A stretch of DNA of 64,000 nucleotides, from assembly GCF_032852305.1 (NCBI RefSeq), contig NZ_CP136594.1, positions 2,765,501 through 2,829,500 on the forward strand, written 5' to 3'. A program made the translations under genes and the position numbers. Under the pieces are notes generated by a model. That model made no database searches and was not told the origin of the DNA. It saw only the letters and a program-made list of their open reading frames with translations. The stretch's first letter is position 1; each line of letters starts with the position of its first letter. This stretch comes from Parasphingorhabdus sp. SCSIO 66989 (GTDB lineage: Bacteria; Pseudomonadota; Alphaproteobacteria; Sphingomonadales; Sphingomonadaceae). Shown here piece after piece: positions 1 through 64,000 of this stretch.

Positions 1-177
1 CTCGGCATCGCGGAGCAGCGGGATATCCCAGGCAAAACGCGCGATCAGCATGGCCAGCGCCAAAAAGATAATGGTCGCCAACAGCCTTATCGGACCGAGC
101 TGTGAAAGCAGCTGACGCGCCGTGCGGTCAACCGTGCTCGCCTGATTGGCAGAAGGGGGGGCAGATTGCGAAGCCAC
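1..177 (-). CDS. N-terminus of a membrane protein, probable CHASE2-domain sensor (runs off the window)
   Basis: The first 59 codons of a gene whose remainder lies to the left of the window. It starts with GTG directly after the TAA of the CHAT gene, so the two are translationally coupled. The visible part has about 30 polar residues, then one hydrophobic segment (RLLATIIFLALAMLIARF, roughly residues 32-49), then a short outward stretch ending in LLRDAE. A single N-terminal membrane anchor followed by a sequence of this kind fits the beginning of an extracytoplasmic CHASE2 domain, and CHASE2 proteins commonly sit beside CHAT genes. The domain itself is not visible, so this is inference from the start and the neighbour. 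Confidence 0.55.
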   Translation of the reverse strand, partial: MASQSAPPSANQASTVDRTARQLLSQLGPIRLLATIIFLALAMLIARFAWDIPLLRDAE

Positions 178-3100
178 TTAATCCCCCAGAGGTTCTTTCC
201 GGGAAAGCTGGGCGGTTGCGCTATCAGCGCGCAATGTCCGCGCACCATCGCCAATCACCGCAAAACCGGCCCAATAATAGGGATGCGAGGTCAGCGGGTC
301 GTTCATTAATGGCTTTTGCGCCTCGGCCAGCGCCGCCCAGATGGTGCGGTTCTCGCCCTTTTCGAACAGCCCGGTGATCAGCCGCGATGTCGCATCAAAA
401 TCATCCGGCGCAGGCCAATGACTGGCCATAACCGAGCGCCCACCCGCGCCAACAAAGGCGCGTACAAGCCCATCCAACGAACCGCCACCGCCCGTCATCA
501 GACCTGCCTCACGCGTTGCCGCGACGGTCGCTCTACCGGCAGTATCGCAAGCGGAGAGGATCACCAGATCAGCATCCAGCCGAAGGTCGAAAATCTCGCG
601 GAAGGTCAGAAGGCCATCGGAATTCTGTTCACCAAACGACGTCAGCAGTGCTGGTCGCGCCGGACATTCAGCGCGCGGGGCGGTTACCAGACCGTGCGTA
701 GCAAAATGCAGAATGCGGAAATCATCGAGATCATCGCGCGATTTGATCGCGCTGTCATTAAAGGCTGCGCCGGTAAGTATTTCCGATTGCGACTGACCAA
801 CTAGCGAGCGCACCGAGAGCAATTCCGCAGCAGAAATAGGCTTATTCCATTCGGCCAGAGGCCAAGCGCAATTGCCTGCATTATCAGCGCCTATAGTGCG
901 GACACTGCTGATATTCGCCTTGTTGAAGACGGCGGCATTCTCGCCCATGCCGAGATATTGCTGGCGCGCATTGGAGGCCGGTGCGCCGCGGGCATCGACA
1001 AAGGCCCGTGCCGAAACGGCGGTGCTGATCGCGGTGTCACGCGCAAGCCAGTTTACGTCGCTAACATCGAACGGATCACCATCAATTGACTCTGAGCGCT
1101 CAGTAAATCGCGCGACCGAGGCGTCATCGGTGACCAACAGATCGATCGGCAGGCGCAGTAGCGCGCCATCGGGCTCAAAGATCAGGTGATCCAACCCTCG
1201 CAACTGGCTATCCACCGGGCCAAAGAGATCGCTGTAGAGTGAGCGGGCCGTGGCAACATCATAGGGCGTCGTCAGATATTGCCGCGTTGCCGGATCAAAT
1301 TGCGAGATCGTATCGCGGAGCGCATCGACACGCTGATCCATTTCATTGGCAGACAAAGACGCGCGCCAGGCGCGGCTTATCTGGCCGTCAGTGAAGAAGA
1401 TATAGACCTTGTCCGAAGCCACCGAGACACGGGTAAAGCCTTCACCTGGCTGCATCACACTGAACAATTCGTCCAGCCCCAATTGCCGTGTCGCCAGTGC
1501 GGTATATTGCGGATAGGCGGAGAGGCTGACCAAGATTTCCTGCTGCGCTGATTCAAGCCGTTCAATCTCCGATGCCAGCCGCTCGCGCCGCTCTGCAACA
1601 CCCCTTTGCCCGTCGGCTTCGCCGAGTGCGGAAAACTCGATCCGCAAGCGCTCAATTGAGCGGCCAATATTGGTCGACTGGCGGAAAAGCCGCGCCGCCT
1701 CATCATCACCGGTGCTGAGTTCGCGTGACAGGATAGCCTGAGTCTCGGCAACACCGGGACGAACCAGTATCTGTGTTGCCTCGAAAAACTCCTGCACATC
1801 GGCATCGCTAGGATTGCCGTCGCCGACCAACAGATCAAAATAGGGCGAAAGCTGGTTGGCAAAGCCGCTCAGCGCATTGCGCCGGTTGAGTGAGTTTTCG
1901 ACGACCTCGCGATAGATCGTCCGCGCCTGATCGGTCTGGTCGCGGCGCATATAGTAAGCCGCCAGTCGCGCCTTGGCGGCGCTTAATGCCCGTGTTTCAG
2001 GATATTGCGTCGCCAAAAGCGTTATCGCTTGGCTGTAAAAATTCTCTGCCTCGGCAAAATTACCCTGATTTTCCGCAATCACGCCCAGTTCTGTGAGGAT
2101 CTGCGTGCGCAATCGGATAATCGAGACAACCCGCCCCTCGCGCACACTGACCGCTTCGGCAAGCGCCAAAATCAGGCCTTCGCGAGCAATATCGGGCTGG
2201 CCCGAAAGCCGCTGCGCCGTCGCGACCAGATGCCGTGCCTGGGCATCGATAATGATCGCGCGCTCCTCGGGCGTCAGTTTCAGATCATCGACATAGCCCA
2301 AAATATCGCCAAAATCGGTATCACGATTGATCCGCGCGGCAATCGGCCGGGTAATCTCTCCCTTGGAACGCAGCACTTCCGCACTGTCGACAATCGCAGC
2401 GATAGGCTGGTTCAGCCTATTGATGGCGGCACCATATTTGCGCTGATTAATCAGATGGATGGCTTCAAAATTGCGACGTAGGCGCGCCTGAACCGGATCA
2501 TCAGTAGGTATCTGCTGTGCCTCGGTAAAAAGAGCATCGGCCTCGGCAAAATCGCCGAGATTGGATTTCTGTAGGGCGCGGTTGATCAGGAATTCGCCGG
2601 GTTCAATCCCCTCTTCCTCGCCCGTGAGCCGCTGCTCCAACGTCTCAAAGAAGGCCGCGGCATCGGCATAGTCGCCCTTGTTGTTACGACGATAGCCCTC
2701 GGCCAGCGCCTGATCGGGTTCGAGTGTCAGTGCCTGCACCCGGGCAAAGGCTTCGGTATCGCCCAGCGATGTGGTGACGACGCGAATGTCACCTTCCACC
2801 AGCTTGTCGGTCATCACCGATTCCAGCGCCAGATTGAGCGCGTCGCCATAGGCGGTGAAGCCTTCGGCAACATAGTGCACCTTGCCGGTTTCGCGGCTGA
2901 TAATGGTGTAGGGCAAATTGCCCTCGCGCCACACACATGCCTCGCTGCTGTCGCATGTCACATTATCCGCCCGCCGTGCCGTCAGACGCGAGCGGACATC
3001 GCCTGCACTCTCGCGCAGCGCAAAAACATAGCCAATGGGTTTAGCCGAGTCGCGGCAGACAATTGCCCAACTGCGGTCAAAAGGGGAGATATTGGCCGGA

Positions 3101-3351
3101 TCAAGCGAACGGCTCTGTGCCTGACACAACGTATCACCGCCGGTTCCGATGGGGAAACTATCTCTCAGACTGACAGGCCGATCCTGACCATTGGCCGGGC
3201 TGGTGGCCATGATAGCACCCAAGGCCAAGGCCTGCACAGCCTTGCAATAAGAACTGTCCTTCAAAGATATGGCTGACCGAATTTTTTTCGGTGCGCAGAA
3301 TGACTCTGGCGCAACCAGACGGTCGCACAAATGGCGCCAATCATTTAGCAT
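178..3351 (-). CDS. TPR-CHAT domain protein
   Basis: About 1,057 residues. The middle (roughly 200-500) is made of tetratricopeptide-like helical repeats. The C-terminal third is a CHAT domain (caspase-like cysteine peptidase fold) with both expected catalytic motifs: His in HFATHG (about residue 886) and Cys in LSACDTA (about 935). A hydrophobic stretch followed by SPANGQD near residues 38-50 suggests an export signal, although the n-region would be unusually long. An upstream ATG in frame exists at 3393, but the ATG at 3351 has a good ribosome site (GAGGGG, six bases away) and is preferred. The gene is coupled to the following membrane-protein gene. Substrate and pathway are unknown; CHAT proteins act as peptidases or scaffolds in regulated proteolysis and cell-death systems. 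Confidence 0.85.
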   Translation of the reverse strand: MLNDWRHLCDRLVAPESFCAPKKIRSAISLKDSSYCKAVQALALGAIMATSPANGQDRPVSLRDSFPIGTGGDTLCQAQSRSLDPANISPFDRSWAIVCRDSAKPIGYVFALRESAGDVRSRLTARRADNVTCDSSEACVWREGNLPYTIISRETGKVHYVAEGFTAYGDALNLALESVMTDKLVEGDIRVVTTSLGDTEAFARVQALTLEPDQALAEGYRRNNKGDYADAAAFFETLEQRLTGEEEGIEPGEFLINRALQKSNLGDFAEADALFTEAQQIPTDDPVQARLRRNFEAIHLINQRKYGAAINRLNQPIAAIVDSAEVLRSKGEITRPIAARINRDTDFGDILGYVDDLKLTPEERAIIIDAQARHLVATAQRLSGQPDIAREGLILALAEAVSVREGRVVSIIRLRTQILTELGVIAENQGNFAEAENFYSQAITLLATQYPETRALSAAKARLAAYYMRRDQTDQARTIYREVVENSLNRRNALSGFANQLSPYFDLLVGDGNPSDADVQEFFEATQILVRPGVAETQAILSRELSTGDDEAARLFRQSTNIGRSIERLRIEFSALGEADGQRGVAERRERLASEIERLESAQQEILVSLSAYPQYTALATRQLGLDELFSVMQPGEGFTRVSVASDKVYIFFTDGQISRAWRASLSANEMDQRVDALRDTISQFDPATRQYLTTPYDVATARSLYSDLFGPVDSQLRGLDHLIFEPDGALLRLPIDLLVTDDASVARFTERSESIDGDPFDVSDVNWLARDTAISTAVSARAFVDARGAPASNARQQYLGMGENAAVFNKANISSVRTIGADNAGNCAWPLAEWNKPISAAELLSVRSLVGQSQSEILTGAAFNDSAIKSRDDLDDFRILHFATHGLVTAPRAECPARPALLTSFGEQNSDGLLTFREIFDLRLDADLVILSACDTAGRATVAATREAGLMTGGGGSLDGLVRAFVGAGGRSVMASHWPAPDDFDATSRLITGLFEKGENRTIWAALAEAQKPLMNDPLTSHPYYWAGFAVIGDGARTLRADSATAQLSRKEPLGD

Positions 3352-3563
3352 CGCATACCCCTCACGGCGCGCGGAGAATGCGATCAATTGCATCCCCTAC
3401 ACGTCTCATTATGCGACCCAGAAATGCTCCTCCCAGAGCATCGACTTCAGCTTATGAAACAGAATTCACAACTGTTATAGTATGTAACAGACATCGAGGA
3501 AAGGCGCGATGCGGTAAGTCACAATTGTCGCAAATTGGGGCAAAAATTTACGCTATGAGAGGA

Positions 3564-4244
3564 TCAAAGCTCTGCAAAACCGCGGAATTGCAATGCCTCA
3601 TCGATCGGCGCACGCGGTACCGGAAAGCGGTTAACGGGTGCATCCGGGTCACGATAACCAATCGCCATGCCGCAAAAAAAGATGTGATCTTCTGGCAGCT
3701 TAAGTGTTTCGCGAATCTCCTTGCCATAAACCGACCAGGCTTCTTGCGGACAGCTATCGAGACCAGCTTCTACCAACAGCAGCATCAATGATTGCAACCA
3801 CATGCCCATATCGGACCATTGCGGTGGTCCCATATTCTTCGGGGTATGGACAAACAGGCAGACCGGGGCGTCAAAGGCCTGAAAATTACGCGTCATCTGC
3901 ATCATCCGGCCCATCTTGTTCTCGCGCGGGATTTCCAGACTGTCATACATCGCCTCACCCAGCGCGAAACGACGGGTGCGATAGGGTTCCTGAAGACCTT
4001 TTGGATAGATTTCATATTCCGGTGACTGTCCGTCTGGCCCCTGGGGCAATTTTGCGGCCACGACGCTTTTAAGCTCGTCGAGCGGCTCGCCGGTCAGCAC
4101 CACGGCATGCCATGGCTGAAGATTACCACCCGAAGGGGAGTATTGCGCCGTCTCCATCGCAGTCCGCAAGACCTCCAACTCAACCGGCTTATCGAGGAAA
4201 TGGCGGATAGACCGGCGGGTGCGCACAGCTTCAGTTACGTTCAT
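3564..4244 (-). CDS. Nitroreductase family protein
   Basis: A 226-residue cytoplasmic flavoprotein of the nitroreductase (FMN-dependent NAD(P)H oxidoreductase) family. The family signature is at the start: RRSIRHF for phosphate binding of FMN, followed by SPSGGNLQPW, and a late FFCGMAIGY segment. Such enzymes reduce nitroaromatics, quinones or enones; the true substrate cannot be told from sequence. AAGGA precedes the ATG. It lies 34 bases downstream of the sugar dehydrogenase gene on the same strand and may share its transcript. Length is normal for the family. Confidence 0.9.
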   Translation of the reverse strand: MNVTEAVRTRRSIRHFLDKPVELEVLRTAMETAQYSPSGGNLQPWHAVVLTGEPLDELKSVVAAKLPQGPDGQSPEYEIYPKGLQEPYRTRRFALGEAMYDSLEIPRENKMGRMMQMTRNFQAFDAPVCLFVHTPKNMGPPQWSDMGMWLQSLMLLLVEAGLDSCPQEAWSVYGKEIRETLKLPEDHIFFCGMAIGYRDPDAPVNRFPVPRAPIDEALQFRGFAEL

Positions 4245-4278
4245 GAAAAATCCTTAGTTTCGGGGATCGGGGGCGTAA

Positions 4279-5676
4279 TCAGCTTGTGGTATCGCCAGCC
4301 TCTGTAGTTTCTGCCACCGCCGGACATGACCCGGGCTTGGGGGCTACACGCCAGATAATGCCGGTGACATCATCTGTGACCAGCAGTGCGCCGGTCGCAT
4401 CAATCTCCACCATGGTCGGCCGCCCGCGTGCATCGCCGCCATCGGTGAGGAAACCGGTCAGAATATCCACCGGCAGCGCTTCAGTCGGTTCGCCATCGTC
4501 GGCAAAGGCGACATAGACGACATCATAGCCAGCCGCAGGCTTGCGGTTCCACGAGCCATGACGGGCAATAAAAGCGCCCTTGGCAAAATCGCCACAAAAA
4601 GCCGATTCATGCGAGAATACGACACCCAGCGGCGCAACATGTGCGCCCAAGGCATAATCAGGCTTGCGGATATAATCCGACAGGTCCCGAAGCAGCGGCT
4701 CTTCCACCCGTGTGTCCTGATAACCGCCATAATAATAATGCGGCCAGCCAAATTGGGTGCCCAGGCCAACTTCGGCAAGATAATCCGGCACCAGATCGGG
4801 ACCAAGCATATCGCGTTCATTCACCACGGTCCAAAGCGCGTCTGTCTCTGGATGAATATCCATGCCTACCGGATTGCGCAGACCCGAGGCATATTCGCGC
4901 AACTCATTATCCAGATCGAGCTGGATCTCCAGGATCGCCGCGCGCTGCGTCTCGGTGTCCATGCCGTTTTCGCCAATATTGCTGTTGGAGCCGACAGCAA
5001 CGAACAGGCTCGTACCATCCGCCGAGGCAATCAAGTTGCGGGTCCAGTGATTATTCGGCTTGGAATCATTGAGATCAGCGATCTTCTCACCCTTTGCGGT
5101 GATCTTGGTATCGCCCTCGCTATAGGGAAAAGCCAGCACCGCATCGGTATTGGCGACGTATAACGTATCGCCTATCAATGCCATGCCAAAGGGCGAGTTC
5201 AGTCCTTCGAGGAAAACGCTTTTCTGTTCGGCAATGCCATCACCATCCGCATCACGCAGCAGGCTGATACGGTTGGCCGAAGCTGATCCAGCTCCGGCGC
5301 GGGCAATCAGATTGCGAAAGACCCAGCCTTCAATACCTGTATTTTCTCTTGGCGGGCTATTGGTCTCGGCGACGAGAATATCGCCATTGGGAAGGCGGTA
5401 CATCTGCCGCGGATGGTCCAACCCCTCGGCAAAGCGCGAAACAGTAAGATCATCGGCAACGATCGGTGACTCATCATCGCCCCAGCCAGTAATTTCAGCA
5501 ATTTTGATTGTCGGAAAACTCTCGCTGCGCGGGTCTGAAATCTCGGGATTGGGGCCGCTTAGCTGTTCGATGGTATATTCTGCTGTCTGGCCGCTCAACA
5601 AGACATAGGCGGCTATCGCCAAAATCGCGACCACCAGTCCTATGAAAATCAGGCTGTTTCTTACCCATGCACGCAT
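4279..5676 (-). CDS. Soluble aldose/sorbosone dehydrogenase-type beta-propeller protein
   Basis: 465 residues. An N-terminal hydrophobic segment (about residues 8-28) either anchors it or directs export to the periplasm. The rest is a six-bladed propeller of the GSDH/L-sorbosone dehydrogenase type, recognisable from ADDLTVSRFAEGLDHPRQM near the start, the GLRNPVGMDIHPETDALWTVVNERD block, and the late RHGSWNRKPAAGYDVVYV block. Members of this family use PQQ to oxidise sugars or sorbosone, but many are of unknown substrate; PQQ synthesis genes are not in the window. GGGGAAG lies before the ATG. Probably in one transcription unit with the nitroreductase gene. Confidence 0.8.
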   Translation of the reverse strand: MRAWVRNSLIFIGLVVAILAIAAYVLLSGQTAEYTIEQLSGPNPEISDPRSESFPTIKIAEITGWGDDESPIVADDLTVSRFAEGLDHPRQMYRLPNGDILVAETNSPPRENTGIEGWVFRNLIARAGAGSASANRISLLRDADGDGIAEQKSVFLEGLNSPFGMALIGDTLYVANTDAVLAFPYSEGDTKITAKGEKIADLNDSKPNNHWTRNLIASADGTSLFVAVGSNSNIGENGMDTETQRAAILEIQLDLDNELREYASGLRNPVGMDIHPETDALWTVVNERDMLGPDLVPDYLAEVGLGTQFGWPHYYYGGYQDTRVEEPLLRDLSDYIRKPDYALGAHVAPLGVVFSHESAFCGDFAKGAFIARHGSWNRKPAAGYDVVYVAFADDGEPTEALPVDILTGFLTDGGDARGRPTMVEIDATGALLVTDDVTGIIWRVAPKPGSCPAVAETTEAGDTTS

Positions 5677-5760
5677 ATGCTTCCCCTGACAGGCACAGAT
5701 GCCTGCTGTTGCTATTATTATGACTCTGTCAGCAAGCTATATCGCCAGCAAGGAAAGCTG

Positions 5761-6828
5761 TCACGCCCCAGCGATAGTTACGACTTTCCAGCCGATATAG
5801 CCGAAATAGCATAGCAGCAGCAGCATGCCCTCGCGGCGGAAGATGCTGTAATGCGTGGCCGCGCAGAGGATCATCAAGATTGCCGACATCATCAGGATGG
5901 GCAGATCAGGGGTTATCAGCGCATCCGGGAAACCCTTGGGCGAAAGAATAGCCACGGTACCGCCAATGCCAAGGATGTTATAGATGTTGGAGCCCATGAC
6001 ATTGCCGACGGCAATTTCACCCTGATTGCGCCAGGCGGCCACCAGCGAGGTTACCAATTCGGGCGCAGAGGTGCCCATAGCAATCACAGTGATGCCAATC
6101 AGTGTTTCGCTGAGTCCGAATGCACCGGCAATCGCTACCGCCTGTTCCACCAGCAGCGAACCACCGGTCAGGATCATACCCAGCCCGACCAGCAATATGA
6201 TGATGGCGGAAGCCATGGGGTAATTATAGTAAAGGGCGGCGAGACCTGTGGTTTCCGGTTCGATGGCAATTTCGCGTGCGTCGTCGGTAACATCGTCCAG
6301 CGCTTCGGCAGGCCCCTCCCCGACACCGCGTGATCCGGCATGGGCAATACCGGCATCACCCGCTGCCGTCGCGCCACTCGCACGCTTCTCCTGGATCACC
6401 GCATAGGTCAGATAGCTGATCAGCAAAGCTACCATGGCGATGCCCCAGCCGCGCCCGATATTGCCGTCCGACGCCAATATCCACAGCATCAAAGTCGCCA
6501 CCAGCACCAGCCCACCATCGCGCCACAAGGGTGCCCTCGTTACTGCCAATCGTCCTACCGTTGCGGTCGCGCCGAGGATCAACAGGCTATTGGCGAGGTT
6601 GGAACCGATCACATTGCCCCAGGCAATGCCGGGAGAGCCGATACGGCTGGCCTCTATACTCGCTGCAAGCTCCGGCGCCGAGGTGCCGAAGCCGATAATC
6701 ACGATGCTGACAATCAACGGGCTGACCCCAAGGCGATCCGCCAGTCGCACGGCGCCACGCACCAGCAATTCGCCGCCACCTATCAGCAGCGCCAGCCCGA
6801 CAATCAGCAGAAGAACGGTAATCACCAT
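5761..6828 (-). CDS. Calcium/sodium antiporter (CaCA family, YrbG-like)
   Basis: 355 residues, an integral membrane exchanger with the characteristic internal duplication. Each half carries an alpha-repeat: GFGTSAPELAASIEA near residue 47 and AMGTSAPELVTSLVAA near 250, with the acidic residues that bind Ca2+ and Na+. The two halves are joined by a hydrophilic cytoplasmic loop (about residues 145-200). The expected role is electrogenic Na+/Ca2+ exchange at the inner membrane. AAGGG precedes the ATG. It is transcribed away from the M13 peptidase gene; the 200 bases between them should hold both promoters. Confidence 0.92.
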   Translation of the reverse strand: MVITVLLLIVGLALLIGGGELLVRGAVRLADRLGVSPLIVSIVIIGFGTSAPELAASIEASRIGSPGIAWGNVIGSNLANSLLILGATATVGRLAVTRAPLWRDGGLVLVATLMLWILASDGNIGRGWGIAMVALLISYLTYAVIQEKRASGATAAGDAGIAHAGSRGVGEGPAEALDDVTDDAREIAIEPETTGLAALYYNYPMASAIIILLVGLGMILTGGSLLVEQAVAIAGAFGLSETLIGITVIAMGTSAPELVTSLVAAWRNQGEIAVGNVMGSNIYNILGIGGTVAILSPKGFPDALITPDLPILMMSAILMILCAATHYSIFRREGMLLLLCYFGYIGWKVVTIAGA

Positions 6829-7028
6829 TGCGCACGGCCCTTAGCAGTCCAAGGGCGGATGGCAATGAGATTTAGGTGATTGTGAGGAGACGTTACGGCC
6901 TCGACACAGAAATGACGGTTATCGAAGCAGCTTTGCCATTGGCAGAACCATTTTTGCCATTGTCATAACATCAATCTAGGTACAAATCTGACGTAAAGTA
7001 TCAAATGAAACCGATTGGGGAGTAGATT

Positions 7029-9209
7029 ATGAAAAAGCTGTTTGGTGCCGCATCTGTGCTGGCTCTGGCTGTTTCTGGTATCACCGCCGCGCAGGCGGCA
7101 CATGACGAAGATGGTGACAATCACAACCATATGCTGCTGGTAGCGGAAGAAGACGCCGCTGCAAATAACGGCATCACCACCACAGCGCGCGACTATTGGG
7201 GCGATTGGGGTGTCGACACCACATTGGTGAAAGACAGCGTGCACCCCGGCGATGACTTCTTCATGCATGTTAACGGTAAATGGGTCGATACGTTTGAAAT
7301 CCCTGCCGATCGCTCGCGCTATGGCGGCTTTACCCTATTGGCCGAGAAGTCCGAGCAGCGCGTGCGCAAGATCATTGAGGAACTTGCCGCCGAGCAACCC
7401 GACCCGGCAACACTCGAAGGCAAGATTGCCGCTTATTACAATAGTTATATGGATGTGGATGCCATCAATGCTGCTGGCCTAGCGCCTGTGCAGCAGCATA
7501 TGGACGCCATTCTTGCCATCCAGAACCGCGAGGACCTGGCCAAGGCCTTTGCCATGACCGGGTTGTCTGCGCCCATGGGTGGTTGGGTCGATGTCGATAG
7601 CAAAAAGACCGACGAATATACCTTTTATGTCAACCAGTCGGGCCTCGGCCTGCCGGATCGTAGCTATTATCTCGACGATACCGAGCGCAATCTGGAACTG
7701 CGCACTGCCTATAAGGAATATCTGACCTTCCTGCTGGGGAAAGCCGGATATGAAGACCCGGCGGCAGCGGCGGAATCGGTTTACGGTCTCGAGCGGCAGA
7801 TTGCCGAACAGCATTGGGACCGTGCATTGGGTCGTAATCGCGACCTCACCTACAACAAGGTCAGCCGCGCAGAATTGATCGCAATGGCTGATGGCTTTCC
7901 GGTCGAAACCTTTATGACCGAATTGGGCATTGGTGATCATGATGGTTTCGTCATTCGCCAATTGACGCCGACGGCCGAAGAAGTTGAAGCAAACAGCCTG
8001 ACTCCAGAACAGCTTTCAAAACTGGGCGCAGGTATTCCGGGCCTTTTCAAGCTGGCCAATGAAGCGCCTCTGGCAACATGGCAAGCCTATCTCAAGGCGC
8101 ATCTCCTCTCCGATGCGGCTTCGGTTCTGCCCAGCGACATCGATGAAGCCCGCTTTAATTTCTACGGCAAGAAGCTCAGCGGCGCAAAAGAGCAACGTGC
8201 CCGCTGGAAACGCGCCGTCAGCGCTGTCGAAGGCGCTCTGGGCGAAGGCGTCGGCAAAGTCTATGCCGCGCGCTATTTCCCTCCGGAGAACAAGGCCGCG
8301 ATGGACGAGCTGGTCGAAAATCTGCGCAAGGCAATGGCCGCCAATCTGGATGATATCAGCTGGATGAGCGATGAAACCAAAGTCGCGGCGCGGGACAAGC
8401 TGGCCAAGTTTACGCCCAAAATCGGCTATACCGAGAAGTTCGAGACCTATGATGATCTCGAAGTGACCCCCGGTGATGCTTTTGCCAACACAATGGCCGC
8501 CGGCAAATGGGGATTGGAAGACATGCTGTCCAAGCTCGGTCAGCCGATAGACAAGACCGAGTGGTTTATGCTGCCACAGACAGTGAATGCCTATTATTCG
8601 CCCAACCGCAACGAGATTGTTTTCCCGGCGGCTATCCTGCAACCACCCTTCTTCAACCTCTCGGCAGATCCTGCGGTCAACTATGGCGCGATTGGCGGCG
8701 TGATCGGCCATGAAATGGGCCATGGCTTTGACGATCAGGGTGCGAAGTCCGATGGTGATGGCACATTGCGCAACTGGTGGACCGAGGAAGACCTAAGCAA
8801 TTTCAAACAGCTGACCAGCGCACTCGTCGCCCAGTATAACAAGCTGTGCCCGCTCGATGATGGCGAAACCTGCGTCAACGGACAGCTCACCCTGGGCGAG
8901 AATATCGGTGATCTGGGCGGCCTTTCCATGGCCTATCGCGCCTATAAGCTGTCGCTCAATGGTGAGGAAGCACCGGTGATTGACGGCCTGACCGGCGATC
9001 AGCGCTTCTTCATGGCCTGGGCGCAGGTCTGGCGTAACAAATCGCGCGAGGAATATCTTCGCCGTCAGCTCAAGACTGATCCACACTCGCCAGCGGATTT
9101 CCGTGTCAACGGCATCGTACGGAATTTTGATGAATGGTATAAAGCGTTCAATGTGACTGAAGACCATGAACTCTATCTGCCACCCGAAGAGCGCATCCGC
9201 ATCTGGTAA
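7029..9209 (+). CDS. M13 family zinc metallopeptidase (neprilysin/PepO-like), exported
   Basis: 726 residues. A clear signal peptide (MKKLFGAASVLALAVSGITAAQA) is followed by an acidic, His-rich linker and the M13 N-domain, which begins at SVHPGDDFFMHVNGKW. The catalytic part shows the M13 hallmarks: NAYYSP (about 520) for substrate binding, HEMGH (about 561-565) for zinc and catalysis, and the third ligand in ENIGDLGG (about 624). The C-terminus ends with the usual basic-acidic finish after FRVNGIVRNFDEWYKAF. It should cleave oligopeptides in the periplasm or outside. GGGGAG precedes the ATG. The gene stands alone and is followed by strong hairpins. Confidence 0.95.
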   Translation: MKKLFGAASVLALAVSGITAAQAAHDEDGDNHNHMLLVAEEDAAANNGITTTARDYWGDWGVDTTLVKDSVHPGDDFFMHVNGKWVDTFEIPADRSRYGGFTLLAEKSEQRVRKIIEELAAEQPDPATLEGKIAAYYNSYMDVDAINAAGLAPVQQHMDAILAIQNREDLAKAFAMTGLSAPMGGWVDVDSKKTDEYTFYVNQSGLGLPDRSYYLDDTERNLELRTAYKEYLTFLLGKAGYEDPAAAAESVYGLERQIAEQHWDRALGRNRDLTYNKVSRAELIAMADGFPVETFMTELGIGDHDGFVIRQLTPTAEEVEANSLTPEQLSKLGAGIPGLFKLANEAPLATWQAYLKAHLLSDAASVLPSDIDEARFNFYGKKLSGAKEQRARWKRAVSAVEGALGEGVGKVYAARYFPPENKAAMDELVENLRKAMAANLDDISWMSDETKVAARDKLAKFTPKIGYTEKFETYDDLEVTPGDAFANTMAAGKWGLEDMLSKLGQPIDKTEWFMLPQTVNAYYSPNRNEIVFPAAILQPPFFNLSADPAVNYGAIGGVIGHEMGHGFDDQGAKSDGDGTLRNWWTEEDLSNFKQLTSALVAQYNKLCPLDDGETCVNGQLTLGENIGDLGGLSMAYRAYKLSLNGEEAPVIDGLTGDQRFFMAWAQVWRNKSREEYLRRQLKTDPHSPADFRVNGIVRNFDEWYKAFNVTEDHELYLPPEERIRIW

Positions 9210-9224
9210 TACTCCCTCCCCTAG

Positions 9225-9246
9225 CCCCTCCCGCAAGCGGGAGGGG
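9225..9246. repeat. Short palindromic repeat (cccctcccgc/gcgggagggg)
   Basis: A ten-base perfect inverted repeat around two bases, 16 bases after the M13 peptidase stop. It is related in composition to the pair of CCCTCTCCC palindromes at 11946-12059 and is typical of short extragenic repeats dispersed in sphingomonad genomes. It may add to termination. Confidence 0.7.
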
Positions 9247-9258
9247 AAACGAAATAAC

Positions 9259-9293
9259 AAAAGGGGCGATCCACTTTGTGGGTCGCCCCTTTT
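9259..9293. terminator. Bidirectional intrinsic terminator between the M13 peptidase and efflux operon ends
   Basis: A 16-base stem (one G-T pair) with a three-base TTT loop, beginning with AAAA and ending with TTTT, so it reads as a Rho-independent terminator in both directions. It lies between two converging transcription units, exactly where one is expected. A further weaker inverted repeat (GCGCCTGA/TCAGGCGC) follows at about 9340-9365. Confidence 0.85.
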
Positions 9294-9390
9294 GCTTGCC
9301 CGGGGTTCCAAGGAGGGGGAGGAGAAGAGCCCCGGTAAAGCGCCTGAGAGGGGGAGTTCAGGCGCTTGTCTCAAAACAGGAAAAACAGCC

Positions 9391-10875
9391 TTAGGGCGCC
9401 TCCCTTGCCTGCGTTGCATCGGCGGTTTCGGTTGCAATTTGAGGCTCGCCACCAATGGCGCGATAGAGCGCGATGCGCTGGCGTTGCGCATTGGCCTGAG
9501 AGATTACCAAGGCTTCCGCTGAGGCGTTGGCATTGCGCTGGGCATCAATCACGGTAAGAAAATCATCCAGACCATTGCGATAGCGAATGTCCGCAAGCTT
9601 GGCGGCATCGCGATCAGTCACCGCCTGTTGCTGCAACGAGGCGGTTTCCGCATCTGCTGCATCCACCGCCACAAGCGAAGCCTCAACATCACCGAGAGCA
9701 GTAAATAGAATCCGGCGGTAATCTGCAAAAGCCAGCGCGGCTTCGGCCTCACGTTGGTCAATGCGCGCGCCGATGCGGCCAAAATCGAGCAACGGCACGG
9801 TCGCGCCGCCAACCACAGAGCCGATAATCGCATCATCGCTGAACAGATCACCCAGCGCCAGCGCGATCAGGCCGAGACTCGCCTGAATGGAAAAGGTCGG
9901 ATATTGTTCGCGAACCGCAGAGGCAAGATCGGCATCGGCAGCGGCAAGGCGGTACTCCGCCGCCAGGACATCGGGTCGGGCGCGGAGCAAGGTCGAAGGT
10001 ACGGTGAGCGCAGGTTTGGCAATACCGGTAAGAGCTAATGCCCCGCCCTCGCCCAATTGCGCCTGTACCTGCTGCACCGATTGTCCGGTCAGCGTTGCCA
10101 GCCGTGCCAATATCGCGCCTTCCTCTGCCACCAAAGGCGCGCGACGCGATTCAGCACGGCGCAACAGCGATTGCGCCCGCACCGTATCAAATTCGGGCAC
10201 CAGTCCGGCTTTGGCTCGCTGGGCTGTCAGGGCTTCCTGTCCTTGTAGATCGGCAATCTCGGCATCGATTACAGAACGCCGCGCCGCTACTGCACGATAA
10301 TCAGTGACGTTGAGCGCAATATCCGCCGTTAGCGCCAGCCGGGTGGCCGCAGCATCGGCATTGCTCGCGTCCAAACGCAGTGTTGCAGCGCGCTGAGCCG
10401 CTTTCAATCGTCCAAACAGATCCGCATCCCAACTGGCATCGATCGAGGTGCTGAAAATCGTCTGGTCCTGTTGAATGGCAAAACCGCCCGGGGCATCATC
10501 GCCTCCGACACCGCCAAATTGGGCCGGGTTGATCCGCTGCTGGGTGACATTGGCTTGACCCGTGACATTGGGCAACCGCGCCGCACCCGCACCGCGCAGT
10601 CCAGCACGGGCAATATTGATCCGCGCCAGAGCGGCGGCCAGATCGGGAGCAGTTTGCAGCGCTGTGTCACGCAGTGCGATAAAGCCGGGATCATTGACCG
10701 GTAGCAGTCCTGCGATATCCTCCACCTGCTCCGTGGTGGCTACGGGTGCTGCAAAGCTATCGGGTAGCAATACCGTTTCCGGTGCGGGCGGGCTGTTACC
10801 GGTTATACATCCGGCCAGCAGCGATGTACTCGCCAATAGCGGCCATAACAGGTGCCTATGGGATATGCGGCGCAT
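9391..10875 (-). CDS. Outer-membrane efflux lipoprotein, NodT/OMF family (TolC-like)
   Basis: 494 residues. The N-terminus is a lipoprotein signal with lipobox LLAGC, so the protein is acylated and sent to the outer membrane. Two copies of the outer-membrane-factor repeat follow, rich in Ala, Arg and Gln coiled helices (ALARINIARAGLRGAGAARLPNVTGQANV in the first half, ADADLASAVREQYPTFSIQASLGL in the second), as expected for a trimeric alpha-barrel channel. Its ATG shares a base with the adaptor stop (TAATG). It is the last gene of the permease-ATPase-adaptor-channel operon and supplies the exit duct. Confidence 0.93.
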   Translation of the reverse strand: MRRISHRHLLWPLLASTSLLAGCITGNSPPAPETVLLPDSFAAPVATTEQVEDIAGLLPVNDPGFIALRDTALQTAPDLAAALARINIARAGLRGAGAARLPNVTGQANVTQQRINPAQFGGVGGDDAPGGFAIQQDQTIFSTSIDASWDADLFGRLKAAQRAATLRLDASNADAAATRLALTADIALNVTDYRAVAARRSVIDAEIADLQGQEALTAQRAKAGLVPEFDTVRAQSLLRRAESRRAPLVAEEGAILARLATLTGQSVQQVQAQLGEGGALALTGIAKPALTVPSTLLRARPDVLAAEYRLAAADADLASAVREQYPTFSIQASLGLIALALGDLFSDDAIIGSVVGGATVPLLDFGRIGARIDQREAEAALAFADYRRILFTALGDVEASLVAVDAADAETASLQQQAVTDRDAAKLADIRYRNGLDDFLTVIDAQRNANASAEALVISQANAQRQRIALYRAIGGEPQIATETADATQAREAP

Positions 10876-11876
10876 TATCCCGCCTCCGCTTTGTCGGCGG
10901 GTTTCTCGCTGGCCTCTGCCTTCTTGCCCGGCACAAAGGCGTCAACCTGCTGACCGATAAACAGACCATGATCGCTTTCCGGCAGCGCATAGATCAGCTG
11001 CAGCACCCGCACATCGACGCGCTCGGATGACGAGTTGGTGAGTGAGCGCTTGGGGGTTACCAGCGGTTCGGAGCGGACATAGGCGACTTTCACCTTTTGC
11101 TCGCCATTGCCGCGCGGGCTGACCACCGCTGCTTCACCCAGCGACAGGCGCTCAATCTCATTCTCATCAACGTCGATGCGGACATGCAGCGGCGTGGTGT
11201 CGCCCATGGTGATCGCGGGTTCCGCATTATTGCCCATCTGGTTAGTCGCGGCGAATTCGCCGGGGCGGATATTGACGTCAAGAATTTCGCCTTCAATCGG
11301 CGCGCGGACGATCAGGCGGTCAAGTGTCACCTTCGCCCGCGATAATTGCGCCTGTGCCTCCTGCAATTCGGCGCGCGACAGTTGCAGCCGTGCAGCCGCA
11401 TCGCGCACCGCCGATTCACGATCAATCACCTCACGCTTGGAGAAGGCGCGGCTGTCGGAAATGTCCTTGTACAGCCCCAATTGCTGACGCGCATTGTTGA
11501 GCGTCACCTGCGAGGCGGCAATGCTACTTTTCAGACGCTGCACCCGCGCTTCTGCTTCGCGCCTGGCAGCGGAGGCATCGCGGGCATCGATCGTGAAAAG
11601 CGCCTGCCCCTTGCTGACAGTATCGCCGGGGCTGACAAACAGCTCGGACACTACCCCGGCAATTTCCGGCGCGATATCGATAAGCTCGCTCGATGGCTCG
11701 ACAACACCGGCTCCGGCTACGCTGCCATCCTGCTCTTCAGGGGCCGTTGCCGGGACAAGTTCAGGGTCAGTGGTCGAGTCATCAGGTTGCGAGGCAAACA
11801 CCATATAGGCGGCGGCAATCACCCCGATAATGGCGATGATCGGCAATATCTGACGAGAGAAGCTGAGTTTTTTCAT
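10875..11876 (-). CDS. Periplasmic adaptor (HlyD/DevB-type membrane fusion protein)
   Basis: 333 residues. One N-terminal membrane anchor (about 8-26) is followed by a split biotinyl-lipoyl-like domain (EIAGVVSELFVSPGDTVSKGQALFTIDARD in the first half, the return strand VRAPIEGEILDVNIRPGEF), a coiled-coil hairpin (about 90-165), and a beta-barrel region. This is the standard layout of an ABC-exporter adaptor that links the inner-membrane transporter to the outer-membrane channel. AGGGGA stands before the ATG. It is separated from the ATPase gene by about 215 bases holding a palindromic repeat, and is overlapped by the OMF gene. Confidence 0.93.
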   Translation of the reverse strand: MKKLSFSRQILPIIAIIGVIAAAYMVFASQPDDSTTDPELVPATAPEEQDGSVAGAGVVEPSSELIDIAPEIAGVVSELFVSPGDTVSKGQALFTIDARDASAARREAEARVQRLKSSIAASQVTLNNARQQLGLYKDISDSRAFSKREVIDRESAVRDAAARLQLSRAELQEAQAQLSRAKVTLDRLIVRAPIEGEILDVNIRPGEFAATNQMGNNAEPAITMGDTTPLHVRIDVDENEIERLSLGEAAVVSPRGNGEQKVKVAYVRSEPLVTPKRSLTNSSSERVDVRVLQLIYALPESDHGLFIGQQVDAFVPGKKAEASEKPADKAEAG

Positions 11877-11945
11877 GGGCGGTCCCCTGAAGGCACAAAG
11901 GATGAGAGAATGGAAAAGGATTGCAGTGGCTGGTCAGCATTATAG

Positions 11946-12059
11946 CCCTCTCCCTTGAGGGAGAGGGTTGGGTGAGGGTGTGCCATGCTGATGGCTGGGA
12001 CGCTCGGCCTATGGCCTTCGCTCCCCCTCACCTCGACCCTCTCCCCGCCGGGGAGAGGG
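11946..12059. repeat. Paired palindromic repeats inside the efflux operon
   Basis: Two palindromes, CCCTCTCCC-type, at 11946-11967 and 12037-12059, face each other and together can fold into a larger imperfect stem; the flanks (GTGAGGGTG against CCCCTCACC) also pair. Such bipartite elements are common extragenic repeats in alphaproteobacteria. Here it fills the gap between the ATPase and adaptor genes, so it is transcribed and could set differential stability or partial termination within the operon. Confidence 0.75.
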
Positions 12060-12092
12060 AGATGATTTGTACCAGAGGCTATAAGAGGAGCA

Positions 12093-12845
12093 TCAATGAC
12101 CATCGGGCATCTCCTTGCCATCATGGGTGATGCGGCCATCCTCCATCTGCAAGATGCGGTCGGCCAGATCGAAGACGCGATTGTCATGGGTCACGATGAT
12201 GACAGCCCGCTCTTCGGACAGCGCCACTTCGCGCAGCAGGTCCATCACCCGCCGCCCGGACATGGCGTCGAGTGCAGCCGTCGGCTCGTCACAGACCACC
12301 AGCTTGGGTTCATGCACCAAGGCGCGGCTGATCGCGACGCGCTGTTGCTGACCACCTGATAGCTGGCGCGGCAGCTTGTCGGCTTGGTCGCCGATATTCA
12401 GCTTTTCCAGCATTTCGCGCCCGCGATCCTCGGCCTCAGCGCGCGGCACCCCGGCAGCGATTAATGGGACGGCGGCATTTTCCGCCGCTGTCAGCGTCGG
12501 CAAGAGGTTATATTGCTGGAAAACGAAGCCAATATTATCGAGCCGGAATTGGACCAACTGATTGTCCGATAAATCGTAAATGTCGGTGCCGAAAACACGG
12601 ACACTTCCCTCAGTCGGATACATGATCCCAGCGATGATTGAGATCATCGTCGTCTTGCCCGAACCGGACTCACCGACAAGATAGGTCAGCTCGCCAGGGC
12701 GAATATCGGCGTCAATCTCGTGCAGCACCCGGATAAAGCCGTCACCGACCGGGAATTCCTTGACGATCCCGCGTACCGATATCGCGGCATTTTCGATCAC
12801 CTGTAACGGGACAGGTTGGGCAGTAGATAGCGCTTGCTGGCTCAT
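12093..12845 (-). CDS. ABC transporter ATP-binding protein (DevA/MacB/LolD type)
   Basis: 250 residues with the full nucleotide-binding set: Walker A GESGSGKTT, Q-loop VFQQYNLLPTLTAAEN, signature LSGGQQQR, Walker B LVVCDEPTAALD, and the switch His in IIVTHDNR. The sequence around the Q-loop and D-loop is of the type found with MacB/LolCDE/DevC permeases. It powers the adjacent permease; the ATG overlaps the permease stop by four bases, which argues for translational coupling in equal amounts. Confidence 0.95.
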   Translation of the reverse strand: MSQQALSTAQPVPLQVIENAAISVRGIVKEFPVGDGFIRVLHEIDADIRPGELTYLVGESGSGKTTMISIIAGIMYPTEGSVRVFGTDIYDLSDNQLVQFRLDNIGFVFQQYNLLPTLTAAENAAVPLIAAGVPRAEAEDRGREMLEKLNIGDQADKLPRQLSGGQQQRVAISRALVHEPKLVVCDEPTAALDAMSGRRVMDLLREVALSEERAVIIVTHDNRVFDLADRILQMEDGRITHDGKEMPDGH

Positions 12846-13978
12846 CGGAACACCTCCGAAGGCTCGGTATTGATAACCTCACGCAGGGCGATAAAGCCGG
12901 TGAGCATGATCATCACAATCGTCACTACCGCTGTCAGCAATGGAATTTGCCAAGGGGTATAAAAGCCTTTGAAGGTATCAATCGCTTCGGTGGTGTAGAT
13001 AAACAGCACCGCGAGAAAGATGCCGATGCCATAGCCGATCAGACCGACCAGCCCCGCCTGACAGGCCACCATCAGACGAATCTTGTTATTGGTGACGCCT
13101 ATGGCTTTCAGCGCACCAAACTGCTTGATGTTATCGCGGATAAACAGGCTGAAGGTCAGCCCGACAATCGCCACACCGACAATAAACCCTAACGCTACGG
13201 TGATCCCGAAATTGACCGGGATACCGGTATTCTCGATGATGAAGTTAATCCCGTCATCGGCAAATTCCTGCCGTGTGCGCGCCTTGAGGCCGGTGACCTT
13301 TTCAATATGCCGCGCGACTTCGACCGGATCGCGCCCCTCTTCAGTGCGCACCAGCACAAAGCTCATACGGTTACGCGTGCCGGGGACGAAATTGAGCGCA
13401 TTCGAATAGCGAGTGTAGAGCGTCACCTGCGAGGTGAAAGTCGGGGTCGCGTCGACAATGCCGCGGATGATCGCGCGCTGGTCATTCAACTCCAAACGGG
13501 TATTCATCGCCGCTTCGCTGGACGGGAAAAGCCGGCGCGAGCCTACATCATCGATAAATACGGCATCGGGCGCCGCGAGTGCATTGCGATTGCCGGTGAG
13601 TACGTCGCGAGGCAGGCCGATCAGGGTCGCGTCATCAACGCCGACCACGGTAACACCCTCCAGATCACCCTCACGCGTACGCACATTGGCCGAAGCACGA
13701 ATAAACGGTACCGCCCAGTCGACCCCATCAACCCCGCGCACCCGCTCCAATGCGGTAGAGGGCATGGGGAAGGTGATATCTGCAGTACGACCCGATGGGT
13801 CCATCACCCAGATTTCCACGGTGGAGACGTCCTCCACCGCGCTGGCGCCGCGCATCAACAGATTGACAAAGATGGTCACCTGCTGGCTGATCAACAGCGT
13901 CGAGAAGGCGACGCCGAAGAGCAGGCCCAAAAATTTGGTCCTGTCTCCGGTCAGCATTCTGATGGCAATCCAGTTCAT
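12842..13978 (-). CDS. ABC exporter permease (DevC-like, FtsX/MacB fold)
   Basis: 378 residues. One N-terminal transmembrane helix (about 15-38), a large periplasmic domain (about 45-265), and three C-terminal helices (about 265-375). This is the four-helix FtsX/MacB topology, and MNWIAIRMLTGDRTKFLGLLFGVAFSTLLISQQ is typical of DevC-like permeases. With the ATPase, adaptor and channel genes that follow it makes a tripartite exporter of unknown substrate; DevBCA relatives move glycolipids or hydrophobic peptides. It is the first gene of the operon and is transcribed away from a TetR regulator. Confidence 0.92.
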   Translation of the reverse strand: MNWIAIRMLTGDRTKFLGLLFGVAFSTLLISQQVTIFVNLLMRGASAVEDVSTVEIWVMDPSGRTADITFPMPSTALERVRGVDGVDWAVPFIRASANVRTREGDLEGVTVVGVDDATLIGLPRDVLTGNRNALAAPDAVFIDDVGSRRLFPSSEAAMNTRLELNDQRAIIRGIVDATPTFTSQVTLYTRYSNALNFVPGTRNRMSFVLVRTEEGRDPVEVARHIEKVTGLKARTRQEFADDGINFIIENTGIPVNFGITVALGFIVGVAIVGLTFSLFIRDNIKQFGALKAIGVTNNKIRLMVACQAGLVGLIGYGIGIFLAVLFIYTTEAIDTFKGFYTPWQIPLLTAVVTIVMIMLTGFIALREVINTEPSEVFR

Positions 13979-14093
13979 GCAGAACCCTTAAATTGTTGAT
14001 CTGACAAAAGCTTTGGACCCATTTGCGCTTTGCCCCGTTGATCTTCTGGCATTTGCTTCGGCGTCCGACTCATGATAATGAACGATTGCGTTT

Positions 14094-14129
14094 ACTAACT
14101 AGCCCTTAGTTACTGAACGTCAATGTTCA
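14094..14129. promoter_or_regulatory. Candidate TetR operator: two palindromes between efflux operon and regulator
   Basis: Two inverted repeats lie side by side in the 172-base divergent gap: TAACTA-N5-TAGTTA at 14096-14112 and TGAAC-N6-GTTCA at 14114-14129. TetR-family proteins bind such symmetric sites, and this spot would let the divergent regulator repress both itself and the exporter. Assignment is by position and symmetry only. Confidence 0.55.
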
Positions 14130-14150
14130 ATTTCTCAAAAGGTTCCTTTA

Positions 14151-14831
14151 TTGTCTGAAAAACTCTCCTCGCCCATCGATGAACAGACACCGGAAGCGGC
14201 CTCAAAAACCCCGCACCCCGGCGGTCGCCCGCGCGACCCGGAAAAGCATCAGGCGATATTGCGGGCAGCACGCAAAGTCTTTTTTACCAAAGGATTGGGT
14301 AGCGCCGCGATTGAGGAGATAGCGCAAAGGGCGGGCGTCTCGAAAGTCACCATCTATAATCGCTTTGGCGACAAGCCGACGCTGTTCGAGGCGGTGGTCA
14401 AACAGCAATCGGACAGCATGAGCGAAATGCTGATCGGCAAAAGGGTTGAGGGGGCCGATCTCAAAACCCGGCTCAATGGCTTTGGCGAGGCGTTGCTCGC
14501 TTTTCTGTTTGACCCTGATCATGTCTCGATGGAACGCATATTGGCGCAGGATCTGGCCGAGCACCCTGGCCTGGCCCACCGCTTCTTTGCTGTTGGCCCC
14601 GGCCAATGCCGCGAGCGTCTGGCCAATGTCCTGGCCGAGGCTGCAAAGCGCGGCGAACTTACAATAGATAATCCGATAGAAGGCGCCGAAGATCTGCTCA
14701 GCCTTTGGAAAGGCTTTGCCGATCTCGAGTTTCGCCTGCATGCCCGTGCGGCGCTTGAGCAAGGCGAGATTGCCGAGCGCGTCGCGCGTGGCACAGACAA
14801 GTTTCTGCAGCTATACCAGACCACTGGCTAG
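14151..14831 (+). CDS. TetR/AcrR family transcriptional regulator
   Basis: 226 residues. The N-terminal DNA-binding domain is plain: ILRAARKVFFTKGLGSAAIEEIAQRAGVSKVTIYNRFGDKPTLFEAVV (about residues 40-85). The C-terminal ligand-binding half has the TetR_C pattern of the AcrR/CmeR-like group. The start used is TTG, with AAAGG nine bases upstream; no ATG fits before the HTH, so a weak start seems real and would keep the amount low. It stands divergent to the four-gene exporter and most likely represses it until a substrate is bound. Confidence 0.92.
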   Translation: MSEKLSSPIDEQTPEAASKTPHPGGRPRDPEKHQAILRAARKVFFTKGLGSAAIEEIAQRAGVSKVTIYNRFGDKPTLFEAVVKQQSDSMSEMLIGKRVEGADLKTRLNGFGEALLAFLFDPDHVSMERILAQDLAEHPGLAHRFFAVGPGQCRERLANVLAEAAKRGELTIDNPIEGAEDLLSLWKGFADLEFRLHARAALEQGEIAERVARGTDKFLQLYQTTG

Positions 14832-14836
14832 AGCAT

Positions 14837-15766
14837 TCAGCTCTCCGGCACATTCTCGTCAGCTATACCGCGCTTGGCCATCTCGATATCGGCACGTGAC
14901 TGGCCATCCATATAGACCAGAGTGATCGACATTCTGCGGTTGCGCGGATCGGCAGGGTCTGCCGCATTGAACGGTTCGCGGTCCGCCACCCCTTCAATTC
15001 TGTGCATACGCGATACTTCGACGCCACCATCCACCAGGGCTTTACGGGTCGCTTCGGCGCGCGCGGTTGAGAGCATCCAGTTGTTCATCACCTTACCCGA
15101 GGCATAGGGCAGGCTGTCCGTATGACCACGCACAATCACCGGATTGGACAGTGTCGTGACAACATCGGCAACTTCTTCCAGCAGCAGTTTTGCGCGGGGC
15201 GACAGATTATCCGTCGCAAGGCTGAACATCGCAAAGTCAGCCTCGTCGACAAGATCAATACGCAATCCTTCACGTGTATGGGTAAAGCGGACATTGTTCG
15301 ACAGTTGGACCAGATCAGGACGTTTGTTGAGCCGCTGCTCCAGTTCCTCACGCAATGCCTCAAAGGCGACCTTCTGCAGTGAGCGCTTAGACCGCCCACC
15401 CCTGTCCTCGACACCGGTGGCATCCTTTGGAATGGTCAGGGAACGATCCCCAGTCTGACCAATAGCGTGCGGATAATCGTCACGGGCAACAATCGACTCA
15501 CCGCCAAATACGCCATTCGAGCCTGCACTGCCTTGCTTCAGTTCTACCAGCGTCGGGGTGAAGTAATCCGCCAAGGCCTTGCGTTGCTTTTCATCAGTCG
15601 CGCCGAGCAGCCACATCAACAGGAAGAACGCCATCATCGCGGTCACGAAGTCGGCATAGGCAACTTTCCACGCACCGCCATGATGGCCGTCATGGTCATC
15701 CGCGATGATCTTCTTGACGATGATCGGACGCTGATTGTCTTTCTTGGCAGATTTCGCCGCAGCCAT
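14837..15766 (-). CDS. motB: Flagellar motor stator protein MotB
   Basis: 309 residues. A short cytoplasmic tail is followed by one transmembrane helix with the motif KVAYADFVTAMMAFFLLMW, in which Asp39 is the expected proton-carrying residue. After a plug/linker region the C-terminal half is an OmpA-like peptidoglycan-binding domain (VIVRGHTDSLPY..., WMLSTARAEATRKALVDGGV). It anchors the stator to the cell wall. The gene starts three bases after motA and shares its sigma-28 promoter. It converges with the TetR gene, whose stop is only five bases away. Confidence 0.95.
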   Translation of the reverse strand: MAAAKSAKKDNQRPIIVKKIIADDHDGHHGGAWKVAYADFVTAMMAFFLLMWLLGATDEKQRKALADYFTPTLVELKQGSAGSNGVFGGESIVARDDYPHAIGQTGDRSLTIPKDATGVEDRGGRSKRSLQKVAFEALREELEQRLNKRPDLVQLSNNVRFTHTREGLRIDLVDEADFAMFSLATDNLSPRAKLLLEEVADVVTTLSNPVIVRGHTDSLPYASGKVMNNWMLSTARAEATRKALVDGGVEVSRMHRIEGVADREPFNAADPADPRNRRMSITLVYMDGQSRADIEMAKRGIADENVPES

Positions 15767-15769
15767 GGC

Positions 15770-16633
15770 TTAGCGCGCCCTCAACCCGTCAAACACTTCG
15801 GCAAAGCTAGGCTGGTTCTCATGTTCAAGCCCCGAACGCGCAGCCTCGATCACCAATGGCTGTGGATGGCCATGCAGGCTGGCAATGATGATCTGCTTGA
15901 CGATGTCATAGATCGCCAGATCGCTTTCAATGCTGTGCTTGCAGCGATTGGCCATCGGGCCGACAATGCCATACGCCAGCAACACGCCGAGAAATGTGCC
16001 GACCAATGCAGAGCCGATCATGCCGCCCAAGACCGCTGGCGGCTTGTCGATAGAGCCCATGGTTTTAACCACGCCCAGGACCGCCGCGACAATGCCCAAA
16101 GCGGGCAGCGCATCGGCCAGCCATTGCAGATTGTCCGCAGGGCCCATGGCTTCTTTGTGGTGGGTTTTGAGATGCTGATCGATCACTTCTTCAACCGAAT
16201 GCGGATCAAGATCGCCCGAGGACACAACCACCAGCCGCAGCGAGTCACAGATCAGCGCAACCAGTACCTTGTCCGCCAGCAATTTGGGATATTCGGCAAA
16301 GATCGCCGAGCTTTGCGGGTCTTCCACATGCGCTTCCAGCGCGACCGGGCCATCCATGCGCAGAATCTTCATCAGCTTGGAGGTGAGAAAGATGCAGTTG
16401 AGGAAATCCTCGCGCTTATATTTGGGACCGACAAAGACGCGCTTAAAGCCACCGCCCAGCGCCTTGACCTGATGCATGGAGTTACCGGTGATGATTGCGG
16501 CAACGCCTGCGCCGCCAATGATCATCATCTCCAACGGCAATGCCGCCAGAACCGGGCCAATATCTCCGCCTGAAATGATAAAGCCGCCAAAGACCATGAC
16601 GATCAATATGACAAGTCCGACAGCTACCAACAT
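15770..16633 (-). CDS. motA: Flagellar motor stator protein MotA
   Basis: 287 residues, with four membrane segments: two near the N-terminus (about 2-20 and 30-50) and two around 150-215, enclosing a large cytoplasmic loop with the charged residues that push on FliG. The late motif ALGIVAAVLGVVKTMG...GGMIGSALVGTFLGVLLAYGIVGPMA is diagnostic. With MotB it forms the proton channel that drives rotation. A sigma-28-type promoter sits about 65 bases upstream. Confidence 0.96.
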   Translation of the reverse strand: MLVAVGLVILIVMVFGGFIISGGDIGPVLAALPLEMMIIGGAGVAAIITGNSMHQVKALGGGFKRVFVGPKYKREDFLNCIFLTSKLMKILRMDGPVALEAHVEDPQSSAIFAEYPKLLADKVLVALICDSLRLVVVSSGDLDPHSVEEVIDQHLKTHHKEAMGPADNLQWLADALPALGIVAAVLGVVKTMGSIDKPPAVLGGMIGSALVGTFLGVLLAYGIVGPMANRCKHSIESDLAIYDIVKQIIIASLHGHPQPLVIEAARSGLEHENQPSFAEVFDGLRAR

Positions 16634-16697
16634 GTTTGTACCCCAATGTTAAATGACCAGGGGGAGAGTTCCTGTCGGAAGCCGTCCCTATTGAGGT

Positions 16698-16724
16698 GTA
16701 ACGGCGAAAAGGCGTTGTGATTAA
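16698..16724 (-). promoter_or_regulatory. Sigma-28 (FliA) promoter of motAB
   Basis: On the minus strand it reads TTAA-N15-GCCGTTAC, the same form and exact spacing as the sites before flgM, two flagellins and the second stator pair. The E. coli consensus is TAAA-N15-GCCGATAA. It lies 65-91 bases before the motA start. Confidence 0.85.
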
Positions 16725-16754
16725 GGGTGATAGGATAGGTCTCTCGCCAATTCC

Positions 16755-16904
16755 GTCGGCCCCGCGCAGGCGGGGCCAGGGCTTTGACTCACGCGAAGAC
16801 GCAAAGACGCGAAGGGGTTGCCCAAAACACAAAACCTTCTTTGCGCCTTAGCGTCTTTGCGTGAGAATAAAATATAGCCTTGGCCCCGCCTGCGCGGGGC
16901 CGAC
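16755..16904. repeat. 150-bp composite palindromic element, copy 1
   Basis: The outer arms are GGCCCCGC hairpins (GTCGGCCCCGCGCAGGCGGGGCC on the left, its complement-like GGCCCCGCCTGCGCGGGGCCGAC on the right). Inside them is a second inverted repeat, CACGCGAAGACGCAAAGACG against CGTCTTTGCGTGAG. The right part, GTGAGAATAAAATATAGCCTTGGCCCCGC, is nearly the same as in the element at 28141-28298, which shows a mobile or dispersed family. It fills most of the 314-base gap between flgL and the motA promoter. No gene is seen here. Confidence 0.8.
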
Positions 16905-16947
16905 GAGATTGAAAAGCAGGAGATCAATGAAAGCCCATAGGTTTAGG

Positions 16948-17784
16948 TCAGATAAAGTCGAGCAAGCTGCGCTGTTCGATCCGGGCGTAAACAGCCTGTG
17001 CCGCTTCAAGGCTGGTGCTGAGCGACTGCAACCGGGTGATTGCCTCGGCAACATTGGTATCTTCAATCGCGGAACGCCGCTCGGCAAGCGCCAGGTTGCT
17101 GTCTTCATACTGCACCCGGGCTGCCTCGAGCGTATTGCTCGTCACACCCTGCTGGGTCAGCATGGTGCTGATGCGCTCAATCGCAGCATCGACCGCTGGC
17201 AGACGGTTCTGGCGATCGGCTGTAGTGCCGGTACGCACTGCGTCGATCGTATTGGTCAGCACCTGCTCCAGCGTCTCGCCGGCTGGGCCGATATTCGTGG
17301 TCAGTTCATCCAGTGATGGCGTCGCGGTAATATTGCGGTCTTCACCAATGGGAATGGAAAGCGGGTCTGGCGGGAAAAGCTCGCCGCCATAGCCATCATC
17401 CAGTACCACAAGATCGCGGATGGTTTCGAGCACGCCTTCCATTTCCAGCGCGATACCCTCACGGTCATTGTCGTTGAGCGTGCCATTGGCGGCCTGAACC
17501 AGCAGCTCATTCGCGCGGATCAGGATAGAACTCATCGTGTCGAGCGCAGACTCCGCCTGGCTGGCGCGGGTCTGGGCGCGGCCGATATTGTTGGTCCACG
17601 CCTGTTCATTGCTTTGCTGGCGCGAGAGGCTGGAAATCTCGACCCAGCCCTGCGGATCATCAGAGGCGCGATTTAGGCGGCGCTGCGTTGAAATGGCTCG
17701 GTTTTCTTCGTCAATTGCCTCTGACAGGTTGAGCTGATTCTGAACAGCAACGGGCGGCCGGTTGCGATTGATGGATTCTACCAT
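16948..17784 (-). CDS. flgL: Flagellar hook-associated protein 3 (hook-filament junction)
   Basis: 278 residues from the ATG at 17784, which has GGAGGGTG directly upstream and lies 16 bases after flgK; a longer reading to 17868 would run into flgK and is not favoured. Its two ends are flagellin-like, as in all FlgL: the N-terminal coiled part with RRLNRASDDPQGWVEISSLSRQQSNEQAW and the C-terminal SAIEDTNVAEAITRLQSLSTSLEAAQAVYARI. It joins FlgK to the first flagellins. Last gene of the flgBCDEFGHIJKL run. Confidence 0.92.
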   Translation of the reverse strand: MVESINRNRPPVAVQNQLNLSEAIDEENRAISTQRRLNRASDDPQGWVEISSLSRQQSNEQAWTNNIGRAQTRASQAESALDTMSSILIRANELLVQAANGTLNDNDREGIALEMEGVLETIRDLVVLDDGYGGELFPPDPLSIPIGEDRNITATPSLDELTTNIGPAGETLEQVLTNTIDAVRTGTTADRQNRLPAVDAAIERISTMLTQQGVTSNTLEAARVQYEDSNLALAERRSAIEDTNVAEAITRLQSLSTSLEAAQAVYARIEQRSLLDFI

Positions 17785-17800
17785 GGGTTCACCCTCCGCC

Positions 17801-19132
17801 TCAGAATATAGCCAGAATCGATTGCATGGTTTCACGCGCCACCTGGATGATACGCGCAGAGGCTTCATAGGCCTGTTGCAGACGGATCAGATCGGCGGTT
17901 TCGCGGTCAATATCTACCCGCGCTGTCGCATCGCGCGCGGCGCGGGCTGTTTGATCCAGTGCGGTGGCGGCGCTTTGTTCACTGCGCGCGGTGGAAAGCA
18001 GATTGGCATGGGTGGCCACAATGGTGTTCCAGCCCTGCTCAGCCCCGCCCGGGCCACGCTGAGTGGAGAGATTGAGAATATTGCCGTTGGCGACGCCTGC
18101 AGGCGATGCCAGTGCCAATGCTGCCGGATCGTTGCTGAGGAGGGTCAGGCTGGCAGCGCCTGCGGTTATGCCGACCAGAGGCGCACCGGCAGCACCGGCA
18201 TCGGTGCGACCCGCCGCCTGCCAGCTATTGATATTGTCGGCAAATTGCACTGCTAGTGCATCCAGATTATCGAGACTTTCACCAGTCTGCACCATGGCGG
18301 TGCTCAGCCCGGCGAGCAAACCATTGCCCGGTGTCTGCGTCGCGGTGCCATTGACCTGTACTGTGAGGCTGCGATCAGCATTTTCTGCCAGAGAGACGGT
18401 AGCAACATCGCCACGCACCACCAGATCCTGACCGCCAAAGCTGAGCCGCGCAGCGCCATTGGTATCAAAACTGATATCAACATCCAGTCGCTCGGTAATC
18501 GCCGCCAAAGCACCATCGCGCTGATCGAGCAGGGCCGCGCGTTGCTGGCTGTCAGGACGGCTGCCGAGAAGTTCGGTGTTGATCCGGCCCAGAGCCGTGA
18601 GGCCCTGGTTCAGCGCTGCTGCTTCTGTATTTGCTGACTCACGCATCTGGCCGAGCGAAAACTCGATATTGGCCGCTGTGCTTTGGAATGCTCCGATCGT
18701 CGCATCAATATCATTGAGGAACGTCACACGCAGCGCATTGTCAAACGGAGCAGAGGCCAGCTCTTCGCCGCGGGCGTAGAATTGGGTCATCTGCGCGCCG
18801 ACATTGCTGCCGCCATTGTCCAGCGCGGTTTCGACCGTTGTCATCCAGGCTGTTGTGGTTTCGGTGCGCACCAGCGTCGCGCCGCTTAGACGGGCGGAGG
18901 CTTCGAGAAACGCATCACTGGAGCGTCCATAGCCGGTGACACGCGCGCCGCTTAGCCCGGTTTGCGCTTTGTACAACGGGCTGGTGGTCCCGGTAACGGT
19001 CTGGTCGGCGATCTGGGTATTGCGCCGAACATAATCAGGGTTCTCAGCATTGGCGATATTGTTGGAAACGGTCTGCAAGGCGCGGCTGTGCACCGACAGA
19101 CCGGAACGGCCGATGTTGAGAAGTGAGCTCAT
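17801..19132 (-). CDS. flgK: Flagellar hook-associated protein 1
   Basis: 443 residues, near the short end for FlgK. The N-terminal rod-type helix is LNIGRSGLSVHSRALQTVSNNIANAENPDYVRRN, and the C-terminal matching helix ends RETADLIRLQQAYEASARIIQVARETMQSIL. Between them is a heterogeneous Ser/Gly/Ala-rich segment. FlgK is exported through the flagellar type III system and caps the hook before the filament forms. Start ATG overlaps the flgJ stop by four bases. Confidence 0.95.
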   Translation of the reverse strand: MSSLLNIGRSGLSVHSRALQTVSNNIANAENPDYVRRNTQIADQTVTGTTSPLYKAQTGLSGARVTGYGRSSDAFLEASARLSGATLVRTETTTAWMTTVETALDNGGSNVGAQMTQFYARGEELASAPFDNALRVTFLNDIDATIGAFQSTAANIEFSLGQMRESANTEAAALNQGLTALGRINTELLGSRPDSQQRAALLDQRDGALAAITERLDVDISFDTNGAARLSFGGQDLVVRGDVATVSLAENADRSLTVQVNGTATQTPGNGLLAGLSTAMVQTGESLDNLDALAVQFADNINSWQAAGRTDAGAAGAPLVGITAGAASLTLLSNDPAALALASPAGVANGNILNLSTQRGPGGAEQGWNTIVATHANLLSTARSEQSAATALDQTARAARDATARVDIDRETADLIRLQQAYEASARIIQVARETMQSILAIF

Positions 19133-19518
19133 TGCTTGTCTCCAGCGTCAGCATCGCCGAATGACAGCCCATCCGCCGATACAGTTTGTGACGGACTCTG
19201 GCCAAATTGTTTAAGCAAAAGTTCTGCAATGCCGAAACTTTGCTGCTCAGCCATGCTATCGGCAAGGCGGGCATCGGCCATATCGCGGAATTGCTCGCTG
19301 GCATCATTGCCAAGCAAATCCTCACCCAGCGAAGCGCTGCGCATCGAGCCGATCATCTGGCGCAAAAACACAGCCTCAAACGCTTCGGCAGCCTGACGCA
19401 GTGCCGCGTCATCGTCTTTGGCTTTGTTGGTTGCATTCACGCCAAGCGGCGCGACACCCTCGGTAGAGGATGTCACGCGCTTGCCGGAAGCGGCGAGAAA
19501 AGAACCCATATCCGTCAT
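19129..19518 (-). CDS. flgJ: Rod-binding protein FlgJ, rod-cap domain only
   Basis: 129 residues matching only the N-terminal rod-binding half of enterobacterial FlgJ: RQAAEAFEAVFLRQMIGSMRSASLGEDLLGNDASEQFRDMADARLADSMAEQQSFGIAELLLKQF. The C-terminal muramidase domain of the two-domain FlgJ is missing, not truncated by a frameshift, since the ORF ends cleanly and overlaps flgK by four bases. The cell-wall-cutting role is probably taken by the lytic transglycosylase at 28411-29259. Confidence 0.9.
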   Translation of the reverse strand: MTDMGSFLAASGKRVTSSTEGVAPLGVNATNKAKDDDAALRQAAEAFEAVFLRQMIGSMRSASLGEDLLGNDASEQFRDMADARLADSMAEQQSFGIAELLLKQFGQSPSQTVSADGLSFGDADAGDKQ

Positions 19519-20777
19519 ATGATCACCAGCTCCGCCGTCAGCGCGCCGGCCTGTTTCAGCGCCTCCAATATCGCGACCAGATCGCTGGGGGCTGCGCCAA
19601 GCGCATTGATCGATTCGACAATCTCGGAGAGCGACGCACCGCGCGCGATGCTTGCCCCCACAGGTGGGTTATCAATCTCGATGGTGCTGTCTTCTTCGAT
19701 CGCGGTTTCGGCGCGGCGGCTAAACGGTTCGGGCTGAACCACCAACGGGTCTTCCTCGACACGCACCGTCAAAGTGCCATGGCTGACCGCAGCGGGACTG
19801 ATCCGCACCGCGCCATTAATCACGACCGTGCCGGTGCGGGCATTGACGATAACGCGCGCAGCCGCTTCGGCTGGCGTTACCGCGATATTCTCAATCGCGC
19901 TCATCATCATGACCCGCTGCTGTGGGCTGGCAGGCGCGGCAATGCGGATCGATACGCCATCATCCGCCATTGCCATGCCATCGCCAAATTCAGCATTGAT
20001 CGCATCGGCAACGCGCATTGCGGTGGTGAGGTCCGCCTGATCGAGATTGAAGGATAGATAGGGAGAATTTTCAAAGCCGGTAACAACCGCGCGCTCGACT
20101 GTTGCGCCGCCAGCGATACGGCCAACCGAGGGGATATTGACGGTGGTTGTCGAGCCATCAATGCCTTCAACACCAAGACCACCAACGGCAAGGTTGCCCT
20201 GCGCCATGGCGTAGATTTGACCATCAGCACCGATAAGCGGCGCCAGCACCAAAGTGCCACCGCGCAATGAACGTGCCTGGCCTAACGCCGATACCGTGAC
20301 ATCAATACGCTGGCCGGGCTTGGCAAAGGCGGGTAATTCTGCAGTCACCATTACGGCAGCAGCATTACGTGTTGCCGGATTAAGACCCGGCGGCAGCGCC
20401 AGACCAAAGCGATTGGCAACGCCACGCACGCCGAGAGTGGCATATTCCAGGTTATCATCACCCGTGCCCGCCAAGCCGACAACGATGCCATAACCGGTCA
20501 ACTGGTTGACACGCAGGCCCTGAAAGGTGCCGAGATCCTTGACCCGTTCTGCCTGTGCCGGGCTGGCGGCAAGGCCAAACACCAGCACCAGAAGCATGGC
20601 GATGCGACGCAGCAGGCCTGCTGAGCCTTTAAGATTCAGCGCTTTGCCAATTTTTTTAAAACGCGTCATTGCGAGCGTAGCGAAGCAATCCAGGGCAACA
20701 CGCACCTGCTCTGGATTGCCGCGTCGCTTCGCTCCTCGCAATGACGACGCACTAAGGATGATCTTGGCTTTACTCAT
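19515..20777 (-). CDS. flgI: Flagellar P-ring protein FlgI with an in-frame palindromic repeat at its N-terminus
   Basis: The mature protein (ERVKDLGTFQGLRVNQLTGYGIVVGLAGTGDDN onward, about 344 residues) is a normal FlgI, exported by the signal MLLVLVFGLAASPAQA. The frame stays open for another 64-80 codons upstream and includes a palindromic repeat (20664-20746) translated as SLRGAKRRGNPEQ...DCFATLAMTR. Starts to consider: 20789 (sharing a base with the flgH stop), 20777 (GGGGG five bases upstream, chosen), 20669 (ATG supplied by the repeat, no ribosome site) and 20597 (start of the signal's hydrophobic core, no ribosome site). FlgI builds the P ring in the peptidoglycan layer with help from FlgA. 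The C-terminus overlaps flgJ by four bases. Confidence 0.9.
   Translation of the reverse strand: MSKAKIILSASSLRGAKRRGNPEQVRVALDCFATLAMTRFKKIGKALNLKGSAGLLRRIAMLLVLVFGLAASPAQAERVKDLGTFQGLRVNQLTGYGIVVGLAGTGDDNLEYATLGVRGVANRFGLALPPGLNPATRNAAAVMVTAELPAFAKPGQRIDVTVSALGQARSLRGGTLVLAPLIGADGQIYAMAQGNLAVGGLGVEGIDGSTTTVNIPSVGRIAGGATVERAVVTGFENSPYLSFNLDQADLTTAMRVADAINAEFGDGMAMADDGVSIRIAAPASPQQRVMMMSAIENIAVTPAEAAARVIVNARTGTVVINGAVRISPAAVSHGTLTVRVEEDPLVVQPEPFSRRAETAIEEDSTIEIDNPPVGASIARGASLSEIVESINALGAAPSDLVAILEALKQAGALTAELVII
20664..20746. repeat. REP-like inverted repeat inside the 5' part of flgI
   Basis: Left arm CGTCATTGCGAGCGTAGCGA (20664-20683) continuing AGCAATCCAG, and right arm CTGGATTGCCGCGTCGCTTC (20711-20730) continuing GCTCCTCGCAATGACG, around a 17-base centre. 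Repeats with these arms are dispersed in many alphaproteobacterial genomes, usually between genes. Here the element lies in the reading frame of flgI with no stop codon. Confidence 0.85.
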
Positions 20778-20788
20778 AATCACCCCCA

Positions 20789-21463
20789 TCAGAACGGACT
20801 GATCATGCTGAAGAAACGCTGCAGCCAGCCTTGTCGGCTCGCCTCAGCAATTTCTCCGGCACCACTGTAATTGATCCGGGCATCAGCAACGCGGGTGGAG
20901 GGAATAACATTTTCCGGCCCAACATCGACCGCGCGGACGATACCGCTAAACTGCACAAATTCATCGCCACGATTGAGCCGCATCAGCTTCTCGCCGCGCA
21001 CCAGCATGGTGCCATTGGGATAGACCTGCGCCACCGTGACGCTGATCTGGCCCTGCAGCGAATTGGACTGCTGCGCGCTACCCGAACCGTTGAAATTCAG
21101 GTTTCCGCTGGCGCCGACATCACTCGGATCAAACAGGCTGAAAGGCCCGGTCGTTGGCGGGTTAAGCCCAAAACCGCCCGAGCGATCGGTCGCGGCGCTG
21201 TTGGACTTGGCCGCCTGTGTCTGCTCGACCAAGACGATCGTCAGCAGGTCACCGACCCGCGCGGCGCGATTACCGCTTATCAGTGAGGCATAGCCATTGC
21301 TCGCCTGAAAAATCGCGCCATTGGCCGGGACCGCCATGGGAGTTGGTGGCGTGGCGGCAAAGGCCGGGCTGGGCCGCACCTCACCCACGCCCATACAGGC
21401 GTTGAGCAGAAGCAGCGGCGAAGAGAGCAGCGCAATGCGCAATATCGGGGGCATGAAAGCCAT
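20789..21463 (-). CDS. flgH: Flagellar L-ring lipoprotein FlgH
   Basis: 224 residues from the ATG at 21463 (AGGGAA upstream); a longer reading from 21508 would overlap the end of flgG. The lipobox LLNAC follows a short hydrophobic signal, so it is an outer-membrane lipoprotein. The family core is present: GAIFQASNGYASLISGNRAARVGDLLTIVLVEQTQAAKSN, then LQGQISVTVAQVYPNGTMLVRGEKLMRLNRGDEFVQFSGIVRAVDV. It forms the bushing for the rod in the outer membrane. Its stop codon shares a base with a possible flgI start. Confidence 0.95.
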   Translation of the reverse strand: MAFMPPILRIALLSSPLLLLNACMGVGEVRPSPAFAATPPTPMAVPANGAIFQASNGYASLISGNRAARVGDLLTIVLVEQTQAAKSNSAATDRSGGFGLNPPTTGPFSLFDPSDVGASGNLNFNGSGSAQQSNSLQGQISVTVAQVYPNGTMLVRGEKLMRLNRGDEFVQFSGIVRAVDVGPENVIPSTRVADARINYSGAGEIAEASRQGWLQRFFSMISPF

Positions 21464-21488
21464 GGTTTCTGGTTCCCTACTCAACAGA

Positions 21489-22277
21489 TCACATATTCTG
21501 GTTGGCAAATTGCAGCATTTCGTCTGTCGCCGAGATCATCTTGGAATTGACCTCATAGGCACGCTGCGTCTCGATCATATCGACCAGTTCTTCGACGATA
21601 TTGACGTTCGAGCCTTCCAGCGCCCCCTGACGCAACAGGCCGCGCCCTTCGATGCCGCCCGCACCCACCAGGGGCGGGCCACTGGCTGCCGTCTGCTGCA
21701 GCAGATTGTTGCCAAGCGGCTGAAGACCGGCATTGTTGATGAAATTGGCGATCTCGATACGGCCCAGCTGGGTCGGTTCGGCCTGGCCTGCAATGGTGGC
21801 CGAGATAATGCCGTCATTGCCGATGGTAATATTGGTAACGCCCTGCGGCACCTGCACCTGCGGGAAGAGCGGGAGGCCTTCAGACGTCACAATCTGGCCC
21901 TGCTGGGTCATGTTGAAATTGCCCGCGCGGGTAAAAGCGAGCGTGCCATCAGGCATCTGCACCTGAAAATAGCCCGCACCTTCAATCGCAATGTCGAGCG
22001 CATTGCCGGTATTCTGAATCGATCCCTGGGTTTCAATCCGCGCGGTGCCGGAGACTTCCACGCCGGTGCCGAGCGACAGGCCTATGGCATATTGGTTGAT
22101 CTGGTCCGATTGCGCACCCTTCTGCACCACCTGCTGATAGGCCAGCGTTTGAAATTGCGCCCGGTCGCGTTTGAAGCCGGTGGTGTTCACATTGGCCAGA
22201 TTGTTGGCGATCACCCGCATGCGGGTGTTCTGTGCGTCGAGCCCGGTGCGGGCGACCTGAAGTGCGGAATTGCTCAT
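21489..22277 (-). CDS. flgG: Flagellar distal rod protein FlgG
   Basis: 262 residues, the standard FlgG length. N-terminal helix ALQVARTGLDAQNTRMRVIANNLANVNTTGFKRDRAQFQTLAYQQ and C-terminal helix GSNVNIVEELVDMIETQRAYEVNSKMISATDEMLQFANQ are diagnostic of the rod/hook family, and the extended linker after the first helix with QQVVQKGAQSDQ is typical of FlgG. It makes the distal rod. TAGGAG precedes the ATG. Confidence 0.96.
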   Translation of the reverse strand: MSNSALQVARTGLDAQNTRMRVIANNLANVNTTGFKRDRAQFQTLAYQQVVQKGAQSDQINQYAIGLSLGTGVEVSGTARIETQGSIQNTGNALDIAIEGAGYFQVQMPDGTLAFTRAGNFNMTQQGQIVTSEGLPLFPQVQVPQGVTNITIGNDGIISATIAGQAEPTQLGRIEIANFINNAGLQPLGNNLLQQTAASGPPLVGAGGIEGRGLLRQGALEGSNVNIVEELVDMIETQRAYEVNSKMISATDEMLQFANQNM

Positions 22278-22306
22278 GCTATTCTCCTATCGGCTATCTT
22301 GGCGGA

Positions 22307-23050
22307 TCAAGTTGGCATCCGCATCACGCTGGCGCCTGATTCATCGAGCTCCTGCGCGGTGGTGAGCAGTTTGACCTGTGCTTCCCAGGCGCGGCTGGTT
22401 TCGATCATATCGACCAGTGCTTGAGTCATATTGACGTTAGACCCTTCCAGAGCGCCGGTAATCAGACGGCCATTGGGGTCGTCAGGCAAGATGCCGCCGC
22501 CGCGCACATGGAACAATGTGTCCGTATGCTTGACGATCTCACTACCCTGCGGACTGGCGATTTTGAGCTGGCCAGCCTGTTGTGGCTGCATCGGGTCACC
22601 ACCCGGCGGAACGACCCAGACACCGCCATCATCGGCAATGCGAATTTCATCGGCAGCAGGCAGGATCAGCGGCCCACTGCGGCTCAAAACCGGGAAACCA
22701 TCGCCGGTGGTGACCAGACCGCTTTCGGTCAGCTGCAAATCACCGCGTCTTGTATAGGCTTCCTCGCCATTGGGTGCTTGCACCGCCAGCATGGCATCGC
22801 CCTGTATCGCGATATCCAGCGGCCGACCGGTGCTGTTTACCGAGCCGGGGTTCATATCGGCATCCAGGACATATTCCTTGACCGTCGCGCGGCTATCAAG
22901 GGTATCCCCATTGAGGTAAAGCGCCTGCGCGCTGACGATCTCGCTGCGGAAACCGGTGGTGTTCGCATTGGCCATATTATTGGCAATAGCGGTCTGGCGG
23001 TTCATGATGCCCTGCATTGAGCGAAGGCTGGTATGCACCATCTTGTCCAT
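22307..23050 (-). CDS. flgF: Flagellar proximal rod protein FlgF
   Basis: 247 residues from the ATG at 23050, which has AAGGAG nine bases upstream; a longer frame to 23101 has no ribosome site. Begins MDKMVHTSLRSMQGIMNRQTAIANNMANANTTGFRSE, the FlgF/FlgG-type rod helix, and ends EGSNVNMTQALVDMIETSRAWEAQVKLL. It is placed between the hook gene and flgG as usual. It forms part of the proximal rod. Confidence 0.92.
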   Translation of the reverse strand: MDKMVHTSLRSMQGIMNRQTAIANNMANANTTGFRSEIVSAQALYLNGDTLDSRATVKEYVLDADMNPGSVNSTGRPLDIAIQGDAMLAVQAPNGEEAYTRRGDLQLTESGLVTTGDGFPVLSRSGPLILPAADEIRIADDGGVWVVPPGGDPMQPQQAGQLKIASPQGSEIVKHTDTLFHVRGGGILPDDPNGRLITGALEGSNVNMTQALVDMIETSRAWEAQVKLLTTAQELDESGASVMRMPT

Positions 23051-23117
23051 CTGGTTTCTCCTTACGTGCGGATCATCAGCGAGCAAAAAGGGCGGCATCA
23101 CGCCGCCCTCAAGCGCC

Positions 23118-23948
23118 TTAAATCTGCAGGTTGATGATCGTCTGAGTCAGGGTGTTTGCGGTCTCGATAGCCTGCGCATTGGCCTGGAAATTGCGCTGCG
23201 CAGAGATCAACGACACCAGCTCTTCGGTAATGTCGATATTGGCGGTTTCCAAAGAACCCGAACGCACCGAACCCAGAGCGCCCTCACCCGCGCGGTTAAA
23301 GGTGGGTTCGCCAGAGTCACCGGTGGATTGCCACTGGGCATCGCCAACAGGACGCAGACCCTCGGTAGCGGCAAAGCCGGCCAGTGCCAGAGCACCCAGC
23401 TCTTGCTGGTTACCATTGGTGAAGGTGGCCGTGATGATGCCATCATTACCAATACTGATATTGGCCAGCAGCGCCGCCGGGTCAGCTGGATCGGCCTCAG
23501 GCAGCACAAAGTTGATTAGGTCCGCTGAGGTCGTGCCGGTAACATTGCCTGCACCATCGGTAGGCAGCAACTGCACCCTGTTGCCCAAGGTATCGACCAC
23601 TTCACGATCAGTATTGACCGAGAAAGCGCCGTTGCGTGTAAAAGTTGTCTCTGCATCGGCACTATCGCTGCGCACGGTGAAGAAACCGTCTCCAGCAATG
23701 GCAAGGTCGAGCGTACGGTCAGTCGTCTGCAACGTACCCTGGGTGAATTGCTGGCTGACAGTGTTGAGGCGAACACCCTGCCCGGTCAATTTGCTGGTCG
23801 TCTGGGTCGGCGACGCGGCGAAAACATCGCCGAAAATCGCGCGACTGCGCTTAAAGCCATTAGAATTACTGTTGGCGATATTGTTGGAAATCACCGAGAG
23901 ATCAGTTTGGGCCGCTTTCAGGCCGCTTAAGGACGTTACAAAAGACAT
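23118..23948 (-). CDS. flgE: Flagellar hook protein FlgE (short form)
   Basis: 276 residues, clearly shorter than the roughly 400 of enterobacterial FlgE but with both family ends: SFVTSLSGLKAAQTDLSVISNNIANSNSNGFKRSRAIFGDVFA and LETANIDITEELVSLISAQRNFQANAQAIETANTLTQTIINL. The middle has the FlgE/F/G common region (LDLAIAGDGFFTVRS, FTRNGAFSVNTDREVVDTLGNRVQLLP). Hook subunits polymerise under the FlgD cap. GGAGAG stands before the ATG. Confidence 0.92.
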   Translation of the reverse strand: MSFVTSLSGLKAAQTDLSVISNNIANSNSNGFKRSRAIFGDVFAASPTQTTSKLTGQGVRLNTVSQQFTQGTLQTTDRTLDLAIAGDGFFTVRSDSADAETTFTRNGAFSVNTDREVVDTLGNRVQLLPTDGAGNVTGTTSADLINFVLPEADPADPAALLANISIGNDGIITATFTNGNQQELGALALAGFAATEGLRPVGDAQWQSTGDSGEPTFNRAGEGALGSVRSGSLETANIDITEELVSLISAQRNFQANAQAIETANTLTQTIINLQI

Positions 23949-23977
23949 GTGTTTACTCTCCTCATAAAAACAGGGGG

Positions 23978-24628
23978 TTAGCCAATGCGCCGTGCAGCAC
24001 TGGCCGGGACTTCTCCGATAGGGGTAATAAGCGCGGCACCATTGCCGGTACCGGACGAACCAACCGCCGAGACCGGCAGCCAGGTAGAGACTTGTGATGC
24101 AAAGCCGCCCGTGACGCGCACCTGCAAAGGCCCTTGATCAAGCGGATTGCCATCTTCATCCAAGCTTTCAATGCGGAAGGGCAGCGGCCCTTCAGGCACG
24201 TTGTTGAACGTCGCCGAGTGAACCACCTCACCAGCCTGATTGACCAGCTCGATATTCACCGCTTCGCTCGGCCCGGCCATAATCGCCTCACCGGCATAGA
24301 CGCCTTCCGGATCCATTGCGGCAATATCCACATTCACCAGTGCGGAACGTCCGATAAACTGAGCCGCATCAGACAGCTGGATATTGTTGAAAGAATTGGC
24401 AATTTCCTGCAGCGAGACATTCATCTCGGCAATCCCGGCGACCGATGAGAATTGCGCCATCTGCGCAACCATCTGCGTATTGTCCACCGGGTCAAAAGGG
24501 TCTTGAAAGCGCAGTTGCGCCGTCATCAAGGTCAGGAAATCCTCCTGCCCCAGACTATCACCACCGGTGGCATTGGCAGGCTGTGCCTGAGTCAGGCCGG
24601 GTGGAAGCGAATTGCCGATAGAGGTCAT
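23978..24628 (-). CDS. flgD: Flagellar hook-capping protein FlgD
   Basis: 216 residues. The conserved N-terminal export/cap segment is LGQEDFLTLMTAQLRFQDPFDPVDNTQMVAQMAQFSSVAGIAEMN, followed by an Ig-like/tudor domain (about 85-200) with the usual FlgD core. It caps the growing hook and is discarded when the hook is complete. Its ATG overlaps the flgC stop by four bases. Confidence 0.95.
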   Translation of the reverse strand: MTSIGNSLPPGLTQAQPANATGGDSLGQEDFLTLMTAQLRFQDPFDPVDNTQMVAQMAQFSSVAGIAEMNVSLQEIANSFNNIQLSDAAQFIGRSALVNVDIAAMDPEGVYAGEAIMAGPSEAVNIELVNQAGEVVHSATFNNVPEGPLPFRIESLDEDGNPLDQGPLQVRVTGGFASQVSTWLPVSAVGSSGTGNGAALITPIGEVPASAARRIG

Positions 24629-25023
24629 TTGCCCATCCTCACTGTATCGAGGATCAGTGACTTAGCGGTCTGCAACACCTGGACATTGTTCTGATATTGC
24701 CGCGCGGTTTCCATCATATCGATAAGCTCGGCTGCCTCGTCCACGCCTGCTTCCCAGACATAGCCTTCATTATCGGCTATGGGATTGTTCGGGTCGTAGC
24801 GACGCGTTGGCTGGGTATCGGACTGGACCACCTGCTCGACATCCACCGTAGCAAGGCCATTTTCTTCCATGGTGGTACGGAACACCGGCTTCAGCGCACG
24901 ATAGGCTTCGGCCTCGCTGGAATAGGTGGTGCGGGCATTGGCGAGGTTCGATGCGGTGGTGTTCATCCGCGTCAGCTGCGCCGACATCGCGCGACCACTA
25001 ATATCAAAGACGTTCATCGGCAT
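24625..25023 (-). CDS. flgC: Flagellar proximal rod protein FlgC
   Basis: 132 residues. N-terminal helix FDISGRAMSAQLTRMNTTASNLANARTTYSSEAEAYRALKPVF and C-terminal VDEAAELIDMMETARQYQNNVQVLQTAKSLILDTVRMG mark FlgC. It builds the proximal rod with FlgB and FlgF. GGGGAG lies before the ATG, two bases after the flgB stop. Confidence 0.95.
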   Translation of the reverse strand: MPMNVFDISGRAMSAQLTRMNTTASNLANARTTYSSEAEAYRALKPVFRTTMEENGLATVDVEQVVQSDTQPTRRYDPNNPIADNEGYVWEAGVDEAAELIDMMETARQYQNNVQVLQTAKSLILDTVRMGK

Positions 25024-25025
25024 GG

Positions 25026-25376
25026 TTATTCTCCCCTCAGCGCGCGCGTGATTGAGTTGACGCGCCCCTCAAGAAAGGAAAGCGTGGTGGAATATTGCAC
25101 CGCATTCTCTGCAAAAAGCGTCTGCTCGGTTGAAAGTTCTACCGTATTGCCATCCATCGAAGGCTGGAGCGGGATGCGATAGCCCATGGTTTCGGACATG
25201 GCTTCCTGGGTGTCATCACCCTCGCGCACCATTTCCATGGCGCGATCAAAATCGAGATCGCGCGCCTTGTAATTCGGCGTCGCAGCATTGGCGATATTCG
25301 AGGCGAGTACGCCCAAGCGTTCCGAACGCAGCTGCAGCGCTGCGCCATGAACACCGAAAATCTTGTCTGCAGCCAT
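25026..25376 (-). CDS. flgB: Flagellar proximal rod protein FlgB
   Basis: 116 residues from the ATG at 25376 (AAGGGAG upstream). The frame is open to 25493, but that extension covers the sigma-54 promoter and is not coding. The core GAALQLRSERLGVLASNIANAATPNYKARDLDFDRAM is diagnostic. First gene of the eleven-gene flgB-flgL run, which has four-base overlaps or short gaps throughout and is driven from the sigma-54 promoter at 25452-25468 with two upstream palindromic activator sites. Confidence 0.94.
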   Translation of the reverse strand: MAADKIFGVHGAALQLRSERLGVLASNIANAATPNYKARDLDFDRAMEMVREGDDTQEAMSETMGYRIPLQPSMDGNTVELSTEQTLFAENAVQYSTTLSFLEGRVNSITRALRGE

Positions 25377-25393
25377 AGGTCTGCTCCCTTTGC

Positions 25394-25420
25394 TTAAATC
25401 CGCCTTGCTTTGGCCGTTAC
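25394..25420 (+). promoter_or_regulatory. Sigma-28 (FliA) promoter facing the second stator-like pair
   Basis: TTAA-N15-GCCGTTAC, with exact spacing, facing rightwards. The next plus-strand gene starts at 25618, so the leader would be about 190 bases and would cross the divergent flgB promoter region. The match is as good as those before the flagellin genes. Confidence 0.75.
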
Positions 25421-25451
25421 AGCCTATGGGCGGATTGCGTCGCCAAGTAAT

Positions 25452-25468
25452 AAGCAATGGGTGTGCCA
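25452..25468 (-). promoter_or_regulatory. Sigma-54 promoter of flgBCDEFGHIJKL
   Basis: On the minus strand TGGCACACCCATTGCTT, a perfect match to TGGCAC-N5-TTGCW including GG-N10-GC. It lies about 75 bases before the flgB start and has two activator-like palindromes 75-125 bases further upstream. Confidence 0.92.
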
Positions 25469-25542
25469 AAGGTGAGAAAGTGAGCAAAAACAATTGCTTG
25501 AATTCTTGTCGCTGACACGTCTGAAGTCTGTAAAACCGCGTT

Positions 25543-25579
25543 CGGCAAGGCTTTGCCGGGCAACGGCAAGATTTTGCCG
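25543..25579. promoter_or_regulatory. Two FlbD ftr-like palindromes upstream of the flgB promoter
   Basis: CGGCAAGGCTTTGCCG (25543-25558) and CGGCAAGATTTTGCCG (25564-25579) are both CGGCAA-N4-TTGCCG, with centres 21 bases apart, which is two helical turns. From memory the Caulobacter FlbD site (ftr) has a similar CGGCAA...TGCCG core. Their distance from the sigma-54 promoter is that of an enhancer, so they are the likely docking sites for one of the two activators encoded in this island. Confidence 0.75.
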
Positions 25580-25617
25580 CGCCCGTTTGGGCATAGGAAG
25601 AGTGATGGGAGCAAAAG

Positions 25618-26337
25618 GTGGCTGGTCAGATAATGATGTTCTTTGATCCGCTATCGCTTTTGCTGGTCATATTGGTGAGCGTCGTCATCGCCTGGGTACA
25701 GAATGGCAGCGCCGGAGCATGGCATGGCCTGAGCGTTTTGCCGGTGCTGTTGTCACGCAATGCGGAAGATGTCGCCGAACGCGCCCGGTTGGCGATGGTG
25801 CGGGTGGAACAGCGGGTAGAAGAAAATGGTCCCTTCCATGCGGACCGCATTGCGCCGGATATTCCCTATATAGCGTCGCTGGCCGAGATGCTGGCCAATA
25901 GCACCAGTTGGAAAGAATTCTCAGAGGCCACACAGCCCTATCGCCAACGTCAGCACCAAAAACGCGAGTCCGCTATCGGTTTTTGGAGCGATATGGCCGA
26001 GGTTGCGCCTGCCATCGGGATGATCGGCACTGTGGTTGGCCTGATCATAATGTTTGACGGCATTACCAGCGCTGATGCTATTGGTGAGGCGATGGCGGTG
26101 TGCCTGCTCACCAGCCTTTATGGGCTGTTGCTGGCGCATGTTGTTGCCAATCCGATTGCGCGGCGCACAGAGCTTTATGCCAACCAGGAAAAGCAATGGC
26201 AGGACGATTTCGCCAGGCGCTTCGGCATATTGGCGCGCAAGCATCTGGACGGCGACGGCGTGGTGCTGAACATATCAGACAGCGCCAAAGTGAATGGTCT
26301 GACCGGCCCGAAACCCGCTAAACAGTTAGCAAAATGA
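25618..26337 (+). CDS. MotA/TolQ/ExbB-type proton channel protein (second stator-like pair, A subunit)
   Basis: 239 residues from GTG (GGAG nearby); an ATG follows at 25633. One membrane segment near residues 8-26 and two late ones (about 122-142 and 155-178) with MAEVAPAIGMIGTVVGLIIMFDGI...AMAVCLLTSLYGLLLAHVVANPIA, the MotA/TolQ/ExbB signature. The cytoplasmic loop is charged (RQRQHQKRES). It is not a close copy of the motA at 15770, and is shorter. It overlaps a MotB-like partner by four bases, lies between flgB and flgA, and has a sigma-28-type promoter, so a role in the flagellar motor is more likely than in Tol or Ton transport. Confidence 0.8.
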   Translation: MAGQIMMFFDPLSLLLVILVSVVIAWVQNGSAGAWHGLSVLPVLLSRNAEDVAERARLAMVRVEQRVEENGPFHADRIAPDIPYIASLAEMLANSTSWKEFSEATQPYRQRQHQKRESAIGFWSDMAEVAPAIGMIGTVVGLIIMFDGITSADAIGEAMAVCLLTSLYGLLLAHVVANPIARRTELYANQEKQWQDDFARRFGILARKHLDGDGVVLNISDSAKVNGLTGPKPAKQLAK

Positions 26338-26792
26338 GCCGCCGTAATCGCACAATGACGGGATTTCTCGATCTCGCCTTGATCATGGTTGGCGCGACGG
26401 CGCTGGTGGCGCAGGTCACGCTGCAAAATGCGACAGAGAGCGACGGCACGGCGGCGAACGAGGCGGTGCAGCATTTCCGCTATGCCCCCGATCAGCTCTT
26501 TGCCGCCGGGGAGGCCCGTCTGTCCGCTTCCGGGCAGGCGATTATTGCCAACCTCGTGCCAGAAATGCGCGGCGCCAATATCCGGGTAAAGGTGCCACTG
26601 GACGGCAGCGCGCAGCAAAACCGTCTCAACAAATGGGAATTGGCATCAGCGCGCACCGCAGCCATTTTCCATGCGCTTCACCAAAATGGCGTCGCCGAGC
26701 AACGGCTCGAAAGTACAGCCATGCGGCCTGCTGATAATGCCCAAGGTGCGATGCAGATCGATATTCAGCGGGTCACCCGCACTACCGAATAA
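26334..26792 (+). CDS. Small OmpA/MotB-like protein (second stator-like pair, B subunit)
   Basis: 152 residues. A basic N-terminus is followed by a single membrane segment, MTGFLDLALIMVGATALVAQ, with an Asp (residue 13) at the place where MotB, TolR and ExbD carry the proton-binding residue. The rest looks like a reduced OmpA-type domain: LFAAGEARLSASGQAIIANLVPEM..., then NKWELASARTAAIFHALHQNGVAEQRL. It is half the length of MotB and has little room for a plug or linker. Translationally coupled to the A subunit by an ATGA overlap. Confidence 0.72.
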   Translation: MSRRNRTMTGFLDLALIMVGATALVAQVTLQNATESDGTAANEAVQHFRYAPDQLFAAGEARLSASGQAIIANLVPEMRGANIRVKVPLDGSAQQNRLNKWELASARTAAIFHALHQNGVAEQRLESTAMRPADNAQGAMQIDIQRVTRTTE

Positions 26793-26812
26793 AGACCACC
26801 TCACCAAGGAAC

Positions 26813-26829
26813 TGGCACAGTTATTGCTG
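26813..26829 (+). promoter_or_regulatory. Sigma-54 promoter of flgA
   Basis: TGGCACAGTTATTGCTG with the invariant GG-N10-GC spacing, 44 bases before the flgA start and 20 bases after the stop of the upstream gene. It gives flgA its own class of control, separate from the sigma-28-driven gene pair before it. Confidence 0.88.
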
Positions 26830-26872
26830 CTTTATCCGCAACAGAGTTACAGACATCCTATGAGGTCTCACG

Positions 26873-27424
26873 ATGAAAGCGCGGATATTCACCCCTTTGA
26901 TAATCGCTGCGACAGCGGTGTCGGCGCCAGCCTATGCAGGCAAGTTTCAGGATCATGATATCCTTGATGCCTTGGTCGCAGCGCGACTGGGCAGCGAGAT
27001 TGGCCAACCGGGCGGCGCGCTTGCCCCGGTGGATCGTCGGTTGAAGCTGGCGCAATGCCCGCAGACGCCGAAAGTCAGCGATGATGGCACGGACGCAGCG
27101 ATTGTCCGTTGCGATGCCTTGGGCTGGCGTATCCGCGTGCCGATCAATGTCAGTGCGCAGAACAGCCGGGTTCGCGCCACAAGTTCATCAAGCGCCCGCA
27201 CCATCAGCGCACGCTACAATCCGGCCCAGAATATGATCGCCATTCGCCGCGGCGAGCCGGTGCGCCTCAGCATCCGGAAACGCGGCTTTTCCTTGTCGCG
27301 GATGATGATCGCGGATCGCAATGGACGCATCGGCGAGGTCATTCCGGTGCGCGCGGATCGGCGCGAAAGCCCGATCATGGTGCGCGTTACCGATGTTGGA
27401 GAAGCAAGCTTGATGGGCCGTTAA
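26873..27424 (+). CDS. flgA: Flagellar P-ring assembly chaperone FlgA
   Basis: 183 residues. Signal peptide MKARIFTPLIIAATAVSAPAYA; the mature part has the SAF-type domain of FlgA, with the Cys pair in LKLAQCPQTPK...AAIVRCDALGWRIRVPINVSA and a late RRGEPVRLSIRKRGFSLSRMMIADRNGRIGEVIPVR block. It works in the periplasm to promote FlgI polymerisation. GAGG precedes the ATG. A sigma-54 promoter stands just upstream. Confidence 0.92.
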   Translation: MKARIFTPLIIAATAVSAPAYAGKFQDHDILDALVAARLGSEIGQPGGALAPVDRRLKLAQCPQTPKVSDDGTDAAIVRCDALGWRIRVPINVSAQNSRVRATSSSSARTISARYNPAQNMIAIRRGEPVRLSIRKRGFSLSRMMIADRNGRIGEVIPVRADRRESPIMVRVTDVGEASLMGR

Positions 27425-27444
27425 GCATTTTCCAATGTTTTTGT

Positions 27445-27471
27445 TTAATACCATCCACAGAAAGCCGTTAC
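27445..27471 (+). promoter_or_regulatory. Sigma-28 (FliA) promoter of flgM
   Basis: TTAA-N15-GCCGTTAC, 45 bases before the flgM start. This would let FliA drive its own anti-sigma factor, the usual feedback. Confidence 0.85.
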
Positions 27472-27515
27472 CTAGGATGACAGAGTAATAACGGCATCAA
27501 ACAGGGTATTGTGTT

Positions 27516-27791
27516 ATGAAACCGGTAGGAACAAATCTGCAGCCCATCACACCGTCCAAGGTGAGCGGCGACAACAAGCCCGTAGGCGCGGCGGCGCCGA
27601 CACAGACCGTGTCACGCGACGCCAGTGCGGTCAGCCAGCTTGGCTCACGCGACATTGTCGATCAGGGCCCACCGATTGATGAGGCGCGCATTGAGCAGAT
27701 TCGCAATGCGATCGCCGATGGCAGCTACGCGATCGACACCGACAAATTGGCCGAGAAGATGATCGAACTCGATCTCCTTCCCAAAAGCTAA
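27516..27791 (+). CDS. flgM: Anti-sigma-28 factor FlgM
   Basis: 91 residues. The N-terminal half is low in structure and rich in Pro, Ser, Thr and Ala, as in other FlgM. The C-terminal half carries the sigma-28-binding helices: IDEARIEQIRNAIADGSYAIDTDKLAEKMIELDL. It holds FliA until it is exported through the completed hook. It has its own sigma-28-type promoter and is followed by a FlgN-like gene. Confidence 0.9.
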   Translation: MKPVGTNLQPITPSKVSGDNKPVGAAAPTQTVSRDASAVSQLGSRDIVDQGPPIDEARIEQIRNAIADGSYAIDTDKLAEKMIELDLLPKS

Positions 27792-27805
27792 GAAAACCAA
27801 TAAAC

Positions 27806-28126
27806 ATGACCAACCTGATCGAGCGCTTTGAAGCGGCGCAAAGAGAGCTGATTGCCGCGCTGGATGCACAGGATGCCGAAGCGATTGAGGCCGCATCCAT
27901 TGTGCTTGGTCCGCTGGTCGAAGAGCTCCAGGGAGGCGCCGCGCTCCACGCAAATGCCGAAGTGAAGGAGCGTTTCGAAAATCTGCGTAATCAGGCCGAC
28001 GCCGCTATGTTCCGGCTCGACCTGTTGCAGGCACATACCAAGCGGCGGCTGGAGATGCTCAACGATCAGCAACGCCACAACGCACAAACCTACACCCGAC
28101 CGGCACTGCGCGCGGTTAAGGCTTGA
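27806..28126 (+). CDS. FlgN-like flagellar export chaperone (putative)
   Basis: 106 residues, almost wholly helical with heptads: LIERFEAAQRELIAALDAQDAEAIEAASIVLGPLVEELQ... and FENLRNQADAAMFRLDLLQAHTKRRLEMLNDQQRH. No strong family motif can be seen, but size, helical character and the place right after flgM (14 bases) match FlgN, the chaperone for FlgK and FlgL. Called by context. Confidence 0.65.
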   Translation: MTNLIERFEAAQRELIAALDAQDAEAIEAASIVLGPLVEELQGGAALHANAEVKERFENLRNQADAAMFRLDLLQAHTKRRLEMLNDQQRHNAQTYTRPALRAVKA

Positions 28127-28140
28127 TTCTACCACATCAC

Positions 28141-28298
28141 CCCAACGTGCCAGCTCCACCATGGCGGAGCCATGGCTTTATTTCACACAAAGCCACAAAG
28201 GCAGGAAGTGACAGGTCAAAAGAGACGCTGACTTAGTGCCTTTGTGGCTTTGTGTGAGTCTAAGATATAGCCTTGGCCCCGCTTACGCGGGGCCGACG
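28141..28298. repeat. Composite palindromic element, copy 2
   Basis: Inner arms CACACAAAGCCACAAAGGCA (28183-28202) and TGCCTTTGTGGCTTTGTGTG (28237-28256) are perfect complements. The right part, GTGAGTCTAAGATATAGCC then TTGGCCCCGCTTACGCGGGG, matches the right part of the element at 16755-16904 base for base over most of its length; the left outer hairpin is a different sequence (CTCCACCATGGCGGAG). The remaining gap before the next gene holds a sigma-54 promoter. No gene seen. Confidence 0.8.
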
Positions 28299-28361
28299 TA
28301 ATGTTGACTATGTTTTCAGACAAACTCTTCAAAAACTTCTCATAAAATCAATACCCTAAAC

Positions 28362-28378
28362 TGGCACGCCGCTTGCTT
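28362..28378 (+). promoter_or_regulatory. Sigma-54 promoter of the transglycosylase-flhA-fliA operon
   Basis: TGGCACGCCGCTTGCTT, perfect for TGGCACG-N4-TTGCW and for GG-N10-GC, 33 bases before the GTG start of the next gene. It places fliA, and so the whole sigma-28 tier, under sigma-54. Confidence 0.92.
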
Positions 28379-28410
28379 ATTCTTCAGCGAATAACAAGTG
28401 GAGCCAATCA

Positions 28411-29259
28411 GTGCCGTCACAATTCAGCATCGCAGAAAGTCAGGGCCAGGGCCGCGTTACGCGCGCCATTGCCCAATCGGCTGCGCGCACCGGTGTTGAT
28501 TTCAACTATCTGCTTGGCCAGGCCAAGATTGAAAGCGGTCTGAACCCCGAAGCCCGTGCCCGTACCTCGTCGGCCACCGGTCTTTATCAATTCATCGACC
28601 AGAGCTGGCTGGATGTCATCGAAAAACATGGCGAAAAACACGGACTCGACTGGGCTTCACGCGCCATAAACCGGCACAGCAATGGCCGCCTCAGCGTTGG
28701 CGACAATGCCCTGAAATCGCAGATTTTTGCGCTGCGCACCAACCCCGAAGTCGCGGCTCTGATGGCCGGTGAGTTTGCTGCCGATAATCGCACCTATCTT
28801 GAAGGCCGTCTGGGCCGCGAAATGGCACCTGCCGATCTTTATCTCGCCCATTTCCTTGGTGCCAATGGCGCGCATAAATTCCTGCAACAGCATGCCGCCA
28901 ATCCCGATACCAAAGCGGCAAACCATTTCCCCAAGGCCGCGCGCGCCAACCGTCCAGTCTTCTACAAAACCAATGGTGAAGCACGCAGTTTTGCCGAGAT
29001 ACGCGACCATTTTGCCGCCAAGTTGAACAGCGGCAATGCGCTGCCGCCAGGCGGCAAAACCATGCCTGCCGCCCCGACGCGTGGCGTCGATGGCCAAAAC
29101 TATGTCCAGCCCGCCGATTATCTGCGTCTCGCCAGCCAGCGCGCCGCAGCCGGTGTCCAGAACAATACCCCCACATCCAACGAAAATGCGCGGCTTGCCT
29201 ACATGCTGCTCGCATCAATGGGAGCTGATATTAAATGCCCACCACCGGCTTCTCTTTGA
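28411..29259 (+). CDS. Flagellar lytic transglycosylase (SLT domain)
   Basis: 282 residues from GTG with GGAG upstream. The SLT/lysozyme-like core is at the start: FNYLLGQAKIESGLNPEARARTSSATGLYQFIDQSWLDVIEKHG, with Glu in KIESG as the catalytic acid and SATGLYQF as the second motif. After about residue 200 it is low-complexity and unassigned. No signal peptide is seen, so export through the flagellar apparatus is likely. It is coupled to flhA and probably supplies the wall-cutting activity missing from the one-domain FlgJ, as in the SltF arrangement of Rhodobacter. Confidence 0.88.
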   Translation: MPSQFSIAESQGQGRVTRAIAQSAARTGVDFNYLLGQAKIESGLNPEARARTSSATGLYQFIDQSWLDVIEKHGEKHGLDWASRAINRHSNGRLSVGDNALKSQIFALRTNPEVAALMAGEFAADNRTYLEGRLGREMAPADLYLAHFLGANGAHKFLQQHAANPDTKAANHFPKAARANRPVFYKTNGEARSFAEIRDHFAAKLNSGNALPPGGKTMPAAPTRGVDGQNYVQPADYLRLASQRAAAGVQNNTPTSNENARLAYMLLASMGADIKCPPPASL

Positions 29260-31367
29260 AGAATATGGCCACCGGATTGACCGGGGCGTTGCTGCCTTTC
29301 GCCACATTGTTGCTGGTGGTGTTTCTCGTGCTGCCGGTGCCCGCCTTTGTGCTGGATATCGGTTTCATCACCAATATCATGATCTCGCTGGCGGTGCTGA
29401 TGGTGGCTTTGAACGCGACCAAGCCGCTCGACTTTTCCAGCTTCCCCACCGTGCTGCTGTTCGCAACACTGCTGCGCCTCGGCCTCAATGTCGCCTCGAC
29501 CCGCGTGGTACTCGTCAGCGGCCATGAGGGCGGCGATGCTGCGGGTAAGGTTATCGAGGCTTTTGGCAGCTTCCTTATCGGCGGCGACTATATTGTCGGC
29601 CTGTTCGTCTTTGCCATTTTGATGATCATCAATCTGGTGGTGATTACCAAGGGTGCAGGCCGCGTCTCCGAAGTCTCCGCGCGTTTCACCCTGGACGCCC
29701 TGCCCGGCAAACAGATGGCGATTGATGCCGATCTGAATGCCGGCCTGATCCTGCCCGAAGAAGCAAAACAGCGCCGCGCCGATGTCGCCACCGAGGCAGA
29801 CTTTTACGGCTCAATGGATGGTGCGTCCAAATTCGTCAAAGGCGATGCGGTTGCCGGTGTCCTGATCCTGGCGATCAATATTATCGGCGGCATCATTCTC
29901 GGCACCGTAACCCACGGTCTCAGCATTACTGAGGCTGCTTCGGCCTACACCATGCTCGCCATTGGCGATGCACTGGTGGCGCAGGTTCCGGCGCTGCTGC
30001 TCTCCATTGCCGCCGCCGCGATTGTTACCCGCGTCTCCTCGCCGATGAACCTGCACGGCCAGATCATGTCGCAGTTTAGTCTGAGCCGTGCATGGATCCC
30101 GGTCGCTGCCATTCTCGGCATTCTCGGCGTGCTGCCCGGTATGCCGTCGATGATTATCCTGCCCGCGGCAGCGATAGCCGGGTTCTTCGCCTGGCAATTG
30201 TCGCGACCCAAGCCGGAAGAAGACACGCCGGAAGAACCCGAACAGCCCGCCAATTCCAATATCATCCATTGGGAAGATGTCTCCAATCAGGCGATGCTGG
30301 GCATTGAGGTTGGCTATGCCCTCACCCCGCTGGTCGATGAGCGCAAAGATGCACCGCTGATCAAGCGCGTCACCGGCATTCGCAAACAGATTTCGCAGGA
30401 GCTTGGCTTTGTCATCCCGCTGGTGCGGATCAAGGATGACATGAATCTCGAGCCCAATGGCTATCGCATTACCATTGGTGGCGCGGTGATTGCCGAGGAC
30501 CAGATCTGGCCTGAGGATATGCTGGCACTCGACAGTGGTGAAGGCGATGGCACGCTGGAAGGGCGTGTCTGCAAAGACCCGACTTTTGGCATGGATGCCG
30601 TCTGGATCGCACCGGACAAGCGCGCCGATGCCATCGTCCAAGGCTATACCGTCGTCGATGCCTCGACCGTGATGGCGACGCATCTCAACCACATGGTGCG
30701 GCTGAATGCGTCTCAGCTCTTCGGCATGGACGAGACCCGCAAGCTGCTCGACACGCTGAAAGATACAGCGCCCGAGCTGGTCGATGGACTGACACCGCAG
30801 CCGCTCTCGCTCTTCGCCATTTCGGCTGTCTGTTGCGAGCTACTCAAGGAAGGCGTGCCGCTGCGCGATTTCCGCCGCATCTGCTCGGCAATGGTCGAGG
30901 CCGCCAATGACGGCACCACCGATGTCACCACCATTACCGAACGTGTCCGCGCCCGGATCGGCTCGATCATCATCCAGTCGCTGGTGCCGGTCAGCATGCC
31001 TCTGCCGGTGGTCACGCTCGATGGCGAACTGGAAACATTGTTGGCGCAGTCGCTCAAGGTCAGCGCCGATGCCGCCTATCCGATTGAGCCAGGTCTGGCC
31101 CAGCGCATTCTGACTGCATTGGAGGATGCCAGCCGTCCGCTGATGCTCGAACAGCGCAACTATGCGCTGGTCACCTCCCCCGCCGCGCGCAAGCCTTTGG
31201 CCAATCTGTTGCGGCCGCGCTTCCCCGACACGCCGGTGCTCTCCTTCCGCGAATTGCCCGACGACAAACCGGTCGAGGTTATCGCCACCATTGGCGGCAA
31301 TCAGCAACCCGCAACTGCGGCCCTTTCCGGACCGGAAACCGCAAAACACGAATTCAAGCAGCTTTAA
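29235..31367 (+). CDS. flhA: Flagellar type III export gate protein FlhA
   Basis: 710 residues. Eight membrane segments in the first half, the FHIPEP-family cytoplasmic motif SARFTLDALPGKQMAIDADLNAGL (about residues 145-170), and a large cytoplasmic C-terminal domain (about 345-700). Together with FlhB it forms the export gate that uses proton motive force and docks substrates and chaperones. The ATG at 29235 (GGGAG upstream) lies inside the end of the transglycosylase gene, which it overlaps by 25 bases. Confidence 0.96.
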   Translation: MPTTGFSLKNMATGLTGALLPFATLLLVVFLVLPVPAFVLDIGFITNIMISLAVLMVALNATKPLDFSSFPTVLLFATLLRLGLNVASTRVVLVSGHEGGDAAGKVIEAFGSFLIGGDYIVGLFVFAILMIINLVVITKGAGRVSEVSARFTLDALPGKQMAIDADLNAGLILPEEAKQRRADVATEADFYGSMDGASKFVKGDAVAGVLILAINIIGGIILGTVTHGLSITEAASAYTMLAIGDALVAQVPALLLSIAAAAIVTRVSSPMNLHGQIMSQFSLSRAWIPVAAILGILGVLPGMPSMIILPAAAIAGFFAWQLSRPKPEEDTPEEPEQPANSNIIHWEDVSNQAMLGIEVGYALTPLVDERKDAPLIKRVTGIRKQISQELGFVIPLVRIKDDMNLEPNGYRITIGGAVIAEDQIWPEDMLALDSGEGDGTLEGRVCKDPTFGMDAVWIAPDKRADAIVQGYTVVDASTVMATHLNHMVRLNASQLFGMDETRKLLDTLKDTAPELVDGLTPQPLSLFAISAVCCELLKEGVPLRDFRRICSAMVEAANDGTTDVTTITERVRARIGSIIIQSLVPVSMPLPVVTLDGELETLLAQSLKVSADAAYPIEPGLAQRILTALEDASRPLMLEQRNYALVTSPAARKPLANLLRPRFPDTPVLSFRELPDDKPVEVIATIGGNQQPATAALSGPETAKHEFKQL

Positions 31368-31379
31368 CGGAGCCGAGAA

Positions 31380-32108
31380 ATGTACGAATCTCCATCACAA
31401 TCCGCGCTTTACAGCCGCAAGCCCAAGGCGATCACGCCGGGCGAACTGGTGGAACAGAATCTGCCGCTGGTGCGCAAAATTGCCTGGCATGTGCGCGGCA
31501 TGGCGCCGGGGACGGTGGATATTGAGGATCTGGTGCAGATCGGCATGGTTGCTTTGGTCGAAGCGGCCAATCGCTATGAGGATCAGGGGCATAATTTCGC
31601 CACCTATGCCGGAACCCGGGTACGCGGTGCGCTGATCGATCATCTGCGGGCATCGAGCAATTTGTGCCGCTCGGCGCTGACCATGCGCAAGGCGATGCGG
31701 CAGACGGCTGACAAGCTGGCGCAGGAACTGGGGCGCGAGCCGACGGAAGCCGAAATGGCCGAAGCCATGGGGCTGGAACCCGCCGTGTATCGCGAGCGCG
31801 CCGACAAAGCCCAGCAGATGCAGATGGAATCGATGGACGAGGTCTATTCCGAACATTCGATGTGGTTCGCCGATGAGCAGGAAAGCGTGGACGAGACAAT
31901 CGAGAAAGACCAGCTCAAGGCGCTGCTCTCGGCCAATCTGGCGCAGCTCAAGGAGCGCGAGCAAATGATCCTACAACTGCATTTTATCGAGGAACTCAAT
32001 CTCGACGAGATTGGCAAGGTGCTGGATATTACAGCGGCGCGGGTATGCCAGATCAAGAAAGCTGCGCTCGACACGCTGCGCAAGCGGCTTACGGCACAGA
32101 TGGCCTAG
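31380..32108 (+). CDS. fliA: RNA polymerase sigma factor for flagellar operons, sigma-28
   Basis: 242 residues. Region 2 (VDIEDLVQIGMVALVEAANRYEDQGHNFATYAGTRVRGALIDHLR), region 3 and region 4 (LNLDEIGKVLDITAARVCQIKKAALDTLRKRL) are all present. Last gene of the sigma-54-driven operon with flhA. Seven matching promoters are visible in this window. It should be held inactive by FlgM (27516-27791). Confidence 0.95.
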   Translation: MYESPSQSALYSRKPKAITPGELVEQNLPLVRKIAWHVRGMAPGTVDIEDLVQIGMVALVEAANRYEDQGHNFATYAGTRVRGALIDHLRASSNLCRSALTMRKAMRQTADKLAQELGREPTEAEMAEAMGLEPAVYRERADKAQQMQMESMDEVYSEHSMWFADEQESVDETIEKDQLKALLSANLAQLKEREQMILQLHFIEELNLDEIGKVLDITAARVCQIKKAALDTLRKRLTAQMA

Positions 32109-32120
32109 CCTACTTGTACA

Positions 32121-32208
32121 CCACATAACCGTTAGCCCTGAGCTTGTCGAAGGGCGTTTCTCCGCTTGAGAGGCGGGCTTCGACAGGCTCAGCCCTAGCG
32201 GTATGTGG
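32121..32208. repeat. REP-like inverted repeat after fliA (ctgagcttgtcgaag type)
   Basis: An almost complete 88-base inverted repeat: CCACATAACCGTTAGCCCTG (continuing AGCTTGTCGAAG) on the left against CTTCGACAGGCTCAGCCCTA (continuing GCGGTATGTGG) on the right. This core is a widespread dispersed repeat in proteobacteria. It could end fliA transcription and protect both converging messages. Confidence 0.8.
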
Positions 32209-32228
32209 AAAAGCTTTAGCTAAACAAC

Positions 32229-32612
32229 TCAGTAATTCTCGATCACCACCAATGTGCAGCGATCCGAACGACCTACCTGCTTGGATTTTTGATCATCCTT
32301 TGCACCGCCCTGCCCTGTGGCATTGCCCTCCGGGCATCGCCGTTTGGATAGCTGCCGCGCATCGCGCTCAGTCTTGCCCTTTGCCTGCAATGCCGCTTCG
32401 CTCGCCTGGCTGGCGCGGATGCCGTGACGGATGCGTACCTTGCTGGTGGCCTTGACCGTTTCGCGGCTGTCTTCAGAGCGGGCCGCATGGGTTATCGGCA
32501 AAGGCATCAACAGAAACACCGGGGCCAGAAAGAACCGCCAAAACGCGCTTATCCTGTTGGCATCAGAGGCGGCATTGTCGCAATCATCACAGATTGTGGG
32601 GGGCTGTTTCAT
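32229..32612 (-). CDS. Small exported protein of unknown function
   Basis: 127 residues from the ATG at 32612. A Cys-containing N-terminal stretch (ICDDCD) is followed by a hydrophobic segment, FFLAPVFLLMPLPITHA, with an Ala-x-Ala-like end that could be a signal peptide. The mature part is basic and short and closes with RCTLVVIENY. I do not recognise a family with certainty; the closing pattern recalls small periplasmic proteins of sphingomonads that end in a similar hydrophobic, acidic strand. It lies between fliA and the first flagellin. The ribosome site is weak, so the start is not sure. Confidence 0.5.
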   Translation of the reverse strand: MKQPPTICDDCDNAASDANRISAFWRFFLAPVFLLMPLPITHAARSEDSRETVKATSKVRIRHGIRASQASEAALQAKGKTERDARQLSKRRCPEGNATGQGGAKDDQKSKQVGRSDRCTLVVIENY

Positions 32613-32632
32613 GCGATGGACTGTCCAAAGCA

Positions 32633-32686
32633 AAGTGGGCCGGGTCGGAACGCATGTGGGGATAACATTCCAACCCGGCCGCACTT
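32633..32686 (-). terminator. Long hairpin downstream of flagellin gene 1
   Basis: Arms of about 20 bases (AAGTGGGCCGGGTCGGAACG against CATTCCAACCCGGCCGCACTT, few mismatches) form a strong stem about 100 bases past the flagellin stop. The core is homologous to a hairpin after flagellin 3 (34959-35018). Likely terminator or message-stabilising end. Confidence 0.65.
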
Positions 32687-32787
32687 GGTGAGGGATGTCC
32701 GTCAGACCAGAGAGAAACGGACCATCCCATCCTTCATGACCGAGCTAAAGCAATAGTTTAGGGGAAACCCGGTCAGGAAAGAGAGGC

Positions 32788-33627
32788 TTAACGGATCAGG
32801 CTCAATACGCCCTGCTGGCTCTGATTGGCCTGAGCAAGCATTGCGGTCGAAGCCTGGCTGAGTATCTGATAGCGGGCGAGGTTCGTCGATTCCGCCGAGA
32901 AATCCGCATCCTGAATGCGCGAGCGCGATTCCGTCAGGTTGGTAACCCGGTCAGTAATGTTGCTGACGGTGGTTTCCAGACGGTTCTGCGATGCACCCAG
33001 GTTGGCCTGCGCCGTGGTTACGGAGTTCAGCGCGGTATCCAGCGTGCCGAGAGCGGTCGTCGCCGCACCAGCGGTGGAGATGTCCAGTGTGTTTACCGCA
33101 GGTGTTGCCGTAGTGTCGGTGAGGTTGAGGCCGTCAGCCGTCGCATCAATGGTGGCAATGCTTACGGTTTCCGATGCGCCAGAACCGGTCTGGATCGCGA
33201 TGGTACCGGCACCGTTGAGCAGGCCAACGCCGTTGAAGGTCGTGCGCGCTGCGACATCGTTGATCTGGCCAACCAGAGCGGTCACTTCGGCCTGAAGATT
33301 GGCGCGGTCACCTGCGGCGAGTGTGCCGTTGGCCGACTGAACAGCCAATTCACGCATACGTTGCATCATGCTGGTGATTTCGTTGAGGCCGCCTTCAGCG
33401 GTCTGGGCCAGCGAAATGCCGTCATTGGCGTTACGCGCAGCCATGTTGAGACCCCGGATTTCCGAAGTCATGCGAGTGGCAATAGCCAGGCCCGCTGCAT
33501 CGTCTGCGGCATTGTTGATGCGCTGTCCGGTGGACAGACGCTCAATCGCCTGCTGCAGACCCATATCTGCGCGTGAGGAGGCATTGGCCGCCCGCATGGC
33601 AGAAACATTGGTTCCAATTACAGTCAT
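32788..33627 (-). CDS. Flagellin 1
   Basis: 279 residues, a short flagellin lacking most of the outer D2/D3 domains. N-terminal [53 protein letters not shown] and C-terminal [34 protein letters not shown] are the filament-core helices. The middle (about 140-205) is the variable exposed part. The sigma-28-type promoter is at 33682-33708. One of three paralogues in tandem, each with its own promoter, so differential use along the filament is possible. Confidence 0.96.
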
Positions 33628-33681
33628 GGTTCGTTCCTTTCGATTGCGGCAGCCCAGTCTGTCAGAGCAGCCTCGAAAGGG

Positions 33682-33708
33682 GTAACGGCATCCTGGAAGA
33701 GATATTAA
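33682..33708 (-). promoter_or_regulatory. Sigma-28 promoter of flagellin 1
   Basis: On the minus strand TTAA-N15-GCCGTTAC, 55 bases before the ATG. Confidence 0.88.
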
Positions 33709-33776
33709 ATCGGATAGTTTTTTATTGCGATAACAAAGGTTTATTGCGGCGCACAGGCCAGCATATGATAAACGAA

Positions 33777-33797
33777 CGGGCCGGAAAAACCGGCCCG
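33777..33797 (-). terminator. Terminator of flagellin 2
   Basis: Perfect stem CGGGCCGG/CCGGCCCG with a five-base loop, 67 bases past the flagellin 2 stop; on the minus strand it is followed by TTCGTTT. A compact intrinsic terminator, different from those of flagellins 1 and 3. Confidence 0.75.
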
Positions 33798-33863
33798 CTC
33801 ACTTGGGTTTGCGCTGCGCCTGCGAGACCAGAAACCGACGCGACGCCAAACTCTGGCTTGAAC

Positions 33864-34703
33864 TTACTGGATCAGGCTCAATACGCCCTGTTGGCTCTGA
33901 TTGGCCTGGGCCAGCATCGCGGTCGAGGCCTGGCTGAGGATTTGATAGCGGGCGAGATTGGTCGACTCCGCCGAGAAATCCGCATCCTGAATGCGCGAGC
34001 GCGATTCCGTCAGATTGGTGACGCGGTCATTGATATTGCTCACCGTGGTCTCAAGCCGGTTCTGGAATGCACCCAGGCCAGCCTGTGATGTGGTGATGGC
34101 ATCGAGCGCAGTGCCGAGCGTACCCAGTGCAGTCGAGGCAGCGGCAACGGTTGAGATATCGACCGTATTGACCGCGGGCGTTGCAGCAGTGTCGGTGATG
34201 CCGAGGCCATCTGCGGTCACATCGACCAGCGTTACAGCAACCGTCTCGCCGGCATTATTGCCGGTCTGGATGCTGACGGTCGCACCGGTGCTAAGCAGCG
34301 GCACACCGTTGAAACTGGTGCGATTGGCAACATCATTGATCTGCGCCACCAGCGCCGTCACTTCCGCCTGCAGATTGGCGCGGTCGCCTGCACTCAGCGT
34401 GCCATTGGCCGATTGCACTGCCAGCTCACGCATACGCTGCAACATGCTGGTGATTTCACCCATGCCGCCCTCGGCGGTCTGAGCCAGCGAGATACCGTCA
34501 TTGGCATTGCGTGCGGCCATATTAAGGCCGCGAATTTCAGAGGTCATCCGGGTAGAGACCGCAAGCCCTGCGGCATCATCCGATGCATTGTTGATGCGCT
34601 GCCCTGAGGACAGGCGTTCAATGGCCTTTTGCAGGCCCATATCAGCGCGTGCCGAAGCATTGGTGGCGCGCATAGCGGAAACATTTGTAGCGATAACAGT
34701 CAT
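33864..34703 (-). CDS. Flagellin 2
   Basis: 279 residues from the ATG at 34703, which has AAAGGAG upstream; the frame remains open to 34784 but that part is the promoter. It is the most divergent of the three: it begins [34 protein letters not shown], has AVSTRM where the others have AIATRM, and ends in SLIQ in place of SLIR. The variable middle differs most. Sigma-28 promoter at 34762-34788. Confidence 0.95.
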
Positions 34704-34761
34704 TGTATTTACTCCTTTTGTTGATGAGGCCGCTAACTGGTATAAAGCGGCTTCAAAAGGA

Positions 34762-34788
34762 GTAACGGCCGGTATCCCGGACAATTAA
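34762..34788 (-). promoter_or_regulatory. Sigma-28 promoter of flagellin 2
   Basis: On the minus strand TTAA-N15-GCCGTTAC, 59 bases before the ATG. Confidence 0.88.
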
Positions 34789-34958
34789 GCCGGACCGGCA
34801 AATTTTTTTCCAAACTCTGCAAAAAGAGCTGGAGAATAGCAGAAATACAAGGATTTTCGGCGCATACTATCGGATGAAAAATCCTGACTATGGGCTTGTT
34901 TGCTGCTTAGTGTCGTGCCGGTTCGTGCTCCTGCATTATCATTCTGGCCATTGGTTTC

Positions 34959-35018
34959 CGGGCGAAGCGGGCCGGGTTGGAATGCAAGTGGGATCACATG
35001 CCTTCCCGGCCACGCCCG
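34959..35018 (-). terminator. Long hairpin downstream of flagellin 3
   Basis: Arms CGGGCGAAGCGGGCCGGGTT and GGCCACGCCCG enclose a core (GGCCGGG..GGAATGCA, then CATGCCTTCCCGGCC) resembling the hairpin after flagellin 1. Apart from it and the flagellin 2 promoter, the 476 bases between flagellins 2 and 3 hold no gene that I can support. Confidence 0.6.
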
Positions 35019-35179
35019 ATAGGGATGGGCCTGATGACCAGATACAGGCCATCCCGCCTCACTGCCGGTAAAAGGAGTCTCGCTTGCGAAACCCGGCGGT
35101 GAAACAATAAAAGTCGAGGGGTCAGTGCAGAGCCGATGGCTTATGCCAACACCTGCCCCGCACTTTCACCTCGGTTGGA

Positions 35180-35995
35180 TTAGCGGATCAGGCTCAATAC
35201 GCCCTGCTGGCTCTGATTGGCCTGAGCGAGCATAGCGGTCGAGGCCTGGCTGAGGATCTGGTAGCGGGCGAGGTTCGTCGATTCCGCCGAGAAATCCGCA
35301 TCCTGAATGCGCGAGCGCGATTCCGTCAGATTGGTAACCCGGTCAGTAATGTTGCTGACGGTGGTTTCCAGACGGTTTTGCGATGCACCCAGGTTAGCCT
35401 GCGCCGTGGTTACGGTATTCAGCGCGGTATCCAGCAGGCCAAGCGCAGTGTTCGCGCCAGCGGCGGTGCTGATATCGACAGGGGCCACACCAAGGGTCGC
35501 AGCGCGCATATCGCCCAGCGATACAGCCACGGTTTCACTCGCTGCAGAACCGGTCTGAATAGTGACCGATGCAGCCGAGCCATCCAACAGGCCAACGCCA
35601 TTAAAGTCTGTGCGTGTGGCGACATCACCGATTTGTCCGATCAGGGCGGTCACTTCCGCCTGAAGGTTGGTGCGGTCACCGCCGGACAGCGTGCCGTTGG
35701 CAGACTGAACCGCCAGTTCGCGCATACGCTGCAGCATATTGGTAACTTCGTTCATGCCGCCTTCTGCGGTCTGGGCCAGCGAGATGCCGTCATTGGCATT
35801 GCGCATCGCCATGTTGAGGCCACGGATTTCCGAAGTCATGCGAGTGGCAATAGCCAGACCCGCCGCATCATCCGAAGCATTGTTTATGCGCTGTCCAGTG
35901 GACAGACGCTCAATCGCCTGCTGCAAACCCATATCGGCGCGAGAAGACGCATTGGCTGCCCGCATTGCAGAGACATTGGTCCCGATTACAGTCAT
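35180..35995 (-). CDS. Flagellin 3
   Basis: 271 residues. The terminal regions are almost the same as in flagellin 1 ([43 protein letters not shown] at the start, the last 60 residues identical by eye), with a shorter middle. The close agreement of the ends points to recent duplication or gene conversion. Sigma-28-type promoter at 36051-36077 with A in place of the first G. Confidence 0.96.
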
Positions 35996-36050
35996 GGTTC
36001 ATTCCTTTCAGTTGCGGCAGCAAGAGTGAACCTCTGCAGCCTCGCAAGCT

Positions 36051-36077
36051 GTAACGGTGGCCATGCAAAGCGATTAA
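36051..36077 (-). promoter_or_regulatory. Sigma-28 promoter of flagellin 3
   Basis: On the minus strand TTAA-N15-ACCGTTAC; one base differs from the other flagellin sites (A for G). It is 56 bases before the ATG. Confidence 0.82.
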
Positions 36078-36251
36078 GCGAAAGATCATGGGCAAGCAGA
36101 TGTAACGCAGCGTCAAAAGACCGACGGCTATACTATCTGGGAGCGTCAATTTTTTGTCGTTCCGACTGCGCAATGACGAATGCTGGTAAAGCGTTTTCAA
36201 CGCGAACGCCCCAACCCTCTGTAAATAATACAGAAAAGAGTTAACCGCATC

Positions 36252-36268
36252 TGGCACAGCTTTTGCTT
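36252..36268 (+). promoter_or_regulatory. Sigma-54 promoter of the FlbD-like activator and fliEFGHIJ
   Basis: TGGCACAGCTTTTGCTT with GG-N10-GC, 85 bases before the activator start. The 357-base gap between flagellin 3 and the activator holds this site and the flagellin 3 promoter and nothing else I can support. Confidence 0.92.
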
Positions 36269-36352
36269 AAGTAGACGGCAGACGACAATAAGGCCCTATC
36301 CGTGCTGAGGGAAAAGCGTGGCTGAGGTCAAATCGCCTGACGGGGACAGATT

Positions 36353-37633
36353 ATGAAGAAGCCATGCGCCATAAGCGCGAACGCGAGAGAGTTATTACCT
36401 TCTTTATATGACAATTTACGTGCAGCCTGGCTTGAACCTATTCACGCCGAGGACTGTGACGCACCCAAACGCGTCCGCCCGGTGCACATCCTAACCAAGG
36501 CAGAGATAGCCGAAGCAACGCATCGCGATATTATCATCGAAGAGCGTGTCGGCGAACCCGAACTGATCCGTGCTGCCAATGGCCTGCCGCTGCAACTTCG
36601 CTTTGCACACGCGGACAGAGAGTTTGCCCAAGCGCTGATCGCCGAAGCCGTGCGCGATGGCGGCCCTGCTGTCGGCGAGGCGAGCAGCGCAAAATTGATG
36701 ACTTTTGCCGAGCGCGTTGCGCAGACGGATGCCAGCGTCTTGGTCCAGGGCGAGACAGGAACCGGCAAGGAAGGCGTAGCGCGATTCATCCACGCGCAAA
36801 GCCCCCGTGCCGATAAACCGTTCATCGCCGTCAACTGCGCCGCGATGCCGGAAACCATGGTCGAAGCGATATTGTTTGGCCACAAACGCGGTGCCTTTAC
36901 CGGGGCGAGCACCGAGGCCGAGGGTCTTTTCCGTGCCGCCGATGGCGGTAGCCTGTTTCTCGACGAGATCACTGAACTGCCGCTGCCGCTTCAGGCCAAG
37001 CTACTGCGTGCTCTGCAGGAAGGTGAAGTTCTACCGGTAGGTGAGACCCGCCCGGTCATCGTCAATGTGCGCATTATCGCCGCCGCCAATCGCGATTTTG
37101 AGGCCGAAGTTGCAGAGGGCCGCTTTCGCGAAGACCTGTATTGGCGGTTGAATGTCGTGCCGATTGCACTGCAAAAACTGTGCGAGCGGCGGCAGGATAT
37201 CCCCGCCATTACTGCTGCGATGCTGTTGCACTTGCAGAAGGACGATGCCCGCTTCGCATGGCCGACGGTCAATGCGCTTAAAGCTCTGGAAGCGCATGAT
37301 TTCCCGGGCAATGCGCGTGAACTCAACAATATGCTGCAACGCGCGCTGATCATGCGCGAGGGTGATCGCATTCGCGCCGATGATTTGCAACTCAAAGCAC
37401 CTTTGCCACAGCCAGCCAGTCCCAAGCCCGAGCCGATACCGGAGGGCGGCAAGCGTATTGTCCATGGCCGCGACCTGCAGAGCCTGTCGCGTGCGGTGGA
37501 GTTTGATGCGATCCGCTCGGCACTGGAAAGCAATCAGGGCAATCGCCGTGCTACGGCAAAGATGCTGGGCATTTCCGAACGCACCTTGCGCTATCGCCTC
37601 GCCGATATGCGCGAGCTGGAAGCCGCGGCGTGA
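36353..37633 (+). CDS. Sigma-54-dependent flagellar transcriptional activator (FlbD-like)
   Basis: 426 residues. The first 115 residues are not a recognisable receiver domain. The AAA+ domain follows, with Walker A GETGTGKE (133-140), the sigma-54 contact loop GAFTGA (about 180), Walker B SLFLDEI, and the arginine-finger region FREDLYWRLNV. The C-terminal Fis-type helix-turn-helix is EFDAIRSALESNQGNRRATAKMLGISERTLRYRLADMRE. It heads the fliEFGHIJ operon and is itself behind a sigma-54 promoter, as expected for a second-tier activator. The paired palindromes before flgB are plausible targets. Confidence 0.9.
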   Translation: MKKPCAISANARELLPSLYDNLRAAWLEPIHAEDCDAPKRVRPVHILTKAEIAEATHRDIIIEERVGEPELIRAANGLPLQLRFAHADREFAQALIAEAVRDGGPAVGEASSAKLMTFAERVAQTDASVLVQGETGTGKEGVARFIHAQSPRADKPFIAVNCAAMPETMVEAILFGHKRGAFTGASTEAEGLFRAADGGSLFLDEITELPLPLQAKLLRALQEGEVLPVGETRPVIVNVRIIAAANRDFEAEVAEGRFREDLYWRLNVVPIALQKLCERRQDIPAITAAMLLHLQKDDARFAWPTVNALKALEAHDFPGNARELNNMLQRALIMREGDRIRADDLQLKAPLPQPASPKPEPIPEGGKRIVHGRDLQSLSRAVEFDAIRSALESNQGNRRATAKMLGISERTLRYRLADMRELEAAA

Positions 37634-37648
37634 TGAGGAGATAGGACG

Positions 37649-37981
37649 ATGAGCACCATCAACAGCCTGATGAGCGCGCGCAACGCCATCATCCAGAGCA
37701 ACAAGGCGTTGCAGGGCATTGCCGAAGGCGCTGAAGCCAAGGGCAATAAGGAAAGCGAGAAGGCCGATTTCACCGGCGCGATGCGCGAGGCGGTGGAAAG
37801 CGTCAACGCGCTGCAACAGCAAGCCTCTGCCGCGGCAACCGCTTATGAGATGGGCGAAACCACCGATATCGCTTCAGTCATGCTGGCGAAACAAAAAGCC
37901 TCGGTCGGCTTCGAGGCAACCATGCAGGTGCGCAACAAGCTGCTCTCCGCTTATCAAGACATTATGAACATGCCGGTGTAA
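37649..37981 (+). CDS. fliE: Flagellar MS-ring/rod junction protein FliE
   Basis: 110 residues. The family end is clear: FTGAMREAVESVNALQQQASAAATAYEMGETTDIASVMLAKQKASVGFEATMQVRNKLLSAYQDIMNMPV. It joins the MS ring to the rod and is needed to start rod export. GAGGAGATAG precedes the ATG; 15 bases after the activator gene and 4 before fliF. Confidence 0.95.
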   Translation: MSTINSLMSARNAIIQSNKALQGIAEGAEAKGNKESEKADFTGAMREAVESVNALQQQASAAATAYEMGETTDIASVMLAKQKASVGFEATMQVRNKLLSAYQDIMNMPV

Positions 37982-37985
37982 CTTT

Positions 37986-39746
37986 ATGGCTGATCCGATC
38001 ATCACACCCGGCGCTGGAGCCGGAGACAGCAATTCCGCTCTGGCGGTTCAGGGCGCACAGCGTGCGACCCCATTGATCCCCAAACCTGCATTTGGTTCGG
38101 GCAATCTGATGGACCGCATCCGCGCCTTGATGGCACAGCCCGCTTTTGCCAAGGCATTGCCGATGATGGGCGTGGTTGCGGTTCTAGGGCTGGCCGCCTT
38201 TGCCTGGCTGGCGCTGCGCGAGCCGCCTCAGCGTGATCTGTTCCGCGGCTTGCCGGATAATGACAAGGCCGCTGTTGCTGCGGCGCTGCAATCCTCCAAC
38301 ATCATGTACCAGATTGACAGCGCCAGCGGCGCTTTGACCGTGTCCGAGGAGGATTATCACACCGCCAAAATGACTCTGGCAGCCCAAGGCCTGCCGCGCA
38401 GCGCGCCCGATGGCGACAGCGTGGTTTCCAGCCTGCCCATGGGTGCCAGCCGCGCCGTAGAGGGCGAGAAACTGCGCACCGCGCGCGAGATGGATTTGGC
38501 GCGCAGTATCGAAGCGATTGATGCGGTGCTGTCGGCGCGGGTTCATCTGGCGGTTGAACCGCCGAGCATCTTTATCCGTGACCGCTCTGCCCCTGCCGCA
38601 TCGGTGGTGCTCCAACTCGCACCAGGCGGCAATCTTGGCGAAGCACAGGTGCGCGCCATCACGCATTTGGTGGCGAGTTCCGTTGCCGGGCTGAATGTCG
38701 AGAATGTCTCGGTGGTTGATCAAAATGGCCGCCTGCTCTCCCAGGATGGTGCCGAAGGCCCAATGACCGAGGCTGAGCGCCAGTTGGAAGTGCGTGAGCG
38801 GATTGAGGAGCGCTATCGCCGTTCCCTCGCGGCTTTGCTGACGCCGATGCTGGGCGCAGACAATTTTGTCGCTGAAGTTTCGGCTGAAGTCGACTTTACC
38901 GAACGACAGGCCACCAGCGAGAGCTTCCCCGCCGATGAATCGCGGGTGCGCAGCGAACAACTGAGCTGGTCTGCTGAACCGACACCGCCCACGCCACGCG
39001 GCATTCCCGGCGCGGTCAATGCCGAACCGCCGGGCGAGACCGAACTCGGCGAAGAGATCGACCCGCCTGCTGAAGAAGCCGAGGACGCGGGCGAGCTGAA
39101 AAAACGCGAGGAACAGATTAACCGCAATTTTGAGCTGGGCCGCCAGGTCTCCGTCACCCGCGATGCGGTTGGTCAGGTCGAGCGGATTTCGGTCGCGGTG
39201 GCGGTACGCGGTCCTGATGGCAAGCCGCTGCCAGATGAAGAACTGGCGCAGATTGAGGCCTTGGTCAAAGGCGCGGTGGGTTTCGACGAAAAGCGCGGCG
39301 ATCAGGTTGCAGTAAGCTCGCGGAACTTTATGGATATCGCAACCACCGAAACGCCTTGGTATGAGGCTGGATGGGTTGCCATGCTGGTGCGCAATATCTC
39401 GGCGCTGCTGGTTGCTCTGGCGCTTATCTTCGGCATTGGTCGCCCATTGCTGCGCAAAGCCGGCCTGTTCAAAGGAAAGGCCAAGGACGGGGTAACCGAA
39501 GAAGCCGCTAAGGCGGATACCAAGGCAGAGGCGGCCGCACCACCAAGCCTTGGTGCCATGCAAACACCCCAACTGGGCAGCAATAATGATCAAGGCGGCA
39601 CCGTGACACTCGATATGATCACCGCTGCGCAAAGCTATCAGGAGCGCGCGCTGCTGATCCAGAATTTCGTCAAGCAGAACCCGGAACATGCCGCGATGGT
39701 AGTGCGTGATCTGCTGCGCAATGATCAGGAGCAGGCCAATGCCTGA
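37986..39746 (+). CDS. fliF: Flagellar MS-ring protein FliF
   Basis: 586 residues. Two membrane segments (about 56-78 and 455-478) enclose a large periplasmic part with the ring-building motifs (RDLFRGLPDNDKAAVAAALQSSNIMYQID, then DLARSIEAIDAVLSARVHLAVEPPSIFIRDRSAPAASVVLQL). The cytoplasmic C-terminus (SYQERALLIQNFVKQNPEHAAMVVRDLLRNDQ) is the FliG-binding tail. A Pro/Glu-rich insert lies near 325-375. The stop overlaps the start of fliG. Confidence 0.96.
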   Translation: MADPIITPGAGAGDSNSALAVQGAQRATPLIPKPAFGSGNLMDRIRALMAQPAFAKALPMMGVVAVLGLAAFAWLALREPPQRDLFRGLPDNDKAAVAAALQSSNIMYQIDSASGALTVSEEDYHTAKMTLAAQGLPRSAPDGDSVVSSLPMGASRAVEGEKLRTAREMDLARSIEAIDAVLSARVHLAVEPPSIFIRDRSAPAASVVLQLAPGGNLGEAQVRAITHLVASSVAGLNVENVSVVDQNGRLLSQDGAEGPMTEAERQLEVRERIEERYRRSLAALLTPMLGADNFVAEVSAEVDFTERQATSESFPADESRVRSEQLSWSAEPTPPTPRGIPGAVNAEPPGETELGEEIDPPAEEAEDAGELKKREEQINRNFELGRQVSVTRDAVGQVERISVAVAVRGPDGKPLPDEELAQIEALVKGAVGFDEKRGDQVAVSSRNFMDIATTETPWYEAGWVAMLVRNISALLVALALIFGIGRPLLRKAGLFKGKAKDGVTEEAAKADTKAEAAAPPSLGAMQTPQLGSNNDQGGTVTLDMITAAQSYQERALLIQNFVKQNPEHAAMVVRDLLRNDQEQANA

Positions 39747-40782
39747 AGCCGCAGCCGAAACCGATAACCCAGAAGCCACAGAAGCCCCTGCCATCAGCGA
39801 TGCGCAGGCTGCAGCGATATTGATGCTGCTCTTCTCTGAAGATGCCGCAGCTGAGGTGATTTCCGAGCTGGAGCCTGACGAAGTGCGCCAGATCAGCAAT
39901 ATCATGTACTCTGTCGCCGATATTGGCGGCGATGATATCAATCATGTTCTTGACCGCTTTATCGATCGTGCCCGCAGCCGAACCACCATCGGTTATCGCG
40001 CCGACAGCCATATTGAAGGGGTGCTGAAACGTGCCTTTGGCGATCAGCGTGCGGAAACAATGATCAGCCGTATTGCGCCAGTCAATGCGGTCGACACGCT
40101 CAAACCCCTGAAATGGATGGAGGCGGGCGATATTGCTTCGATGATCGAGGAGGAGCATCCACAAGTGGCGGCTTTGGTTCTCTCTTTCGTCCGTTCGGAC
40201 ATTGCCGCCGAAGTATTGCGGATCCTGCCAGCAGAAGGCCAAGACGAGATTGTCTATCGCCTCGCAACACTGGGTCAGGTCAGCCAGGAAGCGATTGATA
40301 CGATTGAGGATCTTCTCACCAGCTATCAATCACCCTCAGGCGGCAAACCGGCGGCGACCAAGAGCAATGATTCATCAGATATTGCCGCGATTATGAACGG
40401 TCTGGAGAAGAAGGACAGCCAGCGCGTCCTCAAGGCCCTGACCAAGCGCGATCGCAATCTGGCCAAAGCGATTGAGGACGAAATGTTCACCTTTGGCGAC
40501 CTCGCGATACTCGATATCAAGAGCCTTGGCGCGGTGGTGCGTTCGGTGGACAACAGCCTGCTTATTCCGGCGCTCAAAGGTGCTGATGAGAAGATGCGCG
40601 AGATGATCCTCAGCTCCATGTCGACCCGCGCGGCGCAGACGATAATGGATGAAATGGAAGAAACTGGCCCGCTCGCCAAGGACGAGGTCCGGGCAGCACA
40701 GCGCTCCATCGCGACAGCCGCCAAGAAGCTGGCTGACAGCGGCGAGATCATGATCAATCGCGGAGGCGCTGATTATGTCTGA
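39739..40782 (+). CDS. fliG: Flagellar motor switch protein FliG
   Basis: 347 residues from the ATG at 39739, overlapping fliF by eight bases; an upstream in-frame ATG at 39706 lies within fliF and is less likely. The three FliG domains are present, with EHPQVAALVLSFVRSDIAAEVLRILP in the middle and the C-terminal torque domain with charged residues (FTFGDLAILDIKSLGAVVRSVDNSLLIPALKGADEKMREMILSSMSTRAAQTIMDEME). It transmits torque from the stator to the C ring. Confidence 0.96.
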   Translation: MPEAAAETDNPEATEAPAISDAQAAAILMLLFSEDAAAEVISELEPDEVRQISNIMYSVADIGGDDINHVLDRFIDRARSRTTIGYRADSHIEGVLKRAFGDQRAETMISRIAPVNAVDTLKPLKWMEAGDIASMIEEEHPQVAALVLSFVRSDIAAEVLRILPAEGQDEIVYRLATLGQVSQEAIDTIEDLLTSYQSPSGGKPAATKSNDSSDIAAIMNGLEKKDSQRVLKALTKRDRNLAKAIEDEMFTFGDLAILDIKSLGAVVRSVDNSLLIPALKGADEKMREMILSSMSTRAAQTIMDEMEETGPLAKDEVRAAQRSIATAAKKLADSGEIMINRGGADYV

Positions 40783-41422
40783 CGCCTCGAAAAAAGGCGA
40801 CTTTCAGCAGTGGCGCGTTGAGGCCAAGCCCTTTCAGGCTTTATGGAATAGTACGTCGGCGGACGACTTTGATGCTGGCTCGACACAGCAAGCGACCACA
40901 CAACCTAATAGCAGTAAGGATGCGGATATTGCCGCCGAGCAACAGGCTACGCTCGAGCAGCAAACCAATGAAGCCTATCAACGCGGATTTGATGAGGGCC
41001 AGCAAGTCATGGCCGAGGCCAATAGCGAATTGATGGCGATGTCGGAAAAGCTCAATGAGTCGATTATTGGCCTGAAGCCGGTGCTCTCGGACCAGCTATG
41101 CGAAGCGATTATCTGCACCGTTTCGACGCTGCTCGAGCGCACTGCCAGCTTTGCCGTGCCTGATGCCGAGCTTTTGCAACAGCGTTGCAACGCGCTGGCG
41201 ACATTAGCGCATCGTGAGCTGAATGAAGCCAAATTGCATGTCCATCCTGAGGACCGCGCACTTATCGGCGATGCCCCTACCGGCCTACCTTTGGTCGATG
41301 ATCCCGACCTGATACGCGGTACACTGCGTATCGCGCATGAGGATGGTTACATTGAACAGGGTACACGGCCCGTCCTCGACGAGCTGGCAGCCATGCTCGA
41401 TGAGCTGGAGCTGACGCGGTGA
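40775..41422 (+). CDS. fliH: Flagellar export regulator FliH
   Basis: 215 residues. The N-terminal 65 are variable and Gln/Thr-rich; then a helical stretch with small-residue repeats (AYQRGFDEGQQVMAEANSELMAMSEKLNESI) and a C-terminal domain resembling the FliH/V-ATPase E subunit. It regulates the FliI ATPase. It overlaps fliG by eight bases and fliI by four. Called from sequence character and position; FliH is poorly conserved. Confidence 0.85.
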   Translation: MSDASKKGDFQQWRVEAKPFQALWNSTSADDFDAGSTQQATTQPNSSKDADIAAEQQATLEQQTNEAYQRGFDEGQQVMAEANSELMAMSEKLNESIIGLKPVLSDQLCEAIICTVSTLLERTASFAVPDAELLQQRCNALATLAHRELNEAKLHVHPEDRALIGDAPTGLPLVDDPDLIRGTLRIAHEDGYIEQGTRPVLDELAAMLDELELTR

Positions 41423-42780
41423 TTGCCGCACAAGCCGAGGCGGTGCGCCAGTTCACCGACCGCATTGCCAGCATCAGCACCGGGCCGCGCGCCATCGGCA
41501 AGCTGGTGGCGCATGATGGCGGGATGCTGGAGGTAACCGGCTTCAACTATCCTATCGGCTTTGGCGGCAGCCTGCGCACCGCTGATGGTCGCCGCATTAC
41601 CGCAGAAATCGCCGGTTTTCGCGGTTCACGCGCGATGATGATCCCGCTGGAAAGTGATGCCGCGCTCAAAAACGGCACGCGGGTTGAACCCAATATGCAA
41701 TCCAGCCTCGCCGCTGTCGGCGATGCGTTGCTGTCGCGGGTCATCGGACCGATGGGCGAGCCACTCGACCGGCGCGGGCCGATCATCACCAATGAGCGCT
41801 GGCCGCTTATGGGCAAGCGCGACAATGTGCTCAATCGCAGCGGGGTTTCCGAACCGATTGATCTCGGCGTGCGCGCGATCAATGCACTGCTCACCGCAGG
41901 CTATGGCCAGCGTATCGCGATTGCTGCGGGTTCCGGCGTCGGCAAATCAGTGCTCATCGGGCAGATACTCGACAATGCCGATGCTGACGTCATCGTCGTC
42001 GGCTTGATCGGCGAGCGCGGGCGTGAGGTCAGCGACTTTGTCGAAACCCGCATGACCGGACCGGTGCGCAACAAGATTGTTACCGTCGCCGTCCCGGCTG
42101 ACCACTCGCCGATCTTGCGACTGCGCGCGGCGCACCGCGCCACCGCTATCGCTGAATATTTCCGCAGCAAGGGCAAGCGCGTCCTGCTGGTGATCGACAG
42201 CCTGACCCGCATCGCCCATGCGCAGCGCGAAATCGGCCTGGCGCTCGGCGAACCACCGACTATGAAGGGCTATCCCCCCTCCTCTCTCGCTCTGGTGCCC
42301 AAGCTTATTGAACGCGCCGGCAATGACAGCATCAGCGGTGGTTCGATCACCGCGCTCTACACGGTTTTGGCCGATGGTGGCGATATGGAAGACCCGGTGG
42401 TCGATACCGCACGCGCGATTGTCGACGGGCATATCATCCTGTCGCGCTCGCTCTCCGAACAGGGCGTTTTCCCGGCAATTGATATTGGCCGTTCGCTGAG
42501 CCGCGTCGCCAATGACATTATCGGCGAGGAACAGCGCATGGCGCAAACCAATTTCCGCCGTATCTGGTCGGCTTATGAGGAAAATCGTGACCTGCTGTTG
42601 ATGGGTGCCTATCGCGCTGGCAGCGATGCAGATATTGACGAAGCGGTGGCACGCCGCCCCGATTTGCTCAACTTTATCCGCCAGCGCCCGCATGAAGCAG
42701 TGCCACTTAATGACAGCATGGCCGCGCTGATACAGGGCTTTGGGCCCCAGCCTATTGCTGCATCTCTGGTTGAAGAATGA
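41419..42780 (+). CDS. fliI: Flagellar export ATPase FliI
   Basis: 453 residues from GTG, overlapping the fliH stop (GTGA). F1-ATPase beta-like core: Walker A GSGVGKS (about 173), VVGLIGERGREVSDFVE, Walker B RVLLVIDSLTRIAHAQREIGLALGEPP, and SLSEQGVFPAIDIGRSLSRV. It forms a hexamer with FliH and FliJ at the base of the export gate and helps to load substrates. Confidence 0.96.
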   Translation: MIAAQAEAVRQFTDRIASISTGPRAIGKLVAHDGGMLEVTGFNYPIGFGGSLRTADGRRITAEIAGFRGSRAMMIPLESDAALKNGTRVEPNMQSSLAAVGDALLSRVIGPMGEPLDRRGPIITNERWPLMGKRDNVLNRSGVSEPIDLGVRAINALLTAGYGQRIAIAAGSGVGKSVLIGQILDNADADVIVVGLIGERGREVSDFVETRMTGPVRNKIVTVAVPADHSPILRLRAAHRATAIAEYFRSKGKRVLLVIDSLTRIAHAQREIGLALGEPPTMKGYPPSSLALVPKLIERAGNDSISGGSITALYTVLADGGDMEDPVVDTARAIVDGHIILSRSLSEQGVFPAIDIGRSLSRVANDIIGEEQRMAQTNFRRIWSAYEENRDLLLMGAYRAGSDADIDEAVARRPDLLNFIRQRPHEAVPLNDSMAALIQGFGPQPIAASLVEE

Positions 42781-43199
42781 ATAAGCGCCGCGCCAGTCGC
42801 AAACGCATCTTGCAAGTGCGTGAAAAGCAGATGAAACTCGCTATCGGTAATGCCGCCGAAGCGCAACATCATGAAAATGAACTGAAAACCAATCGCGACC
42901 GGCTGCGCAAGCTGTGTGCCCAGACCTATGAAACCCAGCAATGCGATATGGGCCGCAATCTGCATGCCCAGATGGAGTTAGGGCAGCGACTGTTGCGTGC
43001 TGAAGACGCGCTGGAAAAGGCGCTTGGCGATGCCCGGCAAAAGCTTGCCGAGGCAGAGCGGCAAAGAACTGCCGCCCGAATTGATCGGGAAGCAGCACAA
43101 AAACTGATGGCCCAGGCAAAACGCGAGAGTGAGGACGAGGAAATCCGCAAACAGGCGATGATGCCACGCGCCAAAGGCCCCAAAAACCGCCGTCCATAA
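42777..43199 (+). CDS. fliJ: Flagellar export protein FliJ (coiled coil)
   Basis: 140 residues, nearly all charged coiled coil (RRASRKRILQVREKQMKLAIGNAAEAQHHENELKTNRDRLRKL..., ALGDARQKLAEAERQRTAARIDREAAQKLMAQAKRESEDEEIRKQ). The sequence is not strongly conserved, but size, fold and the place after fliI (four-base overlap) match FliJ, which sits in the centre of the FliI ring. Confidence 0.85.
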   Translation: MNKRRASRKRILQVREKQMKLAIGNAAEAQHHENELKTNRDRLRKLCAQTYETQQCDMGRNLHAQMELGQRLLRAEDALEKALGDARQKLAEAERQRTAARIDREAAQKLMAQAKRESEDEEIRKQAMMPRAKGPKNRRP

Positions 43200-43257
43200 C
43201 CCGTTATTAACCGGGAAAGTAGGCACAAACACGGCATTATATCCACCAGTCTAGAAC

Positions 43258-43274
43258 TGGCACGCTTCATGCTT
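43258..43274 (+). promoter_or_regulatory. Sigma-54 promoter in front of fliK
   Basis: TGGCACGCTTCATGCTT with the exact GG-N10-GC. The start of transcription would fall near 43284, two bases before the annotated fliK ATG, so the message would be almost leaderless or use a later start. It may also feed fliLMNOPQR-flhB. Confidence 0.8.
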
Positions 43275-43285
43275 TGAGATAGGGC

Positions 43286-44767
43286 ATGGAACTAATAGGA
43301 CTCTTGACCGCCAAGCCCGTTGAAAAGGCTCCCGCCACAATCGGCGCCGATAGCGAAGCTGTCGGCTTCCACATTGATGGCGGATATGCCGCACTGGCCA
43401 GTGGCAAGCAGCCTATAGCCGAGAACGCGGATGGCGAAGTTGAACAGCCTCTATCCGACCAAGCAGATTCCGCAGAAGCGGATGCGGATGAGGATGCGAC
43501 CGCGTTGCTCTCTACACTGGTGCAAGCCGATCCAGAGAATGTCCGGGCTCCAAGCACTCACCTCCCCTTTACCTTTACCCCGCCTGCTCAGCCTGAAACT
43601 GTGGCGAACACAGGCACGGCAGAGCCTGGCACAACCAGGGTTGAATTTGCGCAAAACACATCACTGCCGGCACGTATGGATTTTGGTGCGGCGATTGCCC
43701 AGCGTAACCTAGCTCAGCAAGACAATACCGGCGCGCAGGTCCAAGATAGTCCCGTTCCGGCAACTGCCGAAATAGACTTTGCGACCGCAGAGATATCTGC
43801 CAAGGCCAAGAGCGCAGTAGAGCTTGAACAAACCGTTGCGGCACAGGCAGCGCCACGGACAGCGCCTGCTTTTATCAATCAGCCAGTCACTGCTGGGGCC
43901 CAGAAGAATGTACAACCCAGGACGGACTTAGCTGGCGACAGCCCCGATGAAGACAGCGCGCTCATTGAGGGCACCACAGATGTGGAAACACTTATTAGCG
44001 ACCGACCGGTTCGCGCGGAGCAAACGGTACCTACCAGCTCGCCCAAGCCAGCTCTTGTTCCGCAGAGCGCCGCCAATAGCCCGACTACAAACATTGGACC
44101 AAACGCCAGTCAGCAGGAGTCGCTGACCGAAGCCATAGACATGGCCTTCAATGACAGCATGCCGCAGGATGATGGCACAAACCCAGTGCAGCAAGCACCA
44201 TCCGCCCCGCTCACTTCCGTTGAGGCCAGGGTTGAAACACCTAACCCGCTGCCATTCCAGCCAGTCTCCGCGGCGTCTCCTGCGACGGAAATGCGCGCTG
44301 CAACGACATCTTTGCCGCAAGCAAACACGCCTATTGCGTTCGATAATCGGTTCGCAGACCGCATCGCGCAAGAAGTCGCCATGATCAGCAAGACGGATCG
44401 CGGCATCTCTCTGCAGGTGACACCTGAGCGGCTTGGCACAATCAATATCGAGATTATGCAGGGGGCCAATGGCGACACGGTGCGGATGACCGCAGAAGAT
44501 GCCGATGTACGTCAGATTATCGCACAGGCACAATCGCGCATTGAGCAGGAAATGCGACAGGCCGGGCAGAAGCTTAGCAGCTTTGAAGTCGCTGGCGGCG
44601 ATGTGTCCGATAGTGCGGCCCAGCAGCAATTTGGTGACCAGCGGGAAGCGGGTAGCCTTAATGACAATCGCCCAAGCGAGCTCGGTTATGTCGTTGAAGC
44701 AGACGAACAGACCGACCAGCGGCAACCCCCAATCCCCGGTGACACCGCTCAGGTGCGTTACGCGTAA
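43286..44767 (+). CDS. fliK: Flagellar hook-length control protein FliK
   Basis: 493 residues. Most of it is a low-complexity stretch rich in Ala, Pro, Thr and Gln, as expected for the ruler. The C-terminal switch domain is recognisable (about 360-435): ISKTDRGISLQVTPERLGTINIEIMQGANGDTVRMTAEDADVRQIIAQAQSRIEQEMRQAGQKLSSFEV. It measures the hook and switches export to filament proteins. The start is uncertain: the ATG at 43286 is next to the predicted transcription start, and a TTG at 43304 with AGGA upstream is an alternative. Confidence 0.88.
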   Translation: MELIGLLTAKPVEKAPATIGADSEAVGFHIDGGYAALASGKQPIAENADGEVEQPLSDQADSAEADADEDATALLSTLVQADPENVRAPSTHLPFTFTPPAQPETVANTGTAEPGTTRVEFAQNTSLPARMDFGAAIAQRNLAQQDNTGAQVQDSPVPATAEIDFATAEISAKAKSAVELEQTVAAQAAPRTAPAFINQPVTAGAQKNVQPRTDLAGDSPDEDSALIEGTTDVETLISDRPVRAEQTVPTSSPKPALVPQSAANSPTTNIGPNASQQESLTEAIDMAFNDSMPQDDGTNPVQQAPSAPLTSVEARVETPNPLPFQPVSAASPATEMRAATTSLPQANTPIAFDNRFADRIAQEVAMISKTDRGISLQVTPERLGTINIEIMQGANGDTVRMTAEDADVRQIIAQAQSRIEQEMRQAGQKLSSFEVAGGDVSDSAAQQQFGDQREAGSLNDNRPSELGYVVEADEQTDQRQPPIPGDTAQVRYA

Positions 44768-44809
44768 TTTTAGCTAAACCTTTGATATTCAGTCTTTTGG
44801 AGACAGTTT

Positions 44810-45376
44810 GTGGCCGACAGTAACAACGCTGAACAACAAGCCGATGAGGCGCCGAAAAAGGGCGGCAAGATGAAGAAGGTCATCATGCTAGTGCTAGGCA
44901 TCACCCTGGTCGGCGGTGTCAGCGCGGCGGGCGGTTTTTACTTTGCTGGCGGCGCGGCCGAGCAGGGACCGAAAAAGCCCGAACTGCCCAAGCTGGTGCT
45001 GAAAGACGGTACCGAGGTGGAGAGCGATAGCACCAAATCAGCGACAATCGATCCCAAAGAACTCCAGGTCACCTATCACCAGATGGAAAACGCCTTCACC
45101 ACCAATCTTTATGGTGGCGGCTTTGCCCAGGCCGAGATTGCCGTCTCCACCCCTTATGACAAGCGCGTGATTGATGCGATTGAGGAGCATGACATTGCCG
45201 TGCGCTCGGCGATTGTGATGAAGCTCGCCGCCGGAGACTCGGCAACGCTGGAAACGCTGGATGGCAAGAAAGCAATGGCGGGTGAGCTCAAAGAGGTGAT
45301 CAACGAAACGCTGCGCGAAAAGACCGGCTTTGGCGGGGTTGATCAGGTCTATTTCACCAAATTTGTCGTCCAGTAA
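44810..45376 (+). CDS. fliL: Flagellar basal-body-associated protein FliL
   Basis: 188 residues from GTG with GGAG upstream. A Lys-rich cytoplasmic start is followed by one membrane segment (about 24-46) and a periplasmic SPFH-like domain with the FliL pattern (SVSTPYDKRVIDAIEEHDIAVRSAIVMKLAAGDSATLETLDGKKAMAGELKEVINETLREKTGFGGVDQVYFTKFVVQ). It supports stator function at high load. Confidence 0.93.
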   Translation: MADSNNAEQQADEAPKKGGKMKKVIMLVLGITLVGGVSAAGGFYFAGGAAEQGPKKPELPKLVLKDGTEVESDSTKSATIDPKELQVTYHQMENAFTTNLYGGGFAQAEIAVSTPYDKRVIDAIEEHDIAVRSAIVMKLAAGDSATLETLDGKKAMAGELKEVINETLREKTGFGGVDQVYFTKFVVQ

Positions 45377-45397
45377 GCGGCAGGAAAGCAGCAGACC

Positions 45398-46345
45398 ATG
45401 GCCGCAGCCAAATCCAGAAAGCCTGTGAAAAAGGCTATAAAGGAAGCGCCCCAGCACGCTCCTGCAGAAGCAGCAAAAGTGCAGCACAGCTTTGCCATGC
45501 ACGATCGTGATCAGATCGATGTCCAGCCGATGCTCAAGCGCATCGCGCGCCCATTGAGCAGTGGCATTGGTGGCGTCATGGAAGCGCTTGGCACCAGCAA
45601 GGTCAGCGTTGAAACCGGTGATATTCGCAGCGTAACCTGCAAAGACTGGTACGCACCAGGCGACGAGGCCATGGCCCATTGCCTGTTCCAGCTTGCCCCG
45701 GTCAAGGGCGCGGCGGCGCTGCGGTTGAATGCGGATTTCATCACCGTTCTGGTCGATATGTTCTTCGGCGGCGCGGTGGCTGCACCAAGCCGCACCATCA
45801 GCGAGTTTTCCCGCACCGATATGCGGTTGATTCACCGCATCGCCAATCTGATCGGCGATCAGCTCGCCAAAAGCTGGGCAGCGCATGGGCCCTTCCGCTG
45901 TACCCTGGCCGGGATCAGCAGCGAGCCCGATGAAGGCCAGATCGCGCCTGCCAGCGCCATGCTGATTATCCAGCCCTTTGATCTGGTCTATCCCGGCAAT
46001 ATCCGTCTCACCCTCGAGATCGCCTATCCGCTCGACATGCTTCAGAGCGCCAAGGAAATCACTACTCCGGCACAGGCGCAGACTGAGGAACCCGATGCCG
46101 ACCCGATCTGGCAGCGCGATCTCGCTGATGCGCTCAGCCATGTCCATCTGCCGGTGCGCTCGGTTCTGGCACGGCCGGAAATGACTCTGCCGCAATTGGC
46201 TGAACTCAAGCCCGGTGACATGATTCCTATCCCGCCCGCACGCAATCTGCCGCTGTTGGTGGGAGACAAGATTTTCGCCCGTGGCAGCATGGGCGAGCAA
46301 AATGGAATGGCCGCATTCCGCATAGACAGCATCGAAAAAGGATAA
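45398..46345 (+). CDS. fliM: Flagellar motor switch protein FliM
   Basis: 315 residues. The middle (LSSGIGGVMEALGTSKVSVETGDIRSVTCKDWY..., TDMRLIHRIANLIGDQLAKSWAAHGPF) and the C-terminal SpoA domain (LSHVHLPVRSVLARPEMTLPQLAELKPGDMIPIP) are FliM. The N-terminus is Lys/Ala-rich and lacks an evident LSQxEIDALL peptide, the usual CheY-P docking site, though HDRDQIDVQPML may be a degenerate form. AGGAA precedes the ATG. Builds the C ring with FliG and FliN. Confidence 0.92.
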   Translation: MAAAKSRKPVKKAIKEAPQHAPAEAAKVQHSFAMHDRDQIDVQPMLKRIARPLSSGIGGVMEALGTSKVSVETGDIRSVTCKDWYAPGDEAMAHCLFQLAPVKGAAALRLNADFITVLVDMFFGGAVAAPSRTISEFSRTDMRLIHRIANLIGDQLAKSWAAHGPFRCTLAGISSEPDEGQIAPASAMLIIQPFDLVYPGNIRLTLEIAYPLDMLQSAKEITTPAQAQTEEPDADPIWQRDLADALSHVHLPVRSVLARPEMTLPQLAELKPGDMIPIPPARNLPLLVGDKIFARGSMGEQNGMAAFRIDSIEKG

Positions 46346-46349
46346 GGCA

Positions 46350-46715
46350 ATGAGCGATATGAACGAAGCCCCGCAACTGGGCGGGCCGGATGTGCAAGCC
46401 GCAATGGCCAATGGCACTGCACAGGAAATCGATCCGGGCAATGCCGGGCATTACCGCTTTCTGGCGGATATTCCGGTGCGCCTCTCGGTCGAGGTTGGTC
46501 AGGTCACCAAAACTCTGGCCGAGATCATGGCGCTGGAGGAAGGCGCGGTTGTCGAGCTGGGTCGTCCGGCGAATGAACTGCTCGATATCAAAGTCAATGG
46601 CGCACTCGTCGCCAAGGGTGAGATCGTTACCGTAGACGGCCGTTTTGCCATTCGCGTCGCCGAAGTGGTGACGCAGAATGTCGGCACCGGCAAGATTGAG
46701 CGCCGCGCATCATGA
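46350..46715 (+). CDS. fliN: Flagellar motor switch protein FliN
   Basis: 121 residues. After a 35-residue tail is the SpoA domain: RFLADIPVRLSVEVGQVTKTLAEIMALEEGAVVELGRPANELLDIKVNGALVAKGEIVTVDGRFAIRVAEVV. Typical FliN length. Four bases after fliM; AAAGGA precedes the ATG. Its stop overlaps fliO. Confidence 0.96.
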   Translation: MSDMNEAPQLGGPDVQAAMANGTAQEIDPGNAGHYRFLADIPVRLSVEVGQVTKTLAEIMALEEGAVVELGRPANELLDIKVNGALVAKGEIVTVDGRFAIRVAEVVTQNVGTGKIERRAS

Positions 46716-47074
46716 CCTATTATATCCTCAAGCTGGTAATCATGCTGCCGATTATGGCGGTGATGATCTATGCCGCTTTGTGGACCTATCGCAAATATCA
46801 GCCGGGCCTCAGCAGCCATGTCCAGAAACGCGAATTGAAGCTGGTCGAGACCATGCCGATGGGTACTTCGGGCAAGCTGGCCGTGGTGGAATTTGCCGGG
46901 CAGAAAATCCTGCTTTCGGCAACACGCGGCAATATTCAGCATATCGCCAGTGCTGATCTGGACGTGGTCGCGGTCGAAAAGGACGTGACTGAGGCCGAAT
47001 TGCAGGCGGCGCAGGTGCCTTTCCAGAACTTGATGCAGCGTGCGCTTAGCGGCGCGCGCAAGCAGGACAGCTAA
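46712..47074 (+). CDS. fliO: Flagellar export component FliO
   Basis: 120 residues with one N-terminal membrane segment ([22 protein letters not shown]) and a cytoplasmic domain with the FliO strand pattern ([43 protein letters not shown]). It acts as a scaffold for FliP assembly. Overlaps fliN by four bases. Confidence 0.9.
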
Positions 47075-47079
47075 ACCCG

Positions 47080-47859
47080 ATGCGGATCATACCCTTCATT
47101 CTGGCGCTGCTCGGCGCATTTCTGCTCGCGGCAGAACCGGCTATTGCCCAGACAGCAGAAGCTGCGGCAGAGGCCGGGGCATCCGAAGCACTGGGCAAGG
47201 CGCTGGACGATGTTGCCGGTGACGGCAAGCCGCTGACGCTCTCGCTGCAGATCCTCATCCTGATGAGTCTGCTGACGATTTTGCCGTCACTGCTGCTGAT
47301 GATGACCAGTTTCACCAGGATATTGATTGTGCTGTCGATCCTGCGGCAGGCGCTGGGCCTGCAGCAGACACCGCCCAATCAGGTGTTGATCGGACTGTCG
47401 CTGTTTTTGTCTCTGTTCGTAATGGCGCCGACCATATCCGAGATCAATACGCTGGCGGTAGAGCCCTATGGCGAGGACGAGCTGGCGCTGGAAGAAGCGA
47501 TCGAGATTTCCGGTGAGGTGTTCCACAAATTCATGGTCAAACAGACCCGCGAAACCGACATCAAATTGTTCATGGAACTGGCTGAAGAGGACGGCTTTGA
47601 AAGCCCCGAAGCCATTCCGTTCTCGATCCTGCTGCCCGCCTTTGTCACCAGCGAGTTGAAAACCGCATTCCAGATCGGTTTCATGATCTATCTGCCGTTT
47701 CTCATCATCGACCTGGTCGTCGCCTCAACACTGATGGCCTTGGGTATGATGATGCTCTCTCCGACAATCATATCGATGCCGTTCAAGCTGTTGCTGTTCG
47801 TGCTGGTCGATGGCTGGGCGCTGACCATGGGCTCGCTCGCCGGATCCTTCGTGACTTAG
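47080..47859 (+). CDS. fliP: Flagellar export gate protein FliP
   Basis: 259 residues. Begins with a cleavable signal ([23 protein letters not shown]), as is usual for FliP, then the family blocks [79 protein letters not shown] and [24 protein letters not shown]. Forms the core of the export gate with FliQ and FliR. Confidence 0.97.
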
Positions 47860-47870
47860 GGGGATAGCAG

Positions 47871-48143
47871 ATGGAACAGTCAGATTTCTTTATCGGCATC
47901 GCCCAACAGACATTGTGGATCACCGCATTGGCCGCTGCGCCCTTGCTGATCCCGGCGCTGATGGTCGGCATCGTCCTTGGCATGGTGCAGGCGGCGACCT
48001 CGATCAACGAGGCGACGCTCAGCTTTGTGCCGAAGCTGATCATTGTGGCCGTGATGCTGGCCCTTTTTGGCGGCTCGATTATCTATCTGATCGCCGATTT
48101 CACCACCGAAACCTATAGCCGGATACCGGACCTGTTGCGATGA
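47871..48143 (+). CDS. fliQ: Flagellar export gate protein FliQ
   Basis: 90 residues with two membrane segments (about 15-38 and 50-72); LWITALAAAPLLIPALMVGIVLGMVQAATSINEATLSFVPKLIIVAVMLALFGGSI is diagnostic. GGGGGATAG stands before the ATG. Stop overlaps fliR by four bases. Confidence 0.97.
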   Translation: MEQSDFFIGIAQQTLWITALAAAPLLIPALMVGIVLGMVQAATSINEATLSFVPKLIIVAVMLALFGGSIIYLIADFTTETYSRIPDLLR

Positions 48144-48925
48144 TTGCCCCTGGCTATACCGGTGTCGAAGAACAGCTCTGGATGTGGCTGATGGCGATGA
48201 TCCGCCCCGGCGCAGCGATGCTGGTCGCGCCGGTTTTTGGTGCAGGATCAGTGCCGCTGCAGCTGCGCATCATATTGTCGCTGATGATCGGCATTACCGC
48301 CAGCAGCGGCGCCGGTGTTACCGTGCCGACCGACACATTGGTAAGCTTTTCCGGCGTTCTGTTTATTGTTGCCGAAGTGCTCGCCGGTCTGGCCATGGGC
48401 TTCGCGCTACAGGTCGGTTACTCGGCCGCTTTTGTGGCCGGTGAGACGCTCAGCAACGCCATGGGTCTGGGCTTTGCCTCAATGAATGATCCGCAAACCG
48501 GTGTTTCTACGCCGGTTGTTGGTCAGTTCCTCTCTATCGTCGCCACATTGTTACTGCTAGCCATGGACGGGCATCTGATGCTGATCGCCATCATCGTCCA
48601 CAGCTATGAGACATTGCCGCCGGGCAATGCCTTTATCAGCCTTGCCGCCGTGGAAGGCATTGTCGATTTTGGCGGCTCGCTGTTCGCCATGGGGCTGTTG
48701 ATCGCCCTGCCCGTCGGTTCAGCATTGATACTGGTGCAGCTGGTGATGGCGATGCTCGCTCGTTCTGCCCCGGCGATGAACCTGTTTGCCGTCGGCCTGC
48801 CTGTCGCGGTGCTGTCCGGTCTGGTACTGCTCGCGATCACCGCGCCGATTATGGCGGAAACGCTGATGCAGTCGCTGACCCAGGGCCTGGAGCAATCTGA
48901 AATGGCGATAGGAGGGGCTGGCTAA
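48140..48925 (+). CDS. fliR: Flagellar export gate protein FliR
   Basis: 261 residues with about six membrane segments. RPGAAMLVAPVFGAGSVPLQLRIILSLMIGI near the start, EVLAGLAMGFALQVGYSAAFVAGETLSNAMGLGFASMNDPQTGVSTPVVGQFLSIVATLLLLAMDGHLMLI in the middle, and LLARSAPAMNLFAVGLPV-type motif late. Completes the FliPQR gate. Its stop shares a base with flhB. Confidence 0.96.
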   Translation: MIAPGYTGVEEQLWMWLMAMIRPGAAMLVAPVFGAGSVPLQLRIILSLMIGITASSGAGVTVPTDTLVSFSGVLFIVAEVLAGLAMGFALQVGYSAAFVAGETLSNAMGLGFASMNDPQTGVSTPVVGQFLSIVATLLLLAMDGHLMLIAIIVHSYETLPPGNAFISLAAVEGIVDFGGSLFAMGLLIALPVGSALILVQLVMAMLARSAPAMNLFAVGLPVAVLSGLVLLAITAPIMAETLMQSLTQGLEQSEMAIGGAG

Positions 48926-50079
48926 TGGCAGAAGGCCCCAATGGTGGCGGTGAAAAGACCGAGGCACCAACCCCGAAAAAACGCAAGGACAGCGCCAAGA
49001 AAGGCGATGTGCTTCAGTCCAAGGAGCTGGGCACAGCGCTGATGATTGTCGCTGGCACCCTCGCCTTCTGGCTGTTCGGCAGTGCACTGGTCAGCGCCTC
49101 AGGCGATGTCGTGCGCAGCGGACTGCGCTTCAACAATGCCGATATTGCCAGTTTCGATATCGGCACCCGGACGCTCACCTTGCTGACACCATTGCTGCTG
49201 CCTTTTGGCGGGCTGTTCGCGCTGCTGATGGTCGCGGCGATTGCCACGCCTGCGGTTCTGGGCTCGGCGGGGTTTCGCTGGTCGGCGGTCAAACCCAAGC
49301 CGTCCAAGCTCAATCCGATGTCGGGCCTGAAACGCATGTTCGGCACCAATGGCTTGATCGAACTGGGCAAATCGCTCGCCAAGGTGACTTTGCTCGGTGT
49401 TGTTGGCATCGTCATCATTGTCCGCTCGCTGCCGGAAATGGCTGAACTCGGCCATGGCAGCGTCAGCGCTAACCTGATGCTCTATGGCGATATGTTCAAC
49501 ACCACCCTGCTCGCTATGGCAGGCGCGCTGGCGATTATCGCGATGATAGATGTGCCCGCGCAAATCTATCAGCACACCAAGAAGCTGAAAATGACCAAGC
49601 AGGAGGTCAAGGACGAGAATAAGGAAACCGAAGGGTCGCCCGAGCTGAAACAGGCAGTGCGCCAGCGCCAGCAAGAGGTGCTTAACGGCTCGATCCGCAA
49701 GGGGGTTGAGGAGGCCACGGTATTGCTGGTCAACCCAACGCATTTTGCCGTCGCGCTGCGCTATGATCAGGAGAACGACGCGGCTCCCGTGGTGCTGGCA
49801 CGCGGACGCGGTGGTATTGCTCAGGCAATGCGTGAGCTCGCCGAAGAAAAAGACGTGCCAATAATGCGCTACCCGGAACTAACGCGTGCAATCTACTTCA
49901 CCTCGCAAGCCGGCGCGATGGTCGATGAACGGCTCTATCTCGCGGTCGCTACACTGCTCGCCTTTGTCTTCCGGCTTGATGCGCAAATGGCGAGTAAGGC
50001 CGACCGTCCGGGCATCATTGTGCCAGACGACATGCACTATGACAGTGACGGCAAAAAGGGGCGTGAAAAAAATGCCTAA
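48925..50079 (+). CDS. flhB: Flagellar export switch protein FlhB
   Basis: 384 residues. N-terminal KTEAPTPKKRKDSAKKGDVLQSKEL, four membrane segments, a conserved cytoplasmic linker (KKLKMTKQEVKDENKETEGSPELKQAVRQRQQEV), and the autocleavage motif NPTH in VLLVNPTHFAVALRY (about residue 272). Cleavage there switches export from hook to filament substrates together with FliK. Last gene of the fliK-flhB run. Confidence 0.97.
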   Translation: MAEGPNGGGEKTEAPTPKKRKDSAKKGDVLQSKELGTALMIVAGTLAFWLFGSALVSASGDVVRSGLRFNNADIASFDIGTRTLTLLTPLLLPFGGLFALLMVAAIATPAVLGSAGFRWSAVKPKPSKLNPMSGLKRMFGTNGLIELGKSLAKVTLLGVVGIVIIVRSLPEMAELGHGSVSANLMLYGDMFNTTLLAMAGALAIIAMIDVPAQIYQHTKKLKMTKQEVKDENKETEGSPELKQAVRQRQQEVLNGSIRKGVEEATVLLVNPTHFAVALRYDQENDAAPVVLARGRGGIAQAMRELAEEKDVPIMRYPELTRAIYFTSQAGAMVDERLYLAVATLLAFVFRLDAQMASKADRPGIIVPDDMHYDSDGKKGREKNA

Positions 50080-50103
50080 ATGTTTCCTAAACGCTGCCGT
50101 TGA
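50077..50103 (+). promoter_or_regulatory. Sigma-28 promoter of fliDS
   Basis: TAAA-N15-GCCGTTGA, overlapping the flhB stop and 24 bases before the fliD ATG. It has the canonical TAAA in the -35 part and the same 15-base spacing as the other sites, with GA at the end in place of AC. Confidence 0.75.
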
Positions 50104-50127
50104 TAGTCCAAAGAAAGGGCAAAACTG

Positions 50128-51519
50128 ATGCTGGAAAGTCTTTCAGGTCTCATTGGCGGGCAAACGGGCGTCAACTCCGCGCAGATCGTCAATGATCTGG
50201 TGCAGGTGACGCGTGAACCACGTGAGGCGCAGATACGCAATCGCCAGGATCTCAACAATGCCCGGATCTCTGCGCTTGCATCTGCCTCTTCTTCGCTCAA
50301 TACCTTTGCCGAAGCACTGGACACACTGCTTGATGGTCGCCGCTTTGCCGGTGATCTGATCTCGAGCAATGGTTCGGTTGCCACCGCCGATTTTGTCAAT
50401 GGACAGCTCCCGCAAGGGCTGCCGGTTACCGTTGAAGTTCAGCAGCTTGCCTCAGAACAACGCACTGTCTCGCGCACCTTTGCCAATGGCGATGCCGCTG
50501 TCGGAGAAGGCACGCTTACGCTCGATACCAGCCAGGGCAGCTTCGATATTGTTATCAACGAGGACAATGACAGCCTCGCCGGACTGCGCGACGCGATCAA
50601 CGATGCCGATGCAGGCGTGACCGCGACAATCCTCACCGATGTCAATGGCGCGCGGCTGGTTCTGGCCGGGTCAGAAGGCGCGGATCAGTCCTTTACCCTC
50701 TCGGCTCCGGCAGCACCCGATACGCTCAGCGACTTTGCCTATCCACCAGCATCAGCAAGCGGTATGTCCCTGGTCTCAAGCGCCGCGAACAGCCGTATCA
50801 TTGTCGATGGCGTAGAGCTCAATCTCAGCAGCAACGAAGTCGACAACGCGATCACTGGCGTCCGCCTCAACCTGCTCGCCGCCGCACCGGGGGAAGCCAT
50901 CACCATCAGCGGTGACCGCCCGACCTCGAGCGTGCGGGATCTGGTGGTCGAATTTGTCGATGCCTATAATGAACTGCGCGAAGGTCTGAACAATGCAACG
51001 CGCCCCGGAACCGATGGCACCGATGGCGGACCGCTGGCTGGTAGTTCCGCCGTTCGTGATATGGTACGGCAATTGGGTAGCATGAGCTCGACTCTGCTCG
51101 CCGCTGAGGGACCCTATCGTACCCTTGCCGATATAGGCGTTCGCACCAATAATGATGGTACGTTGAGCATTGACAATGCCCGGCTGGGTGCCGTTCTGGA
51201 AACCGATATGGATGCGGTCAGCCGCATGCTCGATCCGGCCAACCCCGATGATTCCAATCCCGGACTTGCCGGGACACTCAACGCCATTCGTGACTCCCTT
51301 CAGTCAGAGGATGGCTCGCTCACACTGGCTCAGGAACGCTATAATGCCGTTGCCGAGGACTTGCGCGAAATGCTGATCGATCTGGATGATGACATTGACC
51401 GCTACCGCGCCCAGTTGGAGCAGACATTCGCCAATATGGACCGCCAGTTGGCGGTCTTGCGCTCGACCCAGAGCTATCTCGACCAACAGATATCGATCTG
51501 GAATGACACCGATAACTAA
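50128..51519 (+). CDS. fliD: Flagellar filament cap protein FliD
   Basis: 463 residues. N-terminal part SLSGLIGGQTGVNSAQIVNDLVQVTREPREAQIRNRQDLNNARISALASASSSLNTFAEALDTLL and a C-terminal coiled region ending AQLEQTFANMDRQLAVLRSTQSYLDQQISIWND match FliD (HAP2). The middle (VDGVELNLSSNEVDNAITGVRLNLLAAAPGEAITISGDRP) is also typical. It caps the filament tip and folds flagellin there. AAAGGGC precedes the ATG. Confidence 0.95.
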   Translation: MLESLSGLIGGQTGVNSAQIVNDLVQVTREPREAQIRNRQDLNNARISALASASSSLNTFAEALDTLLDGRRFAGDLISSNGSVATADFVNGQLPQGLPVTVEVQQLASEQRTVSRTFANGDAAVGEGTLTLDTSQGSFDIVINEDNDSLAGLRDAINDADAGVTATILTDVNGARLVLAGSEGADQSFTLSAPAAPDTLSDFAYPPASASGMSLVSSAANSRIIVDGVELNLSSNEVDNAITGVRLNLLAAAPGEAITISGDRPTSSVRDLVVEFVDAYNELREGLNNATRPGTDGTDGGPLAGSSAVRDMVRQLGSMSSTLLAAEGPYRTLADIGVRTNNDGTLSIDNARLGAVLETDMDAVSRMLDPANPDDSNPGLAGTLNAIRDSLQSEDGSLTLAQERYNAVAEDLREMLIDLDDDIDRYRAQLEQTFANMDRQLAVLRSTQSYLDQQISIWNDTDN

Positions 51520-51560
51520 TCGCTAAATATCAACCCCATTGATCCCGCAAAGGACCGACA

Positions 51561-51968
51561 ATGAGCTTCCGCAGCCGCACGCCCGGATATACTGACAGCT
51601 ATAAAAGCATGCACGCCAATCGCGTGGCCAATGCGAATCCGCATGAACTGGTCAGCATCATGTTTGAGGAATTGTTGCTCAAGCTCGATACCGCCATAGG
51701 GCATATCGAGCGTCACGATATGCCTGGCATGATTCAGGCCAAAGGCAGAGCAGCAGCAATCGTCAATGCGCTGGATGAAAGCCTCGATTTTGAGCATGGC
51801 GGCGATACCGCCATTGCGCTGGGCGTTGTGTATCGCGAAGCGTCCGAGCGCTTGGCTCGGGCAAAGGGACCAGCAGCAAAGGATATCCTGCAATCAGTGC
51901 GGCTTATGATCGCAGAGATTTACAGCGCCTGGTCAGATATCGGCAAGGCAGCGCGCAAGCGGGCATAA
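51561..51968 (+). CDS. fliS: Flagellin export chaperone FliS
   Basis: 135 residues. YTDSYKSMHANRVANANPHELVSIMFEELLLKLDTAIGHIERHDMPGMIQAKGRAAAIVNALDESLDFEHGGDTA is FliS; the rest is helical. It binds the C-terminal helices of flagellin and keeps it unfolded for export. AAAGGA precedes the ATG. It follows fliD by 41 bases and converges with the activator gene. Confidence 0.95.
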   Translation: MSFRSRTPGYTDSYKSMHANRVANANPHELVSIMFEELLLKLDTAIGHIERHDMPGMIQAKGRAAAIVNALDESLDFEHGGDTAIALGVVYREASERLARAKGPAAKDILQSVRLMIAEIYSAWSDIGKAARKRA

Positions 51969-51979
51969 ACCGAGTCGAT

Positions 51980-52003
51980 AGCGCTGGTTACGCTGCCAGC
52001 GCT
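51980..52003. terminator. Hairpin between fliS and the FleQ-like activator
   Basis: Perfect stem AGCGCTGG/CCAGCGCT around eight bases, over the stop codon of the minus-strand gene and 12 bases past the fliS stop. Placed to stop both converging transcripts, although it lacks a long T run. Confidence 0.5.
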
Positions 52004-53046
52004 TCCTTGCGCACCAGATTGTGGCGTTTCATTTTTTCAACAAAGGTCGTGCGCTCCAACTGCACCAATCGCGCAGCAGCAGCCACGACGCCATCGGCTT
52101 GGGCCAAGGCCATGCTGAGCAGACGCCGCTCCTCCTGCAGCAGATGCTCTTTCAAAGAAAATGCGGGTGGCAGTGCATCTTCAAGACTATCGCCACGCAT
52201 AGTCGCCAATTCAGCTTTTCCTGCTGCAGCCGGAAAAGGCTCAATCTTTGCCGAAATCGCTCCCGGATGATGTCCATGGTGCATCAGCTTTGCAATCTGC
52301 TCTGCGCCGATAAGATCATCAGGGTATATAATCTTGGCGCGCATCACCACATTGCGCAATTCGCGCACGTTTCCAGGCCAGTCATGGTCTTGAAGATAGA
52401 GCATGGCTTCACGGGTAAAGCGCGTAAAAGACTGAGAGCCATCCTTGTTACACAGGAAATGCCGGATCAACGGCTCAATATCATCGCGACGCTGATTGAG
52501 AGCGGGCACACGCAAGGGCAAGACGCACAGGCGATAGAACAGGTCTTCGCGGAACTCGCCTTTGCCGATCCGCGTTTCGAGACACTGGTGCGTTGCTGCA
52601 ATCATGCGGACATCGACAGCAATATCTTCCGCGCCGCCTACCCTGCGCACCTTGCCGTCTTCCAAAATGCGCAGCAGACGTACCTGCATCGCCGAGGTCA
52701 TTTCGCCGATTTCATCAAGGAATAATGTGCCACCGTCTGCGCGTTCAAAATGGCCCCGGCGCTGATTATCGGCACCTGTGAAGCTGCCTTTCTCATGGCC
52801 GAAAAACTCTGCTTCAACCAGATCCTTGGGTATAGCGCCGCTATTCACTGCGACAAATGCCTGATCCGCACGAGGAGAGACAGCATGCAGCGTGTTGGCG
52901 ATGATCTCCTTGCCGCAACCTGAGGGGCCGGTAATCAATACAGAGGCATTGGTCGCGGCGGCAAATTTCAGAAAGCATCGTACTTCGTGAATGGCTGCAC
53001 TGTTACCGATGATCGCCTGGTCAATCGCGATTTCGGTCTCTGGCAT
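51988..53046 (-). CDS. Sigma-54-dependent transcriptional activator (FleQ-like, no receiver domain)
   Basis: 352 residues from the ATG at 53046 (GGGGGA upstream); an open extension to 53085 has no ribosome site. Starts almost at once with the AAA+ domain: Walker A GPSGCGKE (about 33-40), GSFTGA (the sigma-54 loop, with Ser for Ala), Walker B TLFLDEI, and FREDLFYRLCVLPLRVP. The C-terminal helix-turn-helix (SMALAQADGVVAAAARLVQLERTTFVEKMKRHNL) resembles that of FleQ. No sigma-54 or sigma-28 site was found upstream, so it may be the top-level activator of the cascade. Confidence 0.88.
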   Translation of the reverse strand: MPETEIAIDQAIIGNSAAIHEVRCFLKFAAATNASVLITGPSGCGKEIIANTLHAVSPRADQAFVAVNSGAIPKDLVEAEFFGHEKGSFTGADNQRRGHFERADGGTLFLDEIGEMTSAMQVRLLRILEDGKVRRVGGAEDIAVDVRMIAATHQCLETRIGKGEFREDLFYRLCVLPLRVPALNQRRDDIEPLIRHFLCNKDGSQSFTRFTREAMLYLQDHDWPGNVRELRNVVMRAKIIYPDDLIGAEQIAKLMHHGHHPGAISAKIEPFPAAAGKAELATMRGDSLEDALPPAFSLKEHLLQEERRLLSMALAQADGVVAAAARLVQLERTTFVEKMKRHNLVRKEALAA

Positions 53047-53212
53047 ATTGCGTCCCCCATCATTATGACTGCATGGCTCTGGCATCGGGCCTAGGCAGCT
53101 TTTCTTTGCAGGCCGTTTAGCGGCTTAGGTAACATTGTGTAACGTAAGTTTCGTAAATGCAGGGTTAACCTCGCGGCAATTTCAGAACATGTTCACCGGC
53201 CCTGAAGCACAG

Positions 53213-53482
53213 CTAGGGTCAGGACCCATTAATCGCATGGATCGATGTGGCGTGCTGCGGGATTAGCTGTAAGGAGAGGCGTGCAGCAGGCAGTTATTCT
53301 GCCTGCAATCGCCTCGACGTAGCAGATCGCACGCAGCACGCCACCGCGCATCGGCTTGGTCAAAAAAGGCCAGATCGTCGTCGCTCAATCGTCCCATAGA
53401 ACCACTATGCTCCTCATTCGCTCCTATATCTGGCCTTTTCTGACCAAGTCTCGACCATGTGCTTAATGAGTCCTGACCCTAG
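53213..53482. mobile_element. 270-bp MITE-like element with nested hairpins
   Basis: Terminal inverted repeats of 20 bases with one mismatch (CTAGGGTCAGGACCCATTAA on the left; the complement of TTAATGAGTCCTGACCCTAG on the right), ending in CTAG or TA on both sides, which could be a target duplication. Inside are further inverted repeats: GTGGCGTGCTGCG/CGCAGCACGCCAC (53246-53258 and 53332-53344), GCAGGCAG-TTATT-CTGCCTGC (about 53287-53307), and TTGGTCAAAAAAGGCCAGAT/ATCTGGCC...GACCAA (from about 53357 to 53450). No ORF. It looks like a non-autonomous transposable element. The whole gap 53047-53781 has no gene. Confidence 0.65.
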
Positions 53483-53488
53483 GGAAAA

Positions 53489-53508
53489 GTGTCATATTTG
53501 GTTTACAC
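53489..53508. promoter_or_regulatory. Candidate regulator site GTGT-N12-ACAC upstream of the BLUF gene
   Basis: GTGTCATATTTGGTTTACAC fits the TGT-N12-ACA pattern bound by PpsR/CrtJ-type repressors, with one more symmetric base pair at each end. It lies 274 bases before the AppA-like gene and seven bases outside the MITE-like element. Only the symmetry is seen; no PpsR gene is in the window. Confidence 0.35.
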
Positions 53509-53781
53509 TTGTGCAGCCGTTCTATAGGCTACGAATCACCATCATTATTTGCATTGGTGGTCACAGCAGGAACTGACCGGAAGGGAGGCCGTGTTTGTTC
53601 CTTCGTTCGGTGAAACTGCGCTTTCACGATTGCTGCGGCTTTACTGTGTTGAAATCTGATGGTGACAAACCTCCGGCGCGGCGCGCTGGCGGAGACTCCA
53701 AGCGGAGCGCCTGTGGGGGGCGTAGATAACCGTTTCTAGCTTCCGAGGGCGCCTGGCCAGAGCGATGGCAGGAGAGGCGCG

Positions 53782-54828
53782 GTGACTATAGCCCAGATCG
53801 ATAAGCAGTCCGTCAAAGGGCCGGATCATAATGATCTCGCGATGCTGCTCTACAGCAGTTCCGCCACCCAGGAATTCGATACAAACAAGCTGGACCAATT
53901 GATCAGCAGAGCACAACGCCGCAACCATAGCATGGGCGTTACCGGTGCCGTTTTTTATGAGCATGGCCGCTTTCTGCAATGGCTTGAAGGCCCGGCCGAT
54001 GCAGTCGATACCCTTTATCATGATATCGGTCAGGACTCGCGCCACACCGATATAGAGATGGTCTGCTATGGCCGCACCGACCACAGGCTTTTCTCGCAAT
54101 GGGATATGCATCTGTTTGACAAGCGCGGCCAGATTGAGAAGGCGCTGGACGGCTTCTCTCCCAACCCGCTCTACTATGATGATAAACAGGCGATTCGAGC
54201 AGCCGCGCAAAATCTGTATCGCGGCAATGATGCGCCTTTTGCCGCCATGCTGGCCAGCAAAAACCATGTCTTGTCTGACGAGATTGCTTTGTGCCACACG
54301 CTTATGCGCGACTATAATCGCATGTGGCAGGCGGATATCTGCTCTGAATTTGATATCACGCTTGGCCTGACACAGTTGCTCGCCGCCTTTCGCAAATGGC
54401 GCCAATTTGAAGATGTGCCAGTTCCGGAACCCGGACGCCGCCCTTTGCTGGTGGTGACGCTTCCCGGCGAACCCCATATCGTCGGTGCAACACTTGCTTC
54501 AGAAGCACTGATTGATGCAGGTCGTGATGTCACACTGGAATTTCCGACAAGCTATCAGGCCTTGGGAGACACCGTCGCCCGCGCCAATTATGGCGGCGTC
54601 ACCGTGGTGACCAGCAGCGTCTTTTCGCGCGAGCACTGGACCCATAGAATGCACGACACAATCACCGCGGCGCGCAATGCCCTTGCCTCGGACAGCCGCA
54701 TCGTCAATTGCGGAAAATTCGGCTGTGCTTCGCCCAATCTTGCCAAAAAGACAGGATTCGACGCGTGCTGCTGTTCGGCAAATGAGCTTCCGGGGTTGTT
54801 CGGCGGGGTGTCCCACGGTCACCACTGA
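53782..54828 (+). CDS. AppA-like blue-light sensor: BLUF domain plus SCHIC/B12-binding-like domain
   Basis: 348 residues from GTG with GGAG upstream. Residues 19-115 form a BLUF (FAD-binding) domain with every key residue: Tyr24, Asn48, Gln66 (in GRFLQWLEG), Trp107 and Met109. These have exactly the spacing of AppA (21, 45, 63, 104, 106). A helical linker follows, then a Rossmann-like B12-binding-type domain starting LLVVTLPGEPHIVGATLASEALIDAGRDVTL (about 220-250), with His in the place used for heme or cobalamin in SCHIC domains. The tail has five Cys (310, 315, 329-331), another AppA feature. In Rhodobacter AppA opposes the repressor PpsR. Here no photosynthesis gene is in view. Confidence 0.85.
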   Translation: MTIAQIDKQSVKGPDHNDLAMLLYSSSATQEFDTNKLDQLISRAQRRNHSMGVTGAVFYEHGRFLQWLEGPADAVDTLYHDIGQDSRHTDIEMVCYGRTDHRLFSQWDMHLFDKRGQIEKALDGFSPNPLYYDDKQAIRAAAQNLYRGNDAPFAAMLASKNHVLSDEIALCHTLMRDYNRMWQADICSEFDITLGLTQLLAAFRKWRQFEDVPVPEPGRRPLLVVTLPGEPHIVGATLASEALIDAGRDVTLEFPTSYQALGDTVARANYGGVTVVTSSVFSREHWTHRMHDTITAARNALASDSRIVNCGKFGCASPNLAKKTGFDACCCSANELPGLFGGVSHGHH

Positions 54829-54894
54829 TCAGGCGATAACCTAATTGGCTTCGCCTATTCAGGCGTTCCACGTCATCGATTGGATCACATCGCT

Positions 54895-57800
54895 TTAGAA
54901 TTCTCCTGCAATACCGGCGCGAACTGCAGTGGAATTGCCGCCGGCATAGCTGACGCCAGCGGTGACAGCGAACGGTGTTTCGCTATCGAGGCGATGCATC
55001 AGGCCGAGGGAGAAACCTACTTCTCCACGATAGACCGCGAAGTTGCTGGCATAGCTTGTCTTTCCTACCTCACTCGGGAAATGCGGGTTTGCCTGTGCTG
55101 CTATCGCTGCAATTCCGCGCTGTGCGTCTCTGTCGACGGTATTGGCGAGATCAAAGGCCGCGACCATCTGCCCTTCCAGCGTAGCAACGCGTCCGTCCAG
55201 CTGGCCCAGAGAGGCCAGGCTGAGGCTGCTTGTCCCCAAATTGCCCATGGCATCGGTGGTGACCAGGCTGACAGCGCCTTGTTGCGCCGCGTTGCTGGCA
55301 TCAGACGTGATGCCCGCCGCGCGATAGGTGGAGACCTCTGAACCTAAGGCAATCAGGTTGGGCCGATCCGCAACAGCACCGGTACCAATGGCAACCGCAC
55401 CATCGGCTGTCGCCATGGCACCATTGCCTAAAGCAACAGCGCCATTGCCGTTGGCGACATTAAGGTTGCCGATCGCCACCGCACCCGTGCCGTTGGCGCT
55501 GTTGGTGGCGCCCAGAGCAACGGCTCCAGTGCCGGTTGCGGTATTGGGATTGCCGATAGCAACAGCACCATCACCGCTGGCCATATTGCTATAGCCGATT
55601 GAGACGGCCTGGCCGTCCTGTGCCATGGCCTGATAGCCGATTGCCACGGAACGATCGCCTGCTGCATTGCTCTCGCCTCCCAGTGCGACCGCATCCATGC
55701 CGGCGGCGCTGGCTCCGGCGCCGGTGGAGTTGACCGCGAGATACTCCAGTTCTTCGCTATTGGTCTCTGCCAGTGCCAGCGCTGCATCCGCGTCCAGTTG
55801 TGCCTGCATGGCTTCACTGCGTGCCGTATCGGCATCGGCCTGCGCTTCGACAGCACGCTCAAAGGCGGCGTCAGCCTGTTGCAATGCTTCAGCAGAGTCC
55901 GCGCCAGCCTGGGTTGCCGTCATCATTGCATCCCGTGCTTCATCGCGCGCCTGATCGGCTGTCTGCTGCGCGGTGGCAGCATTGGCAAAGGCATCATCGG
56001 CCCGCGCCTGCGCTGCAGCGGCGTCCGCCAGCGCCTGGGTCGCATCGCCTTGCGCATTGGCAGCGGCAGCGGCATTGTTGGCGATAAGGTCGTCTTGAGC
56101 CTGATTTTGCGCCAGCGCCGTATTCGCGTCCGCCAGCGCATTATCGGCAGTAGATTGCGCAGAGGCCGCATTGGTGATCGCACTATACGCGGTCGATTGC
56201 GCAGCCGCTGCATCGGACAGCGCCTGACTGGCATCATTTTGCGCGCTTGCGGCGGCCGCGCTGTTGCCAGCAATGAGGCCATCCTGCACGAGATTATGTG
56301 CCAAGGCGTCGTCAGCACTGGTTTGAGCATTCGCCGCATCGGACAACGCCTGGCTCGCATCGCTTTGTGCCGCATCGGCAGCAGCCTGAGCTGCGCTGGC
56401 CGAGCCCTGCACCGCCTTAAGCTGTGCCACATTGGCCGCGTCGCTATCTTGCACCCCGGAGGCCACATTGACAATCTGTCGTTCATTGCCCGGTGACCCA
56501 ATCGAAAGACTATTGGCACGATCAGCCACAGAACCCGCCCCCAGCGCGACCGAATTGACGACACCCATGCCGACATTCGCGCCATTGCCAAAAGCGATAC
56601 TGTTTGTACCGCCAGCGCCGACCAGAGCATTTGGTCCTATCGCAATGCTGCCATCTCCGGACGCCAGCGCGCCGGTCTCGGTCGAGTTTACATCAAAATA
56701 GGCGAGCTGAACGGCATTTGCATCGGCATCGGTCTGCGCATCTTGGGCCGCGCTCTGCGCATCCGCCGCATCGACCAGCGCCTGATTGGCATCGCTTTGC
56801 GCCGCATCTGCCACCAGTCGTGCGTCAGCCGCATTGTCCAAGGCCAGAGTCGCGTCCGACTGGGCTGCATCTGCGCTCATTTGCGCATCCGAGGCATCGG
56901 CCAATGCCTGTGTCGCATCCAGCTGCGCGGCGTCGGCAATCATTTGCACGCCATCCAGCTGAGCAAGATTAACGGCATCCGTGCCCTGTGTGCCTGCCGC
57001 AACATTAGTGATCTGCCGCTCGCTGCCGACTGCGCCAACCGAGAGGCTGTTTATGCGATTGGCTACCGAGCCATTGCCCAGAGCCACGGAGTTGTCGGCG
57101 GAGGCATCGCTAGCGCGCCCAATGGCTACAGCATCTGCACCAACTGCACTGGCGGCAAGGCCGGTGCTGTTAATCGCGATAAAGGCATTGCCGCCGGTCG
57201 AGACATTGGCAATCGCAGTATTCAACTGTCCGATAGTGGCCGCGTCATTATCATCCGTGCCGCCTGCGACGTTGACGATCCGGCGTTCATTGCCCGCTGC
57301 GCCGACGGAGACCGTATTGTCCTGATCGGCTATGGAACCGGCGCCGATGGCAACAGAGTTTGCGCCGGTTACGCTCGCCGCGCCTGTGCCATTGGCGGCG
57401 AAGAAAGCCAGCTCAGCCGCATTGCTATCCGCATCTGCCTGAGCATCGGCCGCATCCGCCAAAGCCTGTGTTGCATCGGACTGCGCTGCATTGGCGCTGG
57501 CTTGTGCATCAGAAGCATCGGAGAGCGCCTGTGTCGCGTCGCTTTGGGCGCCGTCCGCAGTGGTTTGCGCTGTTGCCGCATCTGCGAGAGCCTGGGTTGC
57601 ATCTCCCTGCGCGCTTGCTGCATTAATTAGGGCCTGATCGGCATCGCCTTGGGCAGTGTTCGCGCTGGTTTGCGCGGCGGCCGCATCGCTCAACGCCTGT
57701 GTCGCGTCCAGCTGCGCGGCATCGGCGATGGCCTGCACACCGTCAAGCTGGGTCAGATTGACTGCATCGGTGCCCTGTGTACCGGAAGCAACATTGGCAA

Positions 57801-60800
57801 TTTGCCGCTCGCTGCCGACAGCCCCGACCGAGACGGTGTTGGCCCGATCTGCGACAGCGTTGGCGCCAAGAGCAACAGAATTGATGGCATTGGCCTGTGA
57901 CAGCTCGCCAATCGCCACCGCATCCTCGCCCAATGCCACAGGCTGTGCGCCCGTCGAGTTGGCCACGATATAGTCGCTATCCGCTCCAGCCGAAACGCCC
58001 GAGATCGCGCTGTTGAGCTGGGCAAGGTTGACGGCATCTGTATCCTCTGTGCCGGCTGCCAGATTGACAATCTGACGCTCGCTTCCGGCGCTGCCAACGG
58101 AAACGGTGTTGGCGCGGTCAGCCACCGAAGCAGCGCCCAGGGCAACCGAATTGACCAAATTGGCTTGCGCATTTGCGCCCAAGGCAATGGCATTTTCAGC
58201 CGTAGCGCTGGTCAATCGACCGATGGCCACAGCGCTATCCGCTCCAGCTATGCTTTCCGCACCCAAACTCAGCGCGCTGGCGCCTGAGCTATTAGCTTGA
58301 ATGCCAAGAGCGACCGAGTCGCGACCACCTGCATTCGACGAGACCCCAATTGCCAAGGCATTGCTAGCGCTTGCATTCGCGGACGTCGCAATCGCTACGG
58401 CATTGCTAGCGCTAGCATTAGCACCAGACGAAATTGCCACCGAATTTGAGGCGCTTGCCTGCGATCCAACCGCAATTGCTACGGCATTGGTATCGCTTGC
58501 ATTCGCCTCAACCCCAATGGCGACCGCGTTTAGCGCGCTTGCCCGCGATAATTCCGCGATGGCCACGGCATTTAGCTCTGACGCTTGCGCCCCATCACCA
58601 ATGGCAATCGCATTCAGCCCCGTCGCTTGGGTCAATGATCCCAGGGCGATAGCGTCGGACGCGTTTGCCAATGCATCGATGCCAACCGCGATGGCAGAGT
58701 TGCCGCTCGCGCTGGAGCCAAAGCCACTAGCGATTGCGGCTTCGCCAGCAGCCGACGACAGCGTTCCAACAGCCAATGACTGAGCACCGATCGCCTGTGC
58801 ATCCTCGCCCAGCGCGATGGCATCATCGCCGGTTGCGCTGGGCTGCGCCCCGGTGGAATTGACATCGAGATAGTCGTCATCGGCGGTCGCAGCGTTGAGC
58901 TGGGCAAGATTTACCGCGTCGGTGTCTTCGGTTCCCGCGGCAACATTGACGATCTGGCGCTCGCTGCCTGCGGCGCCGACAGAGATTGTGTTCTCGCGGT
59001 CAGCTATGGCATTTGCACCGAGTGCGACTGATCCCACGGCATTGGCAGCTGTATCTGCGCCAAACGCCAAAGAGTTCTCCGCCGCAGCCAGGGCATTGGA
59101 GCCGAAACTGGCCGAATTCTCTGCTTGAGCGATAGACCTTTTGCCGATTGCGATAGCCTCGTCTGCTTCGGCAGATGCACCATCCCCAAGGGCAGTTGCT
59201 TCGACTCCCGCCGCGTTAGCGCCAGTGCCGATAGCAGTTGCAGTGGTTCCTGAAGCGATGCTTCCTGGCCCGATAGCAATACCGCCAGGTCCAGTTGCTT
59301 CACTTAATTGGCCAATTGCAATCGCCCCGGAAGCGGTGCTTCGCGCATTCGGACCGATAGCAGTGGCGAAATTCGCTTCGGCGATCGCCCCGAAACCAAA
59401 AGCTTGCGACTGCGCTCCGCTTGCCTCGGCCTGCGGACCCAGCGCAATCGCATTGAGACCACTGGCTATGGGCTGCCTCGCGGTAGAATTAACGTCGAGA
59501 TAGTCGTCATCTGTGGTAGCAGCGTTGAGCTGGGCGAGATTGACCGCATCGGTATCTTCGGTGCCGGCGGCGACATTGACGATCTGCCGCTCGCTACCTG
59601 CAGAGCCGACTGAGACCGTGTTCGCCCGGTCTGCGATTGAGGCCCTCCCCAGTGCGACCGATAATGAAGCATTTGCCTCCGCATCTCCACCAAGCGCCAC
59701 AGAGTTATCCGCCACAGCCAGCGCTTGAGAGCCGAGCGCAGTCGAATTACTGCCCTGCGCATTGGCATCATCACCAACAGCCGTTGCATTGTCTGCTTCG
59801 GCGATGGCCGAGCTGCCGATAGCAGTTGCCTGGAAGCCCATTGCATCAGCGCTGTTGCCAACAGCAAGAGCTCCAAAGCTGGTAGCAACGGTTCCAGACC
59901 CGATGGCCATAGCGCCAGTCCCATCCGATGTGCTGAGACGCCCCAGTGCGATGGAGTTTGAGCCACTGCTTGTTGCATCACGGCCGATGGCGATGGCACT
60001 TACTCCAAGCGCCTGCGCGCCATCTGTTCCGCTGTCTTCGCCATCACCGCCAATAGCAATGGCGCCATCCGCGGTGGCGTCGGACGCGCGACCTACGGCC
60101 ACTGCCTGTCGCCCTGTAGCTTGCGCGATGCCGCCAATGGCAACTGTATCGCCTCCACTTGCTACCGCAAGGGTGCCGAAAGCGACACTTGATGCGCCGG
60201 TCGCACTCGCTTCTGTGCCGACACTGGTCGCACCCGTCAAAGTTGCCACGGCCAATTGGCCGACAGCCACAGCTCCGGTGGCGCTGGCAACAGCATCAGC
60301 CCCGATGGCGGTCGCCAACCCGCCCGTTGCCTGAGCGCCCAGACCGTCGAGACCAGAGCTGTCGCCGCCGATGGCGACGTTACCTTCATCTGTAGCGATG
60401 CTGTTATTGCCGATGGCGATGGCATTGTTGGCATCGGCAAAGGCGTTGGTGCCCAGAGCGCTCGCATTGTCCGCGTTGGCAAAGGCATTGTTGCCCATCG
60501 CGCTTGCATTGATCCCAGTGGCGAAAGACCCTGTGCCGAACGCCAGTGAATTGGCACCAGGAGCTTGGGCGCCCGAGCCAAAGGCCTGAGCGGAGAGGCC
60601 GCTGGCTTGAGAGCCGGTCCCGACCGCAACGGCGAATACTCCGCTCGCATTGGCACTCCGGCCAAGCGCGATACCTTCTAAGCCAGCGGACGACGAAGCG
60701 GATCCAATGCTGATGGAATCGCCGCCTGCCGCTCTTGCATCGAAGCCCATGGCAAGCGATGCCTCGCCCCCGGCATTGGCCCGCCGACCAAAGGCTGCTG

Positions 60801-62457
60801 ATGAAGGCCCACTCGCCAAGGAATCGTTGCCGATAGCGGTTGCGCGACTATCGGCTGCGGTCGCGCGGACGCCTATGGCCGTTGCGTTGATCGCATCGGC
60901 AGCAGCGTTATCACCGATCGCAAGGCCGCCATCAGCGCGCGCGACGGCGTCGTGGCCAATCGCCACCGCCGAAACGCCAGAACTGTTGGCCTGGTCTCCC
61001 ACAGCAATCGAAAGGGTATTGCTGGCAACTGCGCTATCGCCGATTGCCAGCGATTCTTGCCCACTGGCGATTGCGCCCGCGCCCAGGCTGATCGCTTCGG
61101 GATTGGAAGCGACAGCATCGCCGCCAATCGCAATCGTCTCGGCACCAGAAGCCTGCGCGCCCAGAGTATTACCATCTGAAAGATCGCCGCCTATTGCGAT
61201 AGAACCGGAATTGGTCGCACCGCTTTGCTGCCCCAGGGCAACTGCGGCGAAGCCGGTAGCCAAGGAATCCGCGCCCACTGCAACAGTTCCGTCGGTTTGT
61301 GCGCTCGCTCTGGTGCCCAAGCTAATGGCGTTTGATCCAACAGTAGTGGCCGACCGTCCCAATGCGATGCCAAACGCTCCCATTGTGTTGGCCTCTTGGC
61401 CGATGGCGATGCTTTCCAGGTTTATCGCAGATGCTCCAACACCGAGCGCAATCGCATCCAATCCGCTGGCCGTCGGCAGCGTCCCGGTGGAATTAACGTC
61501 GAGATAGGCGGCACTTGCGGTTGCGGCGTTGAGCTGGGCGAGATTGACCGCGTCTGTGTCCTGGGTTCCCGCTGCGACATTGACGATCTGGCGCTCACTT
61601 CCGGCAGAGCCCACAGAGACCGTGTTGTCGCGGTCAGCGAAGGAGCCCGCGCCGAGCGCGACCGATGCGAGACCATTTGCGGTAGCATTCGACCCGAAGG
61701 CGATGGCTTCATCGGCATTGGCGGCGGTGTCCGTACCAATCGCGATGGCCTCGGCCGCCAGCGCCTGAGCGCCAACATTGCCGTCGTCACCACCATCACC
61801 GCCAATAGCAATCGCCCTGTTCTCGGTTGCCTCGGAGCGATCACCAACACTGAGTGAAGCAATGCCGCCCGCATCAGCCTCTCGGCCCAGTGCGATGGCG
61901 GCGGTTCCAATGGCATCCGCATCATCACCTATGGCAACGCTTCGGTTCCCAGACGCAACAGAGGCATTACCAATGGCAACTGTGTCAACAGCTTCTGCTC
62001 TGGAGGCATCGCCGATGGCGATCGCATTTTCTCGGCTCGCCGTTGATTGCGGGCCAATTGCCAACGCGTTCTCACCCTCAGCCAACGAGTTGCGCCCCAT
62101 AGCGAGAGCGCCTTCTGCCAGCGCGTCTGCATTGGAACCCAGAGCGGTTGCGCCATTGCTGTCTGCTGTCGCACCATTACCAAGAGCTGTTGCATTGTTT
62201 CCCGTTGCGGTGGCAGAAGCCCCTATAGCGGTTGCATTATTTCCGGTTGCATCGGCCCCGACGCCGCAAGCCAAGGAGTCGTTGTCACCGTTCGAATTGG
62301 CGCCGCCATCATTGTCGCCCGGGTCTGCGATGCCATTGTCATTGCGATCAAGCAAACAGTCCTCCGCCTGTGCAGGCTCTGGTGTGAGCAGCACAGCGGA
62401 TGCTGTGGCCAGAGCACAGGCAGAAAGAATCGTAGAGCTGAGAAGACGGACACGCAT
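54895..62457 (-). CDS. Giant trimeric autotransporter adhesin (YadA-like)
   Basis: 2,520 residues from the ATG at 62457 (GGGAGG upstream). Signal peptide MRVRLLSSTILSACALATASAVLLTPEPAQA. Then an acidic Asn/Asp segment (DRNDNGIADPGDNDGG) that looks like a calcium loop, followed by very many 14-residue left-handed beta-roll head repeats of the type ATAIGxxAxAxG. Eight neck modules (ERQIVNVAAGTxDTDAVNLAQL type) are seen near nucleotides 61,590, 59,590, 58,960, 58,080, 57,810, 57,290, 57,010 and 56,480. Ala/Asp-rich coiled-coil stalks (SDATQALADAADAQ) follow necks 5, 7 and 8. The C-terminal 95 residues, ending in AGIAGEF, are the YadA anchor barrel. It should form a long surface fibre for attachment or self-adhesion. 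It is divergent to the winged-helix regulator. Confidence 0.95.
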   Translation of the reverse strand: MRVRLLSSTILSACALATASAVLLTPEPAQAEDCLLDRNDNGIADPGDNDGGANSNGDNDSLACGVGADATGNNATAIGASATATGNNATALGNGATADSNGATALGSNADALAEGALAMGRNSLAEGENALAIGPQSTASRENAIAIGDASRAEAVDTVAIGNASVASGNRSVAIGDDADAIGTAAIALGREADAGGIASLSVGDRSEATENRAIAIGGDGGDDGNVGAQALAAEAIAIGTDTAANADEAIAFGSNATANGLASVALGAGSFADRDNTVSVGSAGSERQIVNVAAGTQDTDAVNLAQLNAATASAAYLDVNSTGTLPTASGLDAIALGVGASAINLESIAIGQEANTMGAFGIALGRSATTVGSNAISLGTRASAQTDGTVAVGADSLATGFAAVALGQQSGATNSGSIAIGGDLSDGNTLGAQASGAETIAIGGDAVASNPEAISLGAGAIASGQESLAIGDSAVASNTLSIAVGDQANSSGVSAVAIGHDAVARADGGLAIGDNAAADAINATAIGVRATAADSRATAIGNDSLASGPSSAAFGRRANAGGEASLAMGFDARAAGGDSISIGSASSSAGLEGIALGRSANASGVFAVAVGTGSQASGLSAQAFGSGAQAPGANSLAFGTGSFATGINASAMGNNAFANADNASALGTNAFADANNAIAIGNNSIATDEGNVAIGGDSSGLDGLGAQATGGLATAIGADAVASATGAVAVGQLAVATLTGATSVGTEASATGASSVAFGTLAVASGGDTVAIGGIAQATGRQAVAVGRASDATADGAIAIGGDGEDSGTDGAQALGVSAIAIGRDATSSGSNSIALGRLSTSDGTGAMAIGSGTVATSFGALAVGNSADAMGFQATAIGSSAIAEADNATAVGDDANAQGSNSTALGSQALAVADNSVALGGDAEANASLSVALGRASIADRANTVSVGSAGSERQIVNVAAGTEDTDAVNLAQLNAATTDDDYLDVNSTARQPIASGLNAIALGPQAEASGAQSQAFGFGAIAEANFATAIGPNARSTASGAIAIGQLSEATGPGGIAIGPGSIASGTTATAIGTGANAAGVEATALGDGASAEADEAIAIGKRSIAQAENSASFGSNALAAAENSLAFGADTAANAVGSVALGANAIADRENTISVGAAGSERQIVNVAAGTEDTDAVNLAQLNAATADDDYLDVNSTGAQPSATGDDAIALGEDAQAIGAQSLAVGTLSSAAGEAAIASGFGSSASGNSAIAVGIDALANASDAIALGSLTQATGLNAIAIGDGAQASELNAVAIAELSRASALNAVAIGVEANASDTNAVAIAVGSQASASNSVAISSGANASASNAVAIATSANASASNALAIGVSSNAGGRDSVALGIQANSSGASALSLGAESIAGADSAVAIGRLTSATAENAIALGANAQANLVNSVALGAASVADRANTVSVGSAGSERQIVNLAAGTEDTDAVNLAQLNSAISGVSAGADSDYIVANSTGAQPVALGEDAVAIGELSQANAINSVALGANAVADRANTVSVGAVGSERQIANVASGTQGTDAVNLTQLDGVQAIADAAQLDATQALSDAAAAQTSANTAQGDADQALINAASAQGDATQALADAATAQTTADGAQSDATQALSDASDAQASANAAQSDATQALADAADAQADADSNAAELAFFAANGTGAASVTGANSVAIGAGSIADQDNTVSVGAAGNERRIVNVAGGTDDNDAATIGQLNTAIANVSTGGNAFIAINSTGLAASAVGADAVAIGRASDASADNSVALGNGSVANRINSLSVGAVGSERQITNVAAGTQGTDAVNLAQLDGVQMIADAAQLDATQALADASDAQMSADAAQSDATLALDNAADARLVADAAQSDANQALVDAADAQSAAQDAQTDADANAVQLAYFDVNSTETGALASGDGSIAIGPNALVGAGGTNSIAFGNGANVGMGVVNSVALGAGSVADRANSLSIGSPGNERQIVNVASGVQDSDAANVAQLKAVQGSASAAQAAADAAQSDASQALSDAANAQTSADDALAHNLVQDGLIAGNSAAAASAQNDASQALSDAAAAQSTAYSAITNAASAQSTADNALADANTALAQNQAQDDLIANNAAAAANAQGDATQALADAAAAQARADDAFANAATAQQTADQARDEARDAMMTATQAGADSAEALQQADAAFERAVEAQADADTARSEAMQAQLDADAALALAETNSEELEYLAVNSTGAGASAAGMDAVALGGESNAAGDRSVAIGYQAMAQDGQAVSIGYSNMASGDGAVAIGNPNTATGTGAVALGATNSANGTGAVAIGNLNVANGNGAVALGNGAMATADGAVAIGTGAVADRPNLIALGSEVSTYRAAGITSDASNAAQQGAVSLVTTDAMGNLGTSSLSLASLGQLDGRVATLEGQMVAAFDLANTVDRDAQRGIAAIAAQANPHFPSEVGKTSYASNFAVYRGEVGFSLGLMHRLDSETPFAVTAGVSYAGGNSTAVRAGIAGEF

Positions 62458-62533
62458 TTGCAAACCTCCCAAAAACATGCCGACGGCAAGTCATGCTGGA
62501 AGCAGGAAACAATTGCAGCGTCGGGCCGAGGCC

Positions 62534-62546
62534 AGGGTCAGGACCC
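62534..62546. repeat. Isolated copy of the MITE-like terminus
   Basis: AGGGTCAGGACCC, the same 13 bases as the left end of the element at 53213, in the leader between the adhesin and its divergent regulator. A matching second end was not found, so it may be a remnant or chance. Confidence 0.4.
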
Positions 62547-62639
62547 TGACACCCCACGCCATCTGCGTTCTTTCACGATTGGCCGCTTTGCAATCGACCT
62601 CGTAAAATCCTCGACATTTCCAAAACAAATCACAATAAT

Positions 62640-62659
62640 CCGACGCAGATTTGTGTCGG
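62640..62659. promoter_or_regulatory. Candidate operator between the adhesin and winged-helix regulator
   Basis: CCGACGCA-GATT-TGTGTCGG, an inverted repeat of 8-4-8 with one mismatch, near the middle of the 265-base divergent gap. It is the only strong symmetric site there. A second, terminator-like hairpin, CTCTGCT-N9-AGCAGAG followed by TTTT, lies at 62667-62693 in the leader of the regulator and could act as an attenuator. Confidence 0.45.
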
Positions 62660-62722
62660 CGCTATGCTCTGCTGCCTTTGCGAGCAGAGTTTTCGGGCTG
62701 ACTCGCTGATTGGCAAAGTCGC

Positions 62723-64000
62723 ATGCTGTACCGATTTGACGGCTATTCACTGGACAGCGACAGGTTCATCCTGACGGACGAGGCTGGCGAAACCATCCCG
62801 CTCGAGCCACGCGCCCTGGAGCTTCTCCTCCTACTTGTCCGACATGCCGGCAAGATGGTCAGCAAAGAAACCATCTTTCAGGAGATATGGGGCAGACTGC
62901 ACGTCTCGCGCTCGGTGCTGCCATTTCAGGTAAGCGCGATCCGCAAAGCGCTTTGCGACACGCAAAAGCCGTATCGCACTGTCGAGACTGTACATGGCAA
63001 AGGCCTGCGGTTTTTGGTTCAAGTGCAGCAGTTTGAAGACCCGGACCGACCAATTCCGCATGCCGCTATTGTTGCGGCTGACATATCGGCTCCTGCGGGC
63101 GAACGTGACCAGCTGCAAAGCAGTCTTATCGGGAAACGACCCGGCATAGCTGTCTTGCCCTTCACCCAGCGCAAAGAAGAGGACGCGCCGCCTGGTCTGG
63201 GCTCGGCGATTGCTGTGGATGTGATCACCGCTCTGTCGCGCCAGACTTCGCTGCGGGTGACCGCGCGGGGCTCCAGCTTCCTGCTTGATGGGCCCAATGT
63301 GTCGCCCTTGGCTGTCAGGTCAGCGCTCGGCACCGACTATAGCCTGAGCGGCCAGATTTCATCGGCTGGAGAGAAGCTGCACATCTATAGCGAACTGGCA
63401 GACACCCATGGCCAGCATATCGTCTGGGCCGATACATTCGAGATTGATCTGCGCGGTGTCCATCAAACACGCGATATGATTGCCGGGCAGATTGTTGACC
63501 ATATCCAGAGCGAGGTATCGCGTGCCGAAGCCAAGCGAGTACGGTTGCACCAGCCTGAAAGCCTGACCGCATGGCAGGCCTTTCATGTCGGCGATGCCCT
63601 CCTGTTTCGCCGCGGGCAGGACAATATATTGCGTGCGCGGACATATTTTGAGCGATCGGTTGCCATCGACCCCGACTTCGCCCATGCCTGGGCCGGGCTG
63701 GCGCACACCTATGCATTTGAGCTTATTCACAAGCCATTTGGTGACAACCGTCTGGCGAACCGGATGCTGATGCAATGCGCCGAGAAGGCGATGCGCGCTG
63801 ATCCCCATGATCCAGCCGCGCATATGACCATGGGGCGCGCCGTCGGTATGAGCGACAGCAGGGAGTCGCCCGAACCATGGCTCGATACTGCGGTGAAACT
63901 GGCACCCAGCTACGCCTTTGCGCATCAGCAACTGGGATTGTTTCTCTCTACCGGCGACAATCGGGAAAAGGCGACAGAACACTCCAACGCCTCGATCCTG
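62723..64000 (+). CDS. Winged-helix/TPR transcriptional regulator (CadC/HilA-like), runs off the window
   Basis: At least 426 residues with no stop before the window ends. Residues 1-100 are an OmpR/CadC-type winged helix: FDGYSLDSDRFILTDEAGETIPLEPRALELLLLLVRHAGKMVSKETIFQEIWG, then VSAIRKALCDTQKPYRTVETVHGKGLRFLV. No receiver domain and no membrane segment follow up to the edge. A TolB/FlgO-like domain comes next (GIAVLPFTQR...IAVDVITALSRQTSLRVTARGSSFLL, about 140-275), then TPR-like repeats (ARTYFERSVAIDPDFAHAWAGLAHTYAFEL onward). HilA-like proteins combine such parts and control surface or secretion genes. The divergent adhesin is the obvious candidate target. Confidence 0.85.
   Translation, partial: MLYRFDGYSLDSDRFILTDEAGETIPLEPRALELLLLLVRHAGKMVSKETIFQEIWGRLHVSRSVLPFQVSAIRKALCDTQKPYRTVETVHGKGLRFLVQVQQFEDPDRPIPHAAIVAADISAPAGERDQLQSSLIGKRPGIAVLPFTQRKEEDAPPGLGSAIAVDVITALSRQTSLRVTARGSSFLLDGPNVSPLAVRSALGTDYSLSGQISSAGEKLHIYSELADTHGQHIVWADTFEIDLRGVHQTRDMIAGQIVDHIQSEVSRAEAKRVRLHQPESLTAWQAFHVGDALLFRRGQDNILRARTYFERSVAIDPDFAHAWAGLAHTYAFELIHKPFGDNRLANRMLMQCAEKAMRADPHDPAAHMTMGRAVGMSDSRESPEPWLDTAVKLAPSYAFAHQQLGLFLSTGDNREKATEHSNASIL

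Follow-up and report, generated by a model that had tools for sequence, protein, structure and literature searches.

The 64-kb stretch of DNA analysed here (the window) carries, at the edge of a flagellar island, a gene whose product joins a BLUF domain to a SCHIC/B12-type domain, and we wondered what this protein senses and which process it controls. An earlier note on this DNA had described it as an AppA-type sensor and suggested that light could set the choice between swimming and attachment. Our reading, drawn from sequence comparison, is that the gene probably encodes an AppA-related light sensor acting on the photosynthesis repressor PpsR, and that this sensor most likely tunes the photosynthesis cluster rather than swimming. 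The features on which the argument rests are collected in Table 1.

Table 1. Positions of the fusion gene, its parts and its surroundings in the window
Feature	Position	Strand	Basis or remark
Sigma-54-type activator with Fis-type HTH, divergent neighbour (flagellar island)	51988..53085	-
Predicted PpsR/CrtJ-type box TGT-N12-ACA (TGTCATATTTGGTTTACA)	53490..53507	.	own-cluster matrix
Promoter-like TTTACA-N17-TAGGCT, overlapping the box	53502..53530	+	by eye from alignment
BLUF-SCHIC/B12-type fusion gene	53782..54828	+	348 aa
BLUF coding region	53836..54117	+	residues ~19-112; Pfam and phmmer; limits approximate
SCHIC/B12-type coding region	54166..54816	+	residues ~129-345, with W182, E189, E230, H232; limits approximate
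Fusion protein parts	BLUF ~19-113, helical cap ~129-207, Rossmann part ~222-345 (residues)		predicted structure, Foldseek, VIA-align
Trimeric-autotransporter (YadA-type) adhesin gene	54895-62478	-	2527 aa; converges on fusion gene

A BLUF domain and a SCHIC/B12-type domain in one protein

The frame of 348 open codons starts at a GTG with GGAG ahead of it. Pfam places the BLUF domain at residues 20-109 (93.8 bits against a cut-off of 25, E 7.3e-27), and AppA ranks first in a phmmer search against solved structures. Specifically, residues 17-112 and AppA 14-109 of 2iyg form a gap-free alignment with a constant offset of three, which agrees with the one-for-one match described in the earlier note; the aligned pairs (fusion/AppA) are Y24/Y21, N48/N45, Q66/Q63, W67/W64, W107/W104, and M109/M106. 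The Tyr, Asn, Gln, and Trp of BLUF photoreceptors are thus all present. A search of the same genome returns a second BLUF gene, which is short (~136 aa), and no others.

For the second domain, phmmer aligns residues 178-347 to chain positions 234-401 of AppA 4hh1, and the Pfam AppA_SCHIC score is 15.4 bits, under the cut-off of 28.6. The predicted structure (34-row alignment, mean pLDDT 72.8, pTM 0.65) has lower confidence in its helical part (129-207). Its top four Foldseek rows are AppA entries (391-397 columns, E 6e-19 to 3e-17, rmsd ~20 A), and among the best 50 rows the only other long alignments are to BlrP1 entries; because the rmsd is ~20 A, the placing of the domains relative to each other in the model is unreliable. 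With VIA-align, the second domain taken by itself matches the photocobilins 8j2w (Z 16.1, 200 aligned, 3.6 A) and 8j2y (Z 15.9), AppA 4hh1 (Z 15.2, 204 aligned, 3.5 A), and AerR 7te2 (Z 13.9, 198 aligned, 4.2 A). Alignment and predicted fold therefore agree on a B12/SCHIC-like second domain, although Pfam AppA_SCHIC stays below its cut-off.

The third part of the AppA plan described previously, a Cys-rich tail, falls away, while the BLUF and SCHIC/B12-like domains stand. The 4hh1 structure is a 406-residue construct titled AppA 'without the Cys-rich region', the match goes to position 401, and the fusion protein terminates one residue past it; by this alignment a Cys-rich region C-terminal to SCHIC is absent. 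The three consecutive Cys of the protein (ACCCSAN) sit within the aligned SCHIC part. This triplet recurs in the congener G108 and in none of 44 named relatives, i.e. the loci left in 40 genomes after one of the 45 found in a named search (L065, a PpaA without BLUF) was set aside.

Cofactor site and descent of the second domain

According to the accessible sections of PMC9144470, cobalamin in AerR has His145 as its lower ligand and is capped from above by W94 and F101; the heme-binding His of AppA, His284, stands two residues off that place, L239 and R246 occupy the cap, and a loop is longer. The AerR numbering was reproduced by counting along the printed AerR sequence (W94 to H145, V190). In the fusion protein, H232 aligns to the AerR His, within an AerR-type axial motif [DE]xHxxG (E230-P-H232-I-V-G235), while the position of AppA His284 holds Glu230, so that on this alignment the protein has no heme-ligand His. 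W182 aligns to W94 and E189 to F101, i.e. the cap Trp is retained and the cap Phe is replaced by Glu. At the places of W94, F101, and His145, every one of the 44 named relatives shows W, E, and H, compared with W, F, and H in 26/26 PpaA rows and L, R, and P in AppA. The loop after the third strand is ~4 residues longer than in PpaA/AerR, a length as in AppA. In the fusion family the ligand and the Trp are thus of AerR type, the loop is of AppA type, and the Phe has been lost.

Among the 34 proteins of alignment A2, Pfam B12-binding matches 33 and AppA_SCHIC 22 at E 0.01; the window protein matches neither, and the other 33 all match B12-binding. The PpaA of the same genome passes the B12-binding cut-off (40.3 vs 32.1). 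Because the family retains the axial His and the cap Trp of AerR, its members in general more likely bind cobalamin than heme; for the window protein, which diverges from the others, the cofactor is less certain. It is unlikely, in our estimate, that the second domain binds no tetrapyrrole in this genus and is a PpsR-binding scaffold driven by BLUF. Such a scaffold would fit the missing B12-binding match, the loss of one Gly from the GG motif, the low model confidence of the helical cap, and a Rhodovulum fusion with no His at that position, but W182, E230, H232, G235, and G311 are retained in both fusion-bearing genomes of the genus.

In a tree of the second domain, one branch separates PpaA rows from BLUF-fused rows including AppA (support 96/94), and the split persists with AerR on the PpaA side (96/88) and with the Rhodovulum fusion added (100/99). 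The simplest reading is a single fusion event behind the BLUF-fused proteins. The window protein and G108 lie nearest AppA (95/83, or 89/63 with Rhodovulum), on long branches. AU tests, with hypotheses chosen after the tree was seen, reject neither their placement with the other sphingomonad fusions (p-AU 0.38) nor with PpaA (p-AU 0.37). The tree without AppA was made by a quick method, and a tree of the BLUF domain gave no resolution, spoiled by one row in a wrong frame (short_L112, 14 residues). The Rhodovulum fusion, annotated as a hypothetical protein, is encoded on the R. sulfidophilum plasmid AP014802 (L113:3917-5068) and has neither the cobalamin His nor a Pfam SCHIC match. A plasmid search at 1e-10 gave 4 records, and in each of them the match covered less than 80% of the query.

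A still less likely account is that the protein functions as a genuine AppA, with a heme-bearing SCHIC domain, redox sensing, and a His shift of no consequence. It draws on the tree position next to AppA, on the motif FxQWLEG common to the window protein, G108, and AppA, and on the AppA-like length of the third-strand loop. It is opposed by the Glu at AppA His284, the Trp in place of the AppA Leu, and the His at the AerR place (structural roles as in the accessible part of PMC9144470), as well as by the absent Cys-rich tail and by a tree place that rests on long branches, with the sphingomonad-fusion grouping not rejected. Because the heme His and the Cys tail are lacking, we place the protein, a BLUF-fused relative, between AppA and AerR rather than class it as AppA.

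Association with photosynthesis genes

The photosynthesis cluster that the earlier note thought the genome might hold lies ~310 kb from the fusion gene. There, pufL and pufM (C1:2506193-2507862) were found by Pfam, ppsR by similarity to solved PpsR (E 2e-29), with the alignment running through the Q-linker helix, and ppaA by its match to AerR (E 5e-18). The same stretch holds what we take, from their sequences, to be bch, crt, tspO, acsF, and hemA.

The fusion is associated with puf across genomes. In a family sample of 199 genomes, the 7 matches at 1e-20 all fall within the 33 genomes with Photo_RC above cut-off. A larger sample of 397 genomes has 17 with a match at 1e-30: in 10 it is single and full-length, in G367 it is split in two within one frame and counted as fused, and in the remaining 6 it covers the second domain alone and was treated as PpaA. 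Of the 11 fused carriers, 10 have puf (Photo_RC above cut-off) compared with 76/397 overall, and the eleventh is an 84% complete genome. The hypergeometric probabilities (P = 1.9e-6 and 3.7e-7 for the two samples) ignore kinship and come from overlapping samples. Of the 76 puf genomes in the larger sample, 66 are without the fusion. A sample of the class gave full-length matches in 3/385 genomes, all of the same family, with the proviso that Cereibacter may not be in that sample; in this and the 397-genome sample no more than five candidates per genome were scored.

Among the 40 named genomes, whose titles point to Sphingomonadales groups save for one 'uncultured Alphaproteobacteria', 37 have Photo_RC (puf) and 39 have PpsR, and four carry two copies of the fusion (L023 and L027, L032 and L047, L039 and L058, L040 and L061). 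Two metagenome bins have the fusion and PpsR and no Photo_RC. In Erythrobacter crassostrea WH158, these searches found neither Photo_RC nor PpsR beside the fusion, which is possibly a relic after photosynthesis loss or has another role. Of the three genomes that represent the genus, one, G023, carries puf and PpsR without the fusion, its sole BLUF match being short. Its PpsR-like genes number two, 65% and 45% identical to the PpsR studied here.

Residues T105, S109, and Q112 of AerR have a role in PpsR/CrtJ contact, according to the accessible text of PMC9144470. The relatives keep them (T in 42/44, S in 40/44, and Q in 44/44), as does AppA, and the window protein differs at two of these three putative contact positions (T197 and L200).

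The region upstream of the fusion gene contains a candidate PpsR-type box, one of five TGTN12ACA sites in the window. Under a matrix of 8 of the 15 TGTN12ACA sites in the genome's own photosynthesis cluster, picked by eye, it scores 14.8 bits vs 9.4 for the next best site of the window, and it stays on top with 15 sites (17.3 vs 12.0) or 7 sites (15.1 vs 9.8). In random first-order sequence, equally good sites number 0.3, 0.05, and 0.18 in every 64 kb with the 8-, 15-, and 7-site matrices, and among 3000 random stretches of intergenic make-up such a site occurs in 0.5%, none, and 0.5%, respectively. One half of the box is TTTACA where TTGACA is expected. The congener G108 has a TGT-N12-ACA at the aligned place (9.7 bits) and also the TTTACA-N17-TAGGCT arrangement, from which transcription of the fusion gene would begin just downstream of 53530. 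Elsewhere in the region the two sequences have little in common except near the start codon.

Sites of this type are also more frequent upstream of the relatives than of control starts, with the caveat that relatives are not independent. At 10 bits or more they precede 7/44 relatives vs 7/515 controls (P = 2.6e-5); the counts are 11/44 vs 69/515 at 6 bits (P = 0.036), 10/44 vs 26/515 at 8 bits (P = 0.0002), 4/44 vs 5/515 at 12 bits (P = 0.003), and 8/44 vs 24/515 for plain TGTN12ACA (P = 0.002). The other 37/44 relatives have no 10-bit site upstream. The pattern TGTYAN7TTKACA, composed after the box was seen, occurs at 8 distinct places in the genome and its reverse at none: three in the photosynthesis region, one here, two elsewhere, and two before genes that, from their sequences, we assume to be FnrL-like and TonB-receptor-like.

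The site before the FnrL-like gene, a near-perfect PpsR-type palindrome (TGTCAAGATAAATTGACA, L114:2005-2022, C1:225704-225721) 53 nt ahead of it, is possibly a PpsR link to oxygen control or the site of another regulator. At window positions 53240-53482 lies a remnant that corresponds to the terminal part of a repeated element and stops ~7 nt before the PpsR-type box; the element has three other copies in the genome at 93-95%, two of them beside a 35-nt inverted copy. For cobalamin riboswitches and other known RNAs, Rfam gave no match up to E 1 in 53000-53900.

As the earlier note had it, the gene stands alone between the flagellar island, represented by the sigma-54 activator with which it shares a 696-nt upstream region, and a giant adhesin of 28 YadA-head and 8 YadA-stalk stretches. 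We compared 48 other loci, i.e. the 44 named ones plus G108, G103, G041, and G057 (G028 and G172 were taken as the same genomes as L050 and L060). Flagellar genes adjoin the fusion in 1/48, namely G108, leaving out a weak sigma-54-activator match (32%) at the edge of locus L034, and photosynthesis-cluster genes adjoin it in 3/48, on the tspO side in L019 and L022 and on the hemA side in L045; flanks span at most ~10 kb and often less, so these counts are lower bounds. Downstream in G108 the adhesin is replaced by genes presumably of an RND pump, judging by sequence. Control of swimming or attachment through the divergent activator or the adhesin, which we rejected and consider very improbable, could appeal to the island-edge position in both fusion-bearing genomes of the genus, to the shared upstream region, and to other short BLUF proteins that regulate motility and biofilm (a table in PMC4844311, seen in part), but the flagellar neighbours recur in G108 alone, the adhesin is convergent and its place differs in G108, and the puf/PpsR enrichment and the PpsR-type box would be left unexplained. 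A regulatory link to photosynthesis alone, which the earlier note had set against a motility role, is what that enrichment and box point to at the level of sequence.

A proposed sensor acting on PpsR and its known counterparts

A PpsR-acting sensor is favored by the BLUF residues, the whole-length AppA matches in Foldseek, and a resident PpsR with its Q-linker helix, together with the puf/PpsR association, three cluster-margin loci on two sides, the upstream box, and the T, S, and Q kept by the relatives. Against it stand T197 and L200 at the contact positions, the lack of a B12-binding or AppA_SCHIC match at 0.01, E. crassostrea with neither puf nor PpsR, the 66/76 puf genomes without the fusion (G023 included), the 45/48 other loci away from photosynthesis-cluster genes within flanks of at most ~10 kb, the TTTACA box half, and the 0.3 chance sites per 64 kb.

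AppA binds PpsR and blue light weakens its hold (PMC4844311, accessible part), and the action of AerR and PpaA on CrtJ/PpsR involves cobalamin (PMC9144470 and PMC10890935, likewise). By analogy, we propose a light- and perhaps cobalamin-dependent control of PpsR by the fusion protein. FAD in the BLUF domain, whose residues are in place, would take up blue light, and the second domain, an AerR/PpaA-derived tetrapyrrole domain in this scheme, would, like AppA, dock on PpsR by its fourth helix, which would meet the Q-linker helix. When light is dim or absent, the protein may keep PpsR off the promoters of bch, crt, and puc; blue light, perhaps together with cobalamin or the redox state, would free PpsR, and pigment synthesis would stop. 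With a PpsR box in front of its own gene, the sensor would be part of a self-reinforcing loop, and the place beside flagellar genes would be incidental.

More tentatively, and with somewhat less than even chances, the protein could be a two-chromophore photoreceptor, with flavin (BLUF) and cobalamin in one PpsR antirepressor, an AerR-AppA intermediate under a PpsR-box loop. If so, blue light and B12 would be read together by one protein, and many aerobic phototrophic sphingomonads would still possess a form that stands between AerR of the cobalamin type and AppA of the heme type. The accessible text of PMC10734443 calls AppA specific to C. sphaeroides, and that of PMC10674011 notes briefly that Porphyrobacter sp. 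ULC335 has a homologue of AppA; that AppA-like proteins occur in this group is thus not itself new. In the literature surveyed, which was accessible in part and included few subscription papers, we found no description of a light input to PpsR in photosynthetic sphingomonads or of a BLUF-cobalamin fusion. The family, present in 40 named genomes, is a concrete candidate for such an input. Given its AerR-type ligand residues and AppA's BLUF fusion, the change from cobalamin to heme and that from a B12 sensor to a flavin sensor could be tested by residue swaps.

Among known systems, AppA of Rhodobacter (Cereibacter) sphaeroides has the same BLUF and SCHIC plan, key BLUF residues, and fold, and is placed in the tree with the fused proteins, apart from PpaA (96/94); unlike AppA, the fusion protein has no Cys-rich tail and carries the AerR-position His and Trp instead of the heme-ligand His. 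AerR of R. capsulatus and PpaA share the cobalamin-site His and Trp (ExHxxG) and the helical cap with a Rossmann fold, but are without a BLUF domain, and the fusion protein departs from them in its Glu for the cap Phe and its loop, longer by ~4 residues. The photocobilins (8j2w and 8j2y; PMC10979010, accessible part) have a similar B12-type fold and set a precedent for two chromophores per protein, although their second chromophore is a bilin, not a flavin, and their architecture is another. LdaP of Dinoroseobacter shibae, as described in the accessible part of PMC10890935, would be a functional parallel in our proposal, being a flavin-based blue-light antirepressor of PpsR in an aerobic phototroph, but it is not a BLUF protein: it carries a LOV domain and looks like a LOV histidine kinase.
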